Origin: Streptomyces celluloflavus
Lineage (GTDB): Bacteria; Actinomycetota; Actinomycetes; Streptomycetales; Streptomycetaceae
Reading direction: 5' to 3'
NCBI GenBank assembly: GCA_000720995.1
Contig: JOEL01000003.1
Location: forward strand, 124,001-188,000
DNA: 64,000 bases
Shown: positions 1 through 64,000 of the stretch, one piece after another
Layout: every line of letters starts with the position of its first letter
How positions within the stretch are numbered: the first letter of the stretch is position 1
Position numbers and translations under genes: made by a program
Notes under the pieces: model-generated
The model's input: the letters and a program-made list of their open reading frames with translations, nothing else
What the model was told of the DNA's origin: nothing
The model's database searches: none

Positions 1-1056
1 GCCCGCCGCTCCCAGCCGTACGCCGAGCGGACCGCCGCCCAGCGCGCCCACCTCGGCCTGCCGCTGCTGCCGACCACCACCATCGGCTCCTTCCCGCAGA
101 CCACCGAAGTGCGCACCGCGCGCAGCGATCTGCGGGCCGGGCGCATCGACACCGCCGGGTACGAGGAGCGCATCAAGGGCGAGATCCGGGAGGTGATCTC
201 CTTCCAGGAGAAGGCCGGGCTGGACGTCCTGGTACACGGCGAGGCCGAACGCAACGACATGGTCCAGTACTTCGCCGAACAGCTCACCGGCTACCTCGCC
301 ACCCAGCACGGCTGGGTCCAGTCGTACGGCACCCGCTACGTGCGGCCGCCGATCCTCGCCGGGGACATCTCGCGCCCCGCGCCGATGACGGTGCGCTGGA
401 CGACGTACGCCCAGTCCCTCACCGACCGCCCGGTCAAGGGCATGCTGACGGGCCCCGTCACCATGCTCGCCTGGTCCTTCGTCCGCGATGACCAGCCCCT
501 CGCCGATACCGCCCGCCAGGTCGCCCTCGCGCTGCGCGACGAGGTCAACGACCTGGAGGCGGCGGGGACTTCGGTCATCCAGGTGGACGAGCCCGCCCTG
601 CGCGAAACCCTGCCGCTGCGCACCGCCGACCGGCCCGCCTATCTGGGGTGGGCCACGGAAGCCTTCCGGCTCACCACCGGCGGGGTGCGTCCGGCCACCC
701 AGATCCACACCCATATGTGCTACGCGGAGTTCGGCGACATCGTCGAGGCCATCGACGATCTGGACGCCGATGTCATCAGCCTGGAGGCCGCCCGGTCCCA
801 TATGCAGGTCGCCCGGGAGCTGGCGGCCCATGGCTACCCGCGGGAGGCCGGCCCCGGCGTGTACGACATCCACTCCCCGCGCGTGCCGAGCGCCGAGGAG
901 GCCACCGCCCTGCTGCGCACCGGACTTGAAGCCCTCCCGGCGGAACGGCTGTGGGTCAACCCCGACTGCGGCCTCAAGACCCGTGGCTGGCCCGAGACGC
1001 GCGCCTCGCTGGAGAACCTGGTCGCCGCGGCGCGCACGATCCGCGGTGAGCTGTGA
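1..1056 (+). CDS. metE: Cobalamin-independent methionine synthase MetE, C-terminal part (5' end outside window)
   Basis: The reading frame is open from base 1, so only the last 351 residues are present. MetE transfers a methyl group from 5-methyltetrahydropteroyl-triglutamate to homocysteine in the cytoplasm, the last step of methionine synthesis without B12. The fragment is the C-terminal catalytic barrel. It starts with the family motif [10 protein letters not shown]. The zinc ligands are visible as H238 and C240 (IHTHMCY) and C323 ([12 protein letters not shown]). The gene converges on cbtA with a strong hairpin between them. In actinobacteria metE is often B12-repressed, and the neighbours here are cobalt and corrinoid genes, but its own upstream control region is not in the window. 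Identification is very secure. Confidence 0.97.
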
Positions 1057-1165
1057 GATGTGAAGTGTGAGCTGTTGACGTACTGACCGCGCGTGATGCG
1101 GGGGCGAGGCCGGGGCGCATCGTGCGCTCCGGCCGTGCCTCCGCGACGGTGTCGGCCGAGAATGC

Positions 1166-1199
1166 GAGAGGGCCCCCGGATCGTTCCGCGGGCCCTCTC
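1166..1199. terminator. Bidirectional terminator between metE and cbtA
   Basis: Perfect 10-bp inverted repeat GAGAGGGCCC/GGGCCCTCTC. The 14-base loop can itself pair (CGGA/TCCG). It lies between two convergent genes and can serve both. There is no U-tract, as is usual for high-GC actinobacterial terminators. Confidence 0.75.
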
Positions 1200-1218
1200 C
1201 CCGGTGGCTTCGGGTCGT

Positions 1219-1977
1219 TCAGTCCGAGGCGGCGACCGCCGTTCCCGGGGGCGCCGTCGCGGGCTCGGGGGCCAGTAGCCGCTCGGCGAGTTCGCCGAAG
1301 GCGAGGCCGAAACCGCCCCACAGGGTGATCTGTATGGCGAGGGCGGAGAGGCGGAACCGCCACAGCAGGGTCGCGGGGAAGTTCTGCGGCACCTCGTTGA
1401 TGACGGGCAGGAGGGCGTACGCCAGACCGATCACGAGGGCGAAGGCCGCCACCGCGACGACCGTGGCGTACCAGGTGCCCAGGTGGGGGGCGAGCCGCTT
1501 GCCCAGGAGGGTGGCGGCGATCGCCAGGAGCACGCTGAGCAGCATCATCAGGAAGTACAGGGTCGTGCGCTTGCCGATGGTGTCGGGCTCGCCGACCGAC
1601 GGCGGGTTGGCCGGGTACTTCAGGAACGGCACGACGTACACCGCGAGCAGCGCACAGCCGGACAGCAGCAGTGCGGTGGCCCGCGGGGTGAGGCGGCCGA
1701 CGCGGCCGAGCGCGAAGCAGTAGGCGAGCGCGGCGATGCCGCCGAACGCGACACCGTAGACCAGGACACCGGTGGCGAGACCGGCGGTGGACTGGAGGCC
1801 GCGGGAGACGAGCTCGACCTCGTGCTCATGTGCCGGGGCGTGGGCCTCCTCGAAGCCGATGGCGCCGTCGACGTTCGGCTCACCGAGGAAGTAGGCGACG
1901 ATCAGGGCGAGCACACCGGCCGTGAGACCGGCGAGCATGCCCCGCACGAGCAGGTTTCTTACCGTTGCGGAGTTCAT
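1219..1977 (-). CDS. cbtA: CbtA family cobalt transporter subunit
   Basis: 252-residue integral membrane protein with about six hydrophobic segments, starting [15 protein letters not shown]. CbtA is the predicted membrane subunit of a B12-regulated cobalt uptake system and works with the small protein CbtB. A His/Glu-rich extramembrane loop ([13 protein letters not shown], about residues 43-55) after the first segment is a plausible metal-binding site. It lies 21 bases downstream of cbtB on the same strand, and the pair sits behind a cobalamin riboswitch, so synthesis should fall when B12 is plentiful. The family role in cobalt transport comes from comparative genomics more than biochemistry. 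Confidence 0.88.
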
Positions 1978-1998
1978 GGGTATGCGGCATCCCTCGCG

Positions 1999-2220
1999 TC
2001 AGTGGCAGGGGAAGCCGAGCAGGTGGCGTCCGTCGTGTACCCATTCGTGGACGTCCGCACCGCTGATCACGGAGGTGGCGCCCTGCTCGGCGCCGACGAA
2101 GTACAGCAGGACGAGCATCAGGATGCCGAAGAAGACCGCCCAGGGGGCAATCGCTGTCAGCGGCAGCTTGGCGGGTACGACGGGGGTGGTGGCAGTCGGC
2201 TGGGCGACATGCTGCGCCAT
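1999..2220 (-). CDS. cbtB: CbtB small cobalt transporter subunit
   Basis: 73-residue protein with one membrane segment (about residues 25-46) and a histidine-rich C-terminus, VHEWVHDGRHLLGFPCH, which is the hallmark of CbtB. The start at 2220 was chosen because GAGGAGG lies 7 bases upstream. A longer frame back to 2292 would run through the riboswitch. It is the first gene of the cbtBA operon and is presumed to present cobalt to CbtA. The family is normally 60-75 residues, so the length fits. Confidence 0.88.
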   Translation of the reverse strand: MAQHVAQPTATTPVVPAKLPLTAIAPWAVFFGILMLVLLYFVGAEQGATSVISGADVHEWVHDGRHLLGFPCH

Positions 2221-2661
2221 GGCAGGGCCTCCTCTGGGAGTTCGCGTCCCATCTCGGTGGTGCACAGGACGAGGGCGGCGTGTCTGACTCACGTGACGGC
2301 CCGCCCGGGGGGCTCGCCGTCTCGCTCACAGTGGCGCGACCGTGCCGGATTTCCACCGGCTTCCGCCACACCCTCGTCGATATCGGACCGACGGTACCCC
2401 GTGTCGGGTACATGGCCAAGAGCGGGCCGGTGGTCGCGGTCCGCGGGAGCGGCCGGTACGTCCGCGTACGTCCCCGGTAGCTGCCCCGGTGCGGGGCGGC
2501 GGTTCCCGGTCGGCCACCGGCACCGTCCGGCCGTCGCGCGGTCCGTGACATGACGTCGGCCAAGTACCGGGTGCCGGGAACCGGGAGGCAGGTCCGGCCG
2601 ACTACCTGTGCCGGGTCGCGTCCGTGGCCCGTCGGCTGGTGAGTGGTAGAGGAGATGGTCC
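2221..2661. other. Divergent control region between cbtB and the ABC transporter operon
   Basis: 441 bases without a convincing gene. The minus-strand half is the cobalamin riboswitch. The rest (about 2441-2640) must hold the promoters of both divergent operons. I looked for a second B12 box for the plus-strand operon and found none. GC-rich inverted segments such as GGGTGCCGGGAACCGGG near 2569-2585 are present but have no assignable role. Confidence 0.6.
2270..2440 (-). promoter_or_regulatory. Cobalamin riboswitch upstream of cbtBA
   Basis: Read on the minus strand, this leader contains the conserved core of the B12 riboswitch: GGCGGAAGCCGGTG, then GAAATCCGGCACGG, then the invariant box CGCCACTGTGA (plus-strand 2326-2336). 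Further down is GTGAGTCAGAC, matching the usual GAGTCAGGA segment. The element ends about 50 bases before the cbtB ribosome site. Family knowledge predicts that adenosylcobalamin binding shuts off cbtBA. The outer ends are approximate because the peripheral helices were not folded. Confidence 0.85.
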
Positions 2662-3741
2662 ATGCGTCCCTGGAAGATGTGCGGGCTCGCAGTGGTTGTC
2701 GCGGTGGCCGCCACGGCGTGCGGTGGCGGCGGTGCGGCGGAGGGCGGCAAGGGGACCGGTCCGGCTGCCACGGGGAGCGGCGGCTCCGGATTTCCGGTAC
2801 GGGTCACGGACTGTCAGGGCGTGCCGACCACGTTCCCGGCGGCGCCCGCCAGGATCGTGACGAGCAATGCCGCCGCACTGGAGATGCTGCTCCGGCTGGG
2901 GGCGGGCGACCGGGTCATCGGCACGGGATTCCCGCCCGGCAAGGGCACTCTGCCCGCGGATCTCGACGCGCGGGCGCAGCGGGTGCCGGTGCTGGGGAAG
3001 ATGGTGATTCCCAAGGAGAAGCTGCTGGGCTCCGGGGCGGATCTCTACATCGACACGTTCGCGTCGATGGAGCACATGGGCGGGGCGGGTGACGCGCCGA
3101 CCGCGCAGGAATTCGCGTCGGCGGGGATCCGGCACCTCTATCTGGCCTCCACCGCCTGTGCGCCGATGGCCAAGGAGCCGCAGCGGGACCTGTCCGGTGT
3201 GGAGGGCGATCTCACCCGGCTGGGGGCGGTGACGGGGACCTCGAAGCGGGCGGCGGAACTCGTGTCGGGGATGCGGGCGAAGGTCGCCGCGGTGCACAAG
3301 GCGATCGGTGAGGTGCCGCCGGAGCGGCGGCCGGGCTACTTCTTCTTCGACTTCGACGCGGGGACCAAGCAGCCGATCGCCGTCTGCGGCAAGCAGGTCG
3401 CCAACGCGGTGATCAACCAGGCCGGGGCCCGCAATGTCTTCGACGGCTGCGACGGCGCCTTCCAGCGGGTCTCGTGGGAGGACGTGGTCGGCAAGAACCC
3501 GGACTGGATCCAGTTGGCCGTGCGCAACCGCGGTGACGCGGCCGCGAACCGCAAGGCGTTCGAGGAGGCCGCGGCCTTTCTGAAGGGCTTCCCCGCCACC
3601 AGGGGGCTCAAGGCGGTGCGGGACGGGAAGTTCCTGCGGATCGGCTCGGAGCGTACGACGATCGCCGGGGTCGGCAATGCGGACACGGTCGAGGAGATCG
3701 CGCACACCCTCTACCCGGCCCAGTTCGCGGCGGCCCGGTAG
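2662..3741 (+). CDS. Substrate-binding lipoprotein of a BtuF-type ABC transporter
   Basis: 359 residues. A lipoprotein signal ends at a lipobox ATAC with C20 as the lipidation site, followed by a Gly-rich linker. The mature part has the class III (siderophore/B12) binding-protein pattern: PARIVTSNAAALEMLLRLGAGDRVIG near the front and a ligand lobe after a long helix. It starts 7 bases after GAGGAGA. It is first in a three-gene operon with a FecCD permease and an ATPase. The cobalt and B12 neighbours suggest a corrinoid. Related actinobacterial trios have been called F420-0 transporters, and a siderophore cannot be excluded. The ligand is not visible from the sequence. Confidence 0.82.
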   Translation: MRPWKMCGLAVVVAVAATACGGGGAAEGGKGTGPAATGSGGSGFPVRVTDCQGVPTTFPAAPARIVTSNAAALEMLLRLGAGDRVIGTGFPPGKGTLPADLDARAQRVPVLGKMVIPKEKLLGSGADLYIDTFASMEHMGGAGDAPTAQEFASAGIRHLYLASTACAPMAKEPQRDLSGVEGDLTRLGAVTGTSKRAAELVSGMRAKVAAVHKAIGEVPPERRPGYFFFDFDAGTKQPIAVCGKQVANAVINQAGARNVFDGCDGAFQRVSWEDVVGKNPDWIQLAVRNRGDAAANRKAFEEAAAFLKGFPATRGLKAVRDGKFLRIGSERTTIAGVGNADTVEEIAHTLYPAQFAAAR

Positions 3742-3818
3742 TGGGGGCGCGCCCCGCGGTGCGGGCCGCCGAGAAGCCCCCGGCACGGCGGCAAGACCTC
3801 GTACGAAAGGAGATCCCC

Positions 3819-4892
3819 GTGCGCGAGGACGGCCCCGTACGGGACGACACCGCCGGGCGGGCCGGGCGCGGTGTGCGGACGGGGGTGCTGGCGGTGGGGC
3901 TGGGTGCCGCCCTGGTGGTGGCGCTGACCGTCGCGGTGTCCCTGGGCGCCACGGACATCGCGCCGGACCGGGTGTGGTCGGTGGTGTTCCGGCGGCTGGG
4001 GGGTGCGCCGCCCCGGCCGGGTACCAACGATCTGATCGTGTGGCAACTCCGGCTGCCGCGGGCCCTGTTGGCGGCGTGCGTCGGTGCCGGGCTGGGCCTG
4101 GTGGGGACGGCGACCCAGGCGCTGGTGCGCAATCCGCTGGCGGACCCGTATCTGCTGGGCATCTCCAACGGCGCGTCGCTCGGCGCGGTCGGTGCGATCG
4201 TGCTGGGGGCGGGCACCGGCGGTCTGCTGGGGCTGGGGCTGTCGGCGGCCGCCTTCGCGGGGGCGCTCGCCGCGTTCGCGCTGGTGTGGTTCATGGCCCG
4301 GCGGGGCGGGGGCTTCTCGCCGCTGCGCCTGGTGCTGGCCGGGGTGGGGATCGGGCAGTTCCTCTCCGGATTCACCAGCTATCTGGTGCTTCAGGCCGGT
4401 GACGAGCAGCAGACCCGCAGCGTGCTGTTCTGGCTCATGGGGAGTCTGAGCGGGGCGACCTGGCAGGTGCTGTGGCCGCCGGTCCTCGCGGTGGCGGCCG
4501 GGCTGCTGGCTCTGCAGGCGCGCGCCCGTGCGATGAACGCGCTGATCATGGGTGACGAGACGGCCGCCGGGGTCGGTGTGGACGTCACCCGCCTGCGCCG
4601 GGAGCTGTTCGTGGTGACCAGTCTGCTGACCGGTGTGCTGGTCGCGGTGTCCGGGGCGGTCGGCTTCGTGGGGCTGATGGTGCCGCATCTGTGCCGGCTG
4701 GTCGTCGGGGGCGATCACCGGCGGCTGCTGCCGCTCTCCGCGCTCACCGGGGCGCTGTTGCTGGTGGTGGTGGACATCGTGTGCCGTACGGCGATGGATA
4801 CCCAGGAACTGCCGGTGGGTGTGGTCACCGCGATGATCGGGGCGCCGGCCCTGTTGTTCCTCCTGGACCGGCGGATGGCGGTGGGCCGGTGA
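3819..4892 (+). CDS. FecCD/BtuC-type ABC transporter permease
   Basis: 357 residues with about nine to ten hydrophobic segments and family motifs RLPRALLAACVGAGLGLVG, NPLADPYLLGISNGAS and GFVGLMVPHLCRL. I chose GTG at 3819 because AAAGGAGA precedes it at ideal spacing. The same frame is open back to a GTG at 3741 that overlaps the previous stop, but this would add 26 charged residues not usual for the family. It forms the membrane channel for the preceding binding protein and overlaps the next gene by 4 bases. Confidence 0.87.
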   Translation: MREDGPVRDDTAGRAGRGVRTGVLAVGLGAALVVALTVAVSLGATDIAPDRVWSVVFRRLGGAPPRPGTNDLIVWQLRLPRALLAACVGAGLGLVGTATQALVRNPLADPYLLGISNGASLGAVGAIVLGAGTGGLLGLGLSAAAFAGALAAFALVWFMARRGGGFSPLRLVLAGVGIGQFLSGFTSYLVLQAGDEQQTRSVLFWLMGSLSGATWQVLWPPVLAVAAGLLALQARARAMNALIMGDETAAGVGVDVTRLRRELFVVTSLLTGVLVAVSGAVGFVGLMVPHLCRLVVGGDHRRLLPLSALTGALLLVVVDIVCRTAMDTQELPVGVVTAMIGAPALLFLLDRRMAVGR

Positions 4893-5704
4893 ACGTCGGG
4901 ATCGAGGATCTGCATGTCGCCTACGCGGGGCGGAACGTGGTCGCCGGGGTGCATCTGATGGCCGCGGCGGGCGAGATCGCGGGGCTGGTCGGGCCCAACG
5001 GGAGCGGCAAGTCCACCGTCCTGCGGACCGTCTACCGGCATCTGCGGCCCGCCGCCGGACGGGTCCTGCTGGCCGGCGCCGATATCCGCACGCTGACGCC
5101 GGGGCAGACCGCGCGGCATGTCGCCGCGCTGCCGCAGGAGCGCGGCAGCGACTTCGAACTGGCCGTGCGGGAAGTGGTGGCGATGGGCCGGACGCCCTAC
5201 AAACGCGCCTTCGCCGGCGAGGACCGCGACGACCGGGAGACGGTGGCCCGGTCGCTGGCCGCCGTCGGCATGGCGGGGCAGGACGCCCGCCGCTTCGCGG
5301 CGCTGTCCGGCGGCGAACGCCAACGGGTGCTGCTGGCACGGGCGTTCGCGCAGGATCCCGATGTGCTGGTCTTGGACGAGCCCACCAACCATCTCGACGT
5401 ACGGCACCAGGTGGAGCTGCTGGCCCTGCTGCGGGCGCAGCGCCGTACGACGTTGATCTCGCTGCACGACCTGAACGCCGCGGCGTCGCTGTGCGACCGG
5501 CTGCATGTGCTGCACGGCGGGCGGGTGGTGGCGTCCGGCGCGCCACGCGCGGTGCTGACGCCCGAGCTGCTGGCCGAGGTGTTCGGGGTGCGGGCCGCGG
5601 TGACCGAACACCCGCTCACCGGCGACCCGTTGATCGCCTTCGACCACCGGCGGCTGCCGCCGTCCTCCCCCGCGTCCGGCGGAGGGCCCGACGGCGAGGG
5701 CTGA
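4889..5704 (+). CDS. ATP-binding subunit of the BtuFCD/Fec-type transporter
   Basis: 271 residues. Walker A GPNGSGKST, signature LSGGERQR, Walker B VLVLDEPTNHLD and switch His in LISLHDLN are all present. The GTG start overlaps the permease stop (GTGA), so the two are translationally coupled. It energises import of the metal-chelate ligand at the inner face of the membrane. Its last 10 bases lie inside a ~95-bp repeat whose inverted partner is near 8.7 kb. Confidence 0.9.
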   Translation: MNVGIEDLHVAYAGRNVVAGVHLMAAAGEIAGLVGPNGSGKSTVLRTVYRHLRPAAGRVLLAGADIRTLTPGQTARHVAALPQERGSDFELAVREVVAMGRTPYKRAFAGEDRDDRETVARSLAAVGMAGQDARRFAALSGGERQRVLLARAFAQDPDVLVLDEPTNHLDVRHQVELLALLRAQRRTTLISLHDLNAAASLCDRLHVLHGGRVVASGAPRAVLTPELLAEVFGVRAAVTEHPLTGDPLIAFDHRRLPPSSPASGGGPDGEG

Positions 5705-5789
5705 GAGCCTGCCGGGTGGCCGGCCGTGACCGGTGAGTGATCAGGCCGGCAGGTGCGACGGGTACGGCGGAGGCTCCGGAAAAATCGCG
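5695..5789 (+). repeat. 95-bp repeat, copy A (inverted partner at 8621-8715)
   Basis: Aligned without gaps to the reverse complement of 8621-8715, with 82 of 95 positions identical by my hand count. Long identical blocks include GGGTGGCCGGCCGTGA and CGGTGAGTGATCAGG. It overlaps the last 10 bases of the ABC ATPase gene and points into the opine-like cassette. Neither the short peptides it could encode nor an internal stem is conserved between copies, so it looks like a DNA-level repeat rather than a gene. Confidence 0.8.
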
Positions 5790-5855
5790 TGGTCGCGCGA
5801 ACGTGCCGCCCTTCACCCAGCGGCGGAAGCGGGTACGGAGCGTGGCCCGGGGGCC

Positions 5856-5887
5856 GTACGGCTCGGGGACGTCCCGCCGAGCCGTAC
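5856..5887. terminator. Strong hairpin, probable terminator
   Basis: 11-bp perfect arms GTACGGCTCGG/CCGAGCCGTAC around a 10-base centre that is itself partly palindromic (GGGACGTCCC). It lies between convergent operons. Confidence 0.65.
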
Positions 5888-5933
5888 CCGTCCGGGACTG
5901 CCACCCGGTCCCGTTGCGGAGCATCCGGTCGTC

Positions 5934-5974
5934 CAGCCGTTGCCACCCCGCTCTCGCCAGGGCGGCAACGGCTG
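5934..5974. terminator. Second hairpin between convergent operons, probable terminator
   Basis: 11-bp perfect arms CAGCCGTTGCC/GGCAACGGCTG with a 19-base loop that can pair further (CCC/GGG). Read from the minus strand it follows the FAD oxidoreductase gene. Confidence 0.6.
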
Positions 5975-6101
5975 CACGAAGGCCCGCTCCGCATCGGACG
6001 GTTCATGGCGGCGTATCACCCGGGCGTGATCCCCGACTCGGGATGATTCGACGCCAGAACCCGGATCGTCTCGATGCGGCGCGGGGACCGGCAGTTCAGG
6101 G

Positions 6102-7145
6102 TTACTTGCCGAGGTAGAGGTCGCGGAGGAGCTCTCCGGCCGCGGGTGCCTGGCACAGGCCCGTACCGGTGAACCCCGTCGCGTAGAAGAAGGGCCGGGA
6201 GGGGTCCCGGCCGATGAGAGCGGTGCCGTCCTTGCTGGAGTCGAAGGAACCGGTCCATCCGCGACGGAGGCGGATGCCCTCAAGGGCCGGGTAGGTGGTG
6301 CCGAGCTGCCGGGACAGCCGCTGGAGCCACGCCTCCCGGGATTCGTCCTGCCGGGGGCGGCCCATTCCGACGAGGATGCGGTCCTTCCAGGCGCGGATCC
6401 GCATTCTGGTGGGGTGCAGGGTCATCGGCAGGTTGGTGAACGGCACCGCGGGAGGGTCGGCGAGGAGCAGTTCCGTGGGCTCCGGAGTCATCGGGAGGTG
6501 GACGCCGGCCATGTCGCCGACCGTCTCCGACCAGGGGCCTGCCGCGCAGATGATGTTCTCGGCGAGGATGCTGCCTGCGGGGGTGTGGACCCGCCCGTCG
6601 GGGTCGATGCCCGTGACGGGGGACTCCGTGCACACGACGGCGCCGGCCTCCTGGGCGGCCGCGGCGTAACCGCGCACGATCGCGGTGGGGTCGCAGGAAA
6701 AGGCATCGGGCGACCAGGCCGCCGCCAGGATGGTGCGCTCGTCGAGCAGCGGGTTGAGGCGCGCCGCTTCGGCGGCGCTCACGAGCTCGACGTCCACTCC
6801 CGCGGCCTGCTGCGCGGCGTGGTCGCGGCGGAACTTCGCCACCTGCTCCTCTTCGGTGAACAGCACCATGAACCCGACACGTTGCAGGCCGAGCGGGGTT
6901 CCGGTGCGCTCGGCGAAGGCGTGGTAGGCCGCCATGCTGCGGGCGGCGAGGCCGCCGGTGCGGGCGTCGTTGGGGAAGTAGGTGCGTACGACGTTCGCCG
7001 TGGCTCCGGACGCCCCCGATCCGAGCGTGCCGCGCTCCAGCAGGACGGTGCCGACGCCGGCCTCGGCGAGATGGCAGGCGATCGAGGTGCCGATGACCCC
7101 TCCGCCGATGACGAGGGCTTCGGTGCGTTCGGGCAGCTCGCTCAT
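6102..7145 (-). CDS. DAO-family FAD-dependent oxidoreductase
   Basis: 347 residues with an N-terminal dinucleotide-binding motif (VIGGGVIGTS, residues 12-21, then LLERGTLGSGASG) and a C-terminal FAD motif (FFYATGFTGTGLCQAPAAGELL). This is the D-amino-acid oxidase, sarcosine oxidase and opine oxidase fold: it oxidises C-N bonds of amino-acid-like substrates. ATG at 7145 overlaps the stop of the upstream gene by 4 bases, so it is translationally coupled to the cucumopine-synthase-like protein. I infer that the two act on the same imidazole- or opine-type amine. The electron acceptor is not evident. Glycine/sarcosine oxidase-like activity is the alternative. Confidence 0.85.
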   Translation of the reverse strand: MSELPERTEALVIGGGVIGTSIACHLAEAGVGTVLLERGTLGSGASGATANVVRTYFPNDARTGGLAARSMAAYHAFAERTGTPLGLQRVGFMVLFTEEEQVAKFRRDHAAQQAAGVDVELVSAAEAARLNPLLDERTILAAAWSPDAFSCDPTAIVRGYAAAAQEAGAVVCTESPVTGIDPDGRVHTPAGSILAENIICAAGPWSETVGDMAGVHLPMTPEPTELLLADPPAVPFTNLPMTLHPTRMRIRAWKDRILVGMGRPRQDESREAWLQRLSRQLGTTYPALEGIRLRRGWTGSFDSSKDGTALIGRDPSRPFFYATGFTGTGLCQAPAAGELLRDLYLGK

Positions 7146-8110
7146 GCCGGCTGCCCCACTTCGGCGCGGCGCTGCTGGCGCAGCGGGTCCGCGGCGTCCC
7201 ACGGGAACAGATGCAGGTTCCAGCCCCCCAGGCAGTTGATGTAGAGGGCCATATGCCTCGCCACGGCCAGGAAGTCGTCACGGTCGAGACGGTCCAGGCA
7301 GGACATGAAGCGCTGGGTGAAGTCCCACAGCTTCTCCAGACCGCAGTAGCCCAGGAACTCGGCCGGGACACCGACCAGCAGGCGTGCCATCTGGCGCACG
7401 GAGTCCATCGGCATGTCCGCGACGGCGGCTCGGATCAGGCCGCCGTAGGCGGCGTACCCCAGCGGGCGGGTCTCACCGTTGACGAACAGAAGGGTGGGCA
7501 GGACCGTCTCGTTGGTCCCGGCCCTGGAGGGGATCAATCCTCGGTGCATATCGCCGAGCTCGGCGGGTTCGGACAACCAGATCCGCTCCGTCTCGGCGTG
7601 CACGTCGTGGATCAGCTGGTTCGCCTCGGCGTCTGCGGCGGTCAGCCGGGGGATGCGGTGGCCGCCCGCCTCGCCCGCCCTGCGGACCTCCACCAGGATC
7701 TGCTTCTTCGTCGAGTAGACCGCCTCCCAGACGGCCTGTCCGGCTTCGAGCAGGGTCGATATGTCCTCCGCCAGGACCTGACCCACGGGGGCCGCCGGCA
7801 TCGGTTCGGTCAACTCGCCGTACTTGATGCCCAAATGCTGAAGCGCGGAGCAGAACACCGTCCCGTCGGGCGCCTCGCGCCGGTCGGCGATCTTGTAGGA
7901 CGCGTGCGTGTGCAGCAGCGAATGGATCGGCGCCACGTGATACAGATGCTCTCCCGCCACCAGCGCGTGCCCCTGGAGGCTCTGGTAGGGCAGCGATTCC
8001 CACAGTGCATCGGCCAACTCGGGGTTGCGATCGTCGAGTTCCGCGGTGACGGTGAAACCCACACCGGGCCAAGCGATCTCAATGCGCCGTCCGGGTAACG
8101 TCTCAGACAA
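7142..8110 (-). CDS. Cucumopine-synthase-like protein (cyclophilin-like plus helical domain)
   Basis: 322 residues. The N-terminal ~140 residues resemble the cyclophilin-like DUF3830 fold (IEIAWPGVGFTVTAEL, NPELADALWESLP, GEHLYHVAPI). The C-terminal ~170 residues are helical, with the conserved-looking block YINCLGGWNLHLFPW near the end, as in the cucumopine synthase C-terminal domain. Agrobacterium cucumopine and mikimopine synthases condense histidine with 2-oxoglutarate. Homologues outside Ti/Ri plasmids are of unknown function. I placed the start at a TTG (8110) behind AAGGGGAAG, where the similarity begins; ATG at 8230 would add 40 unrelated residues. It is first in an operon with an FAD oxidoreductase, and the pair is bracketed by inverted repeats. 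The family call rests on remembered motifs. Confidence 0.6.
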   Translation of the reverse strand: MSETLPGRRIEIAWPGVGFTVTAELDDRNPELADALWESLPYQSLQGHALVAGEHLYHVAPIHSLLHTHASYKIADRREAPDGTVFCSALQHLGIKYGELTEPMPAAPVGQVLAEDISTLLEAGQAVWEAVYSTKKQILVEVRRAGEAGGHRIPRLTAADAEANQLIHDVHAETERIWLSEPAELGDMHRGLIPSRAGTNETVLPTLLFVNGETRPLGYAAYGGLIRAAVADMPMDSVRQMARLLVGVPAEFLGYCGLEKLWDFTQRFMSCLDRLDRDDFLAVARHMALYINCLGGWNLHLFPWDAADPLRQQRRAEVGQPA

Positions 8111-8783
8111 GGTCTTCCCCTTACGTTTCGATGAGATGTCACCTTCCCTGTCACGGGAGACGGGGAAGGTGCTCCAAGCCACAGTTGTCACTTCCGCACG
8201 AGAACAACACGCCTTCCCCACCCGCCACAAGAAGAAATCGGGCCGCCCCTTGCGTGCCCGCGCCCCTCAGCCTGCGGGCTGTCCCCCACGGGCGACTGCA
8301 ATCCCAAGGAATCGACCCCGCCCCGCCCTGCGTCTTGGCGCTGGCGCGTGCGTTCACGCCCACAATCCAAGAGCGGGCTCCGCCTGCCGACTTTCCGAGT
8401 GAGGAACAGCGCACGCTTTTCGGTCACTTCACCGAGGAATCGGACGAGGGACAGCTCGCCCGGGTCCTTCCTGCCGGGTCGGACCGCACGGCGCCGGGCG
8501 ATGGCCGCGCGGGGAGGGCCGATGGCCGCGCGTGCCGGCTCGGAACCGGATCGGCTGAGCCGTGCCGATGGGCACATGAGCCGCTGGCGGACCCGGAGTT
8601 GTCGCACGAGCACACACCTACGCAATCATTCCGGGGCCTCCGCCATACCCGACGCACCTGCGAACCTGATCACTCACCGATCACGGCCGGCCACCCGACA
8701 GGCTCTCCGCCCTCACCGGCGCAGACCCGGCGACCGGCCCCGCACCGGTCACCGGTCGTCCCGCCCCGGTCGCCGGTCGCCGG
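8111..8783. other. Gene-free region upstream of the opine-like operon
   Basis: 673 bases between the cucumopine-synthase-like start and the end of the isocyanide synthase. It carries repeat copy B (8621-8715) and, next to it, short CCGGTC-rich repeats (8730-8780). The operon promoter should lie in about 8111-8250 on the minus strand, but I could not pick -10/-35 boxes with confidence. No credible gene was found in either direction. Confidence 0.6.
8621..8715 (-). repeat. 95-bp repeat, copy B (inverted partner at 5695-5789)
   Basis: Reverse-complement match to 5695-5789. This copy lies just downstream of the isocyanide synthase gene in the same orientation relative to that gene as copy A has to the ABC ATPase gene. 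Together they frame the opine-like operon as terminal inverted repeats would. I saw no target-site duplication beside them. Confidence 0.8.
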
Positions 8784-9809
8784 TCATCCCTCGCCGGTGG
8801 CCTCGTAATGGCTCGGCCGTCCCTGGCGCAGGACCAGGCGGCCGAGCCGTTCGGCGTCGGCCCGCCGCATCAGTTCCCGCCGGCCGTCCGTGTGCCGGAG
8901 CAGACAGGAGTGCCAGGGCGTCAGCCATACGTCGGGGGCGTCGAGCAGGCGTATGCCGAACTTGGCCGAGCCCCGTGGCTGCGGGTGGATGGAGAGCCGG
9001 CACGCGTCGGGGTGGTGTGCGGCGATCAGGTCGCCCCAGGCGCGGCTGCGCTGGATGACGCCGTACGCGCGGGTGCGGCAGTCGCGCTGCAGCGCCGAGC
9101 GGGAGCCGGTGAAGGAGACGGTGTCCTCGAAGAGGAACCGGGTGATGCCCTGGTAGAGCCGCCGGGTCGGCTCGTCACCGCGTGTCTGGGCGCGCAGGGT
9201 CTCCAGGGACGGTGCGTGGCGGGCGTGGATCCGGGTGCGCTTCGCGTCGTTCGGCAGGTCCCCGTAGACGTCCCGCAGGTCGAAGACGTCCAGGTGGGTC
9301 AGGCCCTCGTCGCGGATCAGGGCGCGCAGCGCATCGCCGTAGGCGTCGATATGCCGGTCGGGGACGTGGACAAGGTCGCTGAAGACATGCCCGTCGGAGC
9401 AGATGAGTACCCGGGCGCCGGGCGGGTGCACGGCCGTGACGCGGGCGCAGAGGTCGTCGAGGAAACGCAGCGAGAGCCGTTCGCCCTCGTCCGGGAGGTG
9501 GCCGAGGACCTTGGCCGGGTTGGGGGACTTGCAGGGGAAGCCCGGCAGGGTGAACAGGACCGGCGCACCCGCCGCGACCCGCGGGGCGAGCTGGCGCAGT
9601 TGGGCCGGGTACGCGTCGGGGCCGAGGTCGTGGCCGGTGTCCAGCGTGCGCCGGTACGGCAGGAGGGTGGCGAGGATGGCGTGACAGGTGGCCAGGTGTG
9701 CGGCGGGGGCGCCCGGTGGGGGCTGGGGAGGGGTGACGGTCGGGTGGACGGGCGCGATGGCGGTCGCGATGGTGGTCGTGGTGGCGGGTCTGGTGCCGGT
9801 CGGTGGCAT
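8784..9809 (-). CDS. Isocyanide (isonitrile) synthase, PvcA/IsnA/DIT1 family
   Basis: 341 residues carrying the family core: FTLPGFPCKSPNPAKVLG followed by LPDEGERLSLRFLDDL, then a central SDGHVFSD and a C-terminal SIHPQ. PvcA-type enzymes turn the amino group of tyrosine or tryptophan into an isonitrile using ribulose-5-phosphate. The yeast relative Dit1 makes an N-formyl tyrosine precursor. ATG at 9809 follows AAGGAG, and the first ~25 residues are a Pro/Thr/Ala-rich tail. It is the second gene of a unit with a P450 93 bases upstream. The substrate amino acid cannot be read from the sequence. Confidence 0.85.
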   Translation of the reverse strand: MPPTGTRPATTTTIATAIAPVHPTVTPPQPPPGAPAAHLATCHAILATLLPYRRTLDTGHDLGPDAYPAQLRQLAPRVAAGAPVLFTLPGFPCKSPNPAKVLGHLPDEGERLSLRFLDDLCARVTAVHPPGARVLICSDGHVFSDLVHVPDRHIDAYGDALRALIRDEGLTHLDVFDLRDVYGDLPNDAKRTRIHARHAPSLETLRAQTRGDEPTRRLYQGITRFLFEDTVSFTGSRSALQRDCRTRAYGVIQRSRAWGDLIAAHHPDACRLSIHPQPRGSAKFGIRLLDAPDVWLTPWHSCLLRHTDGRRELMRRADAERLGRLVLRQGRPSHYEATGEG

Positions 9810-9901
9810 GGGGGCTCCTTCGGTGGCCGGAGGCGGTGGCGGGGCGGCGGCCGAGCTGCGGCCGGGGGTGTCGCGGGAGGGTGGGGCGGCGGGCGGCCGG
9901 G

Positions 9902-11215
9902 TCAGCGGTCGCCGCGCTCGTGCCCGGCGGCGGCCCCGTGTCCGGTGACCGGGCACCGCGCGGGCGGGGCGGCGCCAGTACCGGCGCCGGGGCCGGGCCG
10001 GTAGGTCACCGGCAGCCGGTCGACCCCGCGGGCCAGTACCGCGGGGGTCCAGCGGAGTTCCGCCTCGGGGACGGCCAGTTGGAGGCCGGGCAGTCGGCGG
10101 AGCAGGGTGCCCAGGGCGATCCGGAGTTCGACGCGGGCCAGCGCGGCGCCGGGGCAGAAGTGGGTGCCGTGGCCGAAGGCGAGGTGGGTGCGGTGGGGGC
10201 GGTCGAAGTCGAGGGTCTCGGCGTCGGCGAAGTGCCGGGGGTCGCGGTTGGCCGCGCAGAGCGAGACGATCACCGAGTCGCCCGCCGGGACCCGCGTCCC
10301 GTGCAGGTCGGCGTCCTCGGCGAAGAAGCGCCAGGTCGTCAGCTCGAACGCGCTGTCATGGCGGAGCAGTTCCTCGACGGCTCGGGGCAGCAGTTCCGGG
10401 CGGCGGGCGAGGGCCGCGAGGTGCCCGGGGTGGCGCAGCAGGGTGAGCAGGGCGGTGGTGATCTGCTGGGTCACCGGTTCCTGCCCGGCGACCAGGAGCT
10501 GGAAGATCATGGAGTCCAGCTCCTCCTGGTCGAGCCGGCCGCCGTCGCGGGCGGCCACCAGCCGGGAGAGCAGGTCCTCGCCGTACTCACGGCGTTTGTG
10601 GACGACCAGGTCGGCGATGTACCGCTGGAGCCCGCGCAGCCGGGCCTCGTACGCGGCCCGGCCGGGGTCCGTGGGGCCGACGGGCTGGACGACCTTGCCC
10701 CAGTCCCGGTCGAAGCGCCGCTGGAACTCCGGTGGCAGCCCGATGACTTCGGCCAGCACCTGGAAGGGGAAGCGGGCCGCAAAGGCGTCGACGAGGTCGG
10801 CGTGCCCGGTGGCGGGGAGTTCGTCGAGCAGCGCGTCGGCGAGGGCCTGGAGGCGGGGGCGGAGGCCGTCGACGCGCAGCGGGGCGAAGGCATCGGTGAT
10901 GAGGCGGCGCAGCGCGGTGTGCCGGGGCGGGTCCTGGTGGAGCAGATGCACCTGGAGCTGGGAGTGCTGCGGTTCGGGCATGATCGACGCGCGGGCCCGC
11001 CAGGCGGCGTTGCCGCGCGAGTGGTGCTTGCCGAGCCGGTCGTCGGTCAGCGTCCGGCGGGCGGCTTCGTACCCGGTGACGAGCCAGGCGCACACTCCGC
11101 TGGGGAAGCGGACCCGGTGGACCGGACCGCGCTCGCGCAGTTCGGCGTAGAGCGGGTACGGATCGCGCTTGTAGTCCGCCCCGTACAACTCGACGGGGTC
11201 GGGGATTGCGGCCAT
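9902..11215 (-). CDS. Cytochrome P450
   Basis: 437 residues. The heme loop FGHGTHFCPGAAL, the helix-K ExxR (EELLR) and helix-I LLVAGQEPVTQQI are visible. The conserved helix-I Thr after the acid is replaced by Pro (AGQEP), which occurs in P450s with unusual oxygen activation. ATG at 11215 has GAGGAGG 6 bases upstream. The C-terminus carries a ~30-residue Gly/Pro/Ala tail. It precedes the isocyanide synthase, an order recalling the yeast Dit1/Dit2 pair, so it probably oxidises the isonitrile or formyl-amino-acid product. It needs ferredoxin and a reductase from elsewhere. Confidence 0.92.
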   Translation of the reverse strand: MAAIPDPVELYGADYKRDPYPLYAELRERGPVHRVRFPSGVCAWLVTGYEAARRTLTDDRLGKHHSRGNAAWRARASIMPEPQHSQLQVHLLHQDPPRHTALRRLITDAFAPLRVDGLRPRLQALADALLDELPATGHADLVDAFAARFPFQVLAEVIGLPPEFQRRFDRDWGKVVQPVGPTDPGRAAYEARLRGLQRYIADLVVHKRREYGEDLLSRLVAARDGGRLDQEELDSMIFQLLVAGQEPVTQQITTALLTLLRHPGHLAALARRPELLPRAVEELLRHDSAFELTTWRFFAEDADLHGTRVPAGDSVIVSLCAANRDPRHFADAETLDFDRPHRTHLAFGHGTHFCPGAALARVELRIALGTLLRRLPGLQLAVPEAELRWTPAVLARGVDRLPVTYRPGPGAGTGAAPPARCPVTGHGAAAGHERGDR

Positions 11216-11590
11216 GGCGGCCTCCTCACGGGGGTGGGTCACCGGGTGCTGCCGGGTTGACGGCGCGGGCCGGTGGTGTGGACCGGGCCGGGACGGCACG
11301 GCGTTGGAGAGGTCGGGCGGGACGCGTGTCGAGTTCCCGCCGGGACCGGAGGTTTTCGTCCGCGCGGAGGTGAACGGCGCGGGCCGCAAACCCAGTTAGT
11401 CGCGGCCGGGGGCGCGTCGGTTCCGGCGGGGACGGAGGACAAACCTCACGCGTCTCACCGGCCGCTTTCGTGCGTCCGGGCGGGGTCGCGGCTGCCACCA
11501 TGACGCCATCGGACGGCTGTTGCCACGCGCACCCCCGCCCCCTCGTTCTCCTCCCCTCCCCCACTCCTCCCTCCGAGCACTGGAGCGGCG
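11216..11590. other. Divergent control region between the P450 and copper operons
   Basis: 375 bases without a credible gene; it must hold both promoters. Two imperfect copies of a ~19-bp GC-rich segment occur near 11333 and 11421 (CCGCCGGGACCGGAGG and CCGGCGGGGACGGAGG). Their role is unknown. Confidence 0.5.
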
Positions 11591-11872
11591 ATGTCCTCGT
11601 CCCCGGCCGACCGCCGTCGGCCCGTCCTTCCCCCGGCCGTTCAGCGGCTGCTGCCCGCCCGGCCGGTGGCCGGCTTCGCCGTCCTGCTGGCGGTGCTGTT
11701 CGCGCTGTCGTACGCGGCCGGCTCCGCCGCCGGACCGGTGGCCCCCGGTCTGCGTCCCGGGGGCGGTGCCGGTACCGGTGGCACCGATCCGGCCGGTGGC
11801 GGCGGTATGGGCGGTATGCCCGGCATGGGTGCCGCCGCGCCGCGGGCCGGCATCGTGGGAGGAGCGCGGTGA
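11591..11872 (+). CDS. Small membrane protein with Gly/Met-rich tail, copper operon
   Basis: 93 residues. One hydrophobic segment (about residues 27-46) is followed by a Gly-rich tail containing GGGGMGGMPGMG. Closely spaced methionines of this kind bind Cu(I) in copper-handling proteins. It starts after GGAGCGGCG and overlaps the copper ATPase gene by 4 bases (GTGA). I infer a periplasmic-side copper-handling accessory to CopA. No named family recognised. Confidence 0.7.
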   Translation: MSSSPADRRRPVLPPAVQRLLPARPVAGFAVLLAVLFALSYAAGSAAGPVAPGLRPGGGAGTGGTDPAGGGGMGGMPGMGAAAPRAGIVGGAR

Positions 11873-14316
11873 CCACGCAACCGCACGACTCCGCCACCCC
11901 GCCCGCGCCGTCACGCACCACCACCCTGGCGGTCGGCGGCATGACCTGCGCCGCGTGCGTGGGCCGGGTGGAGCGGAAACTCGGCCGGCTGGACGGCGTA
12001 TCGGCCTCGGTGAACCTGGCCACCGGCCGGGCCACCATCAGCCACCCCGCGGCGGTACCCGTCAGCGCGCTCGTCACCACCGTCGAGGCCGCCGGGTTCA
12101 CCGCGCACCTCCCCGAACCCGCCGTGGCGCCCGAGCGGCCGGACGGTCCGGATGCCGGGCACGCCGGGCGCCGGGACGACGGCGCCCGCGCCGCGCGCGA
12201 CCGGCTGCTGGTGACCGCGCTCCTGTCGCTCCCGGTGCTGGTCCTGTCGATGGCGCCCGGCTGGCAGTTCCGCAACTGGCAGTGGCTGTGCTTCGTACTC
12301 GCCGCGCCGGTCGCCGTATGGGGCGCGTGGCCCTTCCACCTCCGTGCGCTGCGCGGTCTGCGGCACGGCGCCGCGACCATGGACACCCTGGTGTCCCTGG
12401 GCGTCGCCGCGTCGTTCATCTGGTCCGCCTACGCACTGTTCTTCGGCGGGGCGGGCGAACCGGGCATGGCCATGCCGTTCTCCCTGCTGCCCACCGCCGA
12501 TGACGGGACCGCGCACCTCTATCTGGAAGCCGCCGTCGGCGTACCGCTGTTCGTCCTGGCCGGCCGCCGGATGGAGGCCAGGGCCCGGCGCGGCACCGGC
12601 TCCGCGCTGCGCTCGCTCGCCGAACTCGCCGCCAAGGACGTCACGGTGCGGGTGGACGGGGACGAGATACGCGTACCGGTGTCCCAACTGAAGACGGGCG
12701 ATCACTTCGTCGTCCGGCCCGGCGAACGCGTCGCCACCGACGGCACCGTCACCGCGGGGCGTTCCGCCCTGGACCTGTCGCTGATCAGCGGGGAGAGCCG
12801 GCCGGTCGAGGTCGGTCCCGGCGCGGCGGCCGTCGGCGGTGCGGTCAACTCCGGCGGTCTGCTGGAGATCCGGGCCACCGCCGTGGGCGCCGACACCCAG
12901 CTCGCCCGGATCACCCGGCTCGTCGAGGACGCGCAGACCGGCAAGACCAAGGCCCAGCGGCTGGCCGACGCGGTGGCGGCCGTCTTCGTCCCGGCCGTGC
13001 TGACCGTCTCCGTCACCGTCCTGGGGTTCTGGCTCGGGGCCGGTGCCGACCCGCAGGCCGCCGTCACCGCCGCGGTCGCCGTCCTGGTCGTCGCCTGTCC
13101 GTGTGCGCTGGGGCTGGCCACCCCGACCGCGCTGCTGGCCGCCACCGGCCGCGGTGCGCAGCTCGGCATCCTGGTCAGCGGGCCGCAGGCGCTGGAGCGG
13201 CTGCGGCGGATCGACACCGTCGTGCTGGACAAGACCGGCACCCTCACCACGGGGCGGATGAGCGTCACCTCCCTCACCCCGCGGGCCGGCGGCCTCGATC
13301 CGGCCGACACGCTCCGGCTGGCCGCCGCGGTCGAACAGGGCTCGGAGCACCCGCTGGCCCGCGCCGTCCTCGCGCACGCCGGCAGCCTGCTGCCCGGCCA
13401 ACCGCCGCTGCCCGTGGCCGACTTCACCGCCACCCCGGGTTTCGGCGTACGCGGCGGCGTGGACGGCCGCCGGGTGACCCTCGAACGGCCCGGCGACCTC
13501 GACGCTCTGCCCGCTCCGCTGCCGGCTGCGGTACGTACCGCGGAGGGCGCGGGTGACACGGCGGTCCTGGTCACCGTCGACGGCACCGCGGAGGCCGTCA
13601 TCGCCATCGGCGACGCGCTCCGCCCCGACGGCTACCGCGCCGTCGACCGGTTGCGCCGCCTGGGGCTGCGCCCGGTGCTGGCCACCGGGGACCGCGCGGC
13701 CACCGCCCGCGCGGTGGCCGGTCACCTGGCCATCACCGAGGTCCACGCCGAGGCCCGCCCGGAGGACAAGGCCGCCCTCGTCACCGCCTTGCGGGAGCAG
13801 GGCGGGCGGGTCGCCGTGGTGGGCGACGGCGTCAACGACGCGGCGGCCCTCGCCCTCGCCGACCTCGGCATCGCCATGGGCAGCGGTACCGACGCCGCGA
13901 TCGGCGCCGCCGATGTCACCCTGGTGCGCGAGGACCTCCAGGCCATCGCCGACGCCGTGCACCTGGCCCGCCGGACCCTGGGCACCATCCGCGCCAATCT
14001 GCTCTGGGCCTTCGGCTACAACCTCGTCACCGTGCCGCTCGCCGCCGTCGGACTGCTCAACCCGATGCTCGCGGCCGCCGCGATGTCCGCCAGCTCACTG
14101 CTCGTCGTGGGCAACAGCCTGCGCCTGCGGTCGTGGAAACCGGGGCCCCCTGCGAAGCGGGACAGCACAGCGAAGCGGGATAGCACAGCGAAGCAGGACA
14201 GCCCGGCACCGCGGGGCAGCACGGCGCGGCACGAAGGCACGGCGAAGGCGGCCCGCCCGAACGAGGGTTCCGGCGCGCGGCCCGCCCGTACGCACACCTC
14301 CCGGAGGACGACATGA
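11869..14316 (+). CDS. copA: Copper-exporting P1B-type ATPase
   Basis: 815 residues. An N-terminal heavy-metal domain has GMTCAAC (C27, C30). The membrane CPC motif is C410-P-C412, the phosphorylation site is DKTGTLT (D454), and the hinge motif GDGVNDAAAL lies near residue 651. These define a Cu(I) exporter of the cytoplasmic membrane. The GTG start overlaps the small Met-rich protein, and the stop overlaps the next gene (ATGA). The last ~70 residues are an unusual hydrophilic tail with a six-residue repeat (AKRDST, AKRDST, AKQDSP) beyond the normal end of the fold. Confidence 0.95.
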   Translation: MTTQPHDSATPPAPSRTTTLAVGGMTCAACVGRVERKLGRLDGVSASVNLATGRATISHPAAVPVSALVTTVEAAGFTAHLPEPAVAPERPDGPDAGHAGRRDDGARAARDRLLVTALLSLPVLVLSMAPGWQFRNWQWLCFVLAAPVAVWGAWPFHLRALRGLRHGAATMDTLVSLGVAASFIWSAYALFFGGAGEPGMAMPFSLLPTADDGTAHLYLEAAVGVPLFVLAGRRMEARARRGTGSALRSLAELAAKDVTVRVDGDEIRVPVSQLKTGDHFVVRPGERVATDGTVTAGRSALDLSLISGESRPVEVGPGAAAVGGAVNSGGLLEIRATAVGADTQLARITRLVEDAQTGKTKAQRLADAVAAVFVPAVLTVSVTVLGFWLGAGADPQAAVTAAVAVLVVACPCALGLATPTALLAATGRGAQLGILVSGPQALERLRRIDTVVLDKTGTLTTGRMSVTSLTPRAGGLDPADTLRLAAAVEQGSEHPLARAVLAHAGSLLPGQPPLPVADFTATPGFGVRGGVDGRRVTLERPGDLDALPAPLPAAVRTAEGAGDTAVLVTVDGTAEAVIAIGDALRPDGYRAVDRLRRLGLRPVLATGDRAATARAVAGHLAITEVHAEARPEDKAALVTALREQGGRVAVVGDGVNDAAALALADLGIAMGSGTDAAIGAADVTLVREDLQAIADAVHLARRTLGTIRANLLWAFGYNLVTVPLAAVGLLNPMLAAAAMSASSLLVVGNSLRLRSWKPGPPAKRDSTAKRDSTAKQDSPAPRGSTARHEGTAKAARPNEGSGARPARTHTSRRTT

Positions 14317-14777
14317 GCCGACTGCGCGGCGCCGCCGTACCGCTGCTCACCTGTCTGGTGACGCTGGGCGCGCTCACCGCCTGGACCACGGCCGGCCGGG
14401 CGGGGTCGCCCGCGGAGCTGAGCGCCGACGAGGGCCGGGTCCTGGTCCCCTTGAGTACGGAAGCCACCGCGGCGTTCGTCACCGTCCGCAACACCGGCGG
14501 CGCGGACGACGTGCTGACCGGTGTCACCGGTCCGGCGGGGCACACCACGATGCTCAGCCGCACCGTCGACATCGGGCGGAACGCGGCGCGGATGGAGATG
14601 GCCGGCGCCGTCACCGTCCCGGCGGGCGGCTCGCTGCGGATGTCCCCCACCGGCCTGGACATCATGGTCAGCCCGCCGCCGCGGCTCGCGCCCGGCGACC
14701 GGCTCACCTTCACGCTGCACTTCCGCGACAGTCCCCCGCTCACCGTCCGGACGCGGGCCGTGCTCCCCGGTCGGTGA
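14313..14777 (+). CDS. PCu(A)C-like periplasmic copper chaperone
   Basis: 154 residues with an uncleaved-looking or Sec signal (residues 8-30) and the PCuAC domain order: AAFVTVRNTGGADDVLTGV, then a His/Met segment (GHTTML), MEMAGAVTVPAGGSLRMSPTGLDIM and a C-terminal FTLHFRDSPPLTV strand. PCuAC proteins carry Cu(I) outside the membrane to cytochrome oxidase or other acceptors. The usual His before Met in the HxM pair is Asp here (LDIM), so copper ligation may differ. It is coupled to copA by a 4-base overlap. Confidence 0.75.
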   Translation: MSRLRGAAVPLLTCLVTLGALTAWTTAGRAGSPAELSADEGRVLVPLSTEATAAFVTVRNTGGADDVLTGVTGPAGHTTMLSRTVDIGRNAARMEMAGAVTVPAGGSLRMSPTGLDIMVSPPPRLAPGDRLTFTLHFRDSPPLTVRTRAVLPGR

Positions 14778-14799
14778 CGGGCGGTCAGTGACGGGCTTC

Positions 14800-14855
14800 G
14801 GGGCCGATCCCACGGGGCCGATCCCACGGGGCCGATCCCACGGGGCCGATCCCAC
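14800..14855. repeat. Four perfect tandem copies of a 14-bp unit
   Basis: Unit GGGGCCGATCCCAC repeated at 14800, 14814, 14828 and 14842 with no mismatch, running straight into the terminator stem, which starts with the same GGGG. It lies in the 3' region of the copper operon. Confidence 0.9.
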
Positions 14856-14892
14856 GGGGCTCATGGACAGGCGACCGCCGTCCATGAGCCCC
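14856..14892. terminator. Bidirectional terminator after the copper operon
   Basis: 13-bp perfect arms GGGGCTCATGGAC/GTCCATGAGCCCC with an 11-base loop, located between the convergent chaperone and ECF sigma genes. Confidence 0.8.
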
Positions 14893-14915
14893 GTCGGCGT
14901 ACCGGGAGCGGCGCG

Positions 14916-15551
14916 TCAGGCCACCGCGCCCGCGAGGTCCCGGGGCCGGTCACCCGGCCACGGTCCGGCGTCACACACGGCTCCGGGGTGCGGCCGGTCC
15001 GCCAGGGCCTCCGCTTCCGCCAGCAGCGCGACGAGCGTCTCGCGCGCGCGGGCCACCCGGGAGCGCACCGTCCCCACGGGGCAGCCCATCACCCCGGCGG
15101 CCGCCGCGTACGGCAGCCCCAGCAACTGGGTGAGCACGAACGCCTCGCGCCGCGCCGGCGCCAGCGCGGACAGCAGCTCCGCCAGGGCGACGCCCTCCTC
15201 GAACCCCGGCACACCGCGCGGCTGCACGCGCTCCGCCGCCGTCTGCCAGTCGTCGGTCGCGGCCAGCCGGGGCCGGGCCGCGTGGGAGCGGATACGGTCC
15301 GCCACGACCCGGCGGGCGATGGTCAGCAGCCAGGTCCGCGCCGACGACCGGCCCTCGAACCCCGGCAGACTGCGCAGCGCCCGGACGTAGGTGTCCTGCG
15401 TCAGATCGTCGGCGGCCTGCGGGTCGCCGCTGAGGTGCGTCACATAGCGGCGCACATCGAGCTGGGTGGCCCGGACGAACTGTTCGGCCGCCGCCTCGTC
15501 GCCGGTCCTGGCGACCAGCGCCCAGGCCGTCACCGCCTCGTCATCGCGCAT
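14916..15551 (-). CDS. ECF-family RNA polymerase sigma factor
   Basis: 211 residues with region 2 (AADDLTQDTYVRALRSLPGFEG, spanning two motifs) and region 4 (REAFVLTQLLGLPYAAAAGVM then VGTVRSRVARARE), and no regions 1 or 3. ATG at 15551 was chosen because the sigma fold begins right after it. It is divergent from a zinc-finger anti-sigma-like gene only 50 bases away and lies within copper genes, so it probably responds to copper or envelope stress. Target promoters were not identified. Confidence 0.9.
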   Translation of the reverse strand: MRDDEAVTAWALVARTGDEAAAEQFVRATQLDVRRYVTHLSGDPQAADDLTQDTYVRALRSLPGFEGRSSARTWLLTIARRVVADRIRSHAARPRLAATDDWQTAAERVQPRGVPGFEEGVALAELLSALAPARREAFVLTQLLGLPYAAAAGVMGCPVGTVRSRVARARETLVALLAEAEALADRPHPGAVCDAGPWPGDRPRDLAGAVA

Positions 15552-15601
15552 GCCGCGGCCGCCCCTCGCCGCGGGCCCCCGGGTTCGGGGAGGATGGCCG
15601 C

Positions 15602-15892
15602 ATGCTCTGTTCGCGCATTCGTACGGCTCTTTCCGCACGCCTCGACGGCGAGGAACCGCCGCCGGGCCACACCGCCCGCGGGCTCAACGGCCATCTGGCG
15701 GCGTGTGCGGACTGCCGCGACTGGGAGGCGCGGGCGCGGCGGCTGGCGGCGTTGACGGCCGGCCGGGCGTCGGCGGACGGCCGGGAACCGGGGGCGTCCG
15801 CCGACGCCTTGCTCGCCCGGCTGCGGGCGGTGTCCGCGCTCCCGGGCGCCGAGGACGGGGACAGGAACAGGGTCGGCGAACAGGCCGGCTGA
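15602..15892 (+). CDS. Zinc-finger (zf-HC2) protein, probable anti-sigma factor
   Basis: 96 residues with the HxxxCxxC zinc motif of anti-sigma domains (HLAACADC, about residues 33-40) and an upstream Cys at residue 3. There is no membrane segment, so it would be a soluble, redox- or metal-sensing anti-sigma. It starts after GGGGAGG. It is divergent from the ECF sigma gene, where co-transcription is the commoner arrangement. Confidence 0.75.
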   Translation: MLCSRIRTALSARLDGEEPPPGHTARGLNGHLAACADCRDWEARARRLAALTAGRASADGREPGASADALLARLRAVSALPGAEDGDRNRVGEQAG

Positions 15893-16097
15893 CCGGGCGT
15901 GCGGGTGCCCGCCCCGCCGTCCGGTGGACCGGTTACGGACGGCGGCACCTGGGATGCCGGCTTCCGGACAGGAGTCATCATCTGGAGTCCTTCGCGTGGT
16001 CCGGTCGCCGCCGTGGCGGCACCGGTGACGTCAGAGCCCGGGGCGCCCGGCGCCGACGACGCGGCGCCGGGTCCGGCCCGGGGGTACGACCGTGCTG

Positions 16098-16883
16098 TCA
16101 GACGACAGCCGGTCCACGCGGCGGACCCCGCAAGGAGATGACATGAGCCAGCAGAACGGTGCGCACCGCACGCCGCGGCTCCGGACGGCGGGGGCGTACG
16201 CCGGGCGGGGCGTCGGGCAGCACGATCCGCCAGACCAGTACCAGCGGGGCGACCAGGAGCGCCGACACGGTCCGGACGACCCGGAAGGCCGCGCGCTCCC
16301 CGCCCCACAGCCACCACGCGCTCAGCAGCGCGACGAGCAGATGCGCCGCGAGCATGCCGCTCGCACTGCCGTGCATCCCGCCCTCCGCCATCGGGTGCGG
16401 CATCGGCTGTGACATGCCCGGCAACTGGTCCAGCAGGGCCTGGCCGCCGTGGTGGCCGGAACCCGCCGTGCCGGTGGCGGCCGCCGCGGCGAGCGCGCGG
16501 CCCCCCGGTCCCACCTCCTGCGCCCGGCGGGCGGCCTCGATGTCGGCGAGCGGCATCCCCTGCGCGCCGCACAGCCAGGCGTTCGCCCACTGACGCGCGA
16601 GCGAGAGCCGCTCACCGCCCGCGTCGGCGACGGCCTGCCCGAAGGAGAACGCGCTGTGCAGGGCCGCCTGGGCGCCCACCGTCAACACGCCCACCAGCAC
16701 CGGTCCGCGCTCGCGGCCCGCGACACACCAGGCCGCGGTGGTGCATCCGGCACCGGCGGCGAGCAGCGTCCACCAGGGCACGACGGCATCCGACATCGCC
16801 ATGTGCCCCAGCGCGGCGAGCAGCACACAGACCGCCGCGAACACCGCGGCGCGCAGCCCCCTGAGAACGTGCCCCGCATCCAT
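16098..16883 (-). CDS. Membrane protein with His/Met-rich loop
   Basis: 261 residues, five to six hydrophobic segments, starting MDAGHVLRGLRAAVF at 16883. A loop in the second half is packed with histidine and methionine (GHHGG, GMSQPMPHPMAEGGMHG), typical of copper-binding extracytoplasmic loops. With copA, PCuAC and a sigma factor next door, a role in copper handling is likely. No named family recognised. The 3' end is uncertain in one respect: a perfect plus-strand ribosome site and ATG lie opposite its last codons. Confidence 0.65.
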   Translation of the reverse strand: MDAGHVLRGLRAAVFAAVCVLLAALGHMAMSDAVVPWWTLLAAGAGCTTAAWCVAGRERGPVLVGVLTVGAQAALHSAFSFGQAVADAGGERLSLARQWANAWLCGAQGMPLADIEAARRAQEVGPGGRALAAAAATGTAGSGHHGGQALLDQLPGMSQPMPHPMAEGGMHGSASGMLAAHLLVALLSAWWLWGGERAAFRVVRTVSALLVAPLVLVWRIVLPDAPPGVRPRRPEPRRAVRTVLLAHVISLRGPPRGPAVV

Positions 16884-17192
16884 GACGGCCCCATCGTCCC
16901 ACCCCGCCCCGCACGGGCGACGGGAGGGGCACCGGCCGGCGCGGGACCCTGCGGAACGCGGTGCCACGCGCCACCACCGCACACCACCGTCGGGTGGCCC
17001 CGCCGACCGGTCACAGCCCGCAACACACGGCCGCGACCGGCGCCTTCACCACGGCCCCACCGGCACCACGAACCCGCCGGCACCGCGACGCGGCCAACGT
17101 CCCCGCCCGGCCCGGCGGACGGTGCCGCCTTCGCGATGCCCCCCTACGGCTACGACGGGAAGGTGACGACAGGCCCTGCGGACGGCGCCGCC
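16884..17192. other. Gene-free interval
   Basis: 309 bases between two minus-strand genes. GC-rich with scattered CA-rich runs. I see no hairpin, promoter or coding signal that I could defend. Confidence 0.4.
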
Positions 17193-18254
17193 CTAGCGGA
17201 TCTCGCTCGTCGTACGCCGGTAGGTGGACCGCCGGTCCTCGATGGCGGACCAGCGGTCGCCGTAGACGGTCTGCGTGATGCCCGGTTCCCGCAGGAAGTC
17301 GTGCGGGAATCCGAGCGGTACCGCGCTCGCCGCGTCGAGCCGTTCGACGGCGTCGGCGTCGAGTTCGACCCCGACGCTGGCGAGATTGTCGGCGAGCTGG
17401 CTCTCCTTGGTGGCGCCGATGATCGGGATGATGTTGCCGGGCCGGCTCCGGAGCCACGCCAGCGCCACCTGCGCCGGACTCCAGCCGCCCTGCTCGGCGA
17501 TCTCCAGCACCGCGGTGATGATCTCGTCCTCGTTGTTGTGCTCCGGGCGGCGGTCCCAGAGCCCCGTGTCCAGCCTGCCGGACTCGCCACGGCGGTACTT
17601 GCCGGTGAGTTTGCCCGCGGCGAGCGGGGCCCAGGCCAGTACCGCCAGATCGAAGGCGCGGGCCTGCGGGAGCAGTTCGCGCTCCGGCGTCCGCTCCAGC
17701 AGGTTGTAGCGCAGCTGCGAACCCGCGAAGGAGGTCCAGCCGCGCAGTTCGGCGAGCGTGTTCGCCTGCGCGATCTCCCAGGCGGGCCAGTCGGACACCC
17801 CGATGTAGAGCACCTTTCCGGCGCGTACGAGGTCGTCCAGGGCGCGCATGACCTCCTCGACGGGGGTGAAGTTGTCCCGTGCGTGCACCCACAGGACGTC
17901 GACGTGGTCGGTGCGCAGCCGCCCGAGGCTCGCCTCCACCGAGTGGACGAGGTTCTTGCGGTGGTTGCCGGCCCCGTTCACATCGCCCGGCCGGGTCGCG
18001 CAGGTGTACTTGGTGGCCAGGACGAAGCTCTCCCGGCGACCGGTGAGCAGCTCGCCGAGGATGCTCTCCGAACCGCCGTCCGAGTAGTTGTTGGCGGTGT
18101 CGATGAAGTTGCCGCCCGCGTCCGCGTAGGCGTCGAGGATCCGACCGCTCGCCTCCTTGGCGGCGCCCCAGCCCCAGGCGTCCCCGATGGTCATGGCGCC
18201 CAGGCTCAGTTCGCTCACCCGCAGGCCGGTCCTGCCGAACAGTGTGTAGTGCAC
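17193..18254 (-). CDS. Aldo/keto reductase
   Basis: 353 residues of the NADPH-dependent AKR barrel. The catalytic tetrad is D52, Y57 (IDTANNYSDG), K82 (LATKYT) and H124 (LWVHARDN). The cofactor-binding end includes IIPIIGATKESQLADNL. The GTG start at 18254 follows AAGGGG, and the family consensus (YTLFGRTGLRVSELSLGAM) begins there. The substrate is unknown. It resembles the potassium-channel-beta/YajO group. It is monocistronic by spacing. Confidence 0.92.
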   Translation of the reverse strand: MHYTLFGRTGLRVSELSLGAMTIGDAWGWGAAKEASGRILDAYADAGGNFIDTANNYSDGGSESILGELLTGRRESFVLATKYTCATRPGDVNGAGNHRKNLVHSVEASLGRLRTDHVDVLWVHARDNFTPVEEVMRALDDLVRAGKVLYIGVSDWPAWEIAQANTLAELRGWTSFAGSQLRYNLLERTPERELLPQARAFDLAVLAWAPLAAGKLTGKYRRGESGRLDTGLWDRRPEHNNEDEIITAVLEIAEQGGWSPAQVALAWLRSRPGNIIPIIGATKESQLADNLASVGVELDADAVERLDAASAVPLGFPHDFLREPGITQTVYGDRWSAIEDRRSTYRRTTSEIR

Positions 18255-18479
18255 GGTGTTCCCCTTCGGTCGGGTCGTGCCGCAGACGCTAGGGGCTGGA
18301 GCACACTCCAGCGCAAGCGGCGACGCCGCGCCGCGCGGTGCGCCCGGCTGTGGCCCACCGGGATGCGCCTCCGAGACGGACCTCACCATGGCGCCGCCCG
18401 GCCGGGTCCGGGGACTTCCGCGGCGGGGCCGTGCCGCGGAAGTCACCGGCCGCCGGTCAGCGCAGGCCGCGCCGGGGGC

Positions 18480-19310
18480 TCACGCGGACGGGCCGGACGC
18501 CACGGTGGTGGCCGTCGCCGACCGCTCCGACACCTTCTGATCCGCCACCCGCTGTGCCTCCTTCTGGACCAGCGCGCGCAGTTTCTTCGGGGTCAGCGAG
18601 GTGCCGGCGCCCGGGACCGGTACCTCGTTCACCGTCACGACCGGGGCGTCGTCACCGAGCGCCGCGGCGGCGAACTCCGCCTGGGACGCGGCCACCCAGC
18701 CCTGCCGTTCACCGGTCTCGACGCAGGACCGGAAGGTGCCCTCGTTGATCTTCCCGGCCTTCTTCGCGAGCGCGAAGAGCAGCTTCCGGTTGCCGAGCCC
18801 GTCGTGTGCGAGGTCCGACTGGTGCTGCCAGACCTGGTCCACGAACTGGGTGAACCGGCCCTGGTCCTGTGCGCAGGCGGCCGCGGCCGCGGCGGCCTTG
18901 GCCCCGCTGCCGCCGTACTGCTTGTCGCTCTGGGTCACCAGGCGGTAGTCGATCTGCACCTGGCCCGAGGCGAGGAGCTGGGTGAAGGTGTCGGCGTACC
19001 GCTGGGCGAAGGCCCGGGAGGCCGGGCTGCCCAGGTCCTCGTAGACCGTCAGCGTCACCGGGACGGTCGGCTTCACCGGCAGCGCCAGCTTCGTCTTTCC
19101 CGCGGGACCCGTCGCGTCCGCGGGCGCCACGACCGCGTCGGCCTTACCGCTGCGGACGTACGCGCCCAGGGTCGCGGCCGCTCCGTAGACCACCGCGAGC
19201 CCCACGACGATCACGGTGTAATGACGCCAGTTGTCCCGTCGGCGCCCGCGCCGCGGCGCGCCCTTGCCGGACTGGTCATTACCTTCTTTGAGTTCCGTGG
19301 AACCCGCCAT
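18480..19310 (-). CDS. Membrane-anchored thioredoxin-fold (DsbA-like) protein lacking CxxC
   Basis: 276 residues: a short basic cytoplasmic tail, one membrane segment (31-52) and an extracytoplasmic DsbA/DsbG-like domain. The usual layout VTVYEDxxCPxC is present as VTLTVYEDLGSPASRAF, so both active-site cysteines are replaced by serine or glycine. The later cis-Pro region (VPVPGAGTSLTPKKL) is kept. It may be a chaperone-like or scaffold member rather than an oxidoreductase. Two other cysteines remain (AACAQDQG, RSCVETG). ATG at 19310 follows AAGGCGG. Confidence 0.8.
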   Translation of the reverse strand: MAGSTELKEGNDQSGKGAPRRGRRRDNWRHYTVIVVGLAVVYGAAATLGAYVRSGKADAVVAPADATGPAGKTKLALPVKPTVPVTLTVYEDLGSPASRAFAQRYADTFTQLLASGQVQIDYRLVTQSDKQYGGSGAKAAAAAAACAQDQGRFTQFVDQVWQHQSDLAHDGLGNRKLLFALAKKAGKINEGTFRSCVETGERQGWVAASQAEFAAAALGDDAPVVTVNEVPVPGAGTSLTPKKLRALVQKEAQRVADQKVSERSATATTVASGPSA

Positions 19311-19753
19311 GCGAAACCGCCTTGTCACCATGCTCCGCGGTGGCGTACGCACACCACCACATTCACCGACCACCGCGGCGTCATCCCGACCGCCACGTCA
19401 ACGTCTCCACTGTGCCAGGTGAACCGCCCCGCGCCCGCCGACGGGTGGCGCCCGCACCACCGCGCGGGGCGCGCCGGGTCCTCCACCGCAAGGGGAAAGA
19501 AGCACGCCAAGTCGGTGCGGCCCCCTTGCCAAGGCGAGATAGTACGTGTTCGGATCATTTCCGTCGGATACCGCGATCCCCGTGCATCACCGCAGATCAG
19601 AGCATGCCCGCAGGCCGGAGAGAGTTGCCGCGTCGCCCTCCTGGCCGACTGCCCGTCAGCCCCGCCCGCCCGTCACCGGCCCGCTTCCGCCGCCGGCTCC
19701 GTCCGCCGCCCCCGCGGCCCGGAGCGGCGTCCGCCCTCCCGTCCAGGAGGAAC
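19311..19753. other. Divergent control region upstream of the molybdenum hydroxylase operon
   Basis: 443 bases without a credible gene. It must contain the promoters of the thioredoxin-fold gene and the coxM-like operon. The least GC-rich part is about 19536-19600 (GATAGTACGTG onward), the likeliest place for the plus-strand promoter. No clear operator seen. Confidence 0.4.
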
Positions 19754-20602
19754 ATGAAACCCGCTCCCTTCCGCTATCACCGGGCCCGCGACCTCGCGGG
19801 CGCCACCCGGCTGCTCGCCGAACTCGGGGAGGACGCCAAAGTCATCGCCGGCGGCCAGAGCCTGGTCGCGATGATGAACTTCCGGCTGGCCCGGCCGCAG
19901 CACCTGATCGACATCGCCGGGCTGCGCGAACTCGACCACCTCGGCACCGACGCCGACGGCGCGCTGCGCGTCGGGGCGCTCACCACCCATCACACGGTCG
20001 AGACCGCGCCGCCCGGCACGCTGGGGGCGGAGTTCGAGGTCATCCGCGCGGCGATGGGGTGGATCGGGCATCTGCCGATCCGTACCCGGGGCACGGCCGG
20101 CGGCAGCGTCGCGCACGCCGACGCGACCGCCGAATGGTGTCTGCTCGCCGTCGCGCTGGACGCCGCGTTCCTGGTCCACGGCCCGCGCGGGCGGCGCCGG
20201 ATCGCGGCCGGGGACTTCTTCCTCGGCCCGTACACCACCGCCCTCGATCCCGATGAGCTGCTCACCGAGATCGTCTTCCCGCGGCCCGCGCCGTACGCCG
20301 CGCTCACCGAATTCGCCGCCCGCCGGGGGGACTTCGCGATCGTGTCGGCGGCGGTGGACCTCGATGTCCAGGGTGCGTCGGTGCGCGGCGGCCGGGTGGC
20401 GCTCGGCGGTGTGGCGCCGGTGCCGGTACGGGTGCCCGAGGCGGAGGAGGTGCTGGCCGGCGGCGGCTCGTTCACCGCGTGCGCGGCGGCGGCCGCGGCC
20501 GCCGTCGAGCCGCCGGACGACGCCAACGGCAGCGCGTCCTACCGGAAGCAGTTGATCGCCACGCTGGTCCGGCGCGCCTGTGAGGAGGCGGTGTCCCGAT
20601 GA
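19754..20602 (+). CDS. CoxM-like FAD-binding subunit of a molybdenum hydroxylase
   Basis: 282 residues. The FAD-binding motifs are AKVIAGGQSLVAMMNFRLA and TRGTAGGSVAHADATAE, with a C-terminal CO-dehydrogenase flavoprotein domain. It passes electrons from the 2Fe-2S subunit to the external acceptor in xanthine dehydrogenase-family enzymes. The start follows AGGAGG by 5 bases. It is the first gene of a coxM-coxL-coxS-coxG-type operon and overlaps the next gene by 4 bases. Confidence 0.9.
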   Translation: MKPAPFRYHRARDLAGATRLLAELGEDAKVIAGGQSLVAMMNFRLARPQHLIDIAGLRELDHLGTDADGALRVGALTTHHTVETAPPGTLGAEFEVIRAAMGWIGHLPIRTRGTAGGSVAHADATAEWCLLAVALDAAFLVHGPRGRRRIAAGDFFLGPYTTALDPDELLTEIVFPRPAPYAALTEFAARRGDFAIVSAAVDLDVQGASVRGGRVALGGVAPVPVRVPEAEEVLAGGGSFTACAAAAAAAVEPPDDANGSASYRKQLIATLVRRACEEAVSR

Positions 20603-23013
20603 GAGACGGTCCGATGCCGGGTGTCCCAGGGGCGGGGGTCCCGGCGGCGCCGGGGCGAGGCGGGCGGCTGGTCGGCCGGTCGGTTCCGCGCCGGGAGGAT
20701 CCGCGGCTGCTGACCGGACGCGGCCGGTTCGTGGACGACATCGCGCTGCCGGGCATGCTGCACGCGCAGTTCGTGCGCAGCACCGTCGCGAACGGCGTCA
20801 TCGAGGCGATCGACCTCACCGCCGTGCACGAGGTGCCGGGGGTGGTCGCGGCGTTCACCGCCGGGGATCTGGCGCTCAGCGATATCGTCGCCCAACTGGA
20901 GCGCCCGGAGCCGGAGTTCGTGGAAACGGCGATGCCGGTGCTGGCGCGTGACCGGGTCCGCTATGTCGGCGAGCCGGTCGCCATCGTCATCGCCCGGGAC
21001 GCGTACGCCGCCGAGGACGGGCTGGAGGCGGCCCGGGTCAGCTATACCGTCCGCCAGCCTGTGACGAGCGCGGCGGCGGCGCTGGCGGCCGACGCGCCGC
21101 TCGTCCACGAGGAGGCCGCGCACAACACCCTGGTCGATGTGTCGCTGTGCGCGACGGACGGTATCGACGAGGTCTTCGCGGCCGCCGACCGCGTCGTCCG
21201 GGTGGACACCCGCACCGGGCGGCAGAACGCGCTGCCGCTGGAGACCCGGGGTGCGGTGGCGCACTGGGACGACCGGGAGGAGCAACTGGTCGTGCAGACC
21301 TGCACCCAGGTGCCGCACCAGGTACGGACGGTGGCCGCGCGCTGTCTGCGGCTGGCCGAGCGGGCGGTGCGGGTGGTGGTGCCGGACATGGGCGGCGGCT
21401 TCGGCCAGAAGTCGGTGGTGGGCCGCGAGGAGATCGCCACCGCGGCGGCGGCGCTGCGGCTGCGCCGGCCGGTGAAGTGGATCGAGGACCGCAAGGACGC
21501 GCTGTCGGCGTCCTTCCTCGCCCGCGAGCAGCACTACGACGTGCGTGCCGCGTTCGACGCGGACGGCAGGATCCTGGGGATCGACGCGGACGTGGTGTGC
21601 GATATGGGCGCCTACTCCTGCTATCCGTTCACCGCCGGTATCGAACCGCTGATGGCGTCGGCGGAGCTGCCGGGCGTCTACAAGGTCCCCGCCTACCGGG
21701 TGCGGGGCCGGGCGGTCGCCACCAACAAGGCGCCCACCGCGCCGTACCGGGGGGTCAGCCGCCCGCAGTACGTGATGGTGGTGGAGCGGCTCTTCGAGCG
21801 GGCCGCCCGGGAGCTGGGCCTGGATCCGGTGGAGATCCGCCGCCGCAATGTCATCACCGATTTCCCGTACACCGGCGTCAACGGCATCACCTACGACCCG
21901 GGCTCCTACCTGGAGTCGCTGGACCTGTGCGCGCGGACGCTGCGGGACGAGGGCTGGTACGAGCGGCGGACGGCGGCGGCCGAGGAGGGCCGGCATCTCG
22001 GCATCGGCTACGCGTGTTTCAGCGAGCGCACCGGCTACGGTTCCGCGGCCTTCGCGCAGCGCAGGATGGCGGTGGTGCCGGGGTTCGACATCTCCGAGGT
22101 CCGGATGGACACCAGCGGCGCGGTGACCGTGACCACGGGCACGATGAGCCATGGGCAGAGCCACGAGACGACCATGGCGCAGATCGTCGCCGACGAACTG
22201 GGCCTGGACATCGGCGCCGTACGGCTCCACCAGGGCGATACGGACCGCATCACCTACGGCTGGGGCACCTTCGCCAGCCGCTCGATCACGGTCGGCGGGA
22301 GCGCCGTACGGCTGGCCGCGGGCAAGCTCGGCGAGAAGCTGCGCCGTATCGCGGCGGACCGCTGGGGCATCCCGTGGGAGGAGACCGCGCTCGGCCGCGG
22401 CCGGGTGCACCGCCGCGGGGACCCGGCCGTCACGATCGGCTACCCGGAGCTCGCCGACCTCGCGTACCTCAGGGCCCATCTGCTGCCCAAGGACATCGAA
22501 CCGGGGCTGTCGGCGACGGCCACCTTCGACGTCTTCAACGACGGGACGTTCTCCAACGCCACCCACGGTGTGGTGGTGGAACTGGACGAGGGCACCGGCC
22601 GGGTGGAGATCCTGCGCTACGTCTGTGTCGAGGACTGCGGTGTGGCGATCAATCCGCAGGTGGTGGAGGGCCAGTGCCGGGGCGGTATCGCCCAGGGCAT
22701 CGCGGGCGCGCTCTTCGAGCAGGTGACGTACGACGCCCAGGGCGAACCGTCGGCGACCAGCTTCCTGGACTACAAGGTGCCCACCGCCCACGAGATCCCG
22801 GAGGTGACGATCCACCACCTGGAGACGCCGTGCGCCTTCTCCGCGACCGGGGCCAAGGGCGCGGGCGAGGGCGGCACGATCGGCGCGCCCGCCGCCGTGC
22901 TGAACGCCGTCAACGACGCCCTGCGCGCCACCGGCGTCGAACTCGACCGCACCCCTCTCACCCCCGAGACGGTGCACCGCGCACTGCGCGGACTCCCGGA
23001 GCCCGCCGCATGA
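20599..23013 (+). CDS. CoxL-like molybdopterin-binding catalytic subunit
   Basis: 804 residues. N-terminal aldehyde-oxidase a/b hammerhead domain (RREDPRLLTGRGRFVDDI), then the Moco domains with MGGGFGQKS and a C-terminal Glu region (ATGAKGAGEGGTIGAP). The active-site loop is PYRGVSRPQ. Form I CO dehydrogenase has AYRCSFR, so this is not a true CO dehydrogenase; it fits the form II or aldehyde/purine/aromatic hydroxylase group. It is translationally coupled to the FAD subunit. The substrate cannot be told from the sequence. Confidence 0.92.
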   Translation: MRDGPMPGVPGAGVPAAPGRGGRLVGRSVPRREDPRLLTGRGRFVDDIALPGMLHAQFVRSTVANGVIEAIDLTAVHEVPGVVAAFTAGDLALSDIVAQLERPEPEFVETAMPVLARDRVRYVGEPVAIVIARDAYAAEDGLEAARVSYTVRQPVTSAAAALAADAPLVHEEAAHNTLVDVSLCATDGIDEVFAAADRVVRVDTRTGRQNALPLETRGAVAHWDDREEQLVVQTCTQVPHQVRTVAARCLRLAERAVRVVVPDMGGGFGQKSVVGREEIATAAAALRLRRPVKWIEDRKDALSASFLAREQHYDVRAAFDADGRILGIDADVVCDMGAYSCYPFTAGIEPLMASAELPGVYKVPAYRVRGRAVATNKAPTAPYRGVSRPQYVMVVERLFERAARELGLDPVEIRRRNVITDFPYTGVNGITYDPGSYLESLDLCARTLRDEGWYERRTAAAEEGRHLGIGYACFSERTGYGSAAFAQRRMAVVPGFDISEVRMDTSGAVTVTTGTMSHGQSHETTMAQIVADELGLDIGAVRLHQGDTDRITYGWGTFASRSITVGGSAVRLAAGKLGEKLRRIAADRWGIPWEETALGRGRVHRRGDPAVTIGYPELADLAYLRAHLLPKDIEPGLSATATFDVFNDGTFSNATHGVVVELDEGTGRVEILRYVCVEDCGVAINPQVVEGQCRGGIAQGIAGALFEQVTYDAQGEPSATSFLDYKVPTAHEIPEVTIHHLETPCAFSATGAKGAGEGGTIGAPAAVLNAVNDALRATGVELDRTPLTPETVHRALRGLPEPAA

Positions 23014-23053
23014 CCCCCGGCCAGGAACACACCGCGTCCCCAGGAGCCCCTTC

Positions 23054-23632
23054 ATGACCGACACCGACACCGACGCCGGCACGGACAGCGACACGGGTGC
23101 GGACTCACTTCCCGTCGATTCTTCCCCCGTGATCGGCCGGGAACTGCAACTGATCACGCTCGAAGTGAACGGCGAGGAGTACGAGGTGATCACGGAGCCT
23201 CGCCGCACGCTGGTGGACATCCTCCGCCACGAACTGCGGCTGACCGGTACCCATGTCGGCTGCGAGCACGGCGTCTGCGGTGCCTGCACGGTGCTGCTCG
23301 ACGGGCGGCCGGTACGGGCCTGTCTGATGTTCGCGGCGCAGGCGGAAGGGGCCGCGATCCGCACCGTCGAATCACTGTCGGACGGCGCCGACGGAAGTGA
23401 ACTGAGCGATCTGCAACGGGCGTTCCGCTCCCATCACGGATTGCAGTGCGGTTTCTGCACCCCCGGCTTCCTGATGCTCGCCGAGGGCTTCCTCGCCGAG
23501 CGGCCGCAGGCGACCAAGGCGGAGATCCGCGAGGTGGTGGCGGCCAATCTCTGCCGGTGCACCGGCTATCAGTCCATCGTCGAGGCGATCGACAGTTGCG
23601 CCGCCGCCCGGCGCGAGGGAGAGGAGAAGTGA
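23054..23632 (+). CDS. CoxS-like 2Fe-2S subunit
   Basis: 192 residues with two cluster motifs: plant-type GCEHGVCGACTVLLDG and the second QCGFCTPG...CRCTGY. A ~30-residue acidic Thr/Asp-rich N-terminal extension precedes the fold (which begins at ITLEVNGEEYEV). It relays electrons from the Moco subunit to the flavin subunit. The ATG follows CCAGGAG, 40 bases after coxL. Confidence 0.93.
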   Translation: MTDTDTDAGTDSDTGADSLPVDSSPVIGRELQLITLEVNGEEYEVITEPRRTLVDILRHELRLTGTHVGCEHGVCGACTVLLDGRPVRACLMFAAQAEGAAIRTVESLSDGADGSELSDLQRAFRSHHGLQCGFCTPGFLMLAEGFLAERPQATKAEIREVVAANLCRCTGYQSIVEAIDSCAAARREGEEK

Positions 23633-24324
23633 TGCGGCTCAGCAACACGGTCCCGGTGCCCGCCGCACCGGACGAGGTGTTCGCCCTGTTGAACGATGTG
23701 GAGCGGGTGGCGTCCTGTATGCCGGGCGCGGTGCTCGACGGGCGGGACGGCGACTGCTGGCAGGGCAGGGTGAAGGTCCGGGTCGGGCCGGTCACCGCCG
23801 CGTACGCGGGCACCGTCCGGTTCCTGGAGGCCGACGCCGGGCAGCGGCGGCTGCGGGTACAGGCCCGCGGCGCCGATACGCACGGCAGCGGCGACGCGGA
23901 GGCGGAGGTGACGCTGACGGTGGCCGAGGCGCCGGAGGGTGCCCGGCTGGAGCTCTCCACGGACCTGGTGATCCGCGGAAAGCTCGCCCAGTTCGGCAAG
24001 GGCGCCATCGGCACCGTCTCGACGCGGATCCTCCAGCAGTTCGCCCGGAATCTCGGCGGCCTGCTGGATGGTGAACGCACCGCGGAGACACCCGCCGAGG
24101 GACCCGCCGACGCACCCACGGCGGCGGCCCGTCCGGCGGCGGTCGCGCCCCCCGCCGCCACCGCACCCGCCCCCGCCCTCGACGGGCTGTCGCTGCTCGC
24201 CGGGCCGGCCCTCGCCCGGTACGGCCCGGTGGCCGCGGCGTTCGCCTTCGGCGTGTTCGAGGGCTGGCTGCTGGGCCGGCTCGCCTGTCAGGCGCGGCAG
24301 CTCAAGGCGGTGGGGCGGGGGTGA
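23632..24324 (+). CDS. CoxG/SRPBCC-family protein with C-terminal membrane segment
   Basis: 230 residues. Residues 1-~145 form the CoxG domain (NTVPVPAAPDEVFALLNDVE, ASCMPGAVLDG, LSTDLVIRGKLAQFGKG). A Pro/Ala linker follows, then a C-terminal hydrophobic helix (YGPVAAAFAFGVFEGWLLG). CoxG anchors CO dehydrogenase to the membrane in carboxidotrophs. A GTG directly before the ATG (23629) is an alternative start. It is coupled to the coxS-like gene by overlap. Confidence 0.85.
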   Translation: MRLSNTVPVPAAPDEVFALLNDVERVASCMPGAVLDGRDGDCWQGRVKVRVGPVTAAYAGTVRFLEADAGQRRLRVQARGADTHGSGDAEAEVTLTVAEAPEGARLELSTDLVIRGKLAQFGKGAIGTVSTRILQQFARNLGGLLDGERTAETPAEGPADAPTAAARPAAVAPPAATAPAPALDGLSLLAGPALARYGPVAAAFAFGVFEGWLLGRLACQARQLKAVGRG

Positions 24325-24509
24325 ACGCGAGCCGTTGCGGGGCGGCCACCGGCCGCGCCGCCGCGCGCACCGGATCCGGCGCCATGGTGCGCCCTGTCGT
24401 GGACCGCTTCCCCGGCCGCGCCGCGGACCGTTTTCCGCCGCCGAGGTGCCCCTTGGCCATGACCGGACAGGCCCGCCCTGACGCCGGATCACCGTGATTG
24501 AGTTGCCCC

Positions 24510-25133
24510 ATGGCTGATGAGACCGATTCTTTTGGTTCCCTTGGTTCCTCCGGTTCACGTGGTTCCTCGGGATCCCTTGCTTCCCCCGAGTCCCCCGGTT
24601 CCGTGGGGACGCCTGTTTCTCCCGCTTCCCCCGGTGCCGTCGGGACGCCTGTTTCCCCCGCTTCCCCGGCTTGCCTTGAGTCCGGTCCCGCGATACCGCC
24701 CGCCCTGACCGCCGCCCCCGGCTACCAGGTGCGCCGTCTCTACCAGGCGTATCTCGCGATATGGGTGCGCGCGGTCGACACGACCCTGACCGGTCCGCAG
24801 TACGCGGTGCTGACGGCCGTGGACGCGACGCCGGGCCACGATCAGCGGTCGATGGCGTCGGCGGTGGCGCTGGACACGTCCACGATGGCGGACGTGGCCC
24901 GGCGGCTGGAGAACCGCGGGCTGATAGTGCGCCGCACCGCCGCCGCCGACGGGCGCCGCAAGCTGCTGTATCTGACCGAGGAGGGCGAGCGGGTGCTGCA
25001 CGCCGCCCGCGACCGGGCGCGCCAGCTGGACGAACGGCTGCTCACTCCGTACGAACCGGGGCGGCGCGACGACCTCATGCGGCTGCTGACCTCCCTGGCC
25101 GACCACTGGGAGGGTCTGGCCCAGGACTCCTGA
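24510..25133 (+). CDS. MarR-family transcriptional regulator with low-complexity N-terminus
   Basis: 207 residues. The winged helix lies in about residues 80-190 (TGPQYAVLTAVDA, MADVARRLENRGLIVRRTAAADGRRKLLYLTEEG). The first ~55 residues are Ser/Gly/Pro repeats including two near-copies of GTPVSPASP. I took ATG at 24510; TTG at 24498 is in frame. It follows the molybdenum hydroxylase operon in the same direction and probably controls it. Confidence 0.85.
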   Translation: MADETDSFGSLGSSGSRGSSGSLASPESPGSVGTPVSPASPGAVGTPVSPASPACLESGPAIPPALTAAPGYQVRRLYQAYLAIWVRAVDTTLTGPQYAVLTAVDATPGHDQRSMASAVALDTSTMADVARRLENRGLIVRRTAAADGRRKLLYLTEEGERVLHAARDRARQLDERLLTPYEPGRRDDLMRLLTSLADHWEGLAQDS

Positions 25134-25401
25134 GCGCACCCGCCCGGCCGCCGCGCCGCCGGTGTGCGCACCGGCCGTGCGGAACCGCCCGGCGGCGCCC
25201 GCCCCCGGACCGCGGACGGCAGCCGGTGGTGAGCGCCGCCGATGCCCGGACGGACCGCTCCGCGGCCTGGGACCCGAACAAGCCGGGTCCGCTATGGCCT
25301 GAACCAGCCGGTAAATGGCGCGACTTGGGACCGTTGGGCCGCCCGGGGCGGCGGCGCGGGCCGGGCCGTACGGGCGTCCCGTCGCGGTGTACCGGCGGGC
25401 C

Positions 25402-25734
25402 TCAGACCAGGCCGGGCAGTTCCGCGGGGTTGTTCCTGATGAGGTCGATCAGTCCGGGGAAGCGGGCTTCGAGGTCCGTCGTGCGGAGCGTGGCCATCCG
25501 GCTGTTGCCCCGGTCGGTCTGCCGGATGAGCCCGGCTTCCCGCAGGACACGGAAGTGGTGGCTGCGCGTCGACTTGGAGACCGGCAGGCCGAAGGACGTG
25601 CAGTGCCGTTCGGCGCCCTCCGGTTCCCGGGTGAGCCGGGAGACCACCTCGTAGCGCCGGCGGTCGGACAGGGCGTGCAGGACGGTGCGCAGCTCCATCT
25701 CCTGGGGCTCGGGGTGTCCTTCTGCGTCGGGCAT
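25402..25734 (-). CDS. ArsR-family (HTH) repressor
   Basis: 110 residues forming one winged helix: LRTVLHALSDRRRYEVVSRL, then FGLPVSKSTRSHHFRVLREAGLI and the wing DRGNSRMATL. No metal-binding Cys cluster (ELCVCDL) is present, so it probably senses an organic ligand or redox state. ATG at 25734 follows AAGGAG. It lies 226 bases downstream of the FAD monooxygenase on the same strand. Confidence 0.88.
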   Translation of the reverse strand: MPDAEGHPEPQEMELRTVLHALSDRRRYEVVSRLTREPEGAERHCTSFGLPVSKSTRSHHFRVLREAGLIRQTDRGNSRMATLRTTDLEARFPGLIDLIRNNPAELPGLV

Positions 25735-25960
25735 CGTGACGGCTCCTTCGGATGCGGTGATCGGCGGCGAGGAAGCGGGTGCCCGGCGCATGGCACCCGG
25801 GCCCCGCCCACACTGTAAGGACCGATCACCCGTCCCCCGGCCCGCTCCGCGGACGGCTTCGCTGCGCACGGAGCGTGAGTTGTCCACATGATTGCCGATC
25901 CATCCCCGGCTTCCCCGCGATGCGGGTCGTTCGCAGGAACGGGGGTGCGGGCGGCGCCGG

Positions 25961-27460
25961 TCAGCCGAGTCCGACGGCCGTCAGGTAGGGGCGGACATCC
26001 GCCGGGTCGTGGGTGGCCAGGCCGACGTAACCGTCCGGGCGCACCAGGAACAGCCCCTCCCCGTAGATCTCCGCCACGGCGTCGTCGTGCACCGAGTGGG
26101 TGCGCACGCGCGCGGAGACGGACGGCGGTTTGACGCCGATGGCCAGCAGCGTGAACTGCGGACCCCGGAAGACGTCGAAGAGCCGCCGCGGATGGCCGGC
26201 CGCCCCGGGGAGTGCGACGTCGGGGGCGCGGTCGCCGGCCCGGAGGGCGCCCTCGGGCAGACGGTCGCGGGCCTCGGCCGTCATGGGGCTCTGCCGGTAG
26301 CCGACGCCCAACTGGTTGGTGGCCCTGCCGCGTCGGGCGGCCTCGCCGGCGCTGCCCACCTCCGGTTTGCGGCCGACGCGGTAGAGCCGGGTGCTCAGCT
26401 CCAGCACCTCGGCGGCCACCGGCAGCCGCTCCGCCTGGTAGCTGTCGAGCAGCCGGGGCCGCGCGTCGTGGCGCAGCACCTGGCCCAGTTTCCAGCCCAG
26501 GTTGTACGCGTCCTGGACGCTGGTGTTCAGTCCCTGTCCGCCGCCCGGGGGGTGGACGTGCGCGGCGTCGCCCGCGAGGAAGACCCGGCCGCACCGGAAC
26601 CGGGGGGCGAGGGCCGCGTGCGGCTGGTAGTACGAGGCGCACCGTACGTCCGTCACCGCTCCGGCGAGCAGATGGCTGCGGGTCGCGATGATGCCGCGCA
26701 CATCGCGGGAGGTGTCCGAGTCGTCCGTTTCGAACTGCGCGGAGAACTGGAAGTCGTCGGTGCCGGGGAGCGGGCACAACAGCATCGAGCCGCCGGGGGC
26801 CTTGGGCCAGACATGCCAGTTCTCGCGGTCCAGGCCGTCGATGCGGACATCGGCGACCAGCGCGGGGCGCAGGCCGCTGTCCTTGCCGACCATCGCGATC
26901 CCCAGTGCGTGCCGTACCGCGCTGCGGCCGCCGTCGGCGGCGACGAGGTAGCGGGCCGTGACGGTGCGGAGCGTCCCGTCCCGGTGCGCGAGTTCGGCCG
27001 TGACGTCTTCCGCGGTCTGCCGCAGATCGAGCAGTGAGGTGTCGAACTCCACGTCGCCGCCCAGCTGTCGCAGCCGTTCGTGGAGTATCTGCTGGGTGCG
27101 CCACTGCGGGATCATCCACACGCTCGGGTAGCGGGAAAGCGGGCTGCCGGGTGCCTGTCCGATCAGGTGCCACGCCCCGCGGCGTTCGCCGTTCTCCCAG
27201 CTCATCATCGGCGGGAAGGGGGCGCCGGCGGCACGTATCGCGTCGCTCACGCCGAGATCGTCGAAGACCTCCTGGGTGCGCGGCTGGAGACCCTTGCCAC
27301 GCGAACCGGGGAAGAGCCGGTCGGACTGTTCGATCAGCCGGCACCGGACACCGCGCCGGGCCAGATCACAGGCGAGGGTGAGCCCGGTCGGTCCGGCACC
27401 GACGATGAGCACCTCCGTGGTGGTGGCGCCCCTGTCGTCAAGCTGGCTCTCGGAGGTCAT
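25961..27460 (-). CDS. FAD-dependent aromatic monooxygenase (PheA/TfdB family)
   Basis: 499 residues. N-terminal FAD motif VLIVGAGPTGLTLACDLARRG, central DG motif (LVAADGGRSAVRHALG) and second FAD motif (GRVFLAGDAAHVHPPGGGQG), then a C-terminal thioredoxin-like domain. This is the NAD(P)H-dependent single-component hydroxylase group acting on phenols, polyketides or rifamycin-type drugs. ATG at 27460 is used; GTG at 27484 is in frame. A perfect 15-bp palindrome 33 bases upstream is a likely operator. Confidence 0.9.
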   Translation of the reverse strand: MTSESQLDDRGATTTEVLIVGAGPTGLTLACDLARRGVRCRLIEQSDRLFPGSRGKGLQPRTQEVFDDLGVSDAIRAAGAPFPPMMSWENGERRGAWHLIGQAPGSPLSRYPSVWMIPQWRTQQILHERLRQLGGDVEFDTSLLDLRQTAEDVTAELAHRDGTLRTVTARYLVAADGGRSAVRHALGIAMVGKDSGLRPALVADVRIDGLDRENWHVWPKAPGGSMLLCPLPGTDDFQFSAQFETDDSDTSRDVRGIIATRSHLLAGAVTDVRCASYYQPHAALAPRFRCGRVFLAGDAAHVHPPGGGQGLNTSVQDAYNLGWKLGQVLRHDARPRLLDSYQAERLPVAAEVLELSTRLYRVGRKPEVGSAGEAARRGRATNQLGVGYRQSPMTAEARDRLPEGALRAGDRAPDVALPGAAGHPRRLFDVFRGPQFTLLAIGVKPPSVSARVRTHSVHDDAVAEIYGEGLFLVRPDGYVGLATHDPADVRPYLTAVGLG

Positions 27461-27492
27461 GAACACCACACCCTTCGCCAACACTCCAGGTA

Positions 27493-27507
27493 TGTGACAG
27501 GGTCACA
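27493..27507. promoter_or_regulatory. Palindromic operator candidate upstream of the FAD monooxygenase
   Basis: TGTGACAGGGTCACA: perfect 6-bp arms with a 3-base spacer, just upstream of the monooxygenase start. The ArsR-type gene at 25402 is the nearest regulator, but no link is shown. Confidence 0.5.
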
Positions 27508-27647
27508 CAGCTCGGCGCCGCTGTCCTGTGACGCCGCTGCGGCCCGGGGCGCACCGGGCGCGACCGGTCATGACGGAGTGGAGCGCGGCGGCCGAGGACC
27601 GCGCGGGCCGATCTGCGCGCGGCCCCGCCTCCCTGGATCATCGGGAC

Positions 27648-28619
27648 ATGGCCCCGAGCGACGGGCGTGGATCCGCTCCGTACCCCGAGATCCGGCCGAT
27701 GCTGGCCACTCCGGGTCCGCTGCCCGGCGGGGGCGAGGACGCGGCGTGGGCGTTCGAGACCAAATGGGACGGGGCGCGCTGCGTCGTCGGCACGCCGGGC
27801 GACGGAACGGTGCGGCTCGTCACCCGGGCGGGCGGCGACGCGACCGCGACATACCCCGAGCTCGGCGCCCTGGGCGAGCAGCTGCGCGGCCGGCCCGCGG
27901 TGCTGGACGGTGAGGTCGTGGTCCTGGACGCCCGGGGGCACCCCGACTTCGGGCTGTTGCAGCGCCGGATGGGCGTGGTGAACCCGCGGCGGGCCGCCCG
28001 GCTGGCCCTGGCGCACCCGGCCCACCTCGTGCTCTTCGACCTCATGTACCTGGGCCGCCCGTTGCTGGACGCCCCGTACCACGAGCGCCGGTCCGCACTG
28101 GCCGCCCTGGGTCTGGGCGGCCCGAACTGGTCGGTGCCCGCGTACGCCGAGGGCCACGGGCAGCAGGCGTGGGAGGCCACCCTGCGCGGCGGGTTCGAGG
28201 GCGTCGTGGCGAAGAAGCTCACCTCCCGCTACGTCCCGGGCGTCCGGTCGCCCGAATGGCGCAAGACGAAGCATGTACGGACCCTGGATGTGGTCATCGG
28301 CGGCTGGACGGAGGGCCGCGGCGGCCTCGCCGGTCTGCCCGGTGCGGTGCTGGTCGGTGTCGCGGAGCCGGCGGGACTGCGGTACGCGGGCGCCGTGGGC
28401 TCGGGGCTGTCCGGCCGGGAGCGGCGCGAGCTGGTGCGCTACCTGAGCGTGATCCCGGCCGGCCGCTCCCCCTTCGCCGGCCCCGTCGACGTGCCCGGCG
28501 CCCACTGGGTCGAAGCCCGGCTGGTCGCGGAGGTCACCCACTCCGGCTGGACGCCCGCCGGGCGGTTGCGCCACCCCGTCTGGCACCGGTTGCGCCCCGA
28601 TCTCACCCGACTCGGCTGA
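27648..28619 (+). CDS. ATP-dependent DNA ligase (LigC/LigD-ligase-like)
   Basis: 323 residues. Nucleotidyltransferase motif I ETKWDGAR with K39 as the adenylated lysine; motif III-like LVLFDLMYL; motif [11 protein letters not shown]; motif [18 protein letters not shown], then a C-terminal OB domain. It joins nicks in DNA, and this size class is associated with non-homologous end joining and repair in actinobacteria. No Ku or polymerase gene is adjacent. ATG at 27648 begins just before the conserved PEIRPMLA. Confidence 0.93.
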
Positions 28620-28864
28620 CGGCGGCGGGAGTTCACGCCGTCCCGCCCTCGGCCACCGCGGCCGCTGGTGGGGCGGGGCGCCCGCCACGCCCACCATGGG
28701 GTCAACCCTCTCCCGGCCTGGTTCTTCGCGCTATCAACGTCTCGAAGCCGACAGCGTCGGCTCCGTCAGGTCCATCGGGCAGGAGGCCCCTTCCCGCCCG
28801 GACGTGGCGAACCGGTCGGGCGACGCCATCGGGGTCTCGCCGCCGGGGCCGAAAGGGGTGGGAC

Positions 28865-30586
28865 ATGCCGGTAGGGACAGCGCCGCGAACGGCACCCGGC
28901 AGGCGGCGTCGCGCGCACGGTGCCGCCGTGGTGGAGTGGCTGACCACCACGGACCACAAGCGGATCGGCACCCTCTACATGGTCACGTCGTTCGGGTTCT
29001 TCCTCCTCGGCGGTCTGCTGGCGCTGTTCATGCGGGCCGAACTGGCGCGCCCCGGAATGCAGATCCTCTCCAGCGAGCAGTACAACCAGGCGTTCACGAT
29101 GCACGGCACGATCATGATGCTGTTCTTCGCGACGCCGCTGTTCGCGGGATTCACCAACTGGATCATGCCGTTGCAGATCGGTTCTCCCGATGTCGCCTTC
29201 CCGCGGCTGAACATGTTCGCCTACTGGCTCTATCTCTTCGGCGCGCTCATCGCCGTGGGGGCCTTTCTCACGCCGGACGGCGCCGCCTCCTTCGGCTGGT
29301 TCGCCTATACCCCGCTGTCGGACGGGGTGCGCAGCCCCGGACTGGGCGGCGATATGTGGATCATGGGCCTGGCTTTCGCGGGATTCGGCACGATCCTGGG
29401 CGCGGTCAATTTCATCGCCACCATCATCTGCCTGCGCGCGCCCGGGATGACGATGTTCCGGATGCCGATCTTCACCTGGAACGTCCTGCTCACCAGCGTG
29501 CTCGTACTGATGGCCTTTCCGGTGCTGGCGGCCGCCCTGTTCGCGCTGGAGGCGGACCGGAAATTCGGTGCGCACGTCTATGACCCGGCCAACGGCGGCG
29601 CGTTGCTGTGGCAGCACCTCTTCTGGTTCTTCGGGCATCCCGAGGTCTACATCATCGCGCTGCCGTTCTTCGGCATCATCTCGGAGATCATTCCGGTCTT
29701 CAGCCGCAAACCGGTCTTCGGCTACATCGGGCTGATCGGTGCCACGATCAGCATCACCGGGCTGTCGATCGTGGTGTGGGCGCACCATATGTTCGTCACC
29801 GGCGCCGTGCTGCTGCCGTTCTTCTCCATCATGTCGTTCCTCATCGCCGTGCCCACCGGCGTGAAGTTCTTCAACTGGATCGGCACGATGTGGCGGGGGT
29901 CGCTGTCGTTCGAGACGCCGATGCTGTGGAGCGTGGGCTTTCTGGTGACGTTCCTCTTCGGCGGCCTGACCGGGGTGGTGCTGGCCTCCCCGCCGTTGGA
30001 TTTCCACGTCAGCGACACCTATTTCGTGGTCGCCCATTTCCACTATGTCGTCTTCGGCACGGTGGTGTTCGCGATGTTCGGCGGATTCTATTTCTGGTGG
30101 CCCAAGTTCACCGGAAGAATGCTGGACGAACGCCTCGGGCGCATCCATTTCTGGACGCTCTTCATCGGTTTCCACACCACCTTCCTCGTTCAGCACTGGC
30201 TCGGCGTCGAGGGCATGCCCCGCCGCTACGCCGACTATCTGGCGGCCGACGGCTTCACGGCGCTGAACACCGTCTCCTCCATCGGCGCGTTCCTGCTGGG
30301 GCTCTCCACCCTGCCGTTCCTCTACAACATCTGGCACACCGCACGGCATGCGCCGCGGACCGAGGCCGAGGACCCCTGGGGCTACGGCCGTTCGCTGGAG
30401 TGGGCCACCTCCTGCCCGCCGCCCCGGCACAACTTCCGTACCCTGCCGCGGATCCGCTCCGAATGCCCGGCCTTCGACCTCCACCACCCCGAGATCGCCG
30501 CGCTGGACCGGGCCCTGAACCCCGCCCACGGGGGCCGGCCGGACGCCCCGGGTGCGGGCCCGCGCGCGGACGGCGAAGGCGGCTGA
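28865..30586 (+). CDS. ctaD: Cytochrome c oxidase subunit I
   Basis: 573 residues, twelve-helix heme-copper oxidase core. The heme and copper ligands lie in [24 protein letters not shown] (Cu-B His and cross-linked Tyr) and [11 protein letters not shown]. It is the catalytic subunit of the aa3 oxidase in the cytoplasmic membrane. It is an orphan: no ctaC, ctaE or qcr genes are nearby, so it is probably a second, condition-specific ctaD. ATG at 28865 follows GAAAGGGG. Confidence 0.95.
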
Positions 30587-30607
30587 GCCGCCCCCGGCGC
30601 CCGCCGT

Positions 30608-31105
30608 TCACCAGACCGGCCGGAGCCCGGTCCGCCGGCCGTCCGGCAGGTGGTCGACGTAGGCGCGCAGCGCGTCGTGGACGGCGGTGAGGCGGTCGGC
30701 GCCGATGAGGTCGGCCCACTGCTGTTCCGCCTCCGCCCACAGGGTGTCGGCCAGCCGGACGTACTCCTGTCCGCGGTCGGTGAGCCGGAGGATCTGGGCG
30801 CGCCGGTCGGTGGGGTGGGGCCGGCGCCGGAGGTAGCCCCAGTCGGCCAGTTCGCCGACGGTCTTGGAGGCGGACTGCTTGGTCACCCCCAGGTGGGCGG
30901 CGAGGCCGACCGTCGTGGCGTGCGGATGGTCCGCGAGGTAGCGGAAGGCGTAGCCGTGCGCCGGCCGCAGCGGTTCGCGCCCGAGTTCGGCCAGCCGGGT
31001 GTGCAGATGGTCGCTCATGTCACGGAAGACCGTGGCGAGCAACAGGGGTACCTCACCGGGGCGGCGGCCCCCGGAGGCGGTGGCCGGGCCGGCGTTCTCG
31101 TCCAT
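30608..31105 (-). CDS. MarR-family regulator
   Basis: 165 residues with a winged helix: ATTVGLAAHLGVTKQSASKTV (HTH) and DWGYLRRRPHPTDRRAQILRLT (wing). It is divergent from a cupin gene; the 119-base gap contains a perfect GTCAAC-CAG-GTTGAC palindrome, so it probably represses both itself and the cupin. It starts after GAGGGA. Confidence 0.9.
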   Translation of the reverse strand: MDENAGPATASGGRRPGEVPLLLATVFRDMSDHLHTRLAELGREPLRPAHGYAFRYLADHPHATTVGLAAHLGVTKQSASKTVGELADWGYLRRRPHPTDRRAQILRLTDRGQEYVRLADTLWAEAEQQWADLIGADRLTAVHDALRAYVDHLPDGRRTGLRPVW

Positions 31106-31146
31106 GGCGTCCCTCGGAAGCGGCTGCGGGGTGCCCGCCCATCATA

Positions 31147-31161
31147 GTCAACCAGGTTGAC
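31147..31161. promoter_or_regulatory. Palindromic operator in the MarR/cupin intergenic region
   Basis: GTCAACCAGGTTGAC: perfect 6-bp arms, 3-base spacer, between the divergent MarR and cupin genes. MarR proteins commonly bind such sites. Confidence 0.65.
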
Positions 31162-31191
31162 CTTCTCCACCCCGGGACATACCGTCAAACA

Positions 31192-31208
31192 AGTCAGTTC
31201 AGTTGACT
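31192..31208. promoter_or_regulatory. Second, weaker palindrome upstream of the cupin gene
   Basis: AGTCA-7-TGACT, sharing the GTTGACT half with the first site. Possibly a second MarR binding site overlapping the cupin promoter. Confidence 0.4.
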
Positions 31209-31224
31209 ACTTTCGGAGGAACCC

Positions 31225-31599
31225 ATGCCCCTGTCGACCCTCGCCGATGCCCCGGTTTTCGCCCGCGACGGCTTCACCTTCCGCCCGCTGGCCGTACCGT
31301 CCCGTGGCAGCTCGGAGCTGGCGGTCTGGGCGCTGGAGATCGCACCGGGGTCGGCCGGCGAGGTCCACTCTATGGACCGCGAGGAGGTGTTCGTCGTGGT
31401 GTCGGGCAAGGTGTCGGCCACCGTCGCGGACCAGGAGATCAGCACGGCGAGCGGCGACGCCGTCATCGTCCCGGCCCACCACACGCTCCGGATCCGCAAC
31501 GCCTGCGCAACGACCCCGGCCACGCTGACCGCGGTGACCTCGGCCGGTATGCGGGCCACCGTCGGTGACGCGACGTTCCCGCCGCCGTGGGCCCAGTGA
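31225..31599 (+). CDS. Cupin-domain protein
   Basis: 124 residues, a single cupin barrel: GSAGEVHSMDREEVFVVVSG (motif 1, with one His and Glu metal ligand pair) and GDAVIVPAHHTLRIRN (motif 2). Such small cupins bind metal and act as dioxygenases, isomerases or ligand binders. It starts after CGGAGGA and is presumably controlled by the divergent MarR protein. The substrate is unknown. Confidence 0.88.
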   Translation: MPLSTLADAPVFARDGFTFRPLAVPSRGSSELAVWALEIAPGSAGEVHSMDREEVFVVVSGKVSATVADQEISTASGDAVIVPAHHTLRIRNACATTPATLTAVTSAGMRATVGDATFPPPWAQ

Positions 31600-31776
31600 G
31601 CCGATACGGAACCGCCGGGGGGCGCGGGCCCGTCGCGTTCGCCGATCGGTCGCATTGCTCATTCGCCGTCCGTCACCACCGTGCCGGACGGAACCCGGCC
31701 GCCGCGCCACGAGGGCGGGACGGGGCCGGGTTCCGAACGAACCAGGGGCCGGGCGGACCGACCGGGTCCGGGCGGA

Positions 31777-32169
31777 CTAGAGAATGTCGAGCAGGCCGAG
31801 ACCGGCGAGGCCCCTGTCGAAGCCGAGGCCGTCACGGCGGCCGAACTCGAAGCCGTCGCGGCGGCCGAATCCGAAACCGTCACGCCCCTCGCACCGGCAG
31901 CCATCACCCCGGCCCCACCGGTCGCCTCGGTCGCCCCGACCCCAACGGTCACCCCGGTCACCCCGGTCCCGCCGGTCGTCCCGGTCACCCCGGTCGCGCC
32001 GGTCCCCCCGGTCGCGCCGGTCGTCGTGCCTGCCGGAACAGCCGTCGTGGGTGGCGCACATGACGGTCCGGGAGTTGCTCGGGGCCGCGATCGCGGCGCC
32101 GGTCATCGGGACGACGAGGGCCACGGTCAGACCGGCGACGGCGAGCCCACGGGAGATCGAACGGAGCAT
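31777..32169 (-). CDS. Secreted Arg/Gly/Asp-repeat protein
   Basis: 130 residues. A Sec signal peptide (MLRSISRGLAVAGLTVALV..., cleaved near AIAA-APS) is followed by a short Cys-containing head and a run of RGDR/RRD-type units (RDRGDRRDRGDRDD, RGDRWGRGD), then a Gly/Phe/Asp tail with GRRDGF units. The DNA shows the matching 9-base repeat. Extremely charged and probably disordered. ATG at 32169 follows AAGGTGG. No family recognised; a surface or matrix protein is possible. Confidence 0.65.
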   Translation of the reverse strand: MLRSISRGLAVAGLTVALVVPMTGAAIAAPSNSRTVMCATHDGCSGRHDDRRDRGDRRDRGDRDDRRDRGDRGDRWGRGDRGDRWGRGDGCRCEGRDGFGFGRRDGFEFGRRDGLGFDRGLAGLGLLDIL

Positions 32170-32322
32170 TCTTCCACCTTCACTCAACTCGGAGCGGGAT
32201 GCGGACATTTTCCGCATAAGTGACGATAGGTCGAATGCGGCACCCCGACCGACGACCCACCGGGCGGCGCCGGAGGGTCACCGGAACGCACCAGAGGTCC
32301 ACGCGGGGGCGTCGACGGACGG

Positions 32323-33702
32323 TCAGCCGGCCGGCTCACGGGCCACTGCCCGTCCCGCACGGGCCGTCGTCACCGCCGTCGGCCCGGGTGCCGCGTCCGC
32401 CCGGGTACGCGCCCCGTCCCGGCGCACCACGCCGCGCCACAGGACCAGTTGGAGGACGGCCAGCAGCACACCGGTCAGCGCCGCGCTGTGCCAGAGCAGC
32501 GCGTCCAGCCGGCCCGCGGACAGATAGGCGCCGACGGCCACCGCCGCCAGCGCGCACACCCCCCGGTCCACGATGCTCTCGACGGACAGCAGCGTGGCGC
32601 GCGGGGCGTCCGCCGGAATCACGTCGTTCACCAGCTTGCGCTGGACGGGATAGGCGAAGCCGGTGCCCGCGGCGAACACGCAGAGCAGCGCGATCACGGC
32701 CCAGGGCCCGCCGACGGTGATCCCGGCCAGGGTGCCCGCCAGCGCGAGGCTGAGCAGGGACACCCAGGCCACCGGCGACAGCCGCCGCCCGAGCCACTGG
32801 GGGCGCGCCGAGGCCACCGCCTCCGCCACCGTCATGGCCGCCAGCACCCCGCCGTGCGAGGTCTCGGCGATGCCGTGGTCGAGCAGGATGGGCTGGAAGA
32901 GGTTCACCTGGCAGATCCGGGAGAGCGTGAACACGGCCACCCCCTGCACCATGACCAGGGCGAGCCAGGGGCTGGCCCGTACGCACCGCAGCGCGGCCCC
33001 GGCGTCGCGCAGGAAGGCCCCGTAACTCCGTCTCTCCTTCCGGCCGTCGGGTGCCCCGGCCGCCGGTAGGCCGCGCCCGGGACCCGCGAGCCGGGGCAGC
33101 GCGACGGCGCAGACGAGGGAGCCCGCCGCACTCGCGGCGCTCAGCACGTACGGCGCCGCGTGGGCGAGCGCCATCAGCGGGCCGACCAGCGGCCAGCACA
33201 GCACCTTCGCGGCCAGACCGAGGGCGCGGGCGGTGCCCTCGGCCTTCAGGTAGTGCTCCCCCGCGCCCTCGGCCCGCAGACCGTCGTAGAGGTAGGCGCT
33301 GGCGGCGCCCGAGGTCAGGGAACGGCCGGCGGCGATGGCCAGGAAGTGGACAAGGAAGCCCGCGTAGCCGGGGCTGACGACCGGTGCGAGGTTCGCCGCG
33401 GTCATCACGACCGCGCCGGCCCGCAGGCAGTTGCGGGTGCCGATGCGGTCGGCGACGATCCCGGTCGGGATCTCGAACAGGCAGAACGCGACGTAGTAGA
33501 TGCTCTGGATCCCGAAAATCTGCCCGTCGGAGAGCCCCGCCTCCCGCTGGTAGGCGTAGAACACCGGCATCCACCACAGCAGGTTGAACAGCAGCTGGAA
33601 GCCGTTGTTCAGGCGGATGATCCGGCGGGCCCGCGGGGACGGCGGCGGGCCCGCGCCCCGCCGCCGCGAGGCGCGCCGCGGGCCGGGCGGCCGGCCGGTC
33701 AC
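32323..33702 (-). CDS. MFS transporter
   Basis: 459 residues with about twelve hydrophobic segments and the MFS loop motif between helices 2 and 3 (FEIPTGIVADRIGTRNCL). A ~30-residue basic N-terminal tail precedes the first helix. GTG at 33702 overlaps the stop of the dikinase-like gene by 4 bases, so it is the third, coupled gene of the ATP-grasp operon. Export of the operon's product is the obvious inference. Confidence 0.88.
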   Translation of the reverse strand: MTGRPPGPRRASRRRGAGPPPSPRARRIIRLNNGFQLLFNLLWWMPVFYAYQREAGLSDGQIFGIQSIYYVAFCLFEIPTGIVADRIGTRNCLRAGAVVMTAANLAPVVSPGYAGFLVHFLAIAAGRSLTSGAASAYLYDGLRAEGAGEHYLKAEGTARALGLAAKVLCWPLVGPLMALAHAAPYVLSAASAAGSLVCAVALPRLAGPGRGLPAAGAPDGRKERRSYGAFLRDAGAALRCVRASPWLALVMVQGVAVFTLSRICQVNLFQPILLDHGIAETSHGGVLAAMTVAEAVASARPQWLGRRLSPVAWVSLLSLALAGTLAGITVGGPWAVIALLCVFAAGTGFAYPVQRKLVNDVIPADAPRATLLSVESIVDRGVCALAAVAVGAYLSAGRLDALLWHSAALTGVLLAVLQLVLWRGVVRRDGARTRADAAPGPTAVTTARAGRAVAREPAG

Positions 33703-35765
33703 CGCGCGTAGGGGCGGATCTGGACCAGGCGGAACGCCCCCTGGCCGGTCATCAGCCACTCGATGTCCAGCGGTCCGTCCCCGGCCGCATCCCCGAAGTG
33801 GGACTGCAACAACCTGCCGGTGAGGGCCAGGTCGGCCAGCCGGCGGCGCGTCCCGGCCGGCAGGTCCGTACCGGCCGAGCCGAGGGAGACCGTACGGCCG
33901 CCGCCCTCGACGGTGTTGTAGAGGTATTGCAGCGGCAGCACCGTTCCGTCGACGATCCGCTCGGGTGAGCCCGCGGAGCAGTTGAGGTAGACGTTGCGGA
34001 AGTCCGCGCGCCTCGTCGGGTCGCAGGTGACCAGGACGCCGCCGAGTTCCGCGGGGACGTACCGCTGGATGATCACCCCCATATAGGTGTCGTCCGGGGC
34101 GATACCGGCCTGGTGGCGCAGGAGCACGCCGCGCGGCGAGAACAGGGAGGCCCATACCTGGCGTACCGCGTCGAGGAGTTCGCCGGTGCCGTGGACGGCG
34201 GTGACCGAGGCGTAGACCCCGGCCGCGGAGAAGCCGGGCAGGTCCTCGGCGTTGGCGGAGGAACGCACCACCAGGCGGTGGGGGCCGGTGAGACCGGGCG
34301 GGAGTACCCCGGTGATCCGCCGGACGATCCCGTCGGGCACCGGGGTGTGGCGGATGAGGTGTTGCAACTGCCGGCAGAGCGGGTCCAGCGCCTGCGGTGC
34401 GGGGGTGGCGAGGGCGTCCTTGAGCCGGCGGACGGCCTGCCGCAGCGCCGGGGAGGAGATGAGGAAGCGGTGTTGCAGGGCGAACGGCAGGGCGATCCCT
34501 TCGGGGGCCGTGACGGTACGGGCGGCGAACTCGGCCGCCGCCCGCCGGAGTTCGCCGGTGGCGTGCCCGGTGCCGTCGCCGGGGTGCGCGCCCGGCAGGC
34601 CGAGGCGGGACGCGAGGTGGCCGTACAGGTCCCGGCGGGGCGGCCGCGGCCGGCCGTAGTAGGCGGTGAGATCGGCGGTACGGCGCTCCAGGACGTGGTG
34701 GAGCTCGCCGAGCTGGGCGGCCTTGGTGCCGTAGCGGTCCCGGTCGGTGCGGCGCAGCAGGTGCAGGGGGAGCGCGGGCGCGTCGGCGAGCCGCGGCGGC
34801 GCCAGCCGGATCCGCGGCCGGGGCCGGTCCGCCGCTCGCGGGGCCGGGGCCCCGGCCAGCGGTACGAGGGTGATCTCGTCGTCGCCCACCCGGTAGCGGA
34901 CCCAGGCGCCGTTCAGGCCGTCCCGTTCGATGATCCGGTCCAGGTCGCGGACGATCGCGTTGGGGATGCCCCAGCCGGCGGCGAGGACATTGGTGTGGGA
35001 GAGCGGGGTGCTGGGCTCGGTGTGGAGGAACCCGGCGACCCGCGGTACGTCATCCGGCAGACAGGCCATGGCCACGATGTCCGCCCGGCCGAGTCCGGCG
35101 GCGGCCGCCGCGTACTCCCCGGCGGTCCGGAAGTGGCGCAGCCGGCCGGTGGCCTCGCCGGGGTTGAGCGGTGTCCTGGTCCGGTTGCCGAAGAGTTCGT
35201 GGGCGAGGATCCGCGGCACCCGGTCGTCGCCGATCGCGGTGAGTTCCTGCTCCTGGCCGTGGTTCGCCGGTTTCAGCAGCAGCGGCAGTGTGTCGTCGAC
35301 CCGGTGGCGGACGAAGCCGTAGAACTCGTCGAGAAGGGCGCCGGACATGGTGTCGGCCTCGGTCGTCTCCAGGACGAGGAAGGGGCGTTCCCCGGCTTCG
35401 GTGTGGGTGTGGGTGTGGGTGTGGGTGTGGGTGTGGGTGTGGGTGTGCAGCGAAAGGACGCCCAGCAGGAAGCGGCGCTCCGGGGCCGTGTACACCGAGG
35501 CGTTGAAGTCGTCCAGGCAGGCGTCCAGCGCCGCCAGGTCCATACCGAGGACGCGGGTGGCGACGTAGTCGACGTGGAAGGGGTGGACGGCCGTGTCGAG
35601 CAGATGCCAGGTGCGCTCGGCGCGGTCCACGACGACCTTCAGGTACGGGTGGCCGGCCAGGACGCCGGAGAGGGTGTGGAAGAGCGGCAGTGACAGGCGT
35701 CCGCCGACGGCCGTGCGGTCGGTGACGGGGCCGGGCGCGCCGACGGGGAGGGCGGCGGTGGTCAT
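33699..35765 (-). CDS. PEP synthase/pyruvate-phosphate-dikinase-like phosphotransferase, reordered domains
   Basis: 688 residues. A unique N-terminal part is followed by a swivelling phosphohistidine-like domain (STPLSHTNVLAAGWGIPNAI, candidate H257). The ATP/PEP-binding domain is C-terminal (RLVVRSSANAEDLPGFSAAG from about residue 495, ending GPLDIEWLMTGQGAFRLVQIR). PEP synthase and rifampin phosphotransferase have the ATP domain first, while glucan water dikinases have the order seen here. The protein carries eight His-Thr dipeptides (about residues 106-121). It is coupled by 4-base overlaps to an ATP-grasp ligase before it and an MFS gene after it. I infer ATP-driven phosphorylation of a small molecule. 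Confidence 0.8.
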   Translation of the reverse strand: MTTAALPVGAPGPVTDRTAVGGRLSLPLFHTLSGVLAGHPYLKVVVDRAERTWHLLDTAVHPFHVDYVATRVLGMDLAALDACLDDFNASVYTAPERRFLLGVLSLHTHTHTHTHTHTHTHTEAGERPFLVLETTEADTMSGALLDEFYGFVRHRVDDTLPLLLKPANHGQEQELTAIGDDRVPRILAHELFGNRTRTPLNPGEATGRLRHFRTAGEYAAAAAGLGRADIVAMACLPDDVPRVAGFLHTEPSTPLSHTNVLAAGWGIPNAIVRDLDRIIERDGLNGAWVRYRVGDDEITLVPLAGAPAPRAADRPRPRIRLAPPRLADAPALPLHLLRRTDRDRYGTKAAQLGELHHVLERRTADLTAYYGRPRPPRRDLYGHLASRLGLPGAHPGDGTGHATGELRRAAAEFAARTVTAPEGIALPFALQHRFLISSPALRQAVRRLKDALATPAPQALDPLCRQLQHLIRHTPVPDGIVRRITGVLPPGLTGPHRLVVRSSANAEDLPGFSAAGVYASVTAVHGTGELLDAVRQVWASLFSPRGVLLRHQAGIAPDDTYMGVIIQRYVPAELGGVLVTCDPTRRADFRNVYLNCSAGSPERIVDGTVLPLQYLYNTVEGGGRTVSLGSAGTDLPAGTRRRLADLALTGRLLQSHFGDAAGDGPLDIEWLMTGQGAFRLVQIRPYAR
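35401..35448. repeat. Hexanucleotide microsatellite, 8 units
   Basis: Seven perfect GTGTGG units and one GTGTGC inside the dikinase-like gene. The 6-base period stays in frame, so slippage would change the His-Thr count without breaking the gene. Confidence 0.95.
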
Positions 35766-37135
35766 ATCCGGGCACCCCCGGTCCCGGCCGGAGCCGTCGG
35801 CAGGACGTGCGGCAGGGCGTCCACCAGGGTGCGGAAGTCGGTGAGGACGGTCCGCGGGTCGGCGGCGGAGAGCAGGCAGAGCGCCGCCATGGTGTTGGCG
35901 CCCGCGGCCGGGTCGTAGACCGGCACCACGGTGCCGTCGGGCAGTGAGCTCTCGGCCACCACGGAGAGCCGACTGCCGTCGCTGACCGGGACGGCGTCCG
36001 CCACGGTCGGGAAGTCCCAGATCCGCCGGCCGGGCCAGGCGTCGCCCGCGCCGTCGACGGCCAGCACGACGAGCGAACCGGCCGCGCCGCGCGCCTCGTT
36101 CGGGGTGCGCACCTGCGCCGGCCAGGTGACCGGGCGTCCCAGGAGGTGGTCGGTGAGCAGGCCGATGAGGTCGATACCGAAGACCTCCTCGGTCTGCGGG
36201 ACGGTCATCGCGCCGCCGAATCGGGCGGCGGTCTCGATCACCCACATGCGGCCGCCGGCCCCGAGCTTGATCTCGGTGTGCGTCCCGCAGTTCTCCAGGC
36301 CCAGCGCGTCCACGGCGTCGCGGGCCAGGGCGACGACGCGGTCCTGGGCGGCGGGCGGCAGCGCGGCGGGGGTGATCCCGGCGCGCTCGGTGAACGGCTC
36401 GACCGTGGGCATCCGCCCGCTGAGGCAGACGGGATGGAAGTGGCCGTCGGCCACCACGCCTTCCACGCTCACGTAGTCGCCCCACCCCGGCTCGTCGAAC
36501 CAGTCCGCGGCCGAGCCCCGCACGATCTCCTCGACGAGGAAGTCGGCGCCGGCACCGGCCACATGGAGTTCGGCGTAGCCCAGTTGCGCGGATTCGGCCA
36601 TGACGTCCCGGGCCCGGGACCAGGCCGCCGGTATCTCCGCCGCGGACCTGATGATCCGGTGCGCCGTGGAGCCCGCGCTCCAGGCCGCCTTGAGCAGCAG
36701 CGGGAAGGTCAGCGCGGCGGCCGCCCGGTGCAGCTCCCGCTCGGTGGCGACGGGGCGGAACCGGGGCTGGGAGATGCCCCGTTCCTGCCAGGTGCGCCGC
36801 ATCAGCCGCTTGTCGCGGGCGAGCGTGCAGGAGTCGCCGGCGCCGGGCAGGCCCAGTTTCGCGCAGGCTTGTGCGACGGCGACGACGGCGTACTCGGAGA
36901 AGGTGACGACCGCGTCCGCGCCCACCTCCTGGGCGTGGTCGACGATCAGCGACACCAGGTCGTGCCGCTCGGGCTCGGCGGGGGCCACGACCGAGGCGCA
37001 CAGGCGCTCGGCGGCGGCGGTGGGCGGCAGCGCGCTGAGCGCCAGCACGTGCACGACCGCCTTCGCGGCGACCCGGGACAGCGCGTACCCCGGCGGCGGG
37101 CCACCCTTGGCATGGACGAACAGCACCGTGCTCAC
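35762..37135 (-). CDS. ATP-grasp carboxylate-amine ligase-like protein
   Basis: 457 residues. The ATP-grasp core is visible: DKRLMRRTWQERGI, LTFPLLLKAAWSAGSTAH (ATP-binding Lys), DFLVEEIVRG and the metal-binding CGTHTEIKLGAGGRMWVIE, followed by ARFGG. The group includes L-amino-acid ligases and peptide-antibiotic ligases, which activate a carboxylate as acyl phosphate and join an amine. GTG at 37135 follows GAGGAG at 10 bases. It is the first gene of a coupled operon with a dikinase-like protein and an MFS transporter, divergent from a PAS-LuxR regulator. Confidence 0.85.
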   Translation of the reverse strand: MSTVLFVHAKGGPPPGYALSRVAAKAVVHVLALSALPPTAAAERLCASVVAPAEPERHDLVSLIVDHAQEVGADAVVTFSEYAVVAVAQACAKLGLPGAGDSCTLARDKRLMRRTWQERGISQPRFRPVATERELHRAAAALTFPLLLKAAWSAGSTAHRIIRSAAEIPAAWSRARDVMAESAQLGYAELHVAGAGADFLVEEIVRGSAADWFDEPGWGDYVSVEGVVADGHFHPVCLSGRMPTVEPFTERAGITPAALPPAAQDRVVALARDAVDALGLENCGTHTEIKLGAGGRMWVIETAARFGGAMTVPQTEEVFGIDLIGLLTDHLLGRPVTWPAQVRTPNEARGAAGSLVVLAVDGAGDAWPGRRIWDFPTVADAVPVSDGSRLSVVAESSLPDGTVVPVYDPAAGANTMAALCLLSAADPRTVLTDFRTLVDALPHVLPTAPAGTGGARI

Positions 37136-37470
37136 AGAAATCCGACTCCTCGAACGTGCGGAAACGGGCGGGGGAAACGGCGGGACCAGGCGGACATACC
37201 GCCCGCGATCCCTCTGCTCCAGCCAACCAGCCGGGCGCCGCCGCACACTCCGCTTCCGGCGGTGCGCGGTCAGGCAAATGCCTTAGTTGCAGGAGCCGTT
37301 GAAGTGCTGTGAAGGTTTTGTGATGACGTATGGCGGATGTGACCGTTGCGTCGCAGACCTGCGTAGGCCAGGTCGGCCGAAAACCGGGCATGCCCGACGA
37401 CCGCCGGGGATACGCATACCGATGTCACCCCGGGCAAACCGGTTGAATCTTTCATGACAGAGAGGCCGTC
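37136..37470. other. Divergent control region, ATP-grasp operon / PAS-LuxR gene
   Basis: 335 bases without a gene. It contains two inverted repeats, AGGCAAATGCCT (37272-37283) and GACCTG-7-CAGGTC (37356-37374), either of which could be a LuxR-type operator. The relatively AT-rich part around 37270-37330 is the likely promoter area. Confidence 0.5.
37272..37283. promoter_or_regulatory. Short palindrome, possible LuxR-type operator
   Basis: AGGCA-AA-TGCCT, 137 bases upstream of the ATP-grasp start. Too short to be certain. Confidence 0.3.
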
Positions 37471-38760
37471 GTGGACAAGACCAGTCTCCGCTCGCTGCTC
37501 GCGCAGCTCCCCGTGCTCTGGTGGGAGGCCGACGGGCAGCTGCGCACCGTCGAGAGCGGCGGTGGCGCCTTCGGCGACGACATCCGCACCGCGCGGCGGT
37601 TCCTCGACACCCTGCGGCAGGACATCGCCGCACCCTGGCGCTCCCCCGGAACCCGCCACTGGCAGGTGCGGTTCGAGGGGCGGGTCTTCGACGTGAGCTG
37701 GCCCCTCGGCGACGCCCCGGCCGACGGCCGGACCCGCGGTGTGGCCGCGGTGGCGGGCGCGGGCACCACCGCCGCCCGCCGTGACGGGGCGTTCGCGGAC
37801 TTCGTCCCCGCCCCGGCCTTCATCCGGGACCATGACGGCCGCTATCTCTGGGCGAACCACGCCTACGCCCACCGCTACGGCACGACGCCGGAGAACGTCA
37901 TCGGCAAGACGGTGCACGAACTCCACTCCCCCGCCGCCGCGGCCCAGTTCCTCGCCCTGGACCAGGACGTCCTCACCCGCGGCAAACCCCTGCGGCACAC
38001 CTTCACGTACCAACGCGACGACGGCGGCAGCGGGCAGGCCGCGGGCCACCGGTTCCCCTTCCGGGAGGGCGCGCAGACCCATGTGGCGGGCATCTACGTG
38101 GACATCACCGACTGCACCCGGGCGGTGAACCAGCGCCGGGAGGCCGAGGAGAGCCTGCGCGCGCTGCGCGACCACAGCGGACTGCCCTGTGCGCTGCTCT
38201 CGGCGGGCGGCCGGATACAGCAGGCGAGCACGGCCGCCGCCGAACTGCTCCAGACCCGGCTCTCCGACCTCGTCGGCCGCCGGGCCGACACCCTGCTGGC
38301 CCCGCTGCCGGAGCTCGACGGGCTGCACCACCGATGGCATGACCTGATATCCCGTCGCAGCAGGCGGGTCCAGACGTCCGCGGTCTTCGTCGACGCCCGG
38401 GGAGCGCAACGCCGCGCCCGGCTGCATCTGACGACGGTCGGCCGGAGTTCGGCCCGTGCGGCGAGCGTCTGGGCGGTCGTCACCCACCAGGGGCTGGCCC
38501 ACGAGCCCCAACCGCCGCTCACCGCCAGCCAGCTCCGCATCCTGTCGCTGCTCGCCGGCGGTCGCAGCAACGGCGAGATCGCCACCTCGCTGCGGCTCTC
38601 CCGCCAGACGGTCGACTACCACCTCAGCCGCCTGCGGGCCCTGCTGGGCGCCACCACCCGCCCCGCCCTCGTCGCCCGCGCCTACGTCCTGGGCATCCTC
38701 GCCCCCCAGACCTGGCCCCCGCGCTCCGCCACAGCCACCCATCCGCAGAGCTACGCCTGA
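37471..38760 (+). CDS. PAS-domain LuxR-family transcriptional regulator
   Basis: 429 residues: an N-terminal PAS-like segment (1-105, LWWEADGQLRTVE), a clear PAS domain (109-210, PAFIRDHDGRYLWANHAYA), a third PAS-like segment (about 225-345) and a C-terminal LuxR HTH (350-398, LTASQLRILSLLAGGRSNGE, LRLSRQTVDYHLSRLR). PAS domains sense small molecules, oxygen or redox. GTG start follows AGAGAGG. Divergent from the ATP-grasp operon and its likely activator. Confidence 0.88.
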   Translation: MDKTSLRSLLAQLPVLWWEADGQLRTVESGGGAFGDDIRTARRFLDTLRQDIAAPWRSPGTRHWQVRFEGRVFDVSWPLGDAPADGRTRGVAAVAGAGTTAARRDGAFADFVPAPAFIRDHDGRYLWANHAYAHRYGTTPENVIGKTVHELHSPAAAAQFLALDQDVLTRGKPLRHTFTYQRDDGGSGQAAGHRFPFREGAQTHVAGIYVDITDCTRAVNQRREAEESLRALRDHSGLPCALLSAGGRIQQASTAAAELLQTRLSDLVGRRADTLLAPLPELDGLHHRWHDLISRRSRRVQTSAVFVDARGAQRRARLHLTTVGRSSARAASVWAVVTHQGLAHEPQPPLTASQLRILSLLAGGRSNGEIATSLRLSRQTVDYHLSRLRALLGATTRPALVARAYVLGILAPQTWPPRSATATHPQSYA

Positions 38761-39011
38761 CGCCGGTGGCGGGGGCGTGGACCCCGTCGGCCCGCGCCTC
38801 GCACCGGCATCACCGCCCCGGACCCGCCCGCGCCCGGCCATCGGGACACCAGGGCGGGCGCGGACCGCACTTGTACGGCGCACCAAGCCCCAACTCCCCA
38901 ACATCCCAAGGGAACTGACCGACAGTCGGTGCAACTGCATGCGCGCCGAATACGTCTCGGCATGTGGGTCTCCACGGCTCATCTCAACCGACCGGACACA
39001 AGGGGGAACGT

Positions 39012-39389
39012 ATGCGGACGAGGAAGGCGCTCGGCGGGGTTCTGGCCGCCGCCACGCTCACGGTGGGGCTGGGTTTCGCGACCGCCCCGTCGGCGGCGGC
39101 CGCGAGCAACTGCTGGCCCGGCGAGAGCAACAGGTGGTACTGCAACAACGTGTCGGGGGCACCGGTCTACGGCATCATCGGCAACAACCACTCCTACCCC
39201 GACCCCGACACGGTGGTGGGGTACATGAACTCCAACCCGAGCTGGTTCTACTGCAAGGAGGACGGCCAAGCCTGGGTGGGCGGACCTCACCCGACCCGCT
39301 GGCTCATGACCGTGGCGGACAACGGCCGGCTCGGCTTCATGAAGGACACGGCCATCTCCAGCGAGACGGACCCCGTTCGGGACTGCTGA
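39012..39389 (+). CDS. Small secreted cysteine-containing protein
   Basis: 125 residues. A Sec signal peptide (about residues 1-31, ending PSAAAA) gives a mature protein of ~95 residues with four cysteines (SNCWPGE, WYCNNVSG, WFYCKEDGQ, PVRDC-end), enough for two disulfides, and many Trp, Gly and Asn. The spacing PVYGIIGNN and WVGGPHPTRWLMT recalls bacterial SH3-like secreted proteins, but I do not assign a family. It starts after AAGGGGGA and is followed by a terminator hairpin. Likely extracellular. Confidence 0.7.
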   Translation: MRTRKALGGVLAAATLTVGLGFATAPSAAAASNCWPGESNRWYCNNVSGAPVYGIIGNNHSYPDPDTVVGYMNSNPSWFYCKEDGQAWVGGPHPTRWLMTVADNGRLGFMKDTAISSETDPVRDC

Positions 39390-39810
39390 CGCACCGCGCA
39401 CCCGCGGGACCGCCCGGTGGACGACACCGGGCGGCCCCGCGCCGCACCGCGGTCCGCTACCGCCCCGTGCTTGTCCACCCGGCCGACGCGCCCGGTCCCG
39501 TACCGACGCGCCCCGGCGAACACGCCCGCCGGGCGTGTGGTCCGTGCCAACGGCGCGGCGGTGGGGGCGGCTTCCTGTCCGGCTCGGCCATCCGGCGGAT
39601 GCGGTGGTGCCGGGGTGGTCCGCCCCCCGCGGCCATTCCGGTGATCGGCGCCCGATAGCCGGAAGGCCGGTGTGATCCTGCCGCTCCGTTCGCGTAATTC
39701 GCCCGATAATGGGGCATCCTGGCACGGCTCAGCCGCGTCCGGTCCCGTCCCGAGAACGCGCCGCCGACGCCCCGTGCCTCATCCTCACCGGAACGAGGGG
39801 TGCATGCCGC
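39390..39810. other. Gene-free interval with terminator
   Basis: 421 bases between the secreted protein and the APC permease. It starts with a strong hairpin (39410-39434). The permease promoter should lie in the last ~150 bases, where GATAATGGGG (39703-39712) is the only AT-richer stretch. Confidence 0.5.
39410..39434 (+). terminator. Terminator after the secreted protein gene
   Basis: 10-bp perfect arms CCGCCCGGTG/CACCGGGCGG with the 5-base loop GACGA, 21 bases after the stop codon. Confidence 0.75.
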
Positions 39811-41448
39811 ATGGAGATGCCCACCGCCACCGCGCCCGAGGATCCGGGGCTCAAACGGGACATCGGGCTGATCGGCCTCGTCTGGGCCTCCGGGGGATCC
39901 ATCATCGGGTCCGGGTGGCTGTTCAGCGCGCTGCTCGCCGCGCAGGCGGCCGGCACGGCGGCGCTCGTCTCCTGGGGGATCGGGGCGCTCGCCATCATCG
40001 TGCTGGCCTTCGTCCACGCCGAACTGGGCGCCATGTACCCGGTCGCGGGCGGCACCGCGCGCTTCCCGCACTACGCGTTCGGCAGCGCCGCCGGTGCGTC
40101 CTTCGGCTGGTTCTCCTGGTTGCAGGCGGTCACCGTGGCGCCGATCGAGGTCATGGCGTCGCTGAACTACCTCAGCATCCACGCCCCCTGGGTGCAGACC
40201 GGCAGGAACCATCTGACGGCCGGTGGATACGCCCTGGCCGTCGCCTTCATGGCGTTCTTCGTCGTCGTCAACTTCTTCGGCATCAGATGGCTCGCGCACA
40301 CCAACAGCGTGGCGACGTGGTGGAAGGTGGCCGTCCCGCTCGTCACCGTCATCGGCCTCGCCGCGACCGCCTTCCACGGCGGCAACTTCGGCTACCAGGG
40401 CTTCGCCCCGTTCGGCGCCAGGGGCGTGCTCTCCGCCATCAGCACCAGCGGCATCATCTTCGCGCTGCTCGGCTTCGAACAGGCCGACCAACTGGCCGGC
40501 GAGAGCCGCAATCCGGCCAGGGACCTCCCGCGCGCGGTCATCGGCTCGATCCTCATCGGCGTCCTCATCTATGTGGCGCTCCAGGTGGTCTTCATCGCGG
40601 CCCTGCCACAGAGCGCGTTCGCGCACGGCTGGGCCAGTCTCACCTTCCCCGGCAAGACGGGCCCGTTCGCCGGGCTCGCCACCTCGGTCGGCCTCGGATG
40701 GCTCGCCGTTCTCGTGTACATCGACGCGGTCGTCTCGCCGTCCGGTACGGGGCTGATCTACACCACCGCCACCTCACGGGTCTCGTACGGGCTGTCCCGT
40801 AACGGCTATGTGCCCGCGGTCTTCGAGCGCACCACCGCGCGCGGGGTCCCCTGGGCCGGTCTGCTCTTCGCCTTCGTCATCGGGCTCGTCGTGTTCCTGC
40901 CGTTCCCCACCTGGCAGAAGCTGGTCGGCTTCGTCACGTCCGCGAGCGTGCTGATGTACGCGGGGGCGCCGCTGGCCTTCGGGTGCCTGCGCAGACAGGA
41001 CCCGGACCGGCCCCGCCCGTACCGTCTGCCCGGCGGCATGTTCTGGGCACCCGTGGCCTTCATCGTGGCGAACCTGATCATCTACTGGGCGGGCTGGGAC
41101 ACCCTGTGGCGGCTCGGCGTGGCGATCGCGCTCGGCTATCTGCTGCTGGGCGGCTCGGCGCTGCTGGGGCTCAACCCGCGCACCCCGCACATGGACTGGC
41201 GCTCCGCGCAGTGGCTGCCGGTGTATCTCGCGGGCATGGGCGTGCTCTCCTGGCAGGGCGGATTCTGCAGTACGGGCCCGGCCTCGGCGGCGTCCTGCGG
41301 GGCGACCGACGCCATTCCGCTGTGGTGGGACATCGCGCTCATCGCCGCCTTCAGCCTGGCGATCTACTTCTGGGCGCAGTCCGTCCGGCTCCCGGACGCG
41401 GAGACCCGGGAGTACATCGGCTCCGTCGAGGTGATCCCCGGCGGATGA
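39811..41448 (+). CDS. APC-superfamily amino acid permease
   Basis: 545 residues with twelve or more hydrophobic segments. The family's first-helix motif is seen in IGLVWASGGSIIGSGWLFSA, and FALLGFEQADQLAGESRNP matches the helix-6 region of amino-acid transporters. ATG at 39811 was taken because the conserved region starts about 20 residues later; the ribosome site (GAGGGG) is rather far away. The next gene is a diaminopimelate decarboxylase homologue, suggesting a basic amino acid or its precursor as substrate. Confidence 0.9.
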   Translation: MEMPTATAPEDPGLKRDIGLIGLVWASGGSIIGSGWLFSALLAAQAAGTAALVSWGIGALAIIVLAFVHAELGAMYPVAGGTARFPHYAFGSAAGASFGWFSWLQAVTVAPIEVMASLNYLSIHAPWVQTGRNHLTAGGYALAVAFMAFFVVVNFFGIRWLAHTNSVATWWKVAVPLVTVIGLAATAFHGGNFGYQGFAPFGARGVLSAISTSGIIFALLGFEQADQLAGESRNPARDLPRAVIGSILIGVLIYVALQVVFIAALPQSAFAHGWASLTFPGKTGPFAGLATSVGLGWLAVLVYIDAVVSPSGTGLIYTTATSRVSYGLSRNGYVPAVFERTTARGVPWAGLLFAFVIGLVVFLPFPTWQKLVGFVTSASVLMYAGAPLAFGCLRRQDPDRPRPYRLPGGMFWAPVAFIVANLIIYWAGWDTLWRLGVAIALGYLLLGGSALLGLNPRTPHMDWRSAQWLPVYLAGMGVLSWQGGFCSTGPASAASCGATDAIPLWWDIALIAAFSLAIYFWAQSVRLPDAETREYIGSVEVIPGG

Positions 41449-41498
41449 CGGCCGGTCGGCGAACGGCACCCCGTCGAGCACACGACGGTTCCGGGGAC

Positions 41499-41522
41499 GG
41501 TGGCGGTGGCGGTGGCGGTGGC
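41499..41522. repeat. Four GGTGGC hexamers upstream of the decarboxylase gene
   Basis: Perfect 6-base tandem repeat, four units, in the non-coding gap between the permease and decarboxylase genes. Probably simple slippage sequence. Confidence 0.8.
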
Positions 41523-41679
41523 GGGGATACGGTCCGCGGGCCATTCGGAGGCTTCCGCCCGCCGCCTCGCCGACCGGCGGGAGCCTCATAAAATATGGGG
41601 CTCAGCACCGGAAGAATGCGCTTTCGTCATCGCGCACCCGGGCCGCAGGATGGCGGCGAGCCTGCTTACGGGAGGAACT

Positions 41680-43023
41680 GTGTCGTCCGTCATCGCAACG
41701 GGTCTGCTGCCCCGCACCGCCGAGACCCGGCCAGGAGGACTGGCCGTCGGCGGGGTGCTGCTCACCGAACTGGCGCGGCGGTTCGGGACGCCGCTGTTCG
41801 TGTACGACGAGGAGCATCTGCGGCAGCGCTGCCGGGAGGCGGTCGCCGCCTTCGGCCCGGACGGTGTCGCGTACGCGTCCAAGGCGTTCCTGTGCACGGC
41901 GATGGCCCGGCTCGCCCATGAGGAGGGGCTGCTGCTCGACGTCGCCTCCGGCGGCGAACTGCGGGTCGCCCGGCACGCGGGGGTGCCGGCAGACCGGATC
42001 GTGCTGCACGGCAACAACAAGGACGAGGCGGAGCTGCGCACCGCGATCACCGCCGGGGTGCGGTACGTGGTGGTCGACAGCTTCGACGAGATGGACCGGA
42101 TCGAGCGCCTGCACGCCACCGAGGGCCTGCCGCCGGCCCGGGTCCAGCTGCGGGTGGCGCCGGGGGTCGCCGCCGGTGCCCACGAGGCGATCCGGACCGG
42201 CGGCAACGACTCGAAGTTCGGCTTCGGCCTCGCGGGCGGCGTGGCCGCGGCCGCGGTCCGGCGGGCGGCCGCCTCCCCGGCGATGATCCTGGAGGGCGTC
42301 CACGCGCACGTCGGCTCCCAGGTGCTGGACGCGGCGGAGCTCGCGGCGGGTGCCGCGGCCGTCGCACGGTTCGCGGCGGAGGTGGGCGCCCGCCGGCTCA
42401 CCGTCGGCGGTGGGCTCGGGGTCGCGTACGAGGCGGGGCAGCGCGCACCGTCGTTCGCCGACTGGGCGGCCGGGGTGCGGGCGGCGGTGCGCGGCGCGGG
42501 CTGGGACGGTGCGGTGACCGTCGAACCCGGCCGTTCGATCGCGGCACAGGCGGGCCTGACCCTCTACCGGGTGGGGACGATCAAGCGGATCGAGGGCGTG
42601 CGGACGTACGTCAGCGTCGACGGCGGGATGAGCGACAATCTGCGCCCCGCCCTGTACGGCAGCCGCTACGAGGTGTTCCTGCCGCGCTGCCCCGGCGCAC
42701 CGCGGCCGCTGCGCGCGCGGCTGGTCGGCAAGCACTGCGAGAGCGGCGATGTGATCGTCGACGATGCCGCGCTCCCCGCCGATCTGCGGGTGTCGGACGT
42801 GCTGGCCACACCGGTCACCGGTGCCTACGGGTACGCCATGGCCTCCAACTACAACAAGCTGCCGCGCCCCGCCGTGGTCTTCGTCCGCGAGGGCCGGGCC
42901 CGCACCGTGGTGCGCCGCGAGACCGACGAGGATCTGCTGCGGCTGGACGTGGCCGGGCCGGCGGAGCTCGCGGCGCCCGGCCCGGTCCGGTCCGCCGGGG
43001 CGGACACCGGAGCGCCACGGTGA
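41680..43023 (+). CDS. lysA: Diaminopimelate decarboxylase homologue (PLP, fold III)
   Basis: 447 residues. The PLP lysine is in VAYASKAFLC (K68), the phosphate loop in TVGGGLGVAYE and the substrate motif in GKHCESGDVI, which is characteristic of diaminopimelate decarboxylases; EGVHAHVGSQ is also present. The reaction converts meso-diaminopimelate to lysine. GTG at 41680 is chosen for its GGAGG site 5 bases upstream. It lies between an amino-acid permease and a LysR regulator, as in the E. coli lysA-lysR pair, though here in the same direction. It may be a second copy for catabolism or secondary metabolism. Confidence 0.88.
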   Translation: MSSVIATGLLPRTAETRPGGLAVGGVLLTELARRFGTPLFVYDEEHLRQRCREAVAAFGPDGVAYASKAFLCTAMARLAHEEGLLLDVASGGELRVARHAGVPADRIVLHGNNKDEAELRTAITAGVRYVVVDSFDEMDRIERLHATEGLPPARVQLRVAPGVAAGAHEAIRTGGNDSKFGFGLAGGVAAAAVRRAAASPAMILEGVHAHVGSQVLDAAELAAGAAAVARFAAEVGARRLTVGGGLGVAYEAGQRAPSFADWAAGVRAAVRGAGWDGAVTVEPGRSIAAQAGLTLYRVGTIKRIEGVRTYVSVDGGMSDNLRPALYGSRYEVFLPRCPGAPRPLRARLVGKHCESGDVIVDDAALPADLRVSDVLATPVTGAYGYAMASNYNKLPRPAVVFVREGRARTVVRRETDEDLLRLDVAGPAELAAPGPVRSAGADTGAPR

Positions 43024-43045
43024 CGGCACGCCCTAACCTGTCCCG

Positions 43046-43969
43046 ATGCTGAACAGTGCCCGTCTGCTCGTCCTGCTGGAGATCGCCCGCCGGGGCACCA
43101 TCGTGGCCGCGGCCCAGGCGCTGCATCTGAGTCCGTCGGCGATCTCGCACCAACTGGCGCGGCTGGAGCGGGAGCTCGGGGTGGCGCTGGTGGAGCGGGC
43201 GCCGCAGAGCCTGCGGCTGACCGCCGCGGGCGTGCGGCTGGCCGAGCACGCGCAGGCCGTCGCGGATCTGATGGCCGTCGCACAGGACGATCTGCGGGCG
43301 CACTCCGAGGGCGAGGCGGGGGTGCTGCGGGTCGGCTTCTTCGCCTCCGCGGGTCTGGAGCTGCTGCCGCGGGCACTGTCGGGCTTCGCGGCGAAACGGC
43401 CGCAGGTCGAGCTGGAGCTGATCATGGGCCAGCCGCACGAGCTGATACCCGATCTGGAGGCGGGCCGGCTGGATGCCGCGGTGGTCTTCGAGCATCCGCT
43501 GGATCCCTGGTGCCGGCAGGCGGCCGTGGCGGTGCAGATGTTCTTCGACGAACCGCAGTTGGTGGTGGTGCCGCTGCGGCACCGGCTCGGCCGGCGTGCT
43601 GCGGTGCGGCTGGCCGCGCTGGAGGGCGAGAGCTGGATCGGTACGCACGGCGGTCACACCGGTGAGCCGGTGCTGGAGCGCGCGTGCGCGGCCGAGGGCT
43701 TCCGTCCCCGGGTGCGCTGCCGCAGCGACCACTACCAGGTCACGGTCAACCTGGCACGGGCGGGGATGGGGATCGCGCTGGTCCCGGCCCTCGGGCTCGG
43801 CGACACCGCGGGGGTGCACGTCTGCCGTCTGGACCACCCCCAGTTGCACCGGCGGATAGGGGTCGCCACCCGGGAGACGAACCGCAATCCGCTGCTGCGG
43901 ATATTCCTGGCGGAGCTGCGGTCGGCGGCCGAGGAGATCCGGTCGCTGCTGGAGATGCAGTGGGCCTGA
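43046..43969 (+). CDS. LysR-family transcriptional regulator
   Basis: 307 residues: N-terminal HTH (ARRGTIVAAAQALHLSPSAI, SHQLARLERELGVALVERAP) and a periplasmic-binding-like effector domain (GEAGVLRVGFFASAGLELLP). It lies 22 bases after the decarboxylase and is probably co-transcribed with it. The effector might be a diaminopimelate- or lysine-related compound by context only. Confidence 0.92.
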   Translation: MLNSARLLVLLEIARRGTIVAAAQALHLSPSAISHQLARLERELGVALVERAPQSLRLTAAGVRLAEHAQAVADLMAVAQDDLRAHSEGEAGVLRVGFFASAGLELLPRALSGFAAKRPQVELELIMGQPHELIPDLEAGRLDAAVVFEHPLDPWCRQAAVAVQMFFDEPQLVVVPLRHRLGRRAAVRLAALEGESWIGTHGGHTGEPVLERACAAEGFRPRVRCRSDHYQVTVNLARAGMGIALVPALGLGDTAGVHVCRLDHPQLHRRIGVATRETNRNPLLRIFLAELRSAAEEIRSLLEMQWA

Positions 43970-44039
43970 CCGGCGCGAGCGCCGCCGGGCGGAGTCGGCG
44001 GCCGGGCCGCGGGCCGTGAGCCGGCCGCCGCCGGGCCCG

Positions 44040-44082
44040 GACGGCCGCCGCACGCGGAGCGGATCCGCGTGCGGCGGCCGTC
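44040..44082. terminator. Bidirectional terminator, LysR / serine hydrolase
   Basis: 19-bp perfect stem (left arm 44040-44058, right arm 44064-44082) with a 5-base loop. It ends 3 bases before the stop codon of the convergent serine hydrolase gene. It is the strongest hairpin I found in the window. Confidence 0.85.
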
Positions 44083-44084
44083 GG

Positions 44085-44930
44085 TCATGCGGGGGCGCGG
44101 CGGTGGGCGCAGGCCGCGAGGGTCCGGCCGACATCCCGGATGGCGTGCACGGCGGCCCGCTCCGTACTGGCGCCCAGGGCCGTGTCCCAGTGCGCCACCA
44201 CCGCGTACGCCAGGCGGCGCGCCCCGATGATGACGCCCGCGTCGGCGCGGACCCCGGTGTCGGTGCCGGTCTTGTTGGCCACCAGCAGGCCGTCGGGCAG
44301 CGGTATGGGGAAGCCGGGTGCGTAGGGGTCGTGGCCGATCAGGGCGGGCACCAGGCCGTGGTCGGTGTTGGCGCGCATCCACCGCAGCAGGCGGGCCGAG
44401 GCCGGCGGTGCGTGCAGGGTGCCGCGTACCGCGTGGGCCACCAGGTGTGCCAGGTCCCGTGCGGTGCCGGTGGCGAAGACCGGCGGCAGGTCCGGGCCCC
44501 GGACGTCGCGGACGCGGTCGTGCAGGGTGAGGTGGGCGAGCCCGAGCTGCCCGGCCAGGTCGCCGGTGGCCTCGCGTCCCACGAGCCGGAGCAGCGCGTT
44601 GGTGGCGGTGTTGTCGCTGACCGAGGCGGTCAGCCAGGCCAGGTCCTCGACCGTCCAGCCGGTCCGGCCCAGCCGGCGCAGCAGACCGGTGCCGTCCGCG
44701 AGGTCCGCGTCGAGGATCTCGACGCGCTGCCCGGCGCCGACTTCGCCGGTGTCCAGTCGCCGGGACACCTCCGCGAGCAGCAGCAGCTTCGCGGCGGACG
44801 CGACCGGCAGTACGGTGCCGTCGTCGACGCCGACGCACTCGTCACCGTCGACGTCGATGGCGGCGACGGCGAGGGTCAGCGGCAGCGCGGCCGAGCGGCG
44901 GGCCGCCGCGGCCACCTGGGCCAGGCTCAT
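44085..44930 (-). CDS. Class A beta-lactamase/penicillin-recognising serine hydrolase without signal peptide
   Basis: 281 residues with all three active-site motifs: S45-A-A-K48, S105-D-N107 and ANKTGTDTG. There is no signal peptide, so it is probably cytoplasmic, unlike secreted beta-lactamases. It is the last gene of a five-gene operon and overlaps the D-aminoacylase stop (ATGA). I infer a peptidase, amidase or esterase acting on imported D-amino-acid-containing compounds. True beta-lactamase activity is possible but would be odd in the cytoplasm. Confidence 0.85.
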   Translation of the reverse strand: MSLAQVAAAARRSAALPLTLAVAAIDVDGDECVGVDDGTVLPVASAAKLLLLAEVSRRLDTGEVGAGQRVEILDADLADGTGLLRRLGRTGWTVEDLAWLTASVSDNTATNALLRLVGREATGDLAGQLGLAHLTLHDRVRDVRGPDLPPVFATGTARDLAHLVAHAVRGTLHAPPASARLLRWMRANTDHGLVPALIGHDPYAPGFPIPLPDGLLVANKTGTDTGVRADAGVIIGARRLAYAVVAHWDTALGASTERAAVHAIRDVGRTLAACAHRRAPA

Positions 44931-46554
44931 CGGACCCGCACCACCTCTCCGGCCCGTACCGCGGTCGGGCGGCCGTCGCGCACGGCCAGTTGCCCGGCGA
45001 CGACGACGGTGCCGACGCCCTCGGGTGCCAGCAGCGGGCGGTCGAAGGTCGCGGTGTCGGTGACCGTCGCCGGGTCGAGGACGACCAGATCGGCGCAGGC
45101 GCCGTCGCGCACCACACCGCGTCCGGTCAGCCCGAACCGCCGGGCGGGCAGCCCACTCATCTTGTGCACGGCGGTCTCCAGCGACAGCAGTCGCCGGTCC
45201 CGGCCGTAGTGTCCGAGGACCCGGGCGAAGCTGCCCGCCCAGCGGGGGTGCGGCCGGCCGGGTTTGGGGACGCCGTCCGAGCCGATCATCGACAGCGGGC
45301 TGGCCAGCACCCGGCGGACGTCGTCCTCGCGCATCGAGTGGCTGATGATGGTCACCTCGCCCTGTTCGGCCAGCAGCAGATCGCAGACGTAGTCGACGGG
45401 GTCGGTGCCCCGTTCGGCGGCGAGAGCGGCGATCCGCCGGCCCTCGGCCTCGGGGCGGGTACGGGCGGCGGCCACCGCGATGAGGTCCCAGCCGCCGTTG
45501 CCGACGGTGTTCTCCCAGCCCTCGACGCCCGCCGCGATGTCCGCCCGGATGCGGTCCCGCGCCTCCGGCCGGCGCAGCCGTGCCAGCAGTTCGCCGACGC
45601 CGCCCTCGCTCGTCCACGGCGGCAGCATGGCGTGCAGGACGGTGCTGCCCGCGGTGTAGGGGTAGACGTCGCAGAGGACGTCCACGCCGTCGGCCCGTGC
45701 CGCCTCCAGCCGGGGCAGGGTGCGCAGGGTGGCGCCCCAGGCGTGGCGGCCCGCGGTCTTGTGGTGGGAGACCTGGAGCGGGGCGCCGGAGCGCACGGCG
45801 ATCTCCAGGGCTTCTTCCAGGGCGGCTTCCACCTGTGACATCTCGTCGCGCAGATGGGTCACATAGGGCTTGCCGTGGCGGGCGGCGACCTTGGCCAGGG
45901 CGACAATCTCGGCGGTGTCCGCGTAGGTGCCGGGCGGATAGATCAGTCCGGTGGACAGGCCCGCCGCGCCCTGGCTCAGCGCCCGGTCGAGCAGGTCGCA
46001 CATACCGCGCAGTTCGTCGGGCCGGGGCGGGCGGGCCGCGAAGCCCATCACCCCGGCCCGCAGGGTGCCGTGGCCGACGAGCGAGGCGATATGGGTCCGG
46101 CGCAGGGCCGGGTTCTGGGCCGCGGCGAAGGCGTCGAAATCGGCTGCGGGTTGGACGGGTCCGAGCCCGAAAGTCACCCGCAGATGGTCGGCGAGGGCCG
46201 GCAGGCGTTCCGGGAGCGAGGGGAACAGGCTGGTGCCGCAGTTTCCGCAGATCTCGGTGGTGACGCCCTGGAGCAGGGGGGCCAGGCGCAGGTCCTCGAT
46301 GGAGTCCGCCGGCTGCGCGGTGGCGTCGGGGCCGTGCGGCGCCGCGAGGGCGTCGGAGTGGGTGTGCACGTCGATGAAGCCGGGCGTGACGACCTGTCCG
46401 GTCGCGTCCACGGTCTCGGCCGCCCGGACGGGGGTGCCGGGGGAAAGCACGGCGACGCGTCCGCCGGTGACCGCGATATCGGCCTCCCGGGCGGGGGCGC
46501 CGGTGCCGTCGATGAGGGTGCCGCCGCGCAGCAGCAGGTCGATGGGTCGGTTCA

Positions 46555-46555
<1 letters not shown>
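44927..46555 (-). CDS. D-aminoacylase / N-acyl-D-amino-acid deacylase
   Basis: 542 residues of the amidohydrolase superfamily. Metal-binding motifs PGFIDVHTHSD, the Cys ligand in TEICGNCG, THLRDE, VSHHK and IGSDGVPKP are in place. It removes the acyl group from N-acyl-D-amino acids (or acts on D-glutamate/D-aspartate analogues). It starts at ATG 46555, overlapping the upstream stop (TGATG); GTG at 46558 is the alternative. Placed after an amino-acid ABC importer and before a serine hydrolase, it probably processes imported D-configured material. Confidence 0.93.
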
Positions 46556-47324
<769 letters not shown>

Positions 47325-47328
<4 letters not shown>

Positions 47329-48308
47329 GATGCGGTCTCCTTCTTGGCGCGCCCGGGTGTGAGGTTGGCCAGGACCCGGTGTCGCAGGGGCGGGGTGGCG
47401 CGGGGGCTGTAGCGGCGTTCGACGGCGTGCTGGGCGACGCTGGCGATGGTGGTCAGGACCAGGTACCACAGGGACGCCACCATGAGCATCGCGACCACCT
47501 CGAAGTTGGCGAGGTAGAGGTGCTGGGAGACGGTCATCAGGTCGGCGCCGGCGATGACCGAGACCAGGGAGGTGGTCTTGAGCATGGAGATGAACTGGTT
47601 GCCGAACGGCGGGATGATGACCCGCATCGCCTGCGGCAGGATGATCCGGGAGAGGATCCGCCGGTTCGACATGCCGATGGAGGCGCCCGCCTCGCGCTGG
47701 CCGGGGTCCACGCTCTGGATACCGGCCCGCACGATCTCGGCCATATAGGCGCCCTCGTTGATGGACAGGCCCAGCAGCGCCGCGACGAATCCGGTGATGA
47801 GCTGGTTGGACTGCCAGCTGATGAGCTTGGGCCCGTCGAAGGGCACGCCGATGCTGATCTCCGGGAAGATCAGGGCCAGGTTGAACCAGAAGATGAGCTG
47901 GACGAGCAGCGGGGTGCCGCGGAAGAACCAGGTGTAGGCGCCGGCGGTGAGGCGCAGTACGGGGCTGTCGGAGAGCTGCATCACCGCGATGAGGACGCCG
48001 ATGGTGATGCCGACGGCCATGGAGATGAGGGTGAGTTGGACGGTCACCCACAGGCCGTCGAGAATCACACCGTCGAACTGGTACTTCGCGACGATGTCCC
48101 AGTGCAGGTTGGGGTTGACGATGATGGTGTAGGTGAGCCATCCGGCGAACAGGACGGCGGCGATGACGGCGAGCCAGCGTCCGGGGCGGGGCCGCCGGGT
48201 CACCTGGAGGGTGAGGTCCTCCTCCTGCGCCGTGCCGCCGGTGGCGGGTGCCGGTGTGCCGCCGGGGGCGGCGCCGGTCGTGTCGAGAGGGGTCATGTCC
48301 GCGCTCAC
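47325..48308 (-). CDS. Polar amino acid ABC transporter permease (HisM/GlnP type)
   Basis: 327 residues. The conserved permease loop [20 protein letters not shown] and [13 protein letters not shown] are clear. It has a ~60-residue N-terminal extension before the first membrane helix. GTG at 48308 overlaps the binding-protein stop; ATG at 48296 is a second option. Forms the channel of the amino-acid importer. Confidence 0.93.
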
Positions 48309-49189
48309 TGCCCGTCGTTGATGGTGGCCTTGGACACGGCGCTGCCGCCGACCTTCCACGTGTCGAGGATCTTCTGGTAGCGCCCGTTGTCGATCAGTTC
48401 CTGGAGGGCCTGGCGGACGGCGTCGCGCAGGCCGCTCTGGTTCTTCGCCGTCGCGATGCCCCAGGGCGCGGTGCCGTACTGGGCCGGCAGGACCTCGTAG
48501 GCGCTGCTGCGGTCGGTGAAGGTCTGGGCGACGGGGTAGTCGACGATGGTCGCGACGGCGCGTCCGGTGTCCAGTTGCAGCAGCCCGGTCGGGGCGTCCT
48601 CGCTCTGCGAGATCTGCATCTTCTCCCGGCACTTGGCGTTCTGCTCCTCGCCGATGTGCAGGTTGGAGCTGCCCTTGGCGAGGACGACGGTCTTACCGCA
48701 CAGGTCCGCGAGGGTCTTGATGCCCTGGGGGTTGCCCTTCTTCGTCATGATGACGCCGCCGGTGCGGAAGTAGTCGGTGAAGTCGACCGCCTGGCGCCGC
48801 TGGGCGCTGTCCGTCATCGAGGACATCACCAGGTCGAACCGGCCGGATCCGAGGCCGGGGATCAGGCCGTCGAAGGCGGCGTTGGTGAGTTCGAGCTTCA
48901 GTCCGAGCCGCTCGGCGATGGCCTGGGCGAGGTCGGGGTCGACGCCGGTGAGCCGGGTCGTCCCGGTCTCGTACATCTCCATCGGCGGGTAGCCGACCGC
49001 GGTGGCGACGCGCAGGACGCCCTGCTGCTGGTACCGCGCCGGGAGCAGCTGGGCGGCGGATGTGCCCGCGGCGGCCCGCGGGCCGCTGCCGGCGGGGCCG
49101 CTGCCCTGGGTGGAACGTCCGCAGGCGGTGGCCGCGAGAGCGACCACCGCCAGGGCTGCCAGACAGCGCAGAGGACGGGGGCGTGTCAT
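48305..49189 (-). CDS. Amino acid-binding lipoprotein of the ABC importer
   Basis: 294 residues, lipoprotein signal with C23 (AATAC-GRS). The mature protein is a family 3 solute-binding protein ([52 protein letters not shown]). It delivers an amino acid or opine-like compound to the permease. ATG at 49189 follows GAGGGAG. It is the first gene of the operon that ends with the serine hydrolase. Confidence 0.93.
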
Positions 49190-49578
49190 CGGAATCTCCC
49201 TCACACGGTGGCGGTGCGCAGATGCTGGCAGCCGTGCGTCGGTGAATGGAAGATGATGAAGCTATTCCTGCCTGAGCATCGGAATACGTACCGCTCCCGC
49301 CCTTTCCCGGACACGGCGGACGCGTGCGGTGCGGGCCCGCCGCCGGGTAGCGGTCCGTGCGGTACGCGCCGGTTGGACGCACAGTGGAAGTACGGCGTGC
49401 CGGTGGCCGGGCGCTGCCCAGGACCGGCGGACGGGCCCGCCGGTCACGGGGTGCCGGACCCGGCGGGCCGGGCGGACGGGCGGCGCGGTGGCCGTCGGCA
49501 CGGGGTGCCGGTCCGTCCGGTGGGCGGCCGGCGCGGGCGCGGCGCGCCGGGTCCGCTCCGTGACGAGGAGGTCGCATC
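49190..49578. other. Divergent control region
   Basis: 389 bases between the ABC operon and the phosphoribosyltransferase-hydrolase gene. A comparatively AT-rich patch near 49240-49275 (GGAAGATGATGAAGC) is the probable promoter area of the minus-strand operon. No operator recognised. Confidence 0.4.
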
Positions 49579-50916
49579 GTGTTCTTCGCGAATCGGCTCG
49601 ACGCCGGCCGGCGGCTGGCCGCCCGGCTGGGACATCTCCAGGACGCCGGGGTGGTGGTGCTCGGTCTTCCCCGGGGCGGGGTGCCGGTCGCCGCGGAGGT
49701 CGCGGAGGCGCTGGACGCACCGCTGGACGTGTGCCTGGTGCGGAAGCTGGGCGTGCCGTTCCGGCCGGAACTGGGCATGGGGGCGCTCGGCGAGGGCGGC
49801 GTCCGGGTGATCAACGACGCGGTGGTGCACGCGGCCCGGGTCACACCGGCGGAGCTGGCGCAGGTCGAGGCCCATGAGCGGACGGTGCTGGCGGAGCGTG
49901 CGCGGCAGTACCGGGGTGACCGGGAGCCGGTGGCGCTGGCGGGCCGGACGGCGCTGGTGGTCGACGACGGGGTGGCCACGGGTTCGACGGCCCAGGCGGC
50001 CTGCCGGATCGTCCGGGCCCGCGGGGCGGCGCGGACCGTGCTGGCGGTCCCCGTGGCGCCGGCGGACTGGACGGACCGGCTGGGGGCGGAGGCCGATGAG
50101 CTGGTCTGCCTGGGCACACCGCGGGACTTCTTCGCGGTCGGTCAGTTCTACGAAGATTTCTCGCAGACCGAGGACGGTGAGGTCATCGCCTGCCTGGACC
50201 GGGCCGCGGCCCGGCTGCGCGCGTCCGGCCGCCCCGCGGGAAGCCGCCGGGGACCGTCGGAGGCGGCGGTGCCCGAGGGGCGTGAGGCGCGGATGCAGGC
50301 GGGTGCGGTGGTGCTGCGCGGGCGGTTGACGGTGCCCGCCGGTGCGCCCGGCGTGGTGGTGTTCGCCCACGGCAGCGGCAGCAGCCGGCACAGCCCGCGC
50401 AACCGGTTCGTCGCCGACGGGCTGAACCGCGCCGGTCTCGGCAGTCTGCTGTTCGACCTGCTCACCGAGGAGGAGGAGACCGACCGGGCCAATGTCTTCG
50501 ACACCGGACTGCTGGCCGGCCGCCTCGCGGACGCCACCGCCTGGCTGCGCGAACAGCCCGAGGCCGAGGGGCTCGCGGTGGGGTACTTCGGTGCCAGTAC
50601 CGGGGCGTCGGCCGCGCTGTGGGCGGCCGCGGAGCCGGGCGCCGGTATCGCCGCCGTCGTCTCCCGGGGCGGTCGCCCCGACCTGGCCGGACCGCGGCTG
50701 CCCGCGGTGACGGCCCCCACTCTGCTGATCGTCGGCGGCGACGATCCGATGGTGCTGGATCTCAACCGGCGGGCCCAGGCGCAGTTGCGCTGCGAGAGCG
50801 AGCTCGCGGTCGTCGCCGGCGCCACCCATCTCTTCTCGGAACCCGGTGCCCTGGAGGAGGTCACGGACCTCGCCCGGGACTGGTTCACGGAGCACCTGGC
50901 CCCGGCGCCGTCGTAG
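49579..50916 (+). CDS. Phosphoribosyltransferase / dienelactone-hydrolase-like fusion protein
   Basis: 445 residues. The N-terminal ~210 residues form a type I phosphoribosyltransferase with PRPP loop ALVVDDGVATGSTAQAA. The C-terminal ~210 residues are an alpha/beta hydrolase: VVVFAHGSGSSRHSPRNRFV, nucleophile region YFGASTGASAALWAA (Ser), acid in GGDDPMV and His in GATHLFSEPG. Both halves are intact. Such fusions are known as stand-alone actinobacterial proteins of unknown physiological substrate. GTG start after GACGAGGAGG. Confidence 0.88.
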   Translation: MFFANRLDAGRRLAARLGHLQDAGVVVLGLPRGGVPVAAEVAEALDAPLDVCLVRKLGVPFRPELGMGALGEGGVRVINDAVVHAARVTPAELAQVEAHERTVLAERARQYRGDREPVALAGRTALVVDDGVATGSTAQAACRIVRARGAARTVLAVPVAPADWTDRLGAEADELVCLGTPRDFFAVGQFYEDFSQTEDGEVIACLDRAAARLRASGRPAGSRRGPSEAAVPEGREARMQAGAVVLRGRLTVPAGAPGVVVFAHGSGSSRHSPRNRFVADGLNRAGLGSLLFDLLTEEEETDRANVFDTGLLAGRLADATAWLREQPEAEGLAVGYFGASTGASAALWAAAEPGAGIAAVVSRGGRPDLAGPRLPAVTAPTLLIVGGDDPMVLDLNRRAQAQLRCESELAVVAGATHLFSEPGALEEVTDLARDWFTEHLAPAPS

Positions 50917-50940
50917 CCACCCTGCGGGGGGGGTGCGTCC

Positions 50941-51642
50941 CTAGCTGATGGCCCCGGGCGAGAGCGCGGTGAACCAGAGCAGGACGACGGTGAGGATGCC
51001 CATGATCGGGGTGAGTATCTCGGTCTCCAGCTTGTTGCCGCTGCTCTTGATCACCACGATCTCGTAGCGGGTCTTGATCGGCCACAGCCAGGGGGCGCCC
51101 CGCTTGGTGATGGAGTCCCCCAGCAGGTGTGCCACACAGCCCAGTCCGACGGCGTAGGGCAGCCAGCCCGGCGCCGACGGGATGAACTTGGCGATCACGC
51201 CGGTGCCTATGCCGGCCATCGCCACGATCGTGCCCCAGGCCGAGAAGCCGTGTCCGGGCGGGCAGAGGTTGAGCGCCCGGACGGCCAGTGCCAGCAGGAA
51301 GAAGGTCATGCCCAGCGTGAACGGCCGCCCCAGGTAGGTCACTCCCGCCCAGGTGCCGAGGGTCATGAAGGCGACGAAGAACAGCGAGTGCGTGGCATGG
51401 CGGTGGCCGCCGGAGGCCCAGGCGACGAAGCGGCACAGGGTCTTGGAGACCGGGCCGAGGAAGTTGGCGATGGTGCCGTCGTGGTGGTCCAGGTCGGGCA
51501 GCAGTGCGGCACCGGCGCAGAGCACGGTGCCCATCAGAATCTCCTCCGGCGCCAGGTGCGCGTTCATCACCAACGGCGGCAGGTACGGCGCGGTGCCCGC
51601 GAAGAGCAGCGCACCGCTCACCGCGTGTGAATGGCCCATCAT
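50941..51642 (-). CDS. YdjM/YbcI-type membrane protein (predicted metal-dependent hydrolase)
   Basis: 233 residues, several hydrophobic segments and conserved His/Asp motifs of the LexA-regulated YdjM family: MMGHSHAVSGALL, LLPDLDHHDGTIA, GGHRHATHSLFF and HLLGDSITKRG. These suggest a membrane-embedded metal site. The cellular role in the family is unknown. Convergent with the fusion protein gene. Either of two adjacent ATG codons could be the start. Confidence 0.85.
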   Translation of the reverse strand: MMGHSHAVSGALLFAGTAPYLPPLVMNAHLAPEEILMGTVLCAGAALLPDLDHHDGTIANFLGPVSKTLCRFVAWASGGHRHATHSLFFVAFMTLGTWAGVTYLGRPFTLGMTFFLLALAVRALNLCPPGHGFSAWGTIVAMAGIGTGVIAKFIPSAPGWLPYAVGLGCVAHLLGDSITKRGAPWLWPIKTRYEIVVIKSSGNKLETEILTPIMGILTVVLLWFTALSPGAIS

Positions 51643-51867
51643 CGTGTGGTCGTCCTCCCCCGGCCCAGCGGCACGACGGTCTCGTGCCTCCCCATCCGGC
51701 AGACGCTACCAGCAAGATCCAACTGGGCATGACAAAGCGGCGTCCCCGGCACCGATGCCGCCGCGTGCGCCGTCCGGCGCACGGCGAGGGCGCGCGCCCG
51801 CACGGCGCGGCGGGTACCCGGCGGCCGCACACGGGGGCCGGTGTCCGGGAGGGGCGGCCACGAGATA

Positions 51868-51881
51868 TCTTGATATCGAGA
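51868..51881. promoter_or_regulatory. Palindromic motif upstream of icd
   Basis: TCTTGATATCGAGA, a 14-bp palindrome centred on GATATC with one mismatched pair, 26 bases before the icd start. I recall that the Streptomyces MarR-family regulator TamR controls TCA-cycle genes through sites of this general shape, but the match here is an inference. Confidence 0.5.
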
Positions 51882-51895
51882 CGTTGTAGACGTGA

Positions 51896-54127
<2,232 letters not shown>

Positions 54128-54715
54128 TAGTCCACGCAGTACGGGGAGAGGTCCCCGGGCCCGGTTCGCCGCTCAGCGGCGGCGAGGGTCCGGGGACCTT
54201 TCTCGTGTCACGGCCCGTCAGATTAGGTCCGGCCGTCCACCGCGGACGCCTACACTCCGGAATTCCCAAATCGGGATAATCAGTGACATAGCTGGTAATT
54301 TCTTCCCGATGTGAATGCCCCGGCCCGGTGCCGCCCACGTTCGCGGGCCGGGGGCCGGGGTGACTGCCGGCGCGGAACGCGAGCAGGCGCGTTCCGCCGG
54401 GGCGCTGCCGTGGTCCGGAGGTGTGGCGAACGAGTTCTCGACCGACTCGGATACCCGGCCGCTCGGCCGCCTCCCGCCCCGTCGGGCCACGGACCGCACA
54501 CCGCCCCGCGCCTCCCCCGTTCACGCATGGCGCCCCGTGCGCGCCCGCTGTCCCCTCCGCCGTACGGCGTCCTCGGCCGCGCCGGTCCCGCCGCGCGCGG
54601 GCGCTGCGGCGCCACCGATATGACGGCTCATCAGGTCGAGCCGGTCGCGGAGCGGACCGCCCGCCGGCAGGAGCGACCGGCCGCCCCCGCACCAGCCACA
54701 GAGAGCAGGTACGAC
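54128..54715. other. Long gene-free region between icd and arcD
   Basis: 588 bases. It starts with the icd terminator. At 54260-54312 there is an unusually AT-rich stretch for this genome (AAATCGGGATAATCAGTGAC onward) with outer arms ATCGGGA/TCCCGAT, the likely arc promoter and operator. About 400 bases of GC-rich leader follow; its plus-strand frame is open but shows no ribosome site or family match. Confidence 0.55.
54149..54199 (+). terminator. icd terminator
   Basis: 10-bp arms AGGTCCCCGG/CCGGGGACCT, a GC-rich loop that can pair further, then TTTCTC. 21 bases after the stop codon. Confidence 0.8.
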
Positions 54716-56158
54716 ATGGCCCAGGGCGCCACCGCCGGATCACCACCGGCCGCCAAGCTGACGTTGATGACGCTGACCGCGATGGTGGTCGGCTCGATGG
54801 TGGGCGCCGGGGTGTTCTCGCTGCCTCGGCGTTTCGCCCAGGAGACCGGTGTCGCCGGTGCGCTGATCGCGTGGCTGATCGCCGGCACCGGCATGCTGAT
54901 GCTCGCGCTGGTCTTCCAGTTCCTCGCGGTCCGCAGACCGGAACTGGACGCCGGTGTCTACGCCTACGCCAAAGCGGGCTTCGGCGAATACCTCGGCTTC
55001 TTCTCGGCGTTCGGCTACTGGGCCAGTGCGTGCGTCGGCAATGTGACGTACTGGGTGCTCATCATGTCGACGATCGGCGCCATCGCGCCGGCGCTCGGCG
55101 ACGGCGACACCGTCCTGGCCGTGATCCTGTCGTCGGCCGGCCTCTGGGCGTTCTTCTTCCTCATCCGCCGCGGCGTCAAGGAAGCCGCGGCGGTCAACAG
55201 GATCGTCACGGTGGCCAAGGTCGTCCCCATCGTGGTCTTCGTCATCCTGGCGCTGTTCTTCTTCAAGCCGCATGTCTTCGCCGAGAACTTCGGCGGCGCC
55301 GATTACGCCGGGCCACTGTTCCACCAGGTCCGGGAGACCATGCTGGCCACCGTCTTCGTCTTCCTGGGCGTGGAGGGCGCCAACGTCTACTCGCGGCACG
55401 CCAAACGGCGTGCGGATGTCGGACGCGCCACCGTGCTGGGCTTCCTGAGCGTCTTCGCCGTCTTCGCGTCGGTCACCGTCGTGTCGTACGGCATCCTGCC
55501 GATGGGCGAGATCGCCGAGCTCCGCCAGCCGTCGATGGCCGGTGTGCTGGAGGCGGCGGTCGGCACCTGGGGCAAGGTGTTCGTCAGCGCCGGGCTGATC
55601 GTCTCCGTGCTGGGGGCCTATCTGGCCTGGTCGCTGATGGCCGCCGAGGTGCTGTTCGTCGCGGCCAAGGACAAGGACATGCCCCGCTTCCTGGCCCGCT
55701 CCAGTGCCGGTGACGTCCCGGTGCCGGCGCTGATGATGACGACCCTGCTCTCCCAAGTCGTCCTCGTCATCACGCTGTTCTCCGGCGACGCGTTCAATTT
55801 CGCACTCGATCTGACCAGTGCGCTGTCCCTGATCCCCTTCCTGCTGGCGGCGGCGTTCGCCCTCAAGATCTCGCTGCCGCTCGCCGGCGCCGCCCGGGAG
55901 AGCGGCCGGACCACCGGCCAGCTGATCATCGCGGCGCTGGCCACCGTCTACACGGCCTTCCTGCTCTACGCGGCCGGGCTGAGCTACTTCCTGATGTCCT
56001 TCATCCTCTACGCACCGGCCACGTTCCTGTTCGTGCAGGCCCGGCGCGAACAGGGCCGGCGGCCGTTCTCCCCCGCCGAGTCGGTCATCTGCGCCGTCTC
56101 GATCCTCGGCGCCGTCGCCGGCGTGGCCGCCCTGGCGACCGGCTGGATCAGCCTCTGA
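54716..56158 (+). CDS. arcD: Arginine/ornithine antiporter-like APC permease
   Basis: 480 residues, about twelve hydrophobic segments. The basic amino-acid/polyamine antiporter motif is clear in [37 protein letters not shown] is typical of ArcD. It exchanges external arginine for internal ornithine. ATG at 54716 was preferred because the transport domain starts soon after; ATG at 54620 would add 32 residues. It lies 47 bases ahead of arcA, forming an arcDA unit. Confidence 0.88.
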
Positions 56159-56205
56159 CCGCGGCCGTGCCCGTCGCCCGAGCCGAGTCCCAGAAAGGGC
56201 CCATC

Positions 56206-57468
56206 ATGACGAACGACACCACCGCCGCCCCGCCGGTTCTCGGCGTCCACTCCGAGGTCGGCAAGCTGCGCAAGGTGCTGGTCTGCGCGCCGGGGCTCGC
56301 CCACCGCCGGCTCACCCCGACCAACGCCGACGACCTGCTCTTCGACGATGTGATGTGGGTGGAGAACGCGCAGCGCGACCATGCCGACTTCGTCAACAAG
56401 CTCCGCGGGCGGGGCGTCGACGTCGTCGAACTCCACGATCTGCTCGCCGGGACCATGGCGATTCCCGACGCCCGGGAGTGGCTCCTCGACCGCAAGATCA
56501 CCGCGAACGAGGTCGGCCTCGGGCTCATCGACAGCACCCGGGCCTTCTTGGAGACACTCGATCCGCGCGGCCTCGCCGAGTACCTGATCGGCGGCCTCGC
56601 CGCCGCCGACCTCCCGGACGAGTTCCGGCCCGACTACCTCGGTCTCGCCCGCGAGTCGACCGGCGTGCAGGAGTACCTCATGCCGCCGCTGCCGAACACC
56701 CTGTACACCCGCGACACGACGTGCTGGCTGTACGGCGGCGTGACGCTGAACCCGCTGTACTGGCCGGCCCGCCACGACGAGACGCTGCTGATGAAGGCCG
56801 TCTACCGGTTCCACCCCGACTTCACCGGCAGCACCGTGTGGTGGGGAGACCCCGAGCGGGAGTGGGGGCAGGCGTCGTTCGAGGGCGGCGACATCATGCC
56901 GGTCGGCAACGGCGTCGTGCTGATGGGCATGAGTGAACGGACGTCCCGGCAGGCGATCACGCAGGTGGCGGCGGCGCTGTTCGCGAACGGTGCGGCCGAG
57001 CACGTCATCGTCGCGGGGATGCCGAAACTGCGGTCGGCGATGCATCTCGACACCGTCTTCACCTTCGCCGACCGGGACGTCGTCACCCTGTATCCGAAGA
57101 TCATGGACAGTGTGCACACGTTCTCGCTGCGGCCGAGCGACAAGGCGCCCGGCCTCACGATCAGCGACGAAGGGTCCCGCACCTTCGTCGAGGTGGTCAC
57201 CCGGGCGCTCGGCCTGCCGGGGATGCGGGTGATCGAGACGGGCGGCGATGTGTACGCGTCCGAGCGGCAGCAGTGGGACAGCGGCAACAACGCCGTCGCC
57301 GTCGAACCGGGCGTGGTCTTCACCTACGACCGCAACACCCAGACCAACACCCTGCTGCGCAAGGCCGGTGTCGAGGTCATCACCATCGTCGGCGCCGAAC
57401 TCGGCCGGGGGCGGGGCGGCGGGCACTGCATGACCTGCCCCCTCATCCGGGAGCCCGTCGACTTCTGA
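56206..57468 (+). CDS. arcA: Arginine deiminase
   Basis: 420 residues. N-terminal [15 protein letters not shown], substrate loops [10 protein letters not shown] and [17 protein letters not shown], and the catalytic Cys in [10 protein letters not shown] (C408). It converts arginine to citrulline and ammonia in the cytoplasm. No ornithine transcarbamylase (arcB) or carbamate kinase (arcC) is adjacent, so the pathway is either scattered or used for ammonia and acid tolerance. ATG at 56206 follows AGAAAGGG. Confidence 0.96.
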
Positions 57469-57637
57469 GCCCCGGCCCCGGGGCGGCGGCCGTCCCCGAC
57501 GCTCCGCGCGTAACTCCCATAACAGAATAAAATTGGATATAGGGTCTGATTGCTTCGCACGGCACGCACCACCCCGGGGCCATTTCCCTCAGCCGGCGAT
57601 CGCCACCTCACACACCACGAAACGGCTGTACTCCAGG

Positions 57638-57691
57638 CAGTCCACCCCATCCACGCCATCCACACCGTCCGTGCCACCCACGCAGTCCACC
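57638..57691. repeat. Six imperfect 9-bp units in the leader of the baeRF gene
   Basis: Degenerate units such as CCATCCACG, CCATCCACA, CCGTCCGTG and CCACCCACG occur back to back between an AT-rich promoter-like stretch (about 57510-57548) and the start codon at 57735. Confidence 0.6.
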
Positions 57692-57734
57692 GTCCAAGGG
57701 AAGAGCAACGGCGTCTCCGCCGGAAAGGGCCTCC

Positions 57735-58832
57735 ATGCACCCCGTTCTCAGTCCTGCCGTCCTCGCCCGGCTGCGCAAACCGCGTCCGTACCCGGCGGTC
57801 TCCATCGTGCTGCCGACCCACCGCCGCGAACCGGACAACACGCAGGACCCCATCCGTCTGCGGAACCTGCTCGCCGAGGCCAAGGAGCGGCTCGCGGCGG
57901 ACCCGGCCGTGACCCGGGAGCGGCGGACCGACGTCATCGGGCAGTTGGACGGTGCGCTCAAAGAGATCGATCTGGCGCACGCCGAGGACGGGCTGGTCAT
58001 CTTCGCCGCGCCCGGCGAGCATGAGGTGTGGTCGCTGGGGCGCACGGTGCCCGCCCGGGTGGTGCTCTCCGACACGTTCCTCACCCGGAACCTCGTGGCC
58101 GCCCACGCCGCCGAACCCTCCTTCTGGGCGCTGGTCATCTCGGCCGACCGCATCTCTCTCTGGAGCGGCGGCGCCGAGCACGTCACGGAGCACCGCACCG
58201 GGGACTTCCCGCTGACCCGGGATCTGGAGGCCCCGGACTCCGAGCGCAAGGAACAGATCGGCGATCTGCCCAGCACCTTCCGCGACGAGCAGACCCGCCA
58301 GTTCCTGCGCACGGCGGACACCGCCGTGGAACACCTGCTGGCGTCCGCCCCCCGGCCGCTGTACGTACTCGGGGAGGCGGCGGCGCTCTCGCTGCTCGAC
58401 GAGGTCGGCACGGTCGCCCGGCACGCCACCGCCCATATCCCGCACGGTGGTCTGAGCCGCGCGTCGGCCGAGGCCGTCCGCGCGGCGGTGCTGCCGGCCG
58501 TCGCGGCACAGGCGCGGCAGGAGGTCGACGCCGTCCTGGCGGACCTGACGGACGCCCAGGGACGGCAGAAGTTCGCCGCCGGGATCGACGAGGTCTGGCA
58601 GTGCGTGTCCGAGGGACGGGTGCGGATCCTCGCCGTGGAGGAGCACTACCGGGAGACCGTCCGGGCGACCGGCGACCATCTGGTCCCGGCGGAACCGGGC
58701 GACCCGGACTCCCGGGACGACATGGTCGACGAGATCGTGGAACAGGCCCTGGAGACCGACGCCCGGGTGACCTTCGTACCGGACGACACGCTCGCCGGTA
58801 TGGGCCGGATCGCCTGCGTCCTGCGGTACTGA
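57735..58832 (+). CDS. Release-factor-like (baeRF) family protein
   Basis: 365 residues matching the bacterial archaeo-eukaryotic release-factor-like group (baeRF3): YPAVSIVLPTHRREPDNTQD near the front, a central nuclease-like domain (FWALVISADRISLWSG) and a C-terminal eRF1-3-like domain (VTFVPDDTLAGMGRIACVLRY). Some databases mislabel these as chemotaxis proteins. They are proposed to act on stalled ribosomes or as RNases. ATG at 57735 follows AAAGGGC. An AT-rich promoter-like patch lies ~200 bases upstream. Confidence 0.78.
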   Translation: MHPVLSPAVLARLRKPRPYPAVSIVLPTHRREPDNTQDPIRLRNLLAEAKERLAADPAVTRERRTDVIGQLDGALKEIDLAHAEDGLVIFAAPGEHEVWSLGRTVPARVVLSDTFLTRNLVAAHAAEPSFWALVISADRISLWSGGAEHVTEHRTGDFPLTRDLEAPDSERKEQIGDLPSTFRDEQTRQFLRTADTAVEHLLASAPRPLYVLGEAAALSLLDEVGTVARHATAHIPHGGLSRASAEAVRAAVLPAVAAQARQEVDAVLADLTDAQGRQKFAAGIDEVWQCVSEGRVRILAVEEHYRETVRATGDHLVPAEPGDPDSRDDMVDEIVEQALETDARVTFVPDDTLAGMGRIACVLRY

Positions 58833-59009
58833 CCCGGCGGCGGTACCGGCCCGCCGGTGTGGCGGAGCCCCGGCGCCCGTCCGGTCGGCACCTCAATGGA
58901 TCAGCAGGGTTCGCGGCTGGCGGGCGGTACACCCAGCATGGACGAGGCGGACCCCGACAGAAGCGCCGGCGGCAGCGGCCGGGGCGTCGCGGTGAAAGGA
59001 CGGGACGCG

Positions 59010-59636
59010 ATGAGCAGGACCTTCTCCCCCGGCGCCGGCGCGCACCGACGACGGCTGCCCGCGGCCCTGGTGTGCGTACTCGCCACGGGGTCGCTCGCGG
59101 GTGCCCTCGTCTCGTGCCACAGCGGCGGCGGCAACGGCGGTGCCTCGTTCAGCCCGCGCCCGACACCACCCCATACCGCCTCGTTCTCGGGCACACCGCC
59201 GTCGTCCATCGCGTCGAGCGCCGAGTCCGCCCGCGCCTCCGCCTCCGCCGCGGCCTCCTCCGCGTCGGCGGCCGCGTCCGCGTTCGAGGCATCGGTCTCG
59301 GCCGAGTCGGCCCGCGCCAACGAGGCGGCGGCGGCCGAACTGAAGAAGGTGCACGACCGGGGCAACGCACTGTCCGACGTGTCGCTGACCGGTAAGCCGC
59401 GGGCCGAGACCGCCGGTCTGCTGGTCGCCGTGGTGAACATCGTCAACCGGACCGACAAGAAGGCGTCGTACGCGGTGCAGGTCGACTTCGTGGACACGTC
59501 CGGGAAGACGGTCGAGAGCAGGACCGTGGGGGCGGAGAAGCTCGGTCCGGGGGAGCGCGCGCAGCCCCTCGCCGTCAGCGACAAACCGGCCGATGTGAAG
59601 CTCACCCCCCGGGTCGCCAAGGCTCAGCGGTACTGA
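59010..59636 (+). CDS. Lipoprotein with Ala/Ser-rich helix and FxLYD-like domain
   Basis: 208 residues. The signal ends at lipobox LVSC (C36). A Pro/Ser linker is followed by an Ala/Ser/Glu-rich stretch (about 65-115) that could form an extended helix or stalk. The C-terminal ~90 residues form a beta-rich domain (LLVAVVNIVNRTDKKASYAV, then DTSGKTVESR) like FxLYD domains. Probably anchored to the outer face of the membrane. ATG at 59010 follows GAAAGGA. Confidence 0.75.
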   Translation: MSRTFSPGAGAHRRRLPAALVCVLATGSLAGALVSCHSGGGNGGASFSPRPTPPHTASFSGTPPSSIASSAESARASASAAASSASAAASAFEASVSAESARANEAAAAELKKVHDRGNALSDVSLTGKPRAETAGLLVAVVNIVNRTDKKASYAVQVDFVDTSGKTVESRTVGAEKLGPGERAQPLAVSDKPADVKLTPRVAKAQRY

Positions 59637-59682
59637 CGCCGGTCCTCCGGGCACCGGCTCGCCGTCCGCGCGGCACCCGCCG

Positions 59683-61308
59683 TCAGGGCGCGAGGTGGCG
59701 GATGTGCTCCGCGAAGCGGGTGAAGGCGGCCTCCTGCCGCCATTCGAGGGTGGCCTTGGGGCTGTTGGCGAGGAAGTGCGCGCAGCTCTGCCGCGGGGCC
59801 CGGGTGCCGGGCCGCTCCCCGCGGCAGGGGACGGCCGGGGTGAAGGCGCGCGGTCCGTCGCGCCCGGCGTCCCACAGGCTGTCACCCGGGAGGAAGGCGT
59901 GGTCCAGCGAGGCACGGGCCAGATCCTTCAGCTCGCGGTAGTCGAGCCGGTAGGTGCGGGCCGCATAACGGTACTCCTCGCCGATGTCGGTACGGGAGAT
60001 ACCCGGGTCATCGGTCGAGAGCACGACCGGGACGCCGTAGCGACGGTAGAGCGGGAAAGGGTGCTCGGCTCCGTGGACACCGAGGATCTGCCGGTTGCTG
60101 GTCAGCGGCACCTCCACCGCGATCCCCCGCCGGGCCATGGTGCGCAGAAGGGCGGCGGCGTGGTCCTCGTGGGCCACGTCGACGCCGTGGCCGATGCGTT
60201 CGGCCCGGCCGGTGCGGACGGCCTCGCCGATGTGGAAGCGGAGGTCGGACGGGCCGACGAGGCCGGCGGTGAGTTCACCGGCGTGCAGCGTGATGTGGGC
60301 GCGCGGGTAGACGCCGTGCAGGTAATTCAGCATCCGCATCTGGAGACGGTAGTCGCGCAGCGCGTTCGCCCCGTCTTCCGGCTGCACCAGGTTCACGGCG
60401 ACGAACCGCGGATCGCGTTCGGCGAGCCGCATGCCGAGGGCGAGCTGGGTGAAGACCCGCTCGGGTGAACTTCCTCGGGACGTCTGGTAGATGAAGCGGA
60501 AGGGCAGCCGGCAGCCGGGGTGGGGGTGGCCGGTGCCGCACTCCCCCGCCGCGCGGAACTCCGCCAGCGCCGCGTCGGTCTCCCGCTCGGCCCGGCGTAC
60601 GAGGCGGTCCAGTTTCCCGTCGGCCAGGAGCAGCCGGTGCAGCCGCGCGAGGTCCGGATGGAAGCCGACGTCCGCCGCGAGTTGTTCGCTGCCGGTGGCG
60701 GCGGGGGCCACCATGGTCTCCAGGTAGAACTGGTGGTTCCGGGCGGCGGTGTCCGCCACCTCGGCGAGCAACCTGCCGATGTGGGCATCGGAGACCGCAC
60801 GGAACTTGTCGAAGGCGCCGAAGAAGTGGTCGTGCCCGGACTCCCCCGGCGGGAAGTCCTGCATCGACCAGGCCCGCAGGATCCGCCGCCGGAAGCCGGC
60901 GTCCGTCCGGGCCTGCGTGGCCGGGCGGGTGTGCCGGCCGCAGGGCGCCAGCCGGGCGGTCAGGGTCCGTTCGTCGACGCAGAGTCCGTCCTCGCCGGCG
61001 AGCCGGATCAGCAGTTCGGTCGAGGCGGCTCCGGAGAGGTGGTTGTGCAGATCGGCGCCCTTGGGCAGGTCCCGGAAGAAGGCCCGGAGCGCCGCCGGCC
61101 GGTCCTCGACGGCCTTGAGATAGGCGGAAACGCGCTGGTCGGCGGCGGGCGGCGCGGCCGGCTGCGGGGCGGGCGCGGCGGCGGGCAACAGCGACAGCAA
61201 TGCCGCACAGCCCAGGACCGGCAGGAGCGGGGTGCGGCGGTGGCGCCGTCGGCGCGTGCGGGGGGTGAGGGTGGGCACAGGCGCATCTTGCCGATACGGC
61301 ACACCCAT
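59683..61308 (-). CDS. Secreted adenosine deaminase-family protein (ADGF-like)
   Basis: 541 residues. A signal-like segment with several arginines (RRRRHRRTPLLPVLG, about residues 19-47) is followed by the deaminase barrel: H88-N-H90 (GADLHNHLSG), TLHAGE, RIGHGVDV, VEVPLTSNRQ and LSTDDPG. All zinc and catalytic motifs are present, so hydrolysis of adenosine to inosine (or a related nucleoside) outside the cell is expected. The C-terminal ~80 residues have extra cysteines. The start at 61308 has a weak ribosome site. Confidence 0.85.
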   Translation of the reverse strand: MGVPYRQDAPVPTLTPRTRRRRHRRTPLLPVLGCAALLSLLPAAAPAPQPAAPPAADQRVSAYLKAVEDRPAALRAFFRDLPKGADLHNHLSGAASTELLIRLAGEDGLCVDERTLTARLAPCGRHTRPATQARTDAGFRRRILRAWSMQDFPPGESGHDHFFGAFDKFRAVSDAHIGRLLAEVADTAARNHQFYLETMVAPAATGSEQLAADVGFHPDLARLHRLLLADGKLDRLVRRAERETDAALAEFRAAGECGTGHPHPGCRLPFRFIYQTSRGSSPERVFTQLALGMRLAERDPRFVAVNLVQPEDGANALRDYRLQMRMLNYLHGVYPRAHITLHAGELTAGLVGPSDLRFHIGEAVRTGRAERIGHGVDVAHEDHAAALLRTMARRGIAVEVPLTSNRQILGVHGAEHPFPLYRRYGVPVVLSTDDPGISRTDIGEEYRYAARTYRLDYRELKDLARASLDHAFLPGDSLWDAGRDGPRAFTPAVPCRGERPGTRAPRQSCAHFLANSPKATLEWRQEAAFTRFAEHIRHLAP

Positions 61309-61622
61309 GGGGGACGAATCCGGTATGACGGCCTCGATCGGATGAGCGGGCGCCGCGCCCGGGGCGTATCCCTCCCTGCGGGAAGCGCGGTCCGGCCGTG
61401 TGGTGACCGGTCGGCCCATCGGCCGCCACCGTCTTCATGCCCCTGCGTCGCCCCGTCCCTCGGCACCCGGCCGCTTACGCGCCGCCGGTGCGGCCGGGGA
61501 AAGTGGCAGCCGGTCCCGGGGTGCGGCACCGTGGGAGGAAGGCGGCGGGGACGGCCCGCCAGGACGGAGCGGTGCCCGCCCGCCGGGCCGGAGCGGTGCC
61601 GTCGGCCGGGAAGGAGCGGTGC

Positions 61623-62654
61623 GTGGAGCCGGTCGAGGCGCTGGAGCGGATCGCCTTTCTGCTGGAGCGGCAGGGCGCGGTGACCTATCGCGTACAGGCG
61701 TTCCGTACGGCGGCGGCGGTGATCGGCGAGCTGTCCGGCGAGGAGGTACGGCGGCGGGCGCTGAACGGGTCGCTCGCGCGGGTCAAGGGGCTGGGCCCCA
61801 AGACCAGCGGGGTGGTGGAGGAAGCGCTCGCCGGGCGGGTGCCCGGCTATCTGGCGCGCCTGACGGCGGAGGCGGGCGGCCCGCTGGTGGACGGGGAGCG
61901 GGGGCAACGGCTGCGGCGGGCGCTGCGCGGCGACTGCCATCTGCACTCCAACTGGTCGGACGGCGGCAGCCCCGTCGAGGCGATGGCCCGCGCCGCCCGC
62001 GACCTGGGACACCGGTGGTGCGTACTGACCGACCACTCCCCCCGGCTCACCATCGCCCACGGGCTGACCGCCGACCGGCTGCGGGAGCAGCTGACGCTGG
62101 TGGCGGCCGTGAACGAGCAACTGGCGCCGTTCCGGCTGCTGACCGGGATCGAGTGCGACATCCTCGACGACGGCCGCCTCGACCAGGAGCCGGAACTGCT
62201 GGCGGAGCTGGACATGGTGGTGGCCTCGGTGCACTCCAAACTGCGGATGGACGCCGCGGCGATGACCCGGCGGCTGGTGGCGGCGGTCGGCAACCCGCTC
62301 GTCGATGTGCTCGGCCACTGCACCGGCCGACAGCTCACCGGCACGCTGCGGCCGCCGTCGCAGTTCGACGCCGGGCTCGTCTTCGCGGCCTGCGCGGCGT
62401 ACGACACCGCGGTGGAGATCAACTGCCGTCCGGACCGCCTCGATCCGCCGCGTCCGCTGCTGCGGCAGGCGCTCGACGCGGGCACGCTGTTCGCCATCGA
62501 CAGCGACGCCCACGCGCCGGGCCAGCTGGACTGGCAGATCTACGGGTGTGCGCGGGCCGAGGAGTGCGGCGTGCCCGCGGACCGGATCATCAACACCTGG
62601 ACGGCCCGCCAGGTGACGGCATGGACCGGCACCGGCAGCACCCCCGGACGCTGA
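61623..62654 (+). CDS. PHP-domain phosphoesterase with PolX-like N-terminus
   Basis: 343 residues. An N-terminal helix-hairpin-helix part (VEALERIAFLLERQGA, then VKGLGPKTSG) resembles the 8-kDa end of DNA polymerase X. The PHP domain follows with H106 and H108 (CHLHSNWSDGG), LTDHSPRL, ASVHSKL, LGHCTGR and IDSDAHAPG. The polymerase palm is missing compared with full PolX, so it is likely a DNA-repair nuclease or phosphatase. GTG at 61623 has AAGGAG 8 bases upstream. Confidence 0.88.
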   Translation: MEPVEALERIAFLLERQGAVTYRVQAFRTAAAVIGELSGEEVRRRALNGSLARVKGLGPKTSGVVEEALAGRVPGYLARLTAEAGGPLVDGERGQRLRRALRGDCHLHSNWSDGGSPVEAMARAARDLGHRWCVLTDHSPRLTIAHGLTADRLREQLTLVAAVNEQLAPFRLLTGIECDILDDGRLDQEPELLAELDMVVASVHSKLRMDAAAMTRRLVAAVGNPLVDVLGHCTGRQLTGTLRPPSQFDAGLVFAACAAYDTAVEINCRPDRLDPPRPLLRQALDAGTLFAIDSDAHAPGQLDWQIYGCARAEECGVPADRIINTWTARQVTAWTGTGSTPGR

Positions 62655-62773
62655 CGGGGCGTGGGGCGGCACGGCCGCCAGCGTCGCCACCCGCCCCATC
62701 TCGCCGTCACACAGGCCCCTGGGGCACCTCTGGCCCCTGTGGTGCGAAACCCGTTATTAGGAGGAATTTACCG

Positions 62774-62812
62774 GTGAGAAACCCCACGCACCCGATTGGC
62801 CGCTACGGGTAG
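62774..62812 (+). CDS. 12-residue leader ORF upstream of asnB
   Basis: GTG start 9 bases after a perfect AGGAGG (62759-62764), encoding MRNPTHPIGRYG and a TAG stop, 67 bases before asnB. The ribosome site is much stronger than that of asnB. Leader peptides of this size control amino-acid genes by attenuation or translational coupling. I know of no described peptide of this sequence. It could also be a short bioactive or modified peptide. Confidence 0.6.
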   Translation: MRNPTHPIGRYG

Positions 62813-62825
62813 TGCGGACCCCTCG

Positions 62826-62860
62826 ACGGAGAGATGGTCGCTACACGCAACCGTCTCCGT
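62826..62860 (+). promoter_or_regulatory. Hairpin between leader ORF and asnB
   Basis: 7-bp perfect arms ACGGAGA/TCTCCGT with further GGT/ACC pairing inside. It ends next to the AGGAATGAGG stretch that must serve as the asnB ribosome site. It could be an attenuator or a ribosome-site shield linked to translation of the leader. Confidence 0.55.
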
Positions 62861-62879
62861 AGGAATGAGGCTGATAGCC

Positions 62880-64000
62880 GTGTGCGGGATAACCGGATGG
62901 ATCTCCTATCGACGTGACCTGACCGCTCACCAGGAATCCGTCGATGCCATGACCGAGACGATGTCCTGCCGTGGACCCGATGCCCGGGGCACCTGGGTGA
63001 CGCCGCGGGCCGCGCTCGGCCACCGGCGGCTCGCCGTCATCGACCTCCCCGGCGGCGCGCAGCCCATGGAGGCGGGCACCGACGACGGCGCGGTCGCGAT
63101 GGTGTACTCCGGTGAGGCGTACAACTACGTGGAGCTGCGCGAGGAGTTACGGCGCCGCGGCCACCGCTTCACGACCGACTCCGACACCGAGGTCGTCCTG
63201 CGCGGCTACCTCCAGTGGGGCGAGGAGGTGGCCGGGAAGCTCAACGGCATGTACGCCTTCGCGATCTGGGACACCCGGACCGAGAAGCTGGTCATGATCC
63301 GCGACCGGATGGGCATCAAGCCCTTCTACTTCTACGAGACGGACGACGGTCTGCTGTTCGGCTCGGAGCCCAAGGCGATCCTCGCCAACCCGCTGGCCAC
63401 CGCGGAGGTCGGCCCGGACGGTCTGCGGGAGATCTTCTCGTTCGCCAAGACTCCCGGGGCCGCGGTGTGGGAGGGGATGCGCGAGCTGCGGCCCGGACAT
63501 GTGGCCGTGCTGGACCGCAACGGCCTGCGTGAGCACGCCTACTGGCAGCTGACGGCGACCGAGCACACGGACAGCCGGCAGGAGACCGTGGCGCACGTCC
63601 GCGAGCTGCTGGAGGACATCATCGCCCGCCAGCTGGTGGCGGATGTGCCGCGCTGCTCGCTGCTCTCCGGCGGCCTCGACTCCTCCGCGATGACCGCGCT
63701 CGCCGCCAAGCAGCTGGGGGAACATGGCGAGACGGTCCGCAGTTTCGCCGTCGACTTCCCCGGCCAGGCCGAGAACTTCCGCGCCGAGGACATCAGCCCC
63801 ACGCAGGACACCCCGTTCGTGCACGCCGTCAAGGACCATGTGCACAGCGACCACAGCGACATCGTGCTGGACGGCGCGGCGCTGTCCGACCCGGCCGTGC
63901 GGCGGGCCGCCGTCGGGGCCCGCGACCTCCCGGTCGGGCTCGGCGACCGGGACAACTCCCTGTTTCTGCTGTTCAAGGCGGTCCGCGAGCAGTCCACCGT
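62880..64000 (+). CDS. asnB: Glutamine-hydrolysing asparagine synthetase (3' end outside window)
   Basis: The first 373 codons are present. GTG is followed at once by Cys2 (CGITGWISY), the nucleophile of class II glutamine amidotransferases after Met removal. The amidotransferase half contains SCRGPDARG, LGHRRLAVIDL and MVYSGEAYN. The synthetase half has the ATP pyrophosphatase loop LSGGLDSS (263-268 for SGGLDS). It makes asparagine from aspartate, ATP and glutamine. A homologue devoted to secondary metabolism or cell-wall amidation cannot be excluded without the end. Confidence 0.93.
   Translation, partial: MCGITGWISYRRDLTAHQESVDAMTETMSCRGPDARGTWVTPRAALGHRRLAVIDLPGGAQPMEAGTDDGAVAMVYSGEAYNYVELREELRRRGHRFTTDSDTEVVLRGYLQWGEEVAGKLNGMYAFAIWDTRTEKLVMIRDRMGIKPFYFYETDDGLLFGSEPKAILANPLATAEVGPDGLREIFSFAKTPGAAVWEGMRELRPGHVAVLDRNGLREHAYWQLTATEHTDSRQETVAHVRELLEDIIARQLVADVPRCSLLSGGLDSSAMTALAAKQLGEHGETVRSFAVDFPGQAENFRAEDISPTQDTPFVHAVKDHVHSDHSDIVLDGAALSDPAVRRAAVGARDLPVGLGDRDNSLFLLFKAVREQST

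Follow-up and report, generated by a model that had tools for sequence, protein, structure and literature searches.

An overlapping gene pair for a predicted McbB-type Pictet-Spenglerase and a DAO-family oxidoreductase in Streptomyces celluloflavus: a probable minimal beta-carboline pathway

Analysis of a 64,000-nucleotide stretch of Streptomyces celluloflavus DNA (the window) revealed two overlapping genes that probably constitute a minimal pathway to a beta-carboline alkaloid, with protein A joining tryptophan and an aldehyde and the DAO-family protein B aromatising the ring thus formed. Judged from its sequence and its predicted structure, protein A is a full-length McbB-type Pictet-Spenglerase. 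Systems of this kind are already known and the window pair is a new stand-alone member; the initial annotation had held that nothing comparable was described in Streptomyces, but StnK2/StnP2 (PMC4742848) and a proposed pyridindolol cluster (PMC7955054) are in print, as the available sections of both reports show. Cucumopine-type names obscure a family of actinobacterial beta-carboline clusters to which the pair points, and the combination of Pictet-Spenglerase and DAO provides a simple signature for genome mining.

The gene pair and its two proteins

Gene A (positions 7142-8110, minus strand) encodes 322 amino acid residues from a TTG start at 8110 to a stop codon ending at 7142, and gene B (6102-7145, minus strand) encodes 347 residues from an ATG at 7145 to a stop codon ending at 6102. 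Stop and start overlap in the ATGA at 7142-7145, read directly in the sequence, and through this common ATGA the two minus-strand genes look translationally coupled, as was noted initially. A putative ribosome-binding site, GGGGAAG (8114-8120, minus strand), lies 5' of the TTG start of gene A. G+C contents at the third codon position of 0.876 for gene A and 0.908 for gene B reveal an actinobacterial codon bias in both. Comparison with the L002 homologues (Jukes-Cantor) gave a dN of 0.114 and a dS of 0.332 for gene A (ratio of about 0.34) and a dN of 0.147 and a dS of 0.270 for gene B (ratio 0.54, less strict than A). The excess of dS over dN, together with the third-position bias, indicates that both genes are under constraint.

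Protein A matched the Pfam family Cucumopine_C (PF18631) with 153 bits (cut-off 27), the single match to this family in the source genome (G000); a PF18631 search across the phylum matched the source genome only (1/396) and yielded no further distant relatives. DUF3830, in contrast, scored 11.9 bits against a curated cut-off of 26, Cyclophil_like stayed below its Pfam cut-off, and NCBIfam gave no match at E up to 1, so that of the cucumopine-synthase-like and DUF3830 features first ascribed to protein A the former are retained and the latter label is not. The top sequence match in the PDB was 3x27 (E 8.8e-92, residues 8-307), an entry whose molecule name reads cucumopine synthase and whose title is McbB in complex with tryptophan, an identification also found in the accessible text of PMC11015028. 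An AlphaFold model of protein A (pLDDT 88.0; 30 rows), with a cyclophilin-like N-terminal part and a helical-bundle C-terminal part, matched 3x27 in Foldseek with a TM score of 0.91 and an rmsd of 1.5 Å.

Protein A shares 50.2% identity with McbB over 299 columns, whereas identity to the DUF3830 protein of the Rhizobium plasmid pRi_26-59 (L140) is 31.6% over 304 columns, and its closest relationship is not to the Rhizobium/Agrobacterium synthases. It is about equidistant from McbB (50%) and the streptonigrin-type clade (52%, to L075). Among the 21 plasmid records that matched protein A, 20 were below 60% identity and the remaining one was from Nonomuraea. PDB entries for KslB ranked after 3x27 and covered only about 140 columns; the KslB group aligns to protein A in swapped order, corresponding to a circular permutation, and protein A keeps the McbB order. 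Homology to McbB is full-length and non-permuted and extends to the fold.

Protein B (6102-7145, minus strand) is a DAO-family FAD oxidoreductase, as initially proposed, and a putative tetrahydro-beta-carboline-3-carboxylate oxidase in view of its PF01266 match, its similarity to 1y56_B and its pairing with A. The DAO score (PF01266, 214 bits) exceeds the cut-off, a GxGxxG motif is present as GGGVIG at residues 14-19, and the fold agrees with membership of the family; ThiO, sarcosine oxidase and other NCBIfam families all scored under their cut-offs. The top PDB sequence match was 1y56_B (E 7.9e-37), an L-proline dehydrogenase, and this was also the first Foldseek match of the model (pLDDT 90.7), closely followed by glycine oxidase, dimethylglycine dehydrogenase and sarcosine oxidase.

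Conservation of the pair and the neighbourhoods of its relatives

Pairing was surveyed in 79 loci, 29 from a genus search without the own genome (L002-L030) and 50 of 53 from a scan of named genomes; L036, L077 and L078 were dropped as duplicate contigs, judged by length, and further duplicates may remain among the 79. The genus search had given matches in 33 of 392 sampled genomes, the own genome and fragments being counted. Loci were divided by identity into bands W (at least 70%), N (60-70%) and V (below 60%). A homologue of B lies directly downstream of A on the same strand in 74 of the 79 loci (W 28/31, N 35/37, V 11/11), and in 61 of these 74 the estimated gap is 10 nt or less. The conserved pairing that the initial annotation had suggested surveying was thus found, and protein A does belong to the cucumopine-synthase superfamily; neither of the two results that it had named as refuting, a missing fold match or a missing pairing, was obtained. 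For L082 the pairing relies on just 55 matched residues; gene A is divided between two frames there and in L027. As for the unpaired loci, L030 contains only pieces of both genes, L032 has a B homologue 5 kb away and in two frames, L072 has one upstream on the opposite strand, and in L033 and L073 none was found within the stretch examined.

Four of the 79 loci (L020, L027, L030 and L082), in which the best piece was shorter than 280 residues or contained a stop, were excluded from the alignment and the tree. In the tree the window clusters with L032 and L005 (100/96), within a set of 28 rows (99/100) to which the four pyridindolol-type loci discussed below also belong (tree names L006, L007, L009 and L014). 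Support for the N band as a group is weak (84/56), L074 falling outside it, and McbB, L140 and L142 are on long branches of unsure placement, L140 standing apart.

McbB residues R72, H87 and E97, which we take to be active-site residues, were mapped through the single offset at which all three letters agree with the 3x27 chain, and they correspond to R77, H92 and E102 of the window protein. McbB and all 76 actinobacterial rows, the window among them, share these three residues without exception; in L140 of Rhizobium a gap, K and E stand at these positions. A literature search on the roles of the McbB residues gave no McbB text among the matches listed.

To compare neighbourhoods, we called and clustered the genes of 78 loci, taken with flanks of at most about 9 kb: 31 of band W (the window among them), 37 of N, 9 of V and 1 other. 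Pfam was run on one representative each of the phosphatase, polyketide-cyclase, deaminase, carbamoyltransferase, AMP-binding, aldehyde dehydrogenase, methyltransferase and aminotransferase types; xanthine dehydrogenase, XdhC, LLM and clade-N P450 types were assigned by reading the sequences. Close to the pair, the W loci contain a histidine phosphatase (28/31), an SRPBCC/polyketide-cyclase-like protein (24/31), a deaminase-like protein and a carbamoyltransferase (23/31 each), a xanthine-dehydrogenase-type protein (13/31), AMP-binding and aldehyde-dehydrogenase proteins (7/31 each) and an LLM oxidoreductase (4/31); the AMP-binding and carbamoyltransferase types occur together in three loci (L032, L034 and L038). 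All nine V loci with long flanks combine methyltransferase, cupin and aminotransferase, and one clade-V cupin matches the solved cupins 7eqk and 6j4b. A P450 is present in 33 of 37 N loci. The neighbours of the relatives are of biosynthetic type and are consistent with beta-carboline pathways.

A cluster of Pictet-Spenglerase, DAO, carbamoyltransferase, SRPBCC-like protein, histidine phosphatase and deaminase recurs in band W (L085, L087, L039, L090 and others), in some cases with xanthine-dehydrogenase-type genes. A full-text literature search, in which subscription journals were barely covered, gave no description of a carbamoyltransferase-type beta-carboline cluster from Streptomyces, and this cluster, whose carbamoyltransferase is near the pair in 23 of 31 W loci, is the most interesting loose end of the survey.

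Surroundings of the pair in the window

The window is the sole W locus (1/31) without any surveyed accessory gene near the pair; AMP-binding, aldehyde dehydrogenase, phosphatase and LLM genes are all absent beside it. Nor was an AMP-binding partner found in the source genome G000 by a search that matched the controls G258 (source of the query) and G064 at E <1e-220 and G002 at 1e-130, with no match in G016; a carbamoyltransferase partner was likewise not found in G000, and the controls G016, G002 and G284 matched. Histidine phosphatase gave 11 matches in G000, the best on contig C62 with 67% identity to that of the clade. This match sits within a 393-aa frame whose start resembles RNase HI, and the other 18 partner-family queries had no match in the 20 kb examined of this 35-kb contig; we rejected it as a split-off part of the cluster, and the frame is probably a housekeeping fusion. 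As accessory genes are missing nearby and AMP-binding and carbamoyltransferase partners were not found in the genome, the surroundings of the window pair do not reveal its product, and these two genes may be a remnant.

On one side the pair is flanked by an ABC transporter ATPase gene, which ends at 5704, and on the other by a DIT1_PvcA-like gene, which ends at 8784. The pair is enclosed by a 118-nt inverted repeat, the left arm of which (5689-5806, plus strand) is 82% complementary to the right arm (8604-8721, minus strand). The left arm overlaps the end of the ATPase gene, starting within its last 16 bases, and the right arm stops 62 bases short of the DIT1_PvcA-like gene. Just downstream of the operon, a repeat remnant (5794-6061, minus strand) has matches of 72-81% identity in several Streptomyces genomes, falling within positions 195-462 of the query (G027, G005, G006, G020, G010, G026 and G004) and being near contig ends in G010 and G020; it reads to us as the 5' part of a presumed IS5-type transposase gene. 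Either the relocation of a cassette or the reduction of a larger cluster to a remnant could explain this arrangement.

That the pair is a relic of a larger cluster, trimmed by rearrangement or insertion sequences and now making no product, nonetheless appears unlikely. The lack of accessory genes at this one locus of 31 and the repeats surrounding the pair would fit such a history, but both reading frames are intact, the invariant residues are retained, and dN is below dS for both genes, if less strictly for B.

Beyond the repeats, a cobalamin riboswitch (RF00174, 2257-2390, minus strand) precedes two minus-strand genes (1219-2220, minus strand), and a FecCD-type ABC transporter set (2662-5704, plus strand) lies beside it; together they are likely to serve cobalt/B12 uptake. 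On the other side, at 8784-11260 (minus strand), the DIT1_PvcA-like (isocyanide-synthase-like) gene adjoins a P450 gene.

Proposed pathway and known systems

In the beta-carboline pathway that we favour, protein A would join an aldehyde to L-tryptophan in a condensation that gives a 1-substituted tetrahydro-beta-carboline-3-carboxylate. The aldehyde would probably be of a small sugar-phosphate type, such as glyceraldehyde-3-phosphate or erythrose-4-phosphate, the latter being the aldehyde of StnK2, and the histidine phosphatase near the pair in 28 of 31 W loci fits a phosphorylated aldehyde. The FAD enzyme B would then oxidise C-N bonds, and two rounds of oxidation would aromatise the ring, giving an aromatic beta-carboline-3-carboxylate. 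Oxidation of a ring C-N bond is the natural guess for B because tetrahydro-beta-carboline-3-carboxylate shares with proline the character of a cyclic secondary amino acid. Family, fold, coupling, the conserved pairing and the conserved residues were observed directly; amine, aldehyde, aromatising role of the DAO and formation of a product by two genes plus housekeeping enzymes are what we infer. Aromatisation by an FAD and/or F420 enzyme has been put forward for pyridindolol, as a proposal and not as a test in the available part of that report (PMC7955054). A second DAO-like gene lies upstream in seven of the 11 V loci and downstream in L081 (flank lengths differ), so that the function of each single DAO is harder to assign.

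The pathway would also change if the Pictet-Spenglerase acted as known but the DAO supplied its carbonyl substrate, turning an amine or amino acid into an aldehyde or oxo acid without aromatising the product. This arrangement would suit the close relationship of B to glycine oxidase, sarcosine oxidase and dimethylglycine dehydrogenase. We regard it as distinctly unlikely, since the first structural match of B acts on a cyclic secondary amino acid and the pyridindolol proposal, as far as the accessible text of PMC7955054 goes, uses a glyceraldehyde-type C3 unit and has the FAD enzyme aromatise. Points against the favoured pathway are the missing accessory genes at the window, the about equal distance of protein A from McbB and from the streptonigrin-type clade, the acyclic-amine enzymes among the structural neighbours of B, and the statement, in the accessible text of PMC7024544, that McbB performs its own oxidation, by which a separate aromatising enzyme would not be strictly required. 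The stand-alone window pair offers a clean two-gene test of a DAO as aromatase. More tentatively, and with considerable doubt, the pair may be a self-sufficient two-enzyme route to a so far unreported 1-(polyhydroxyalkyl)-beta-carboline-3-carboxylate with minimal decoration, and would then be a reduced version of a larger W-clade pathway of the carbamoyltransferase type, itself undescribed and retained by most of the clade.

The nearest published layout is the proposed pyridindolol cluster of Streptomyces sp. ID38640 and S. alboverticillatus, described in the available text of PMC7955054 with a Pictet-Spenglerase of 322 aa (49% to StnK2), an FAD oxidoreductase of 370 aa (39% to StnP2), an AMP-binding protein (352 aa), an aldehyde dehydrogenase (453), a histidine phosphatase (218) and an LLM oxidoreductase (293). 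Its authors propose tryptophan and glyceraldehyde(phosphate) as precursors and report that the cluster was missing from antiSMASH output. Compared by description, it resembles the window in having a 322-aa Pictet-Spenglerase followed by an FAD oxidoreductase, and differs from it in the four further genes, which the window pair lacks nearby. In four W loci (L088, L089, L091 and L096) the Pictet-Spenglerase and DAO genes are accompanied by those for an AMP-binding protein, an aldehyde dehydrogenase and, on the opposite strand, a histidine phosphatase and an LLM oxidoreductase; these loci agree with the published description in gene order and have roughly similar protein sizes.

StnK2/StnP2 of streptonigrin (and lavendamycin) likewise unite a Pictet-Spenglerase and an FAD oxidoreductase. 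According to the accessible part of PMC4742848, stnQ1-stnK3-stnR makes the beta-methyltryptophan used by StnK2; the methyltransferase-cupin-aminotransferase set of clade V resembles these genes, and clade V was typed from this cassette. It shares 48-52% (A) and 40-43% (B) identity with the window pair, which in contrast to 9/9 V loci has no beta-methyltryptophan-type cassette.

McbB of marinacarboline (3x27) is like protein A in fold, domain order, invariant residues and identity. In the available text of PMC7024544, mcbA, mcbB and mcbC are solely responsible for the marinacarboline scaffold, and unlike the window pair this account includes no DAO partner. KslB of kitasetaline (9ns6, 9nst and 9k0a) consists of the same two parts and is, by the entry titles, an L-Trp Pictet-Spenglerase, but is circularly permuted. 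For literature from 2024 on, no paper was found on the crystal structure of a Streptomyces Pictet-Spenglerase forming tetrahydro products.

Producers of beta-carbolines are found among Streptomyces, Kitasatospora and Nonomuraea strains, as stated in the accessible portions of PMC12735770 and PMC7148486, and the latter describes the nonocarboline cluster of Nonomuraea as still to be elucidated. Pictet-Spenglerase, DAO and P450 occur together in many Nonomuraea and Actinomadura genomes (most of L040-L074, L079 and L080), and through the two-gene signature the P450-containing loci become testable candidates for nonocarbolines.

Cucumopine synthase joins histidine and 2-oxoglutarate. Proteins resembling cucumopine/mikimopine synthase on Rhizobium, Agrobacterium and Sinorhizobium plasmids belong to the superfamily of protein A with 24-32% identity, and the one compared, L140, does not have the R and H positions in common with it. 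An opine pathway, in which protein A would make a cucumopine-like product from histidine and an oxo acid such as 2-oxoglutarate and the DAO would be an opine oxidase, is highly improbable and the cucumopine/opine assignment was rejected on identity, residues and neighbourhood: it has in its favour the common superfamily (PF18631) and the likeness to the pRi_26-59 protein, whose gene is beside hutH and hutC, but protein A is far nearer to McbB, the Rhizobium protein lacks the equivalents of R77 and H92, the clade-V pairs adjoin a beta-methyltryptophan-type cassette, and no histidine or opine uptake or catabolism genes were found among the window neighbours. Of the imidazole-type opine or Pictet-Spengler product envisaged at the outset, the Pictet-Spengler chemistry is supported and the histidine/opine part is not.

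On plasmid pRi1724 (L141), the annotation divides the cucumopine-synthase-like match between two adjacent genes, for a DUF3830 family protein and a hypothetical protein. Another Streptomyces genome (L111, G302:C2) carries a gene for a permuted, KslB-like Pictet-Spenglerase, recognised from the order of its two pieces.
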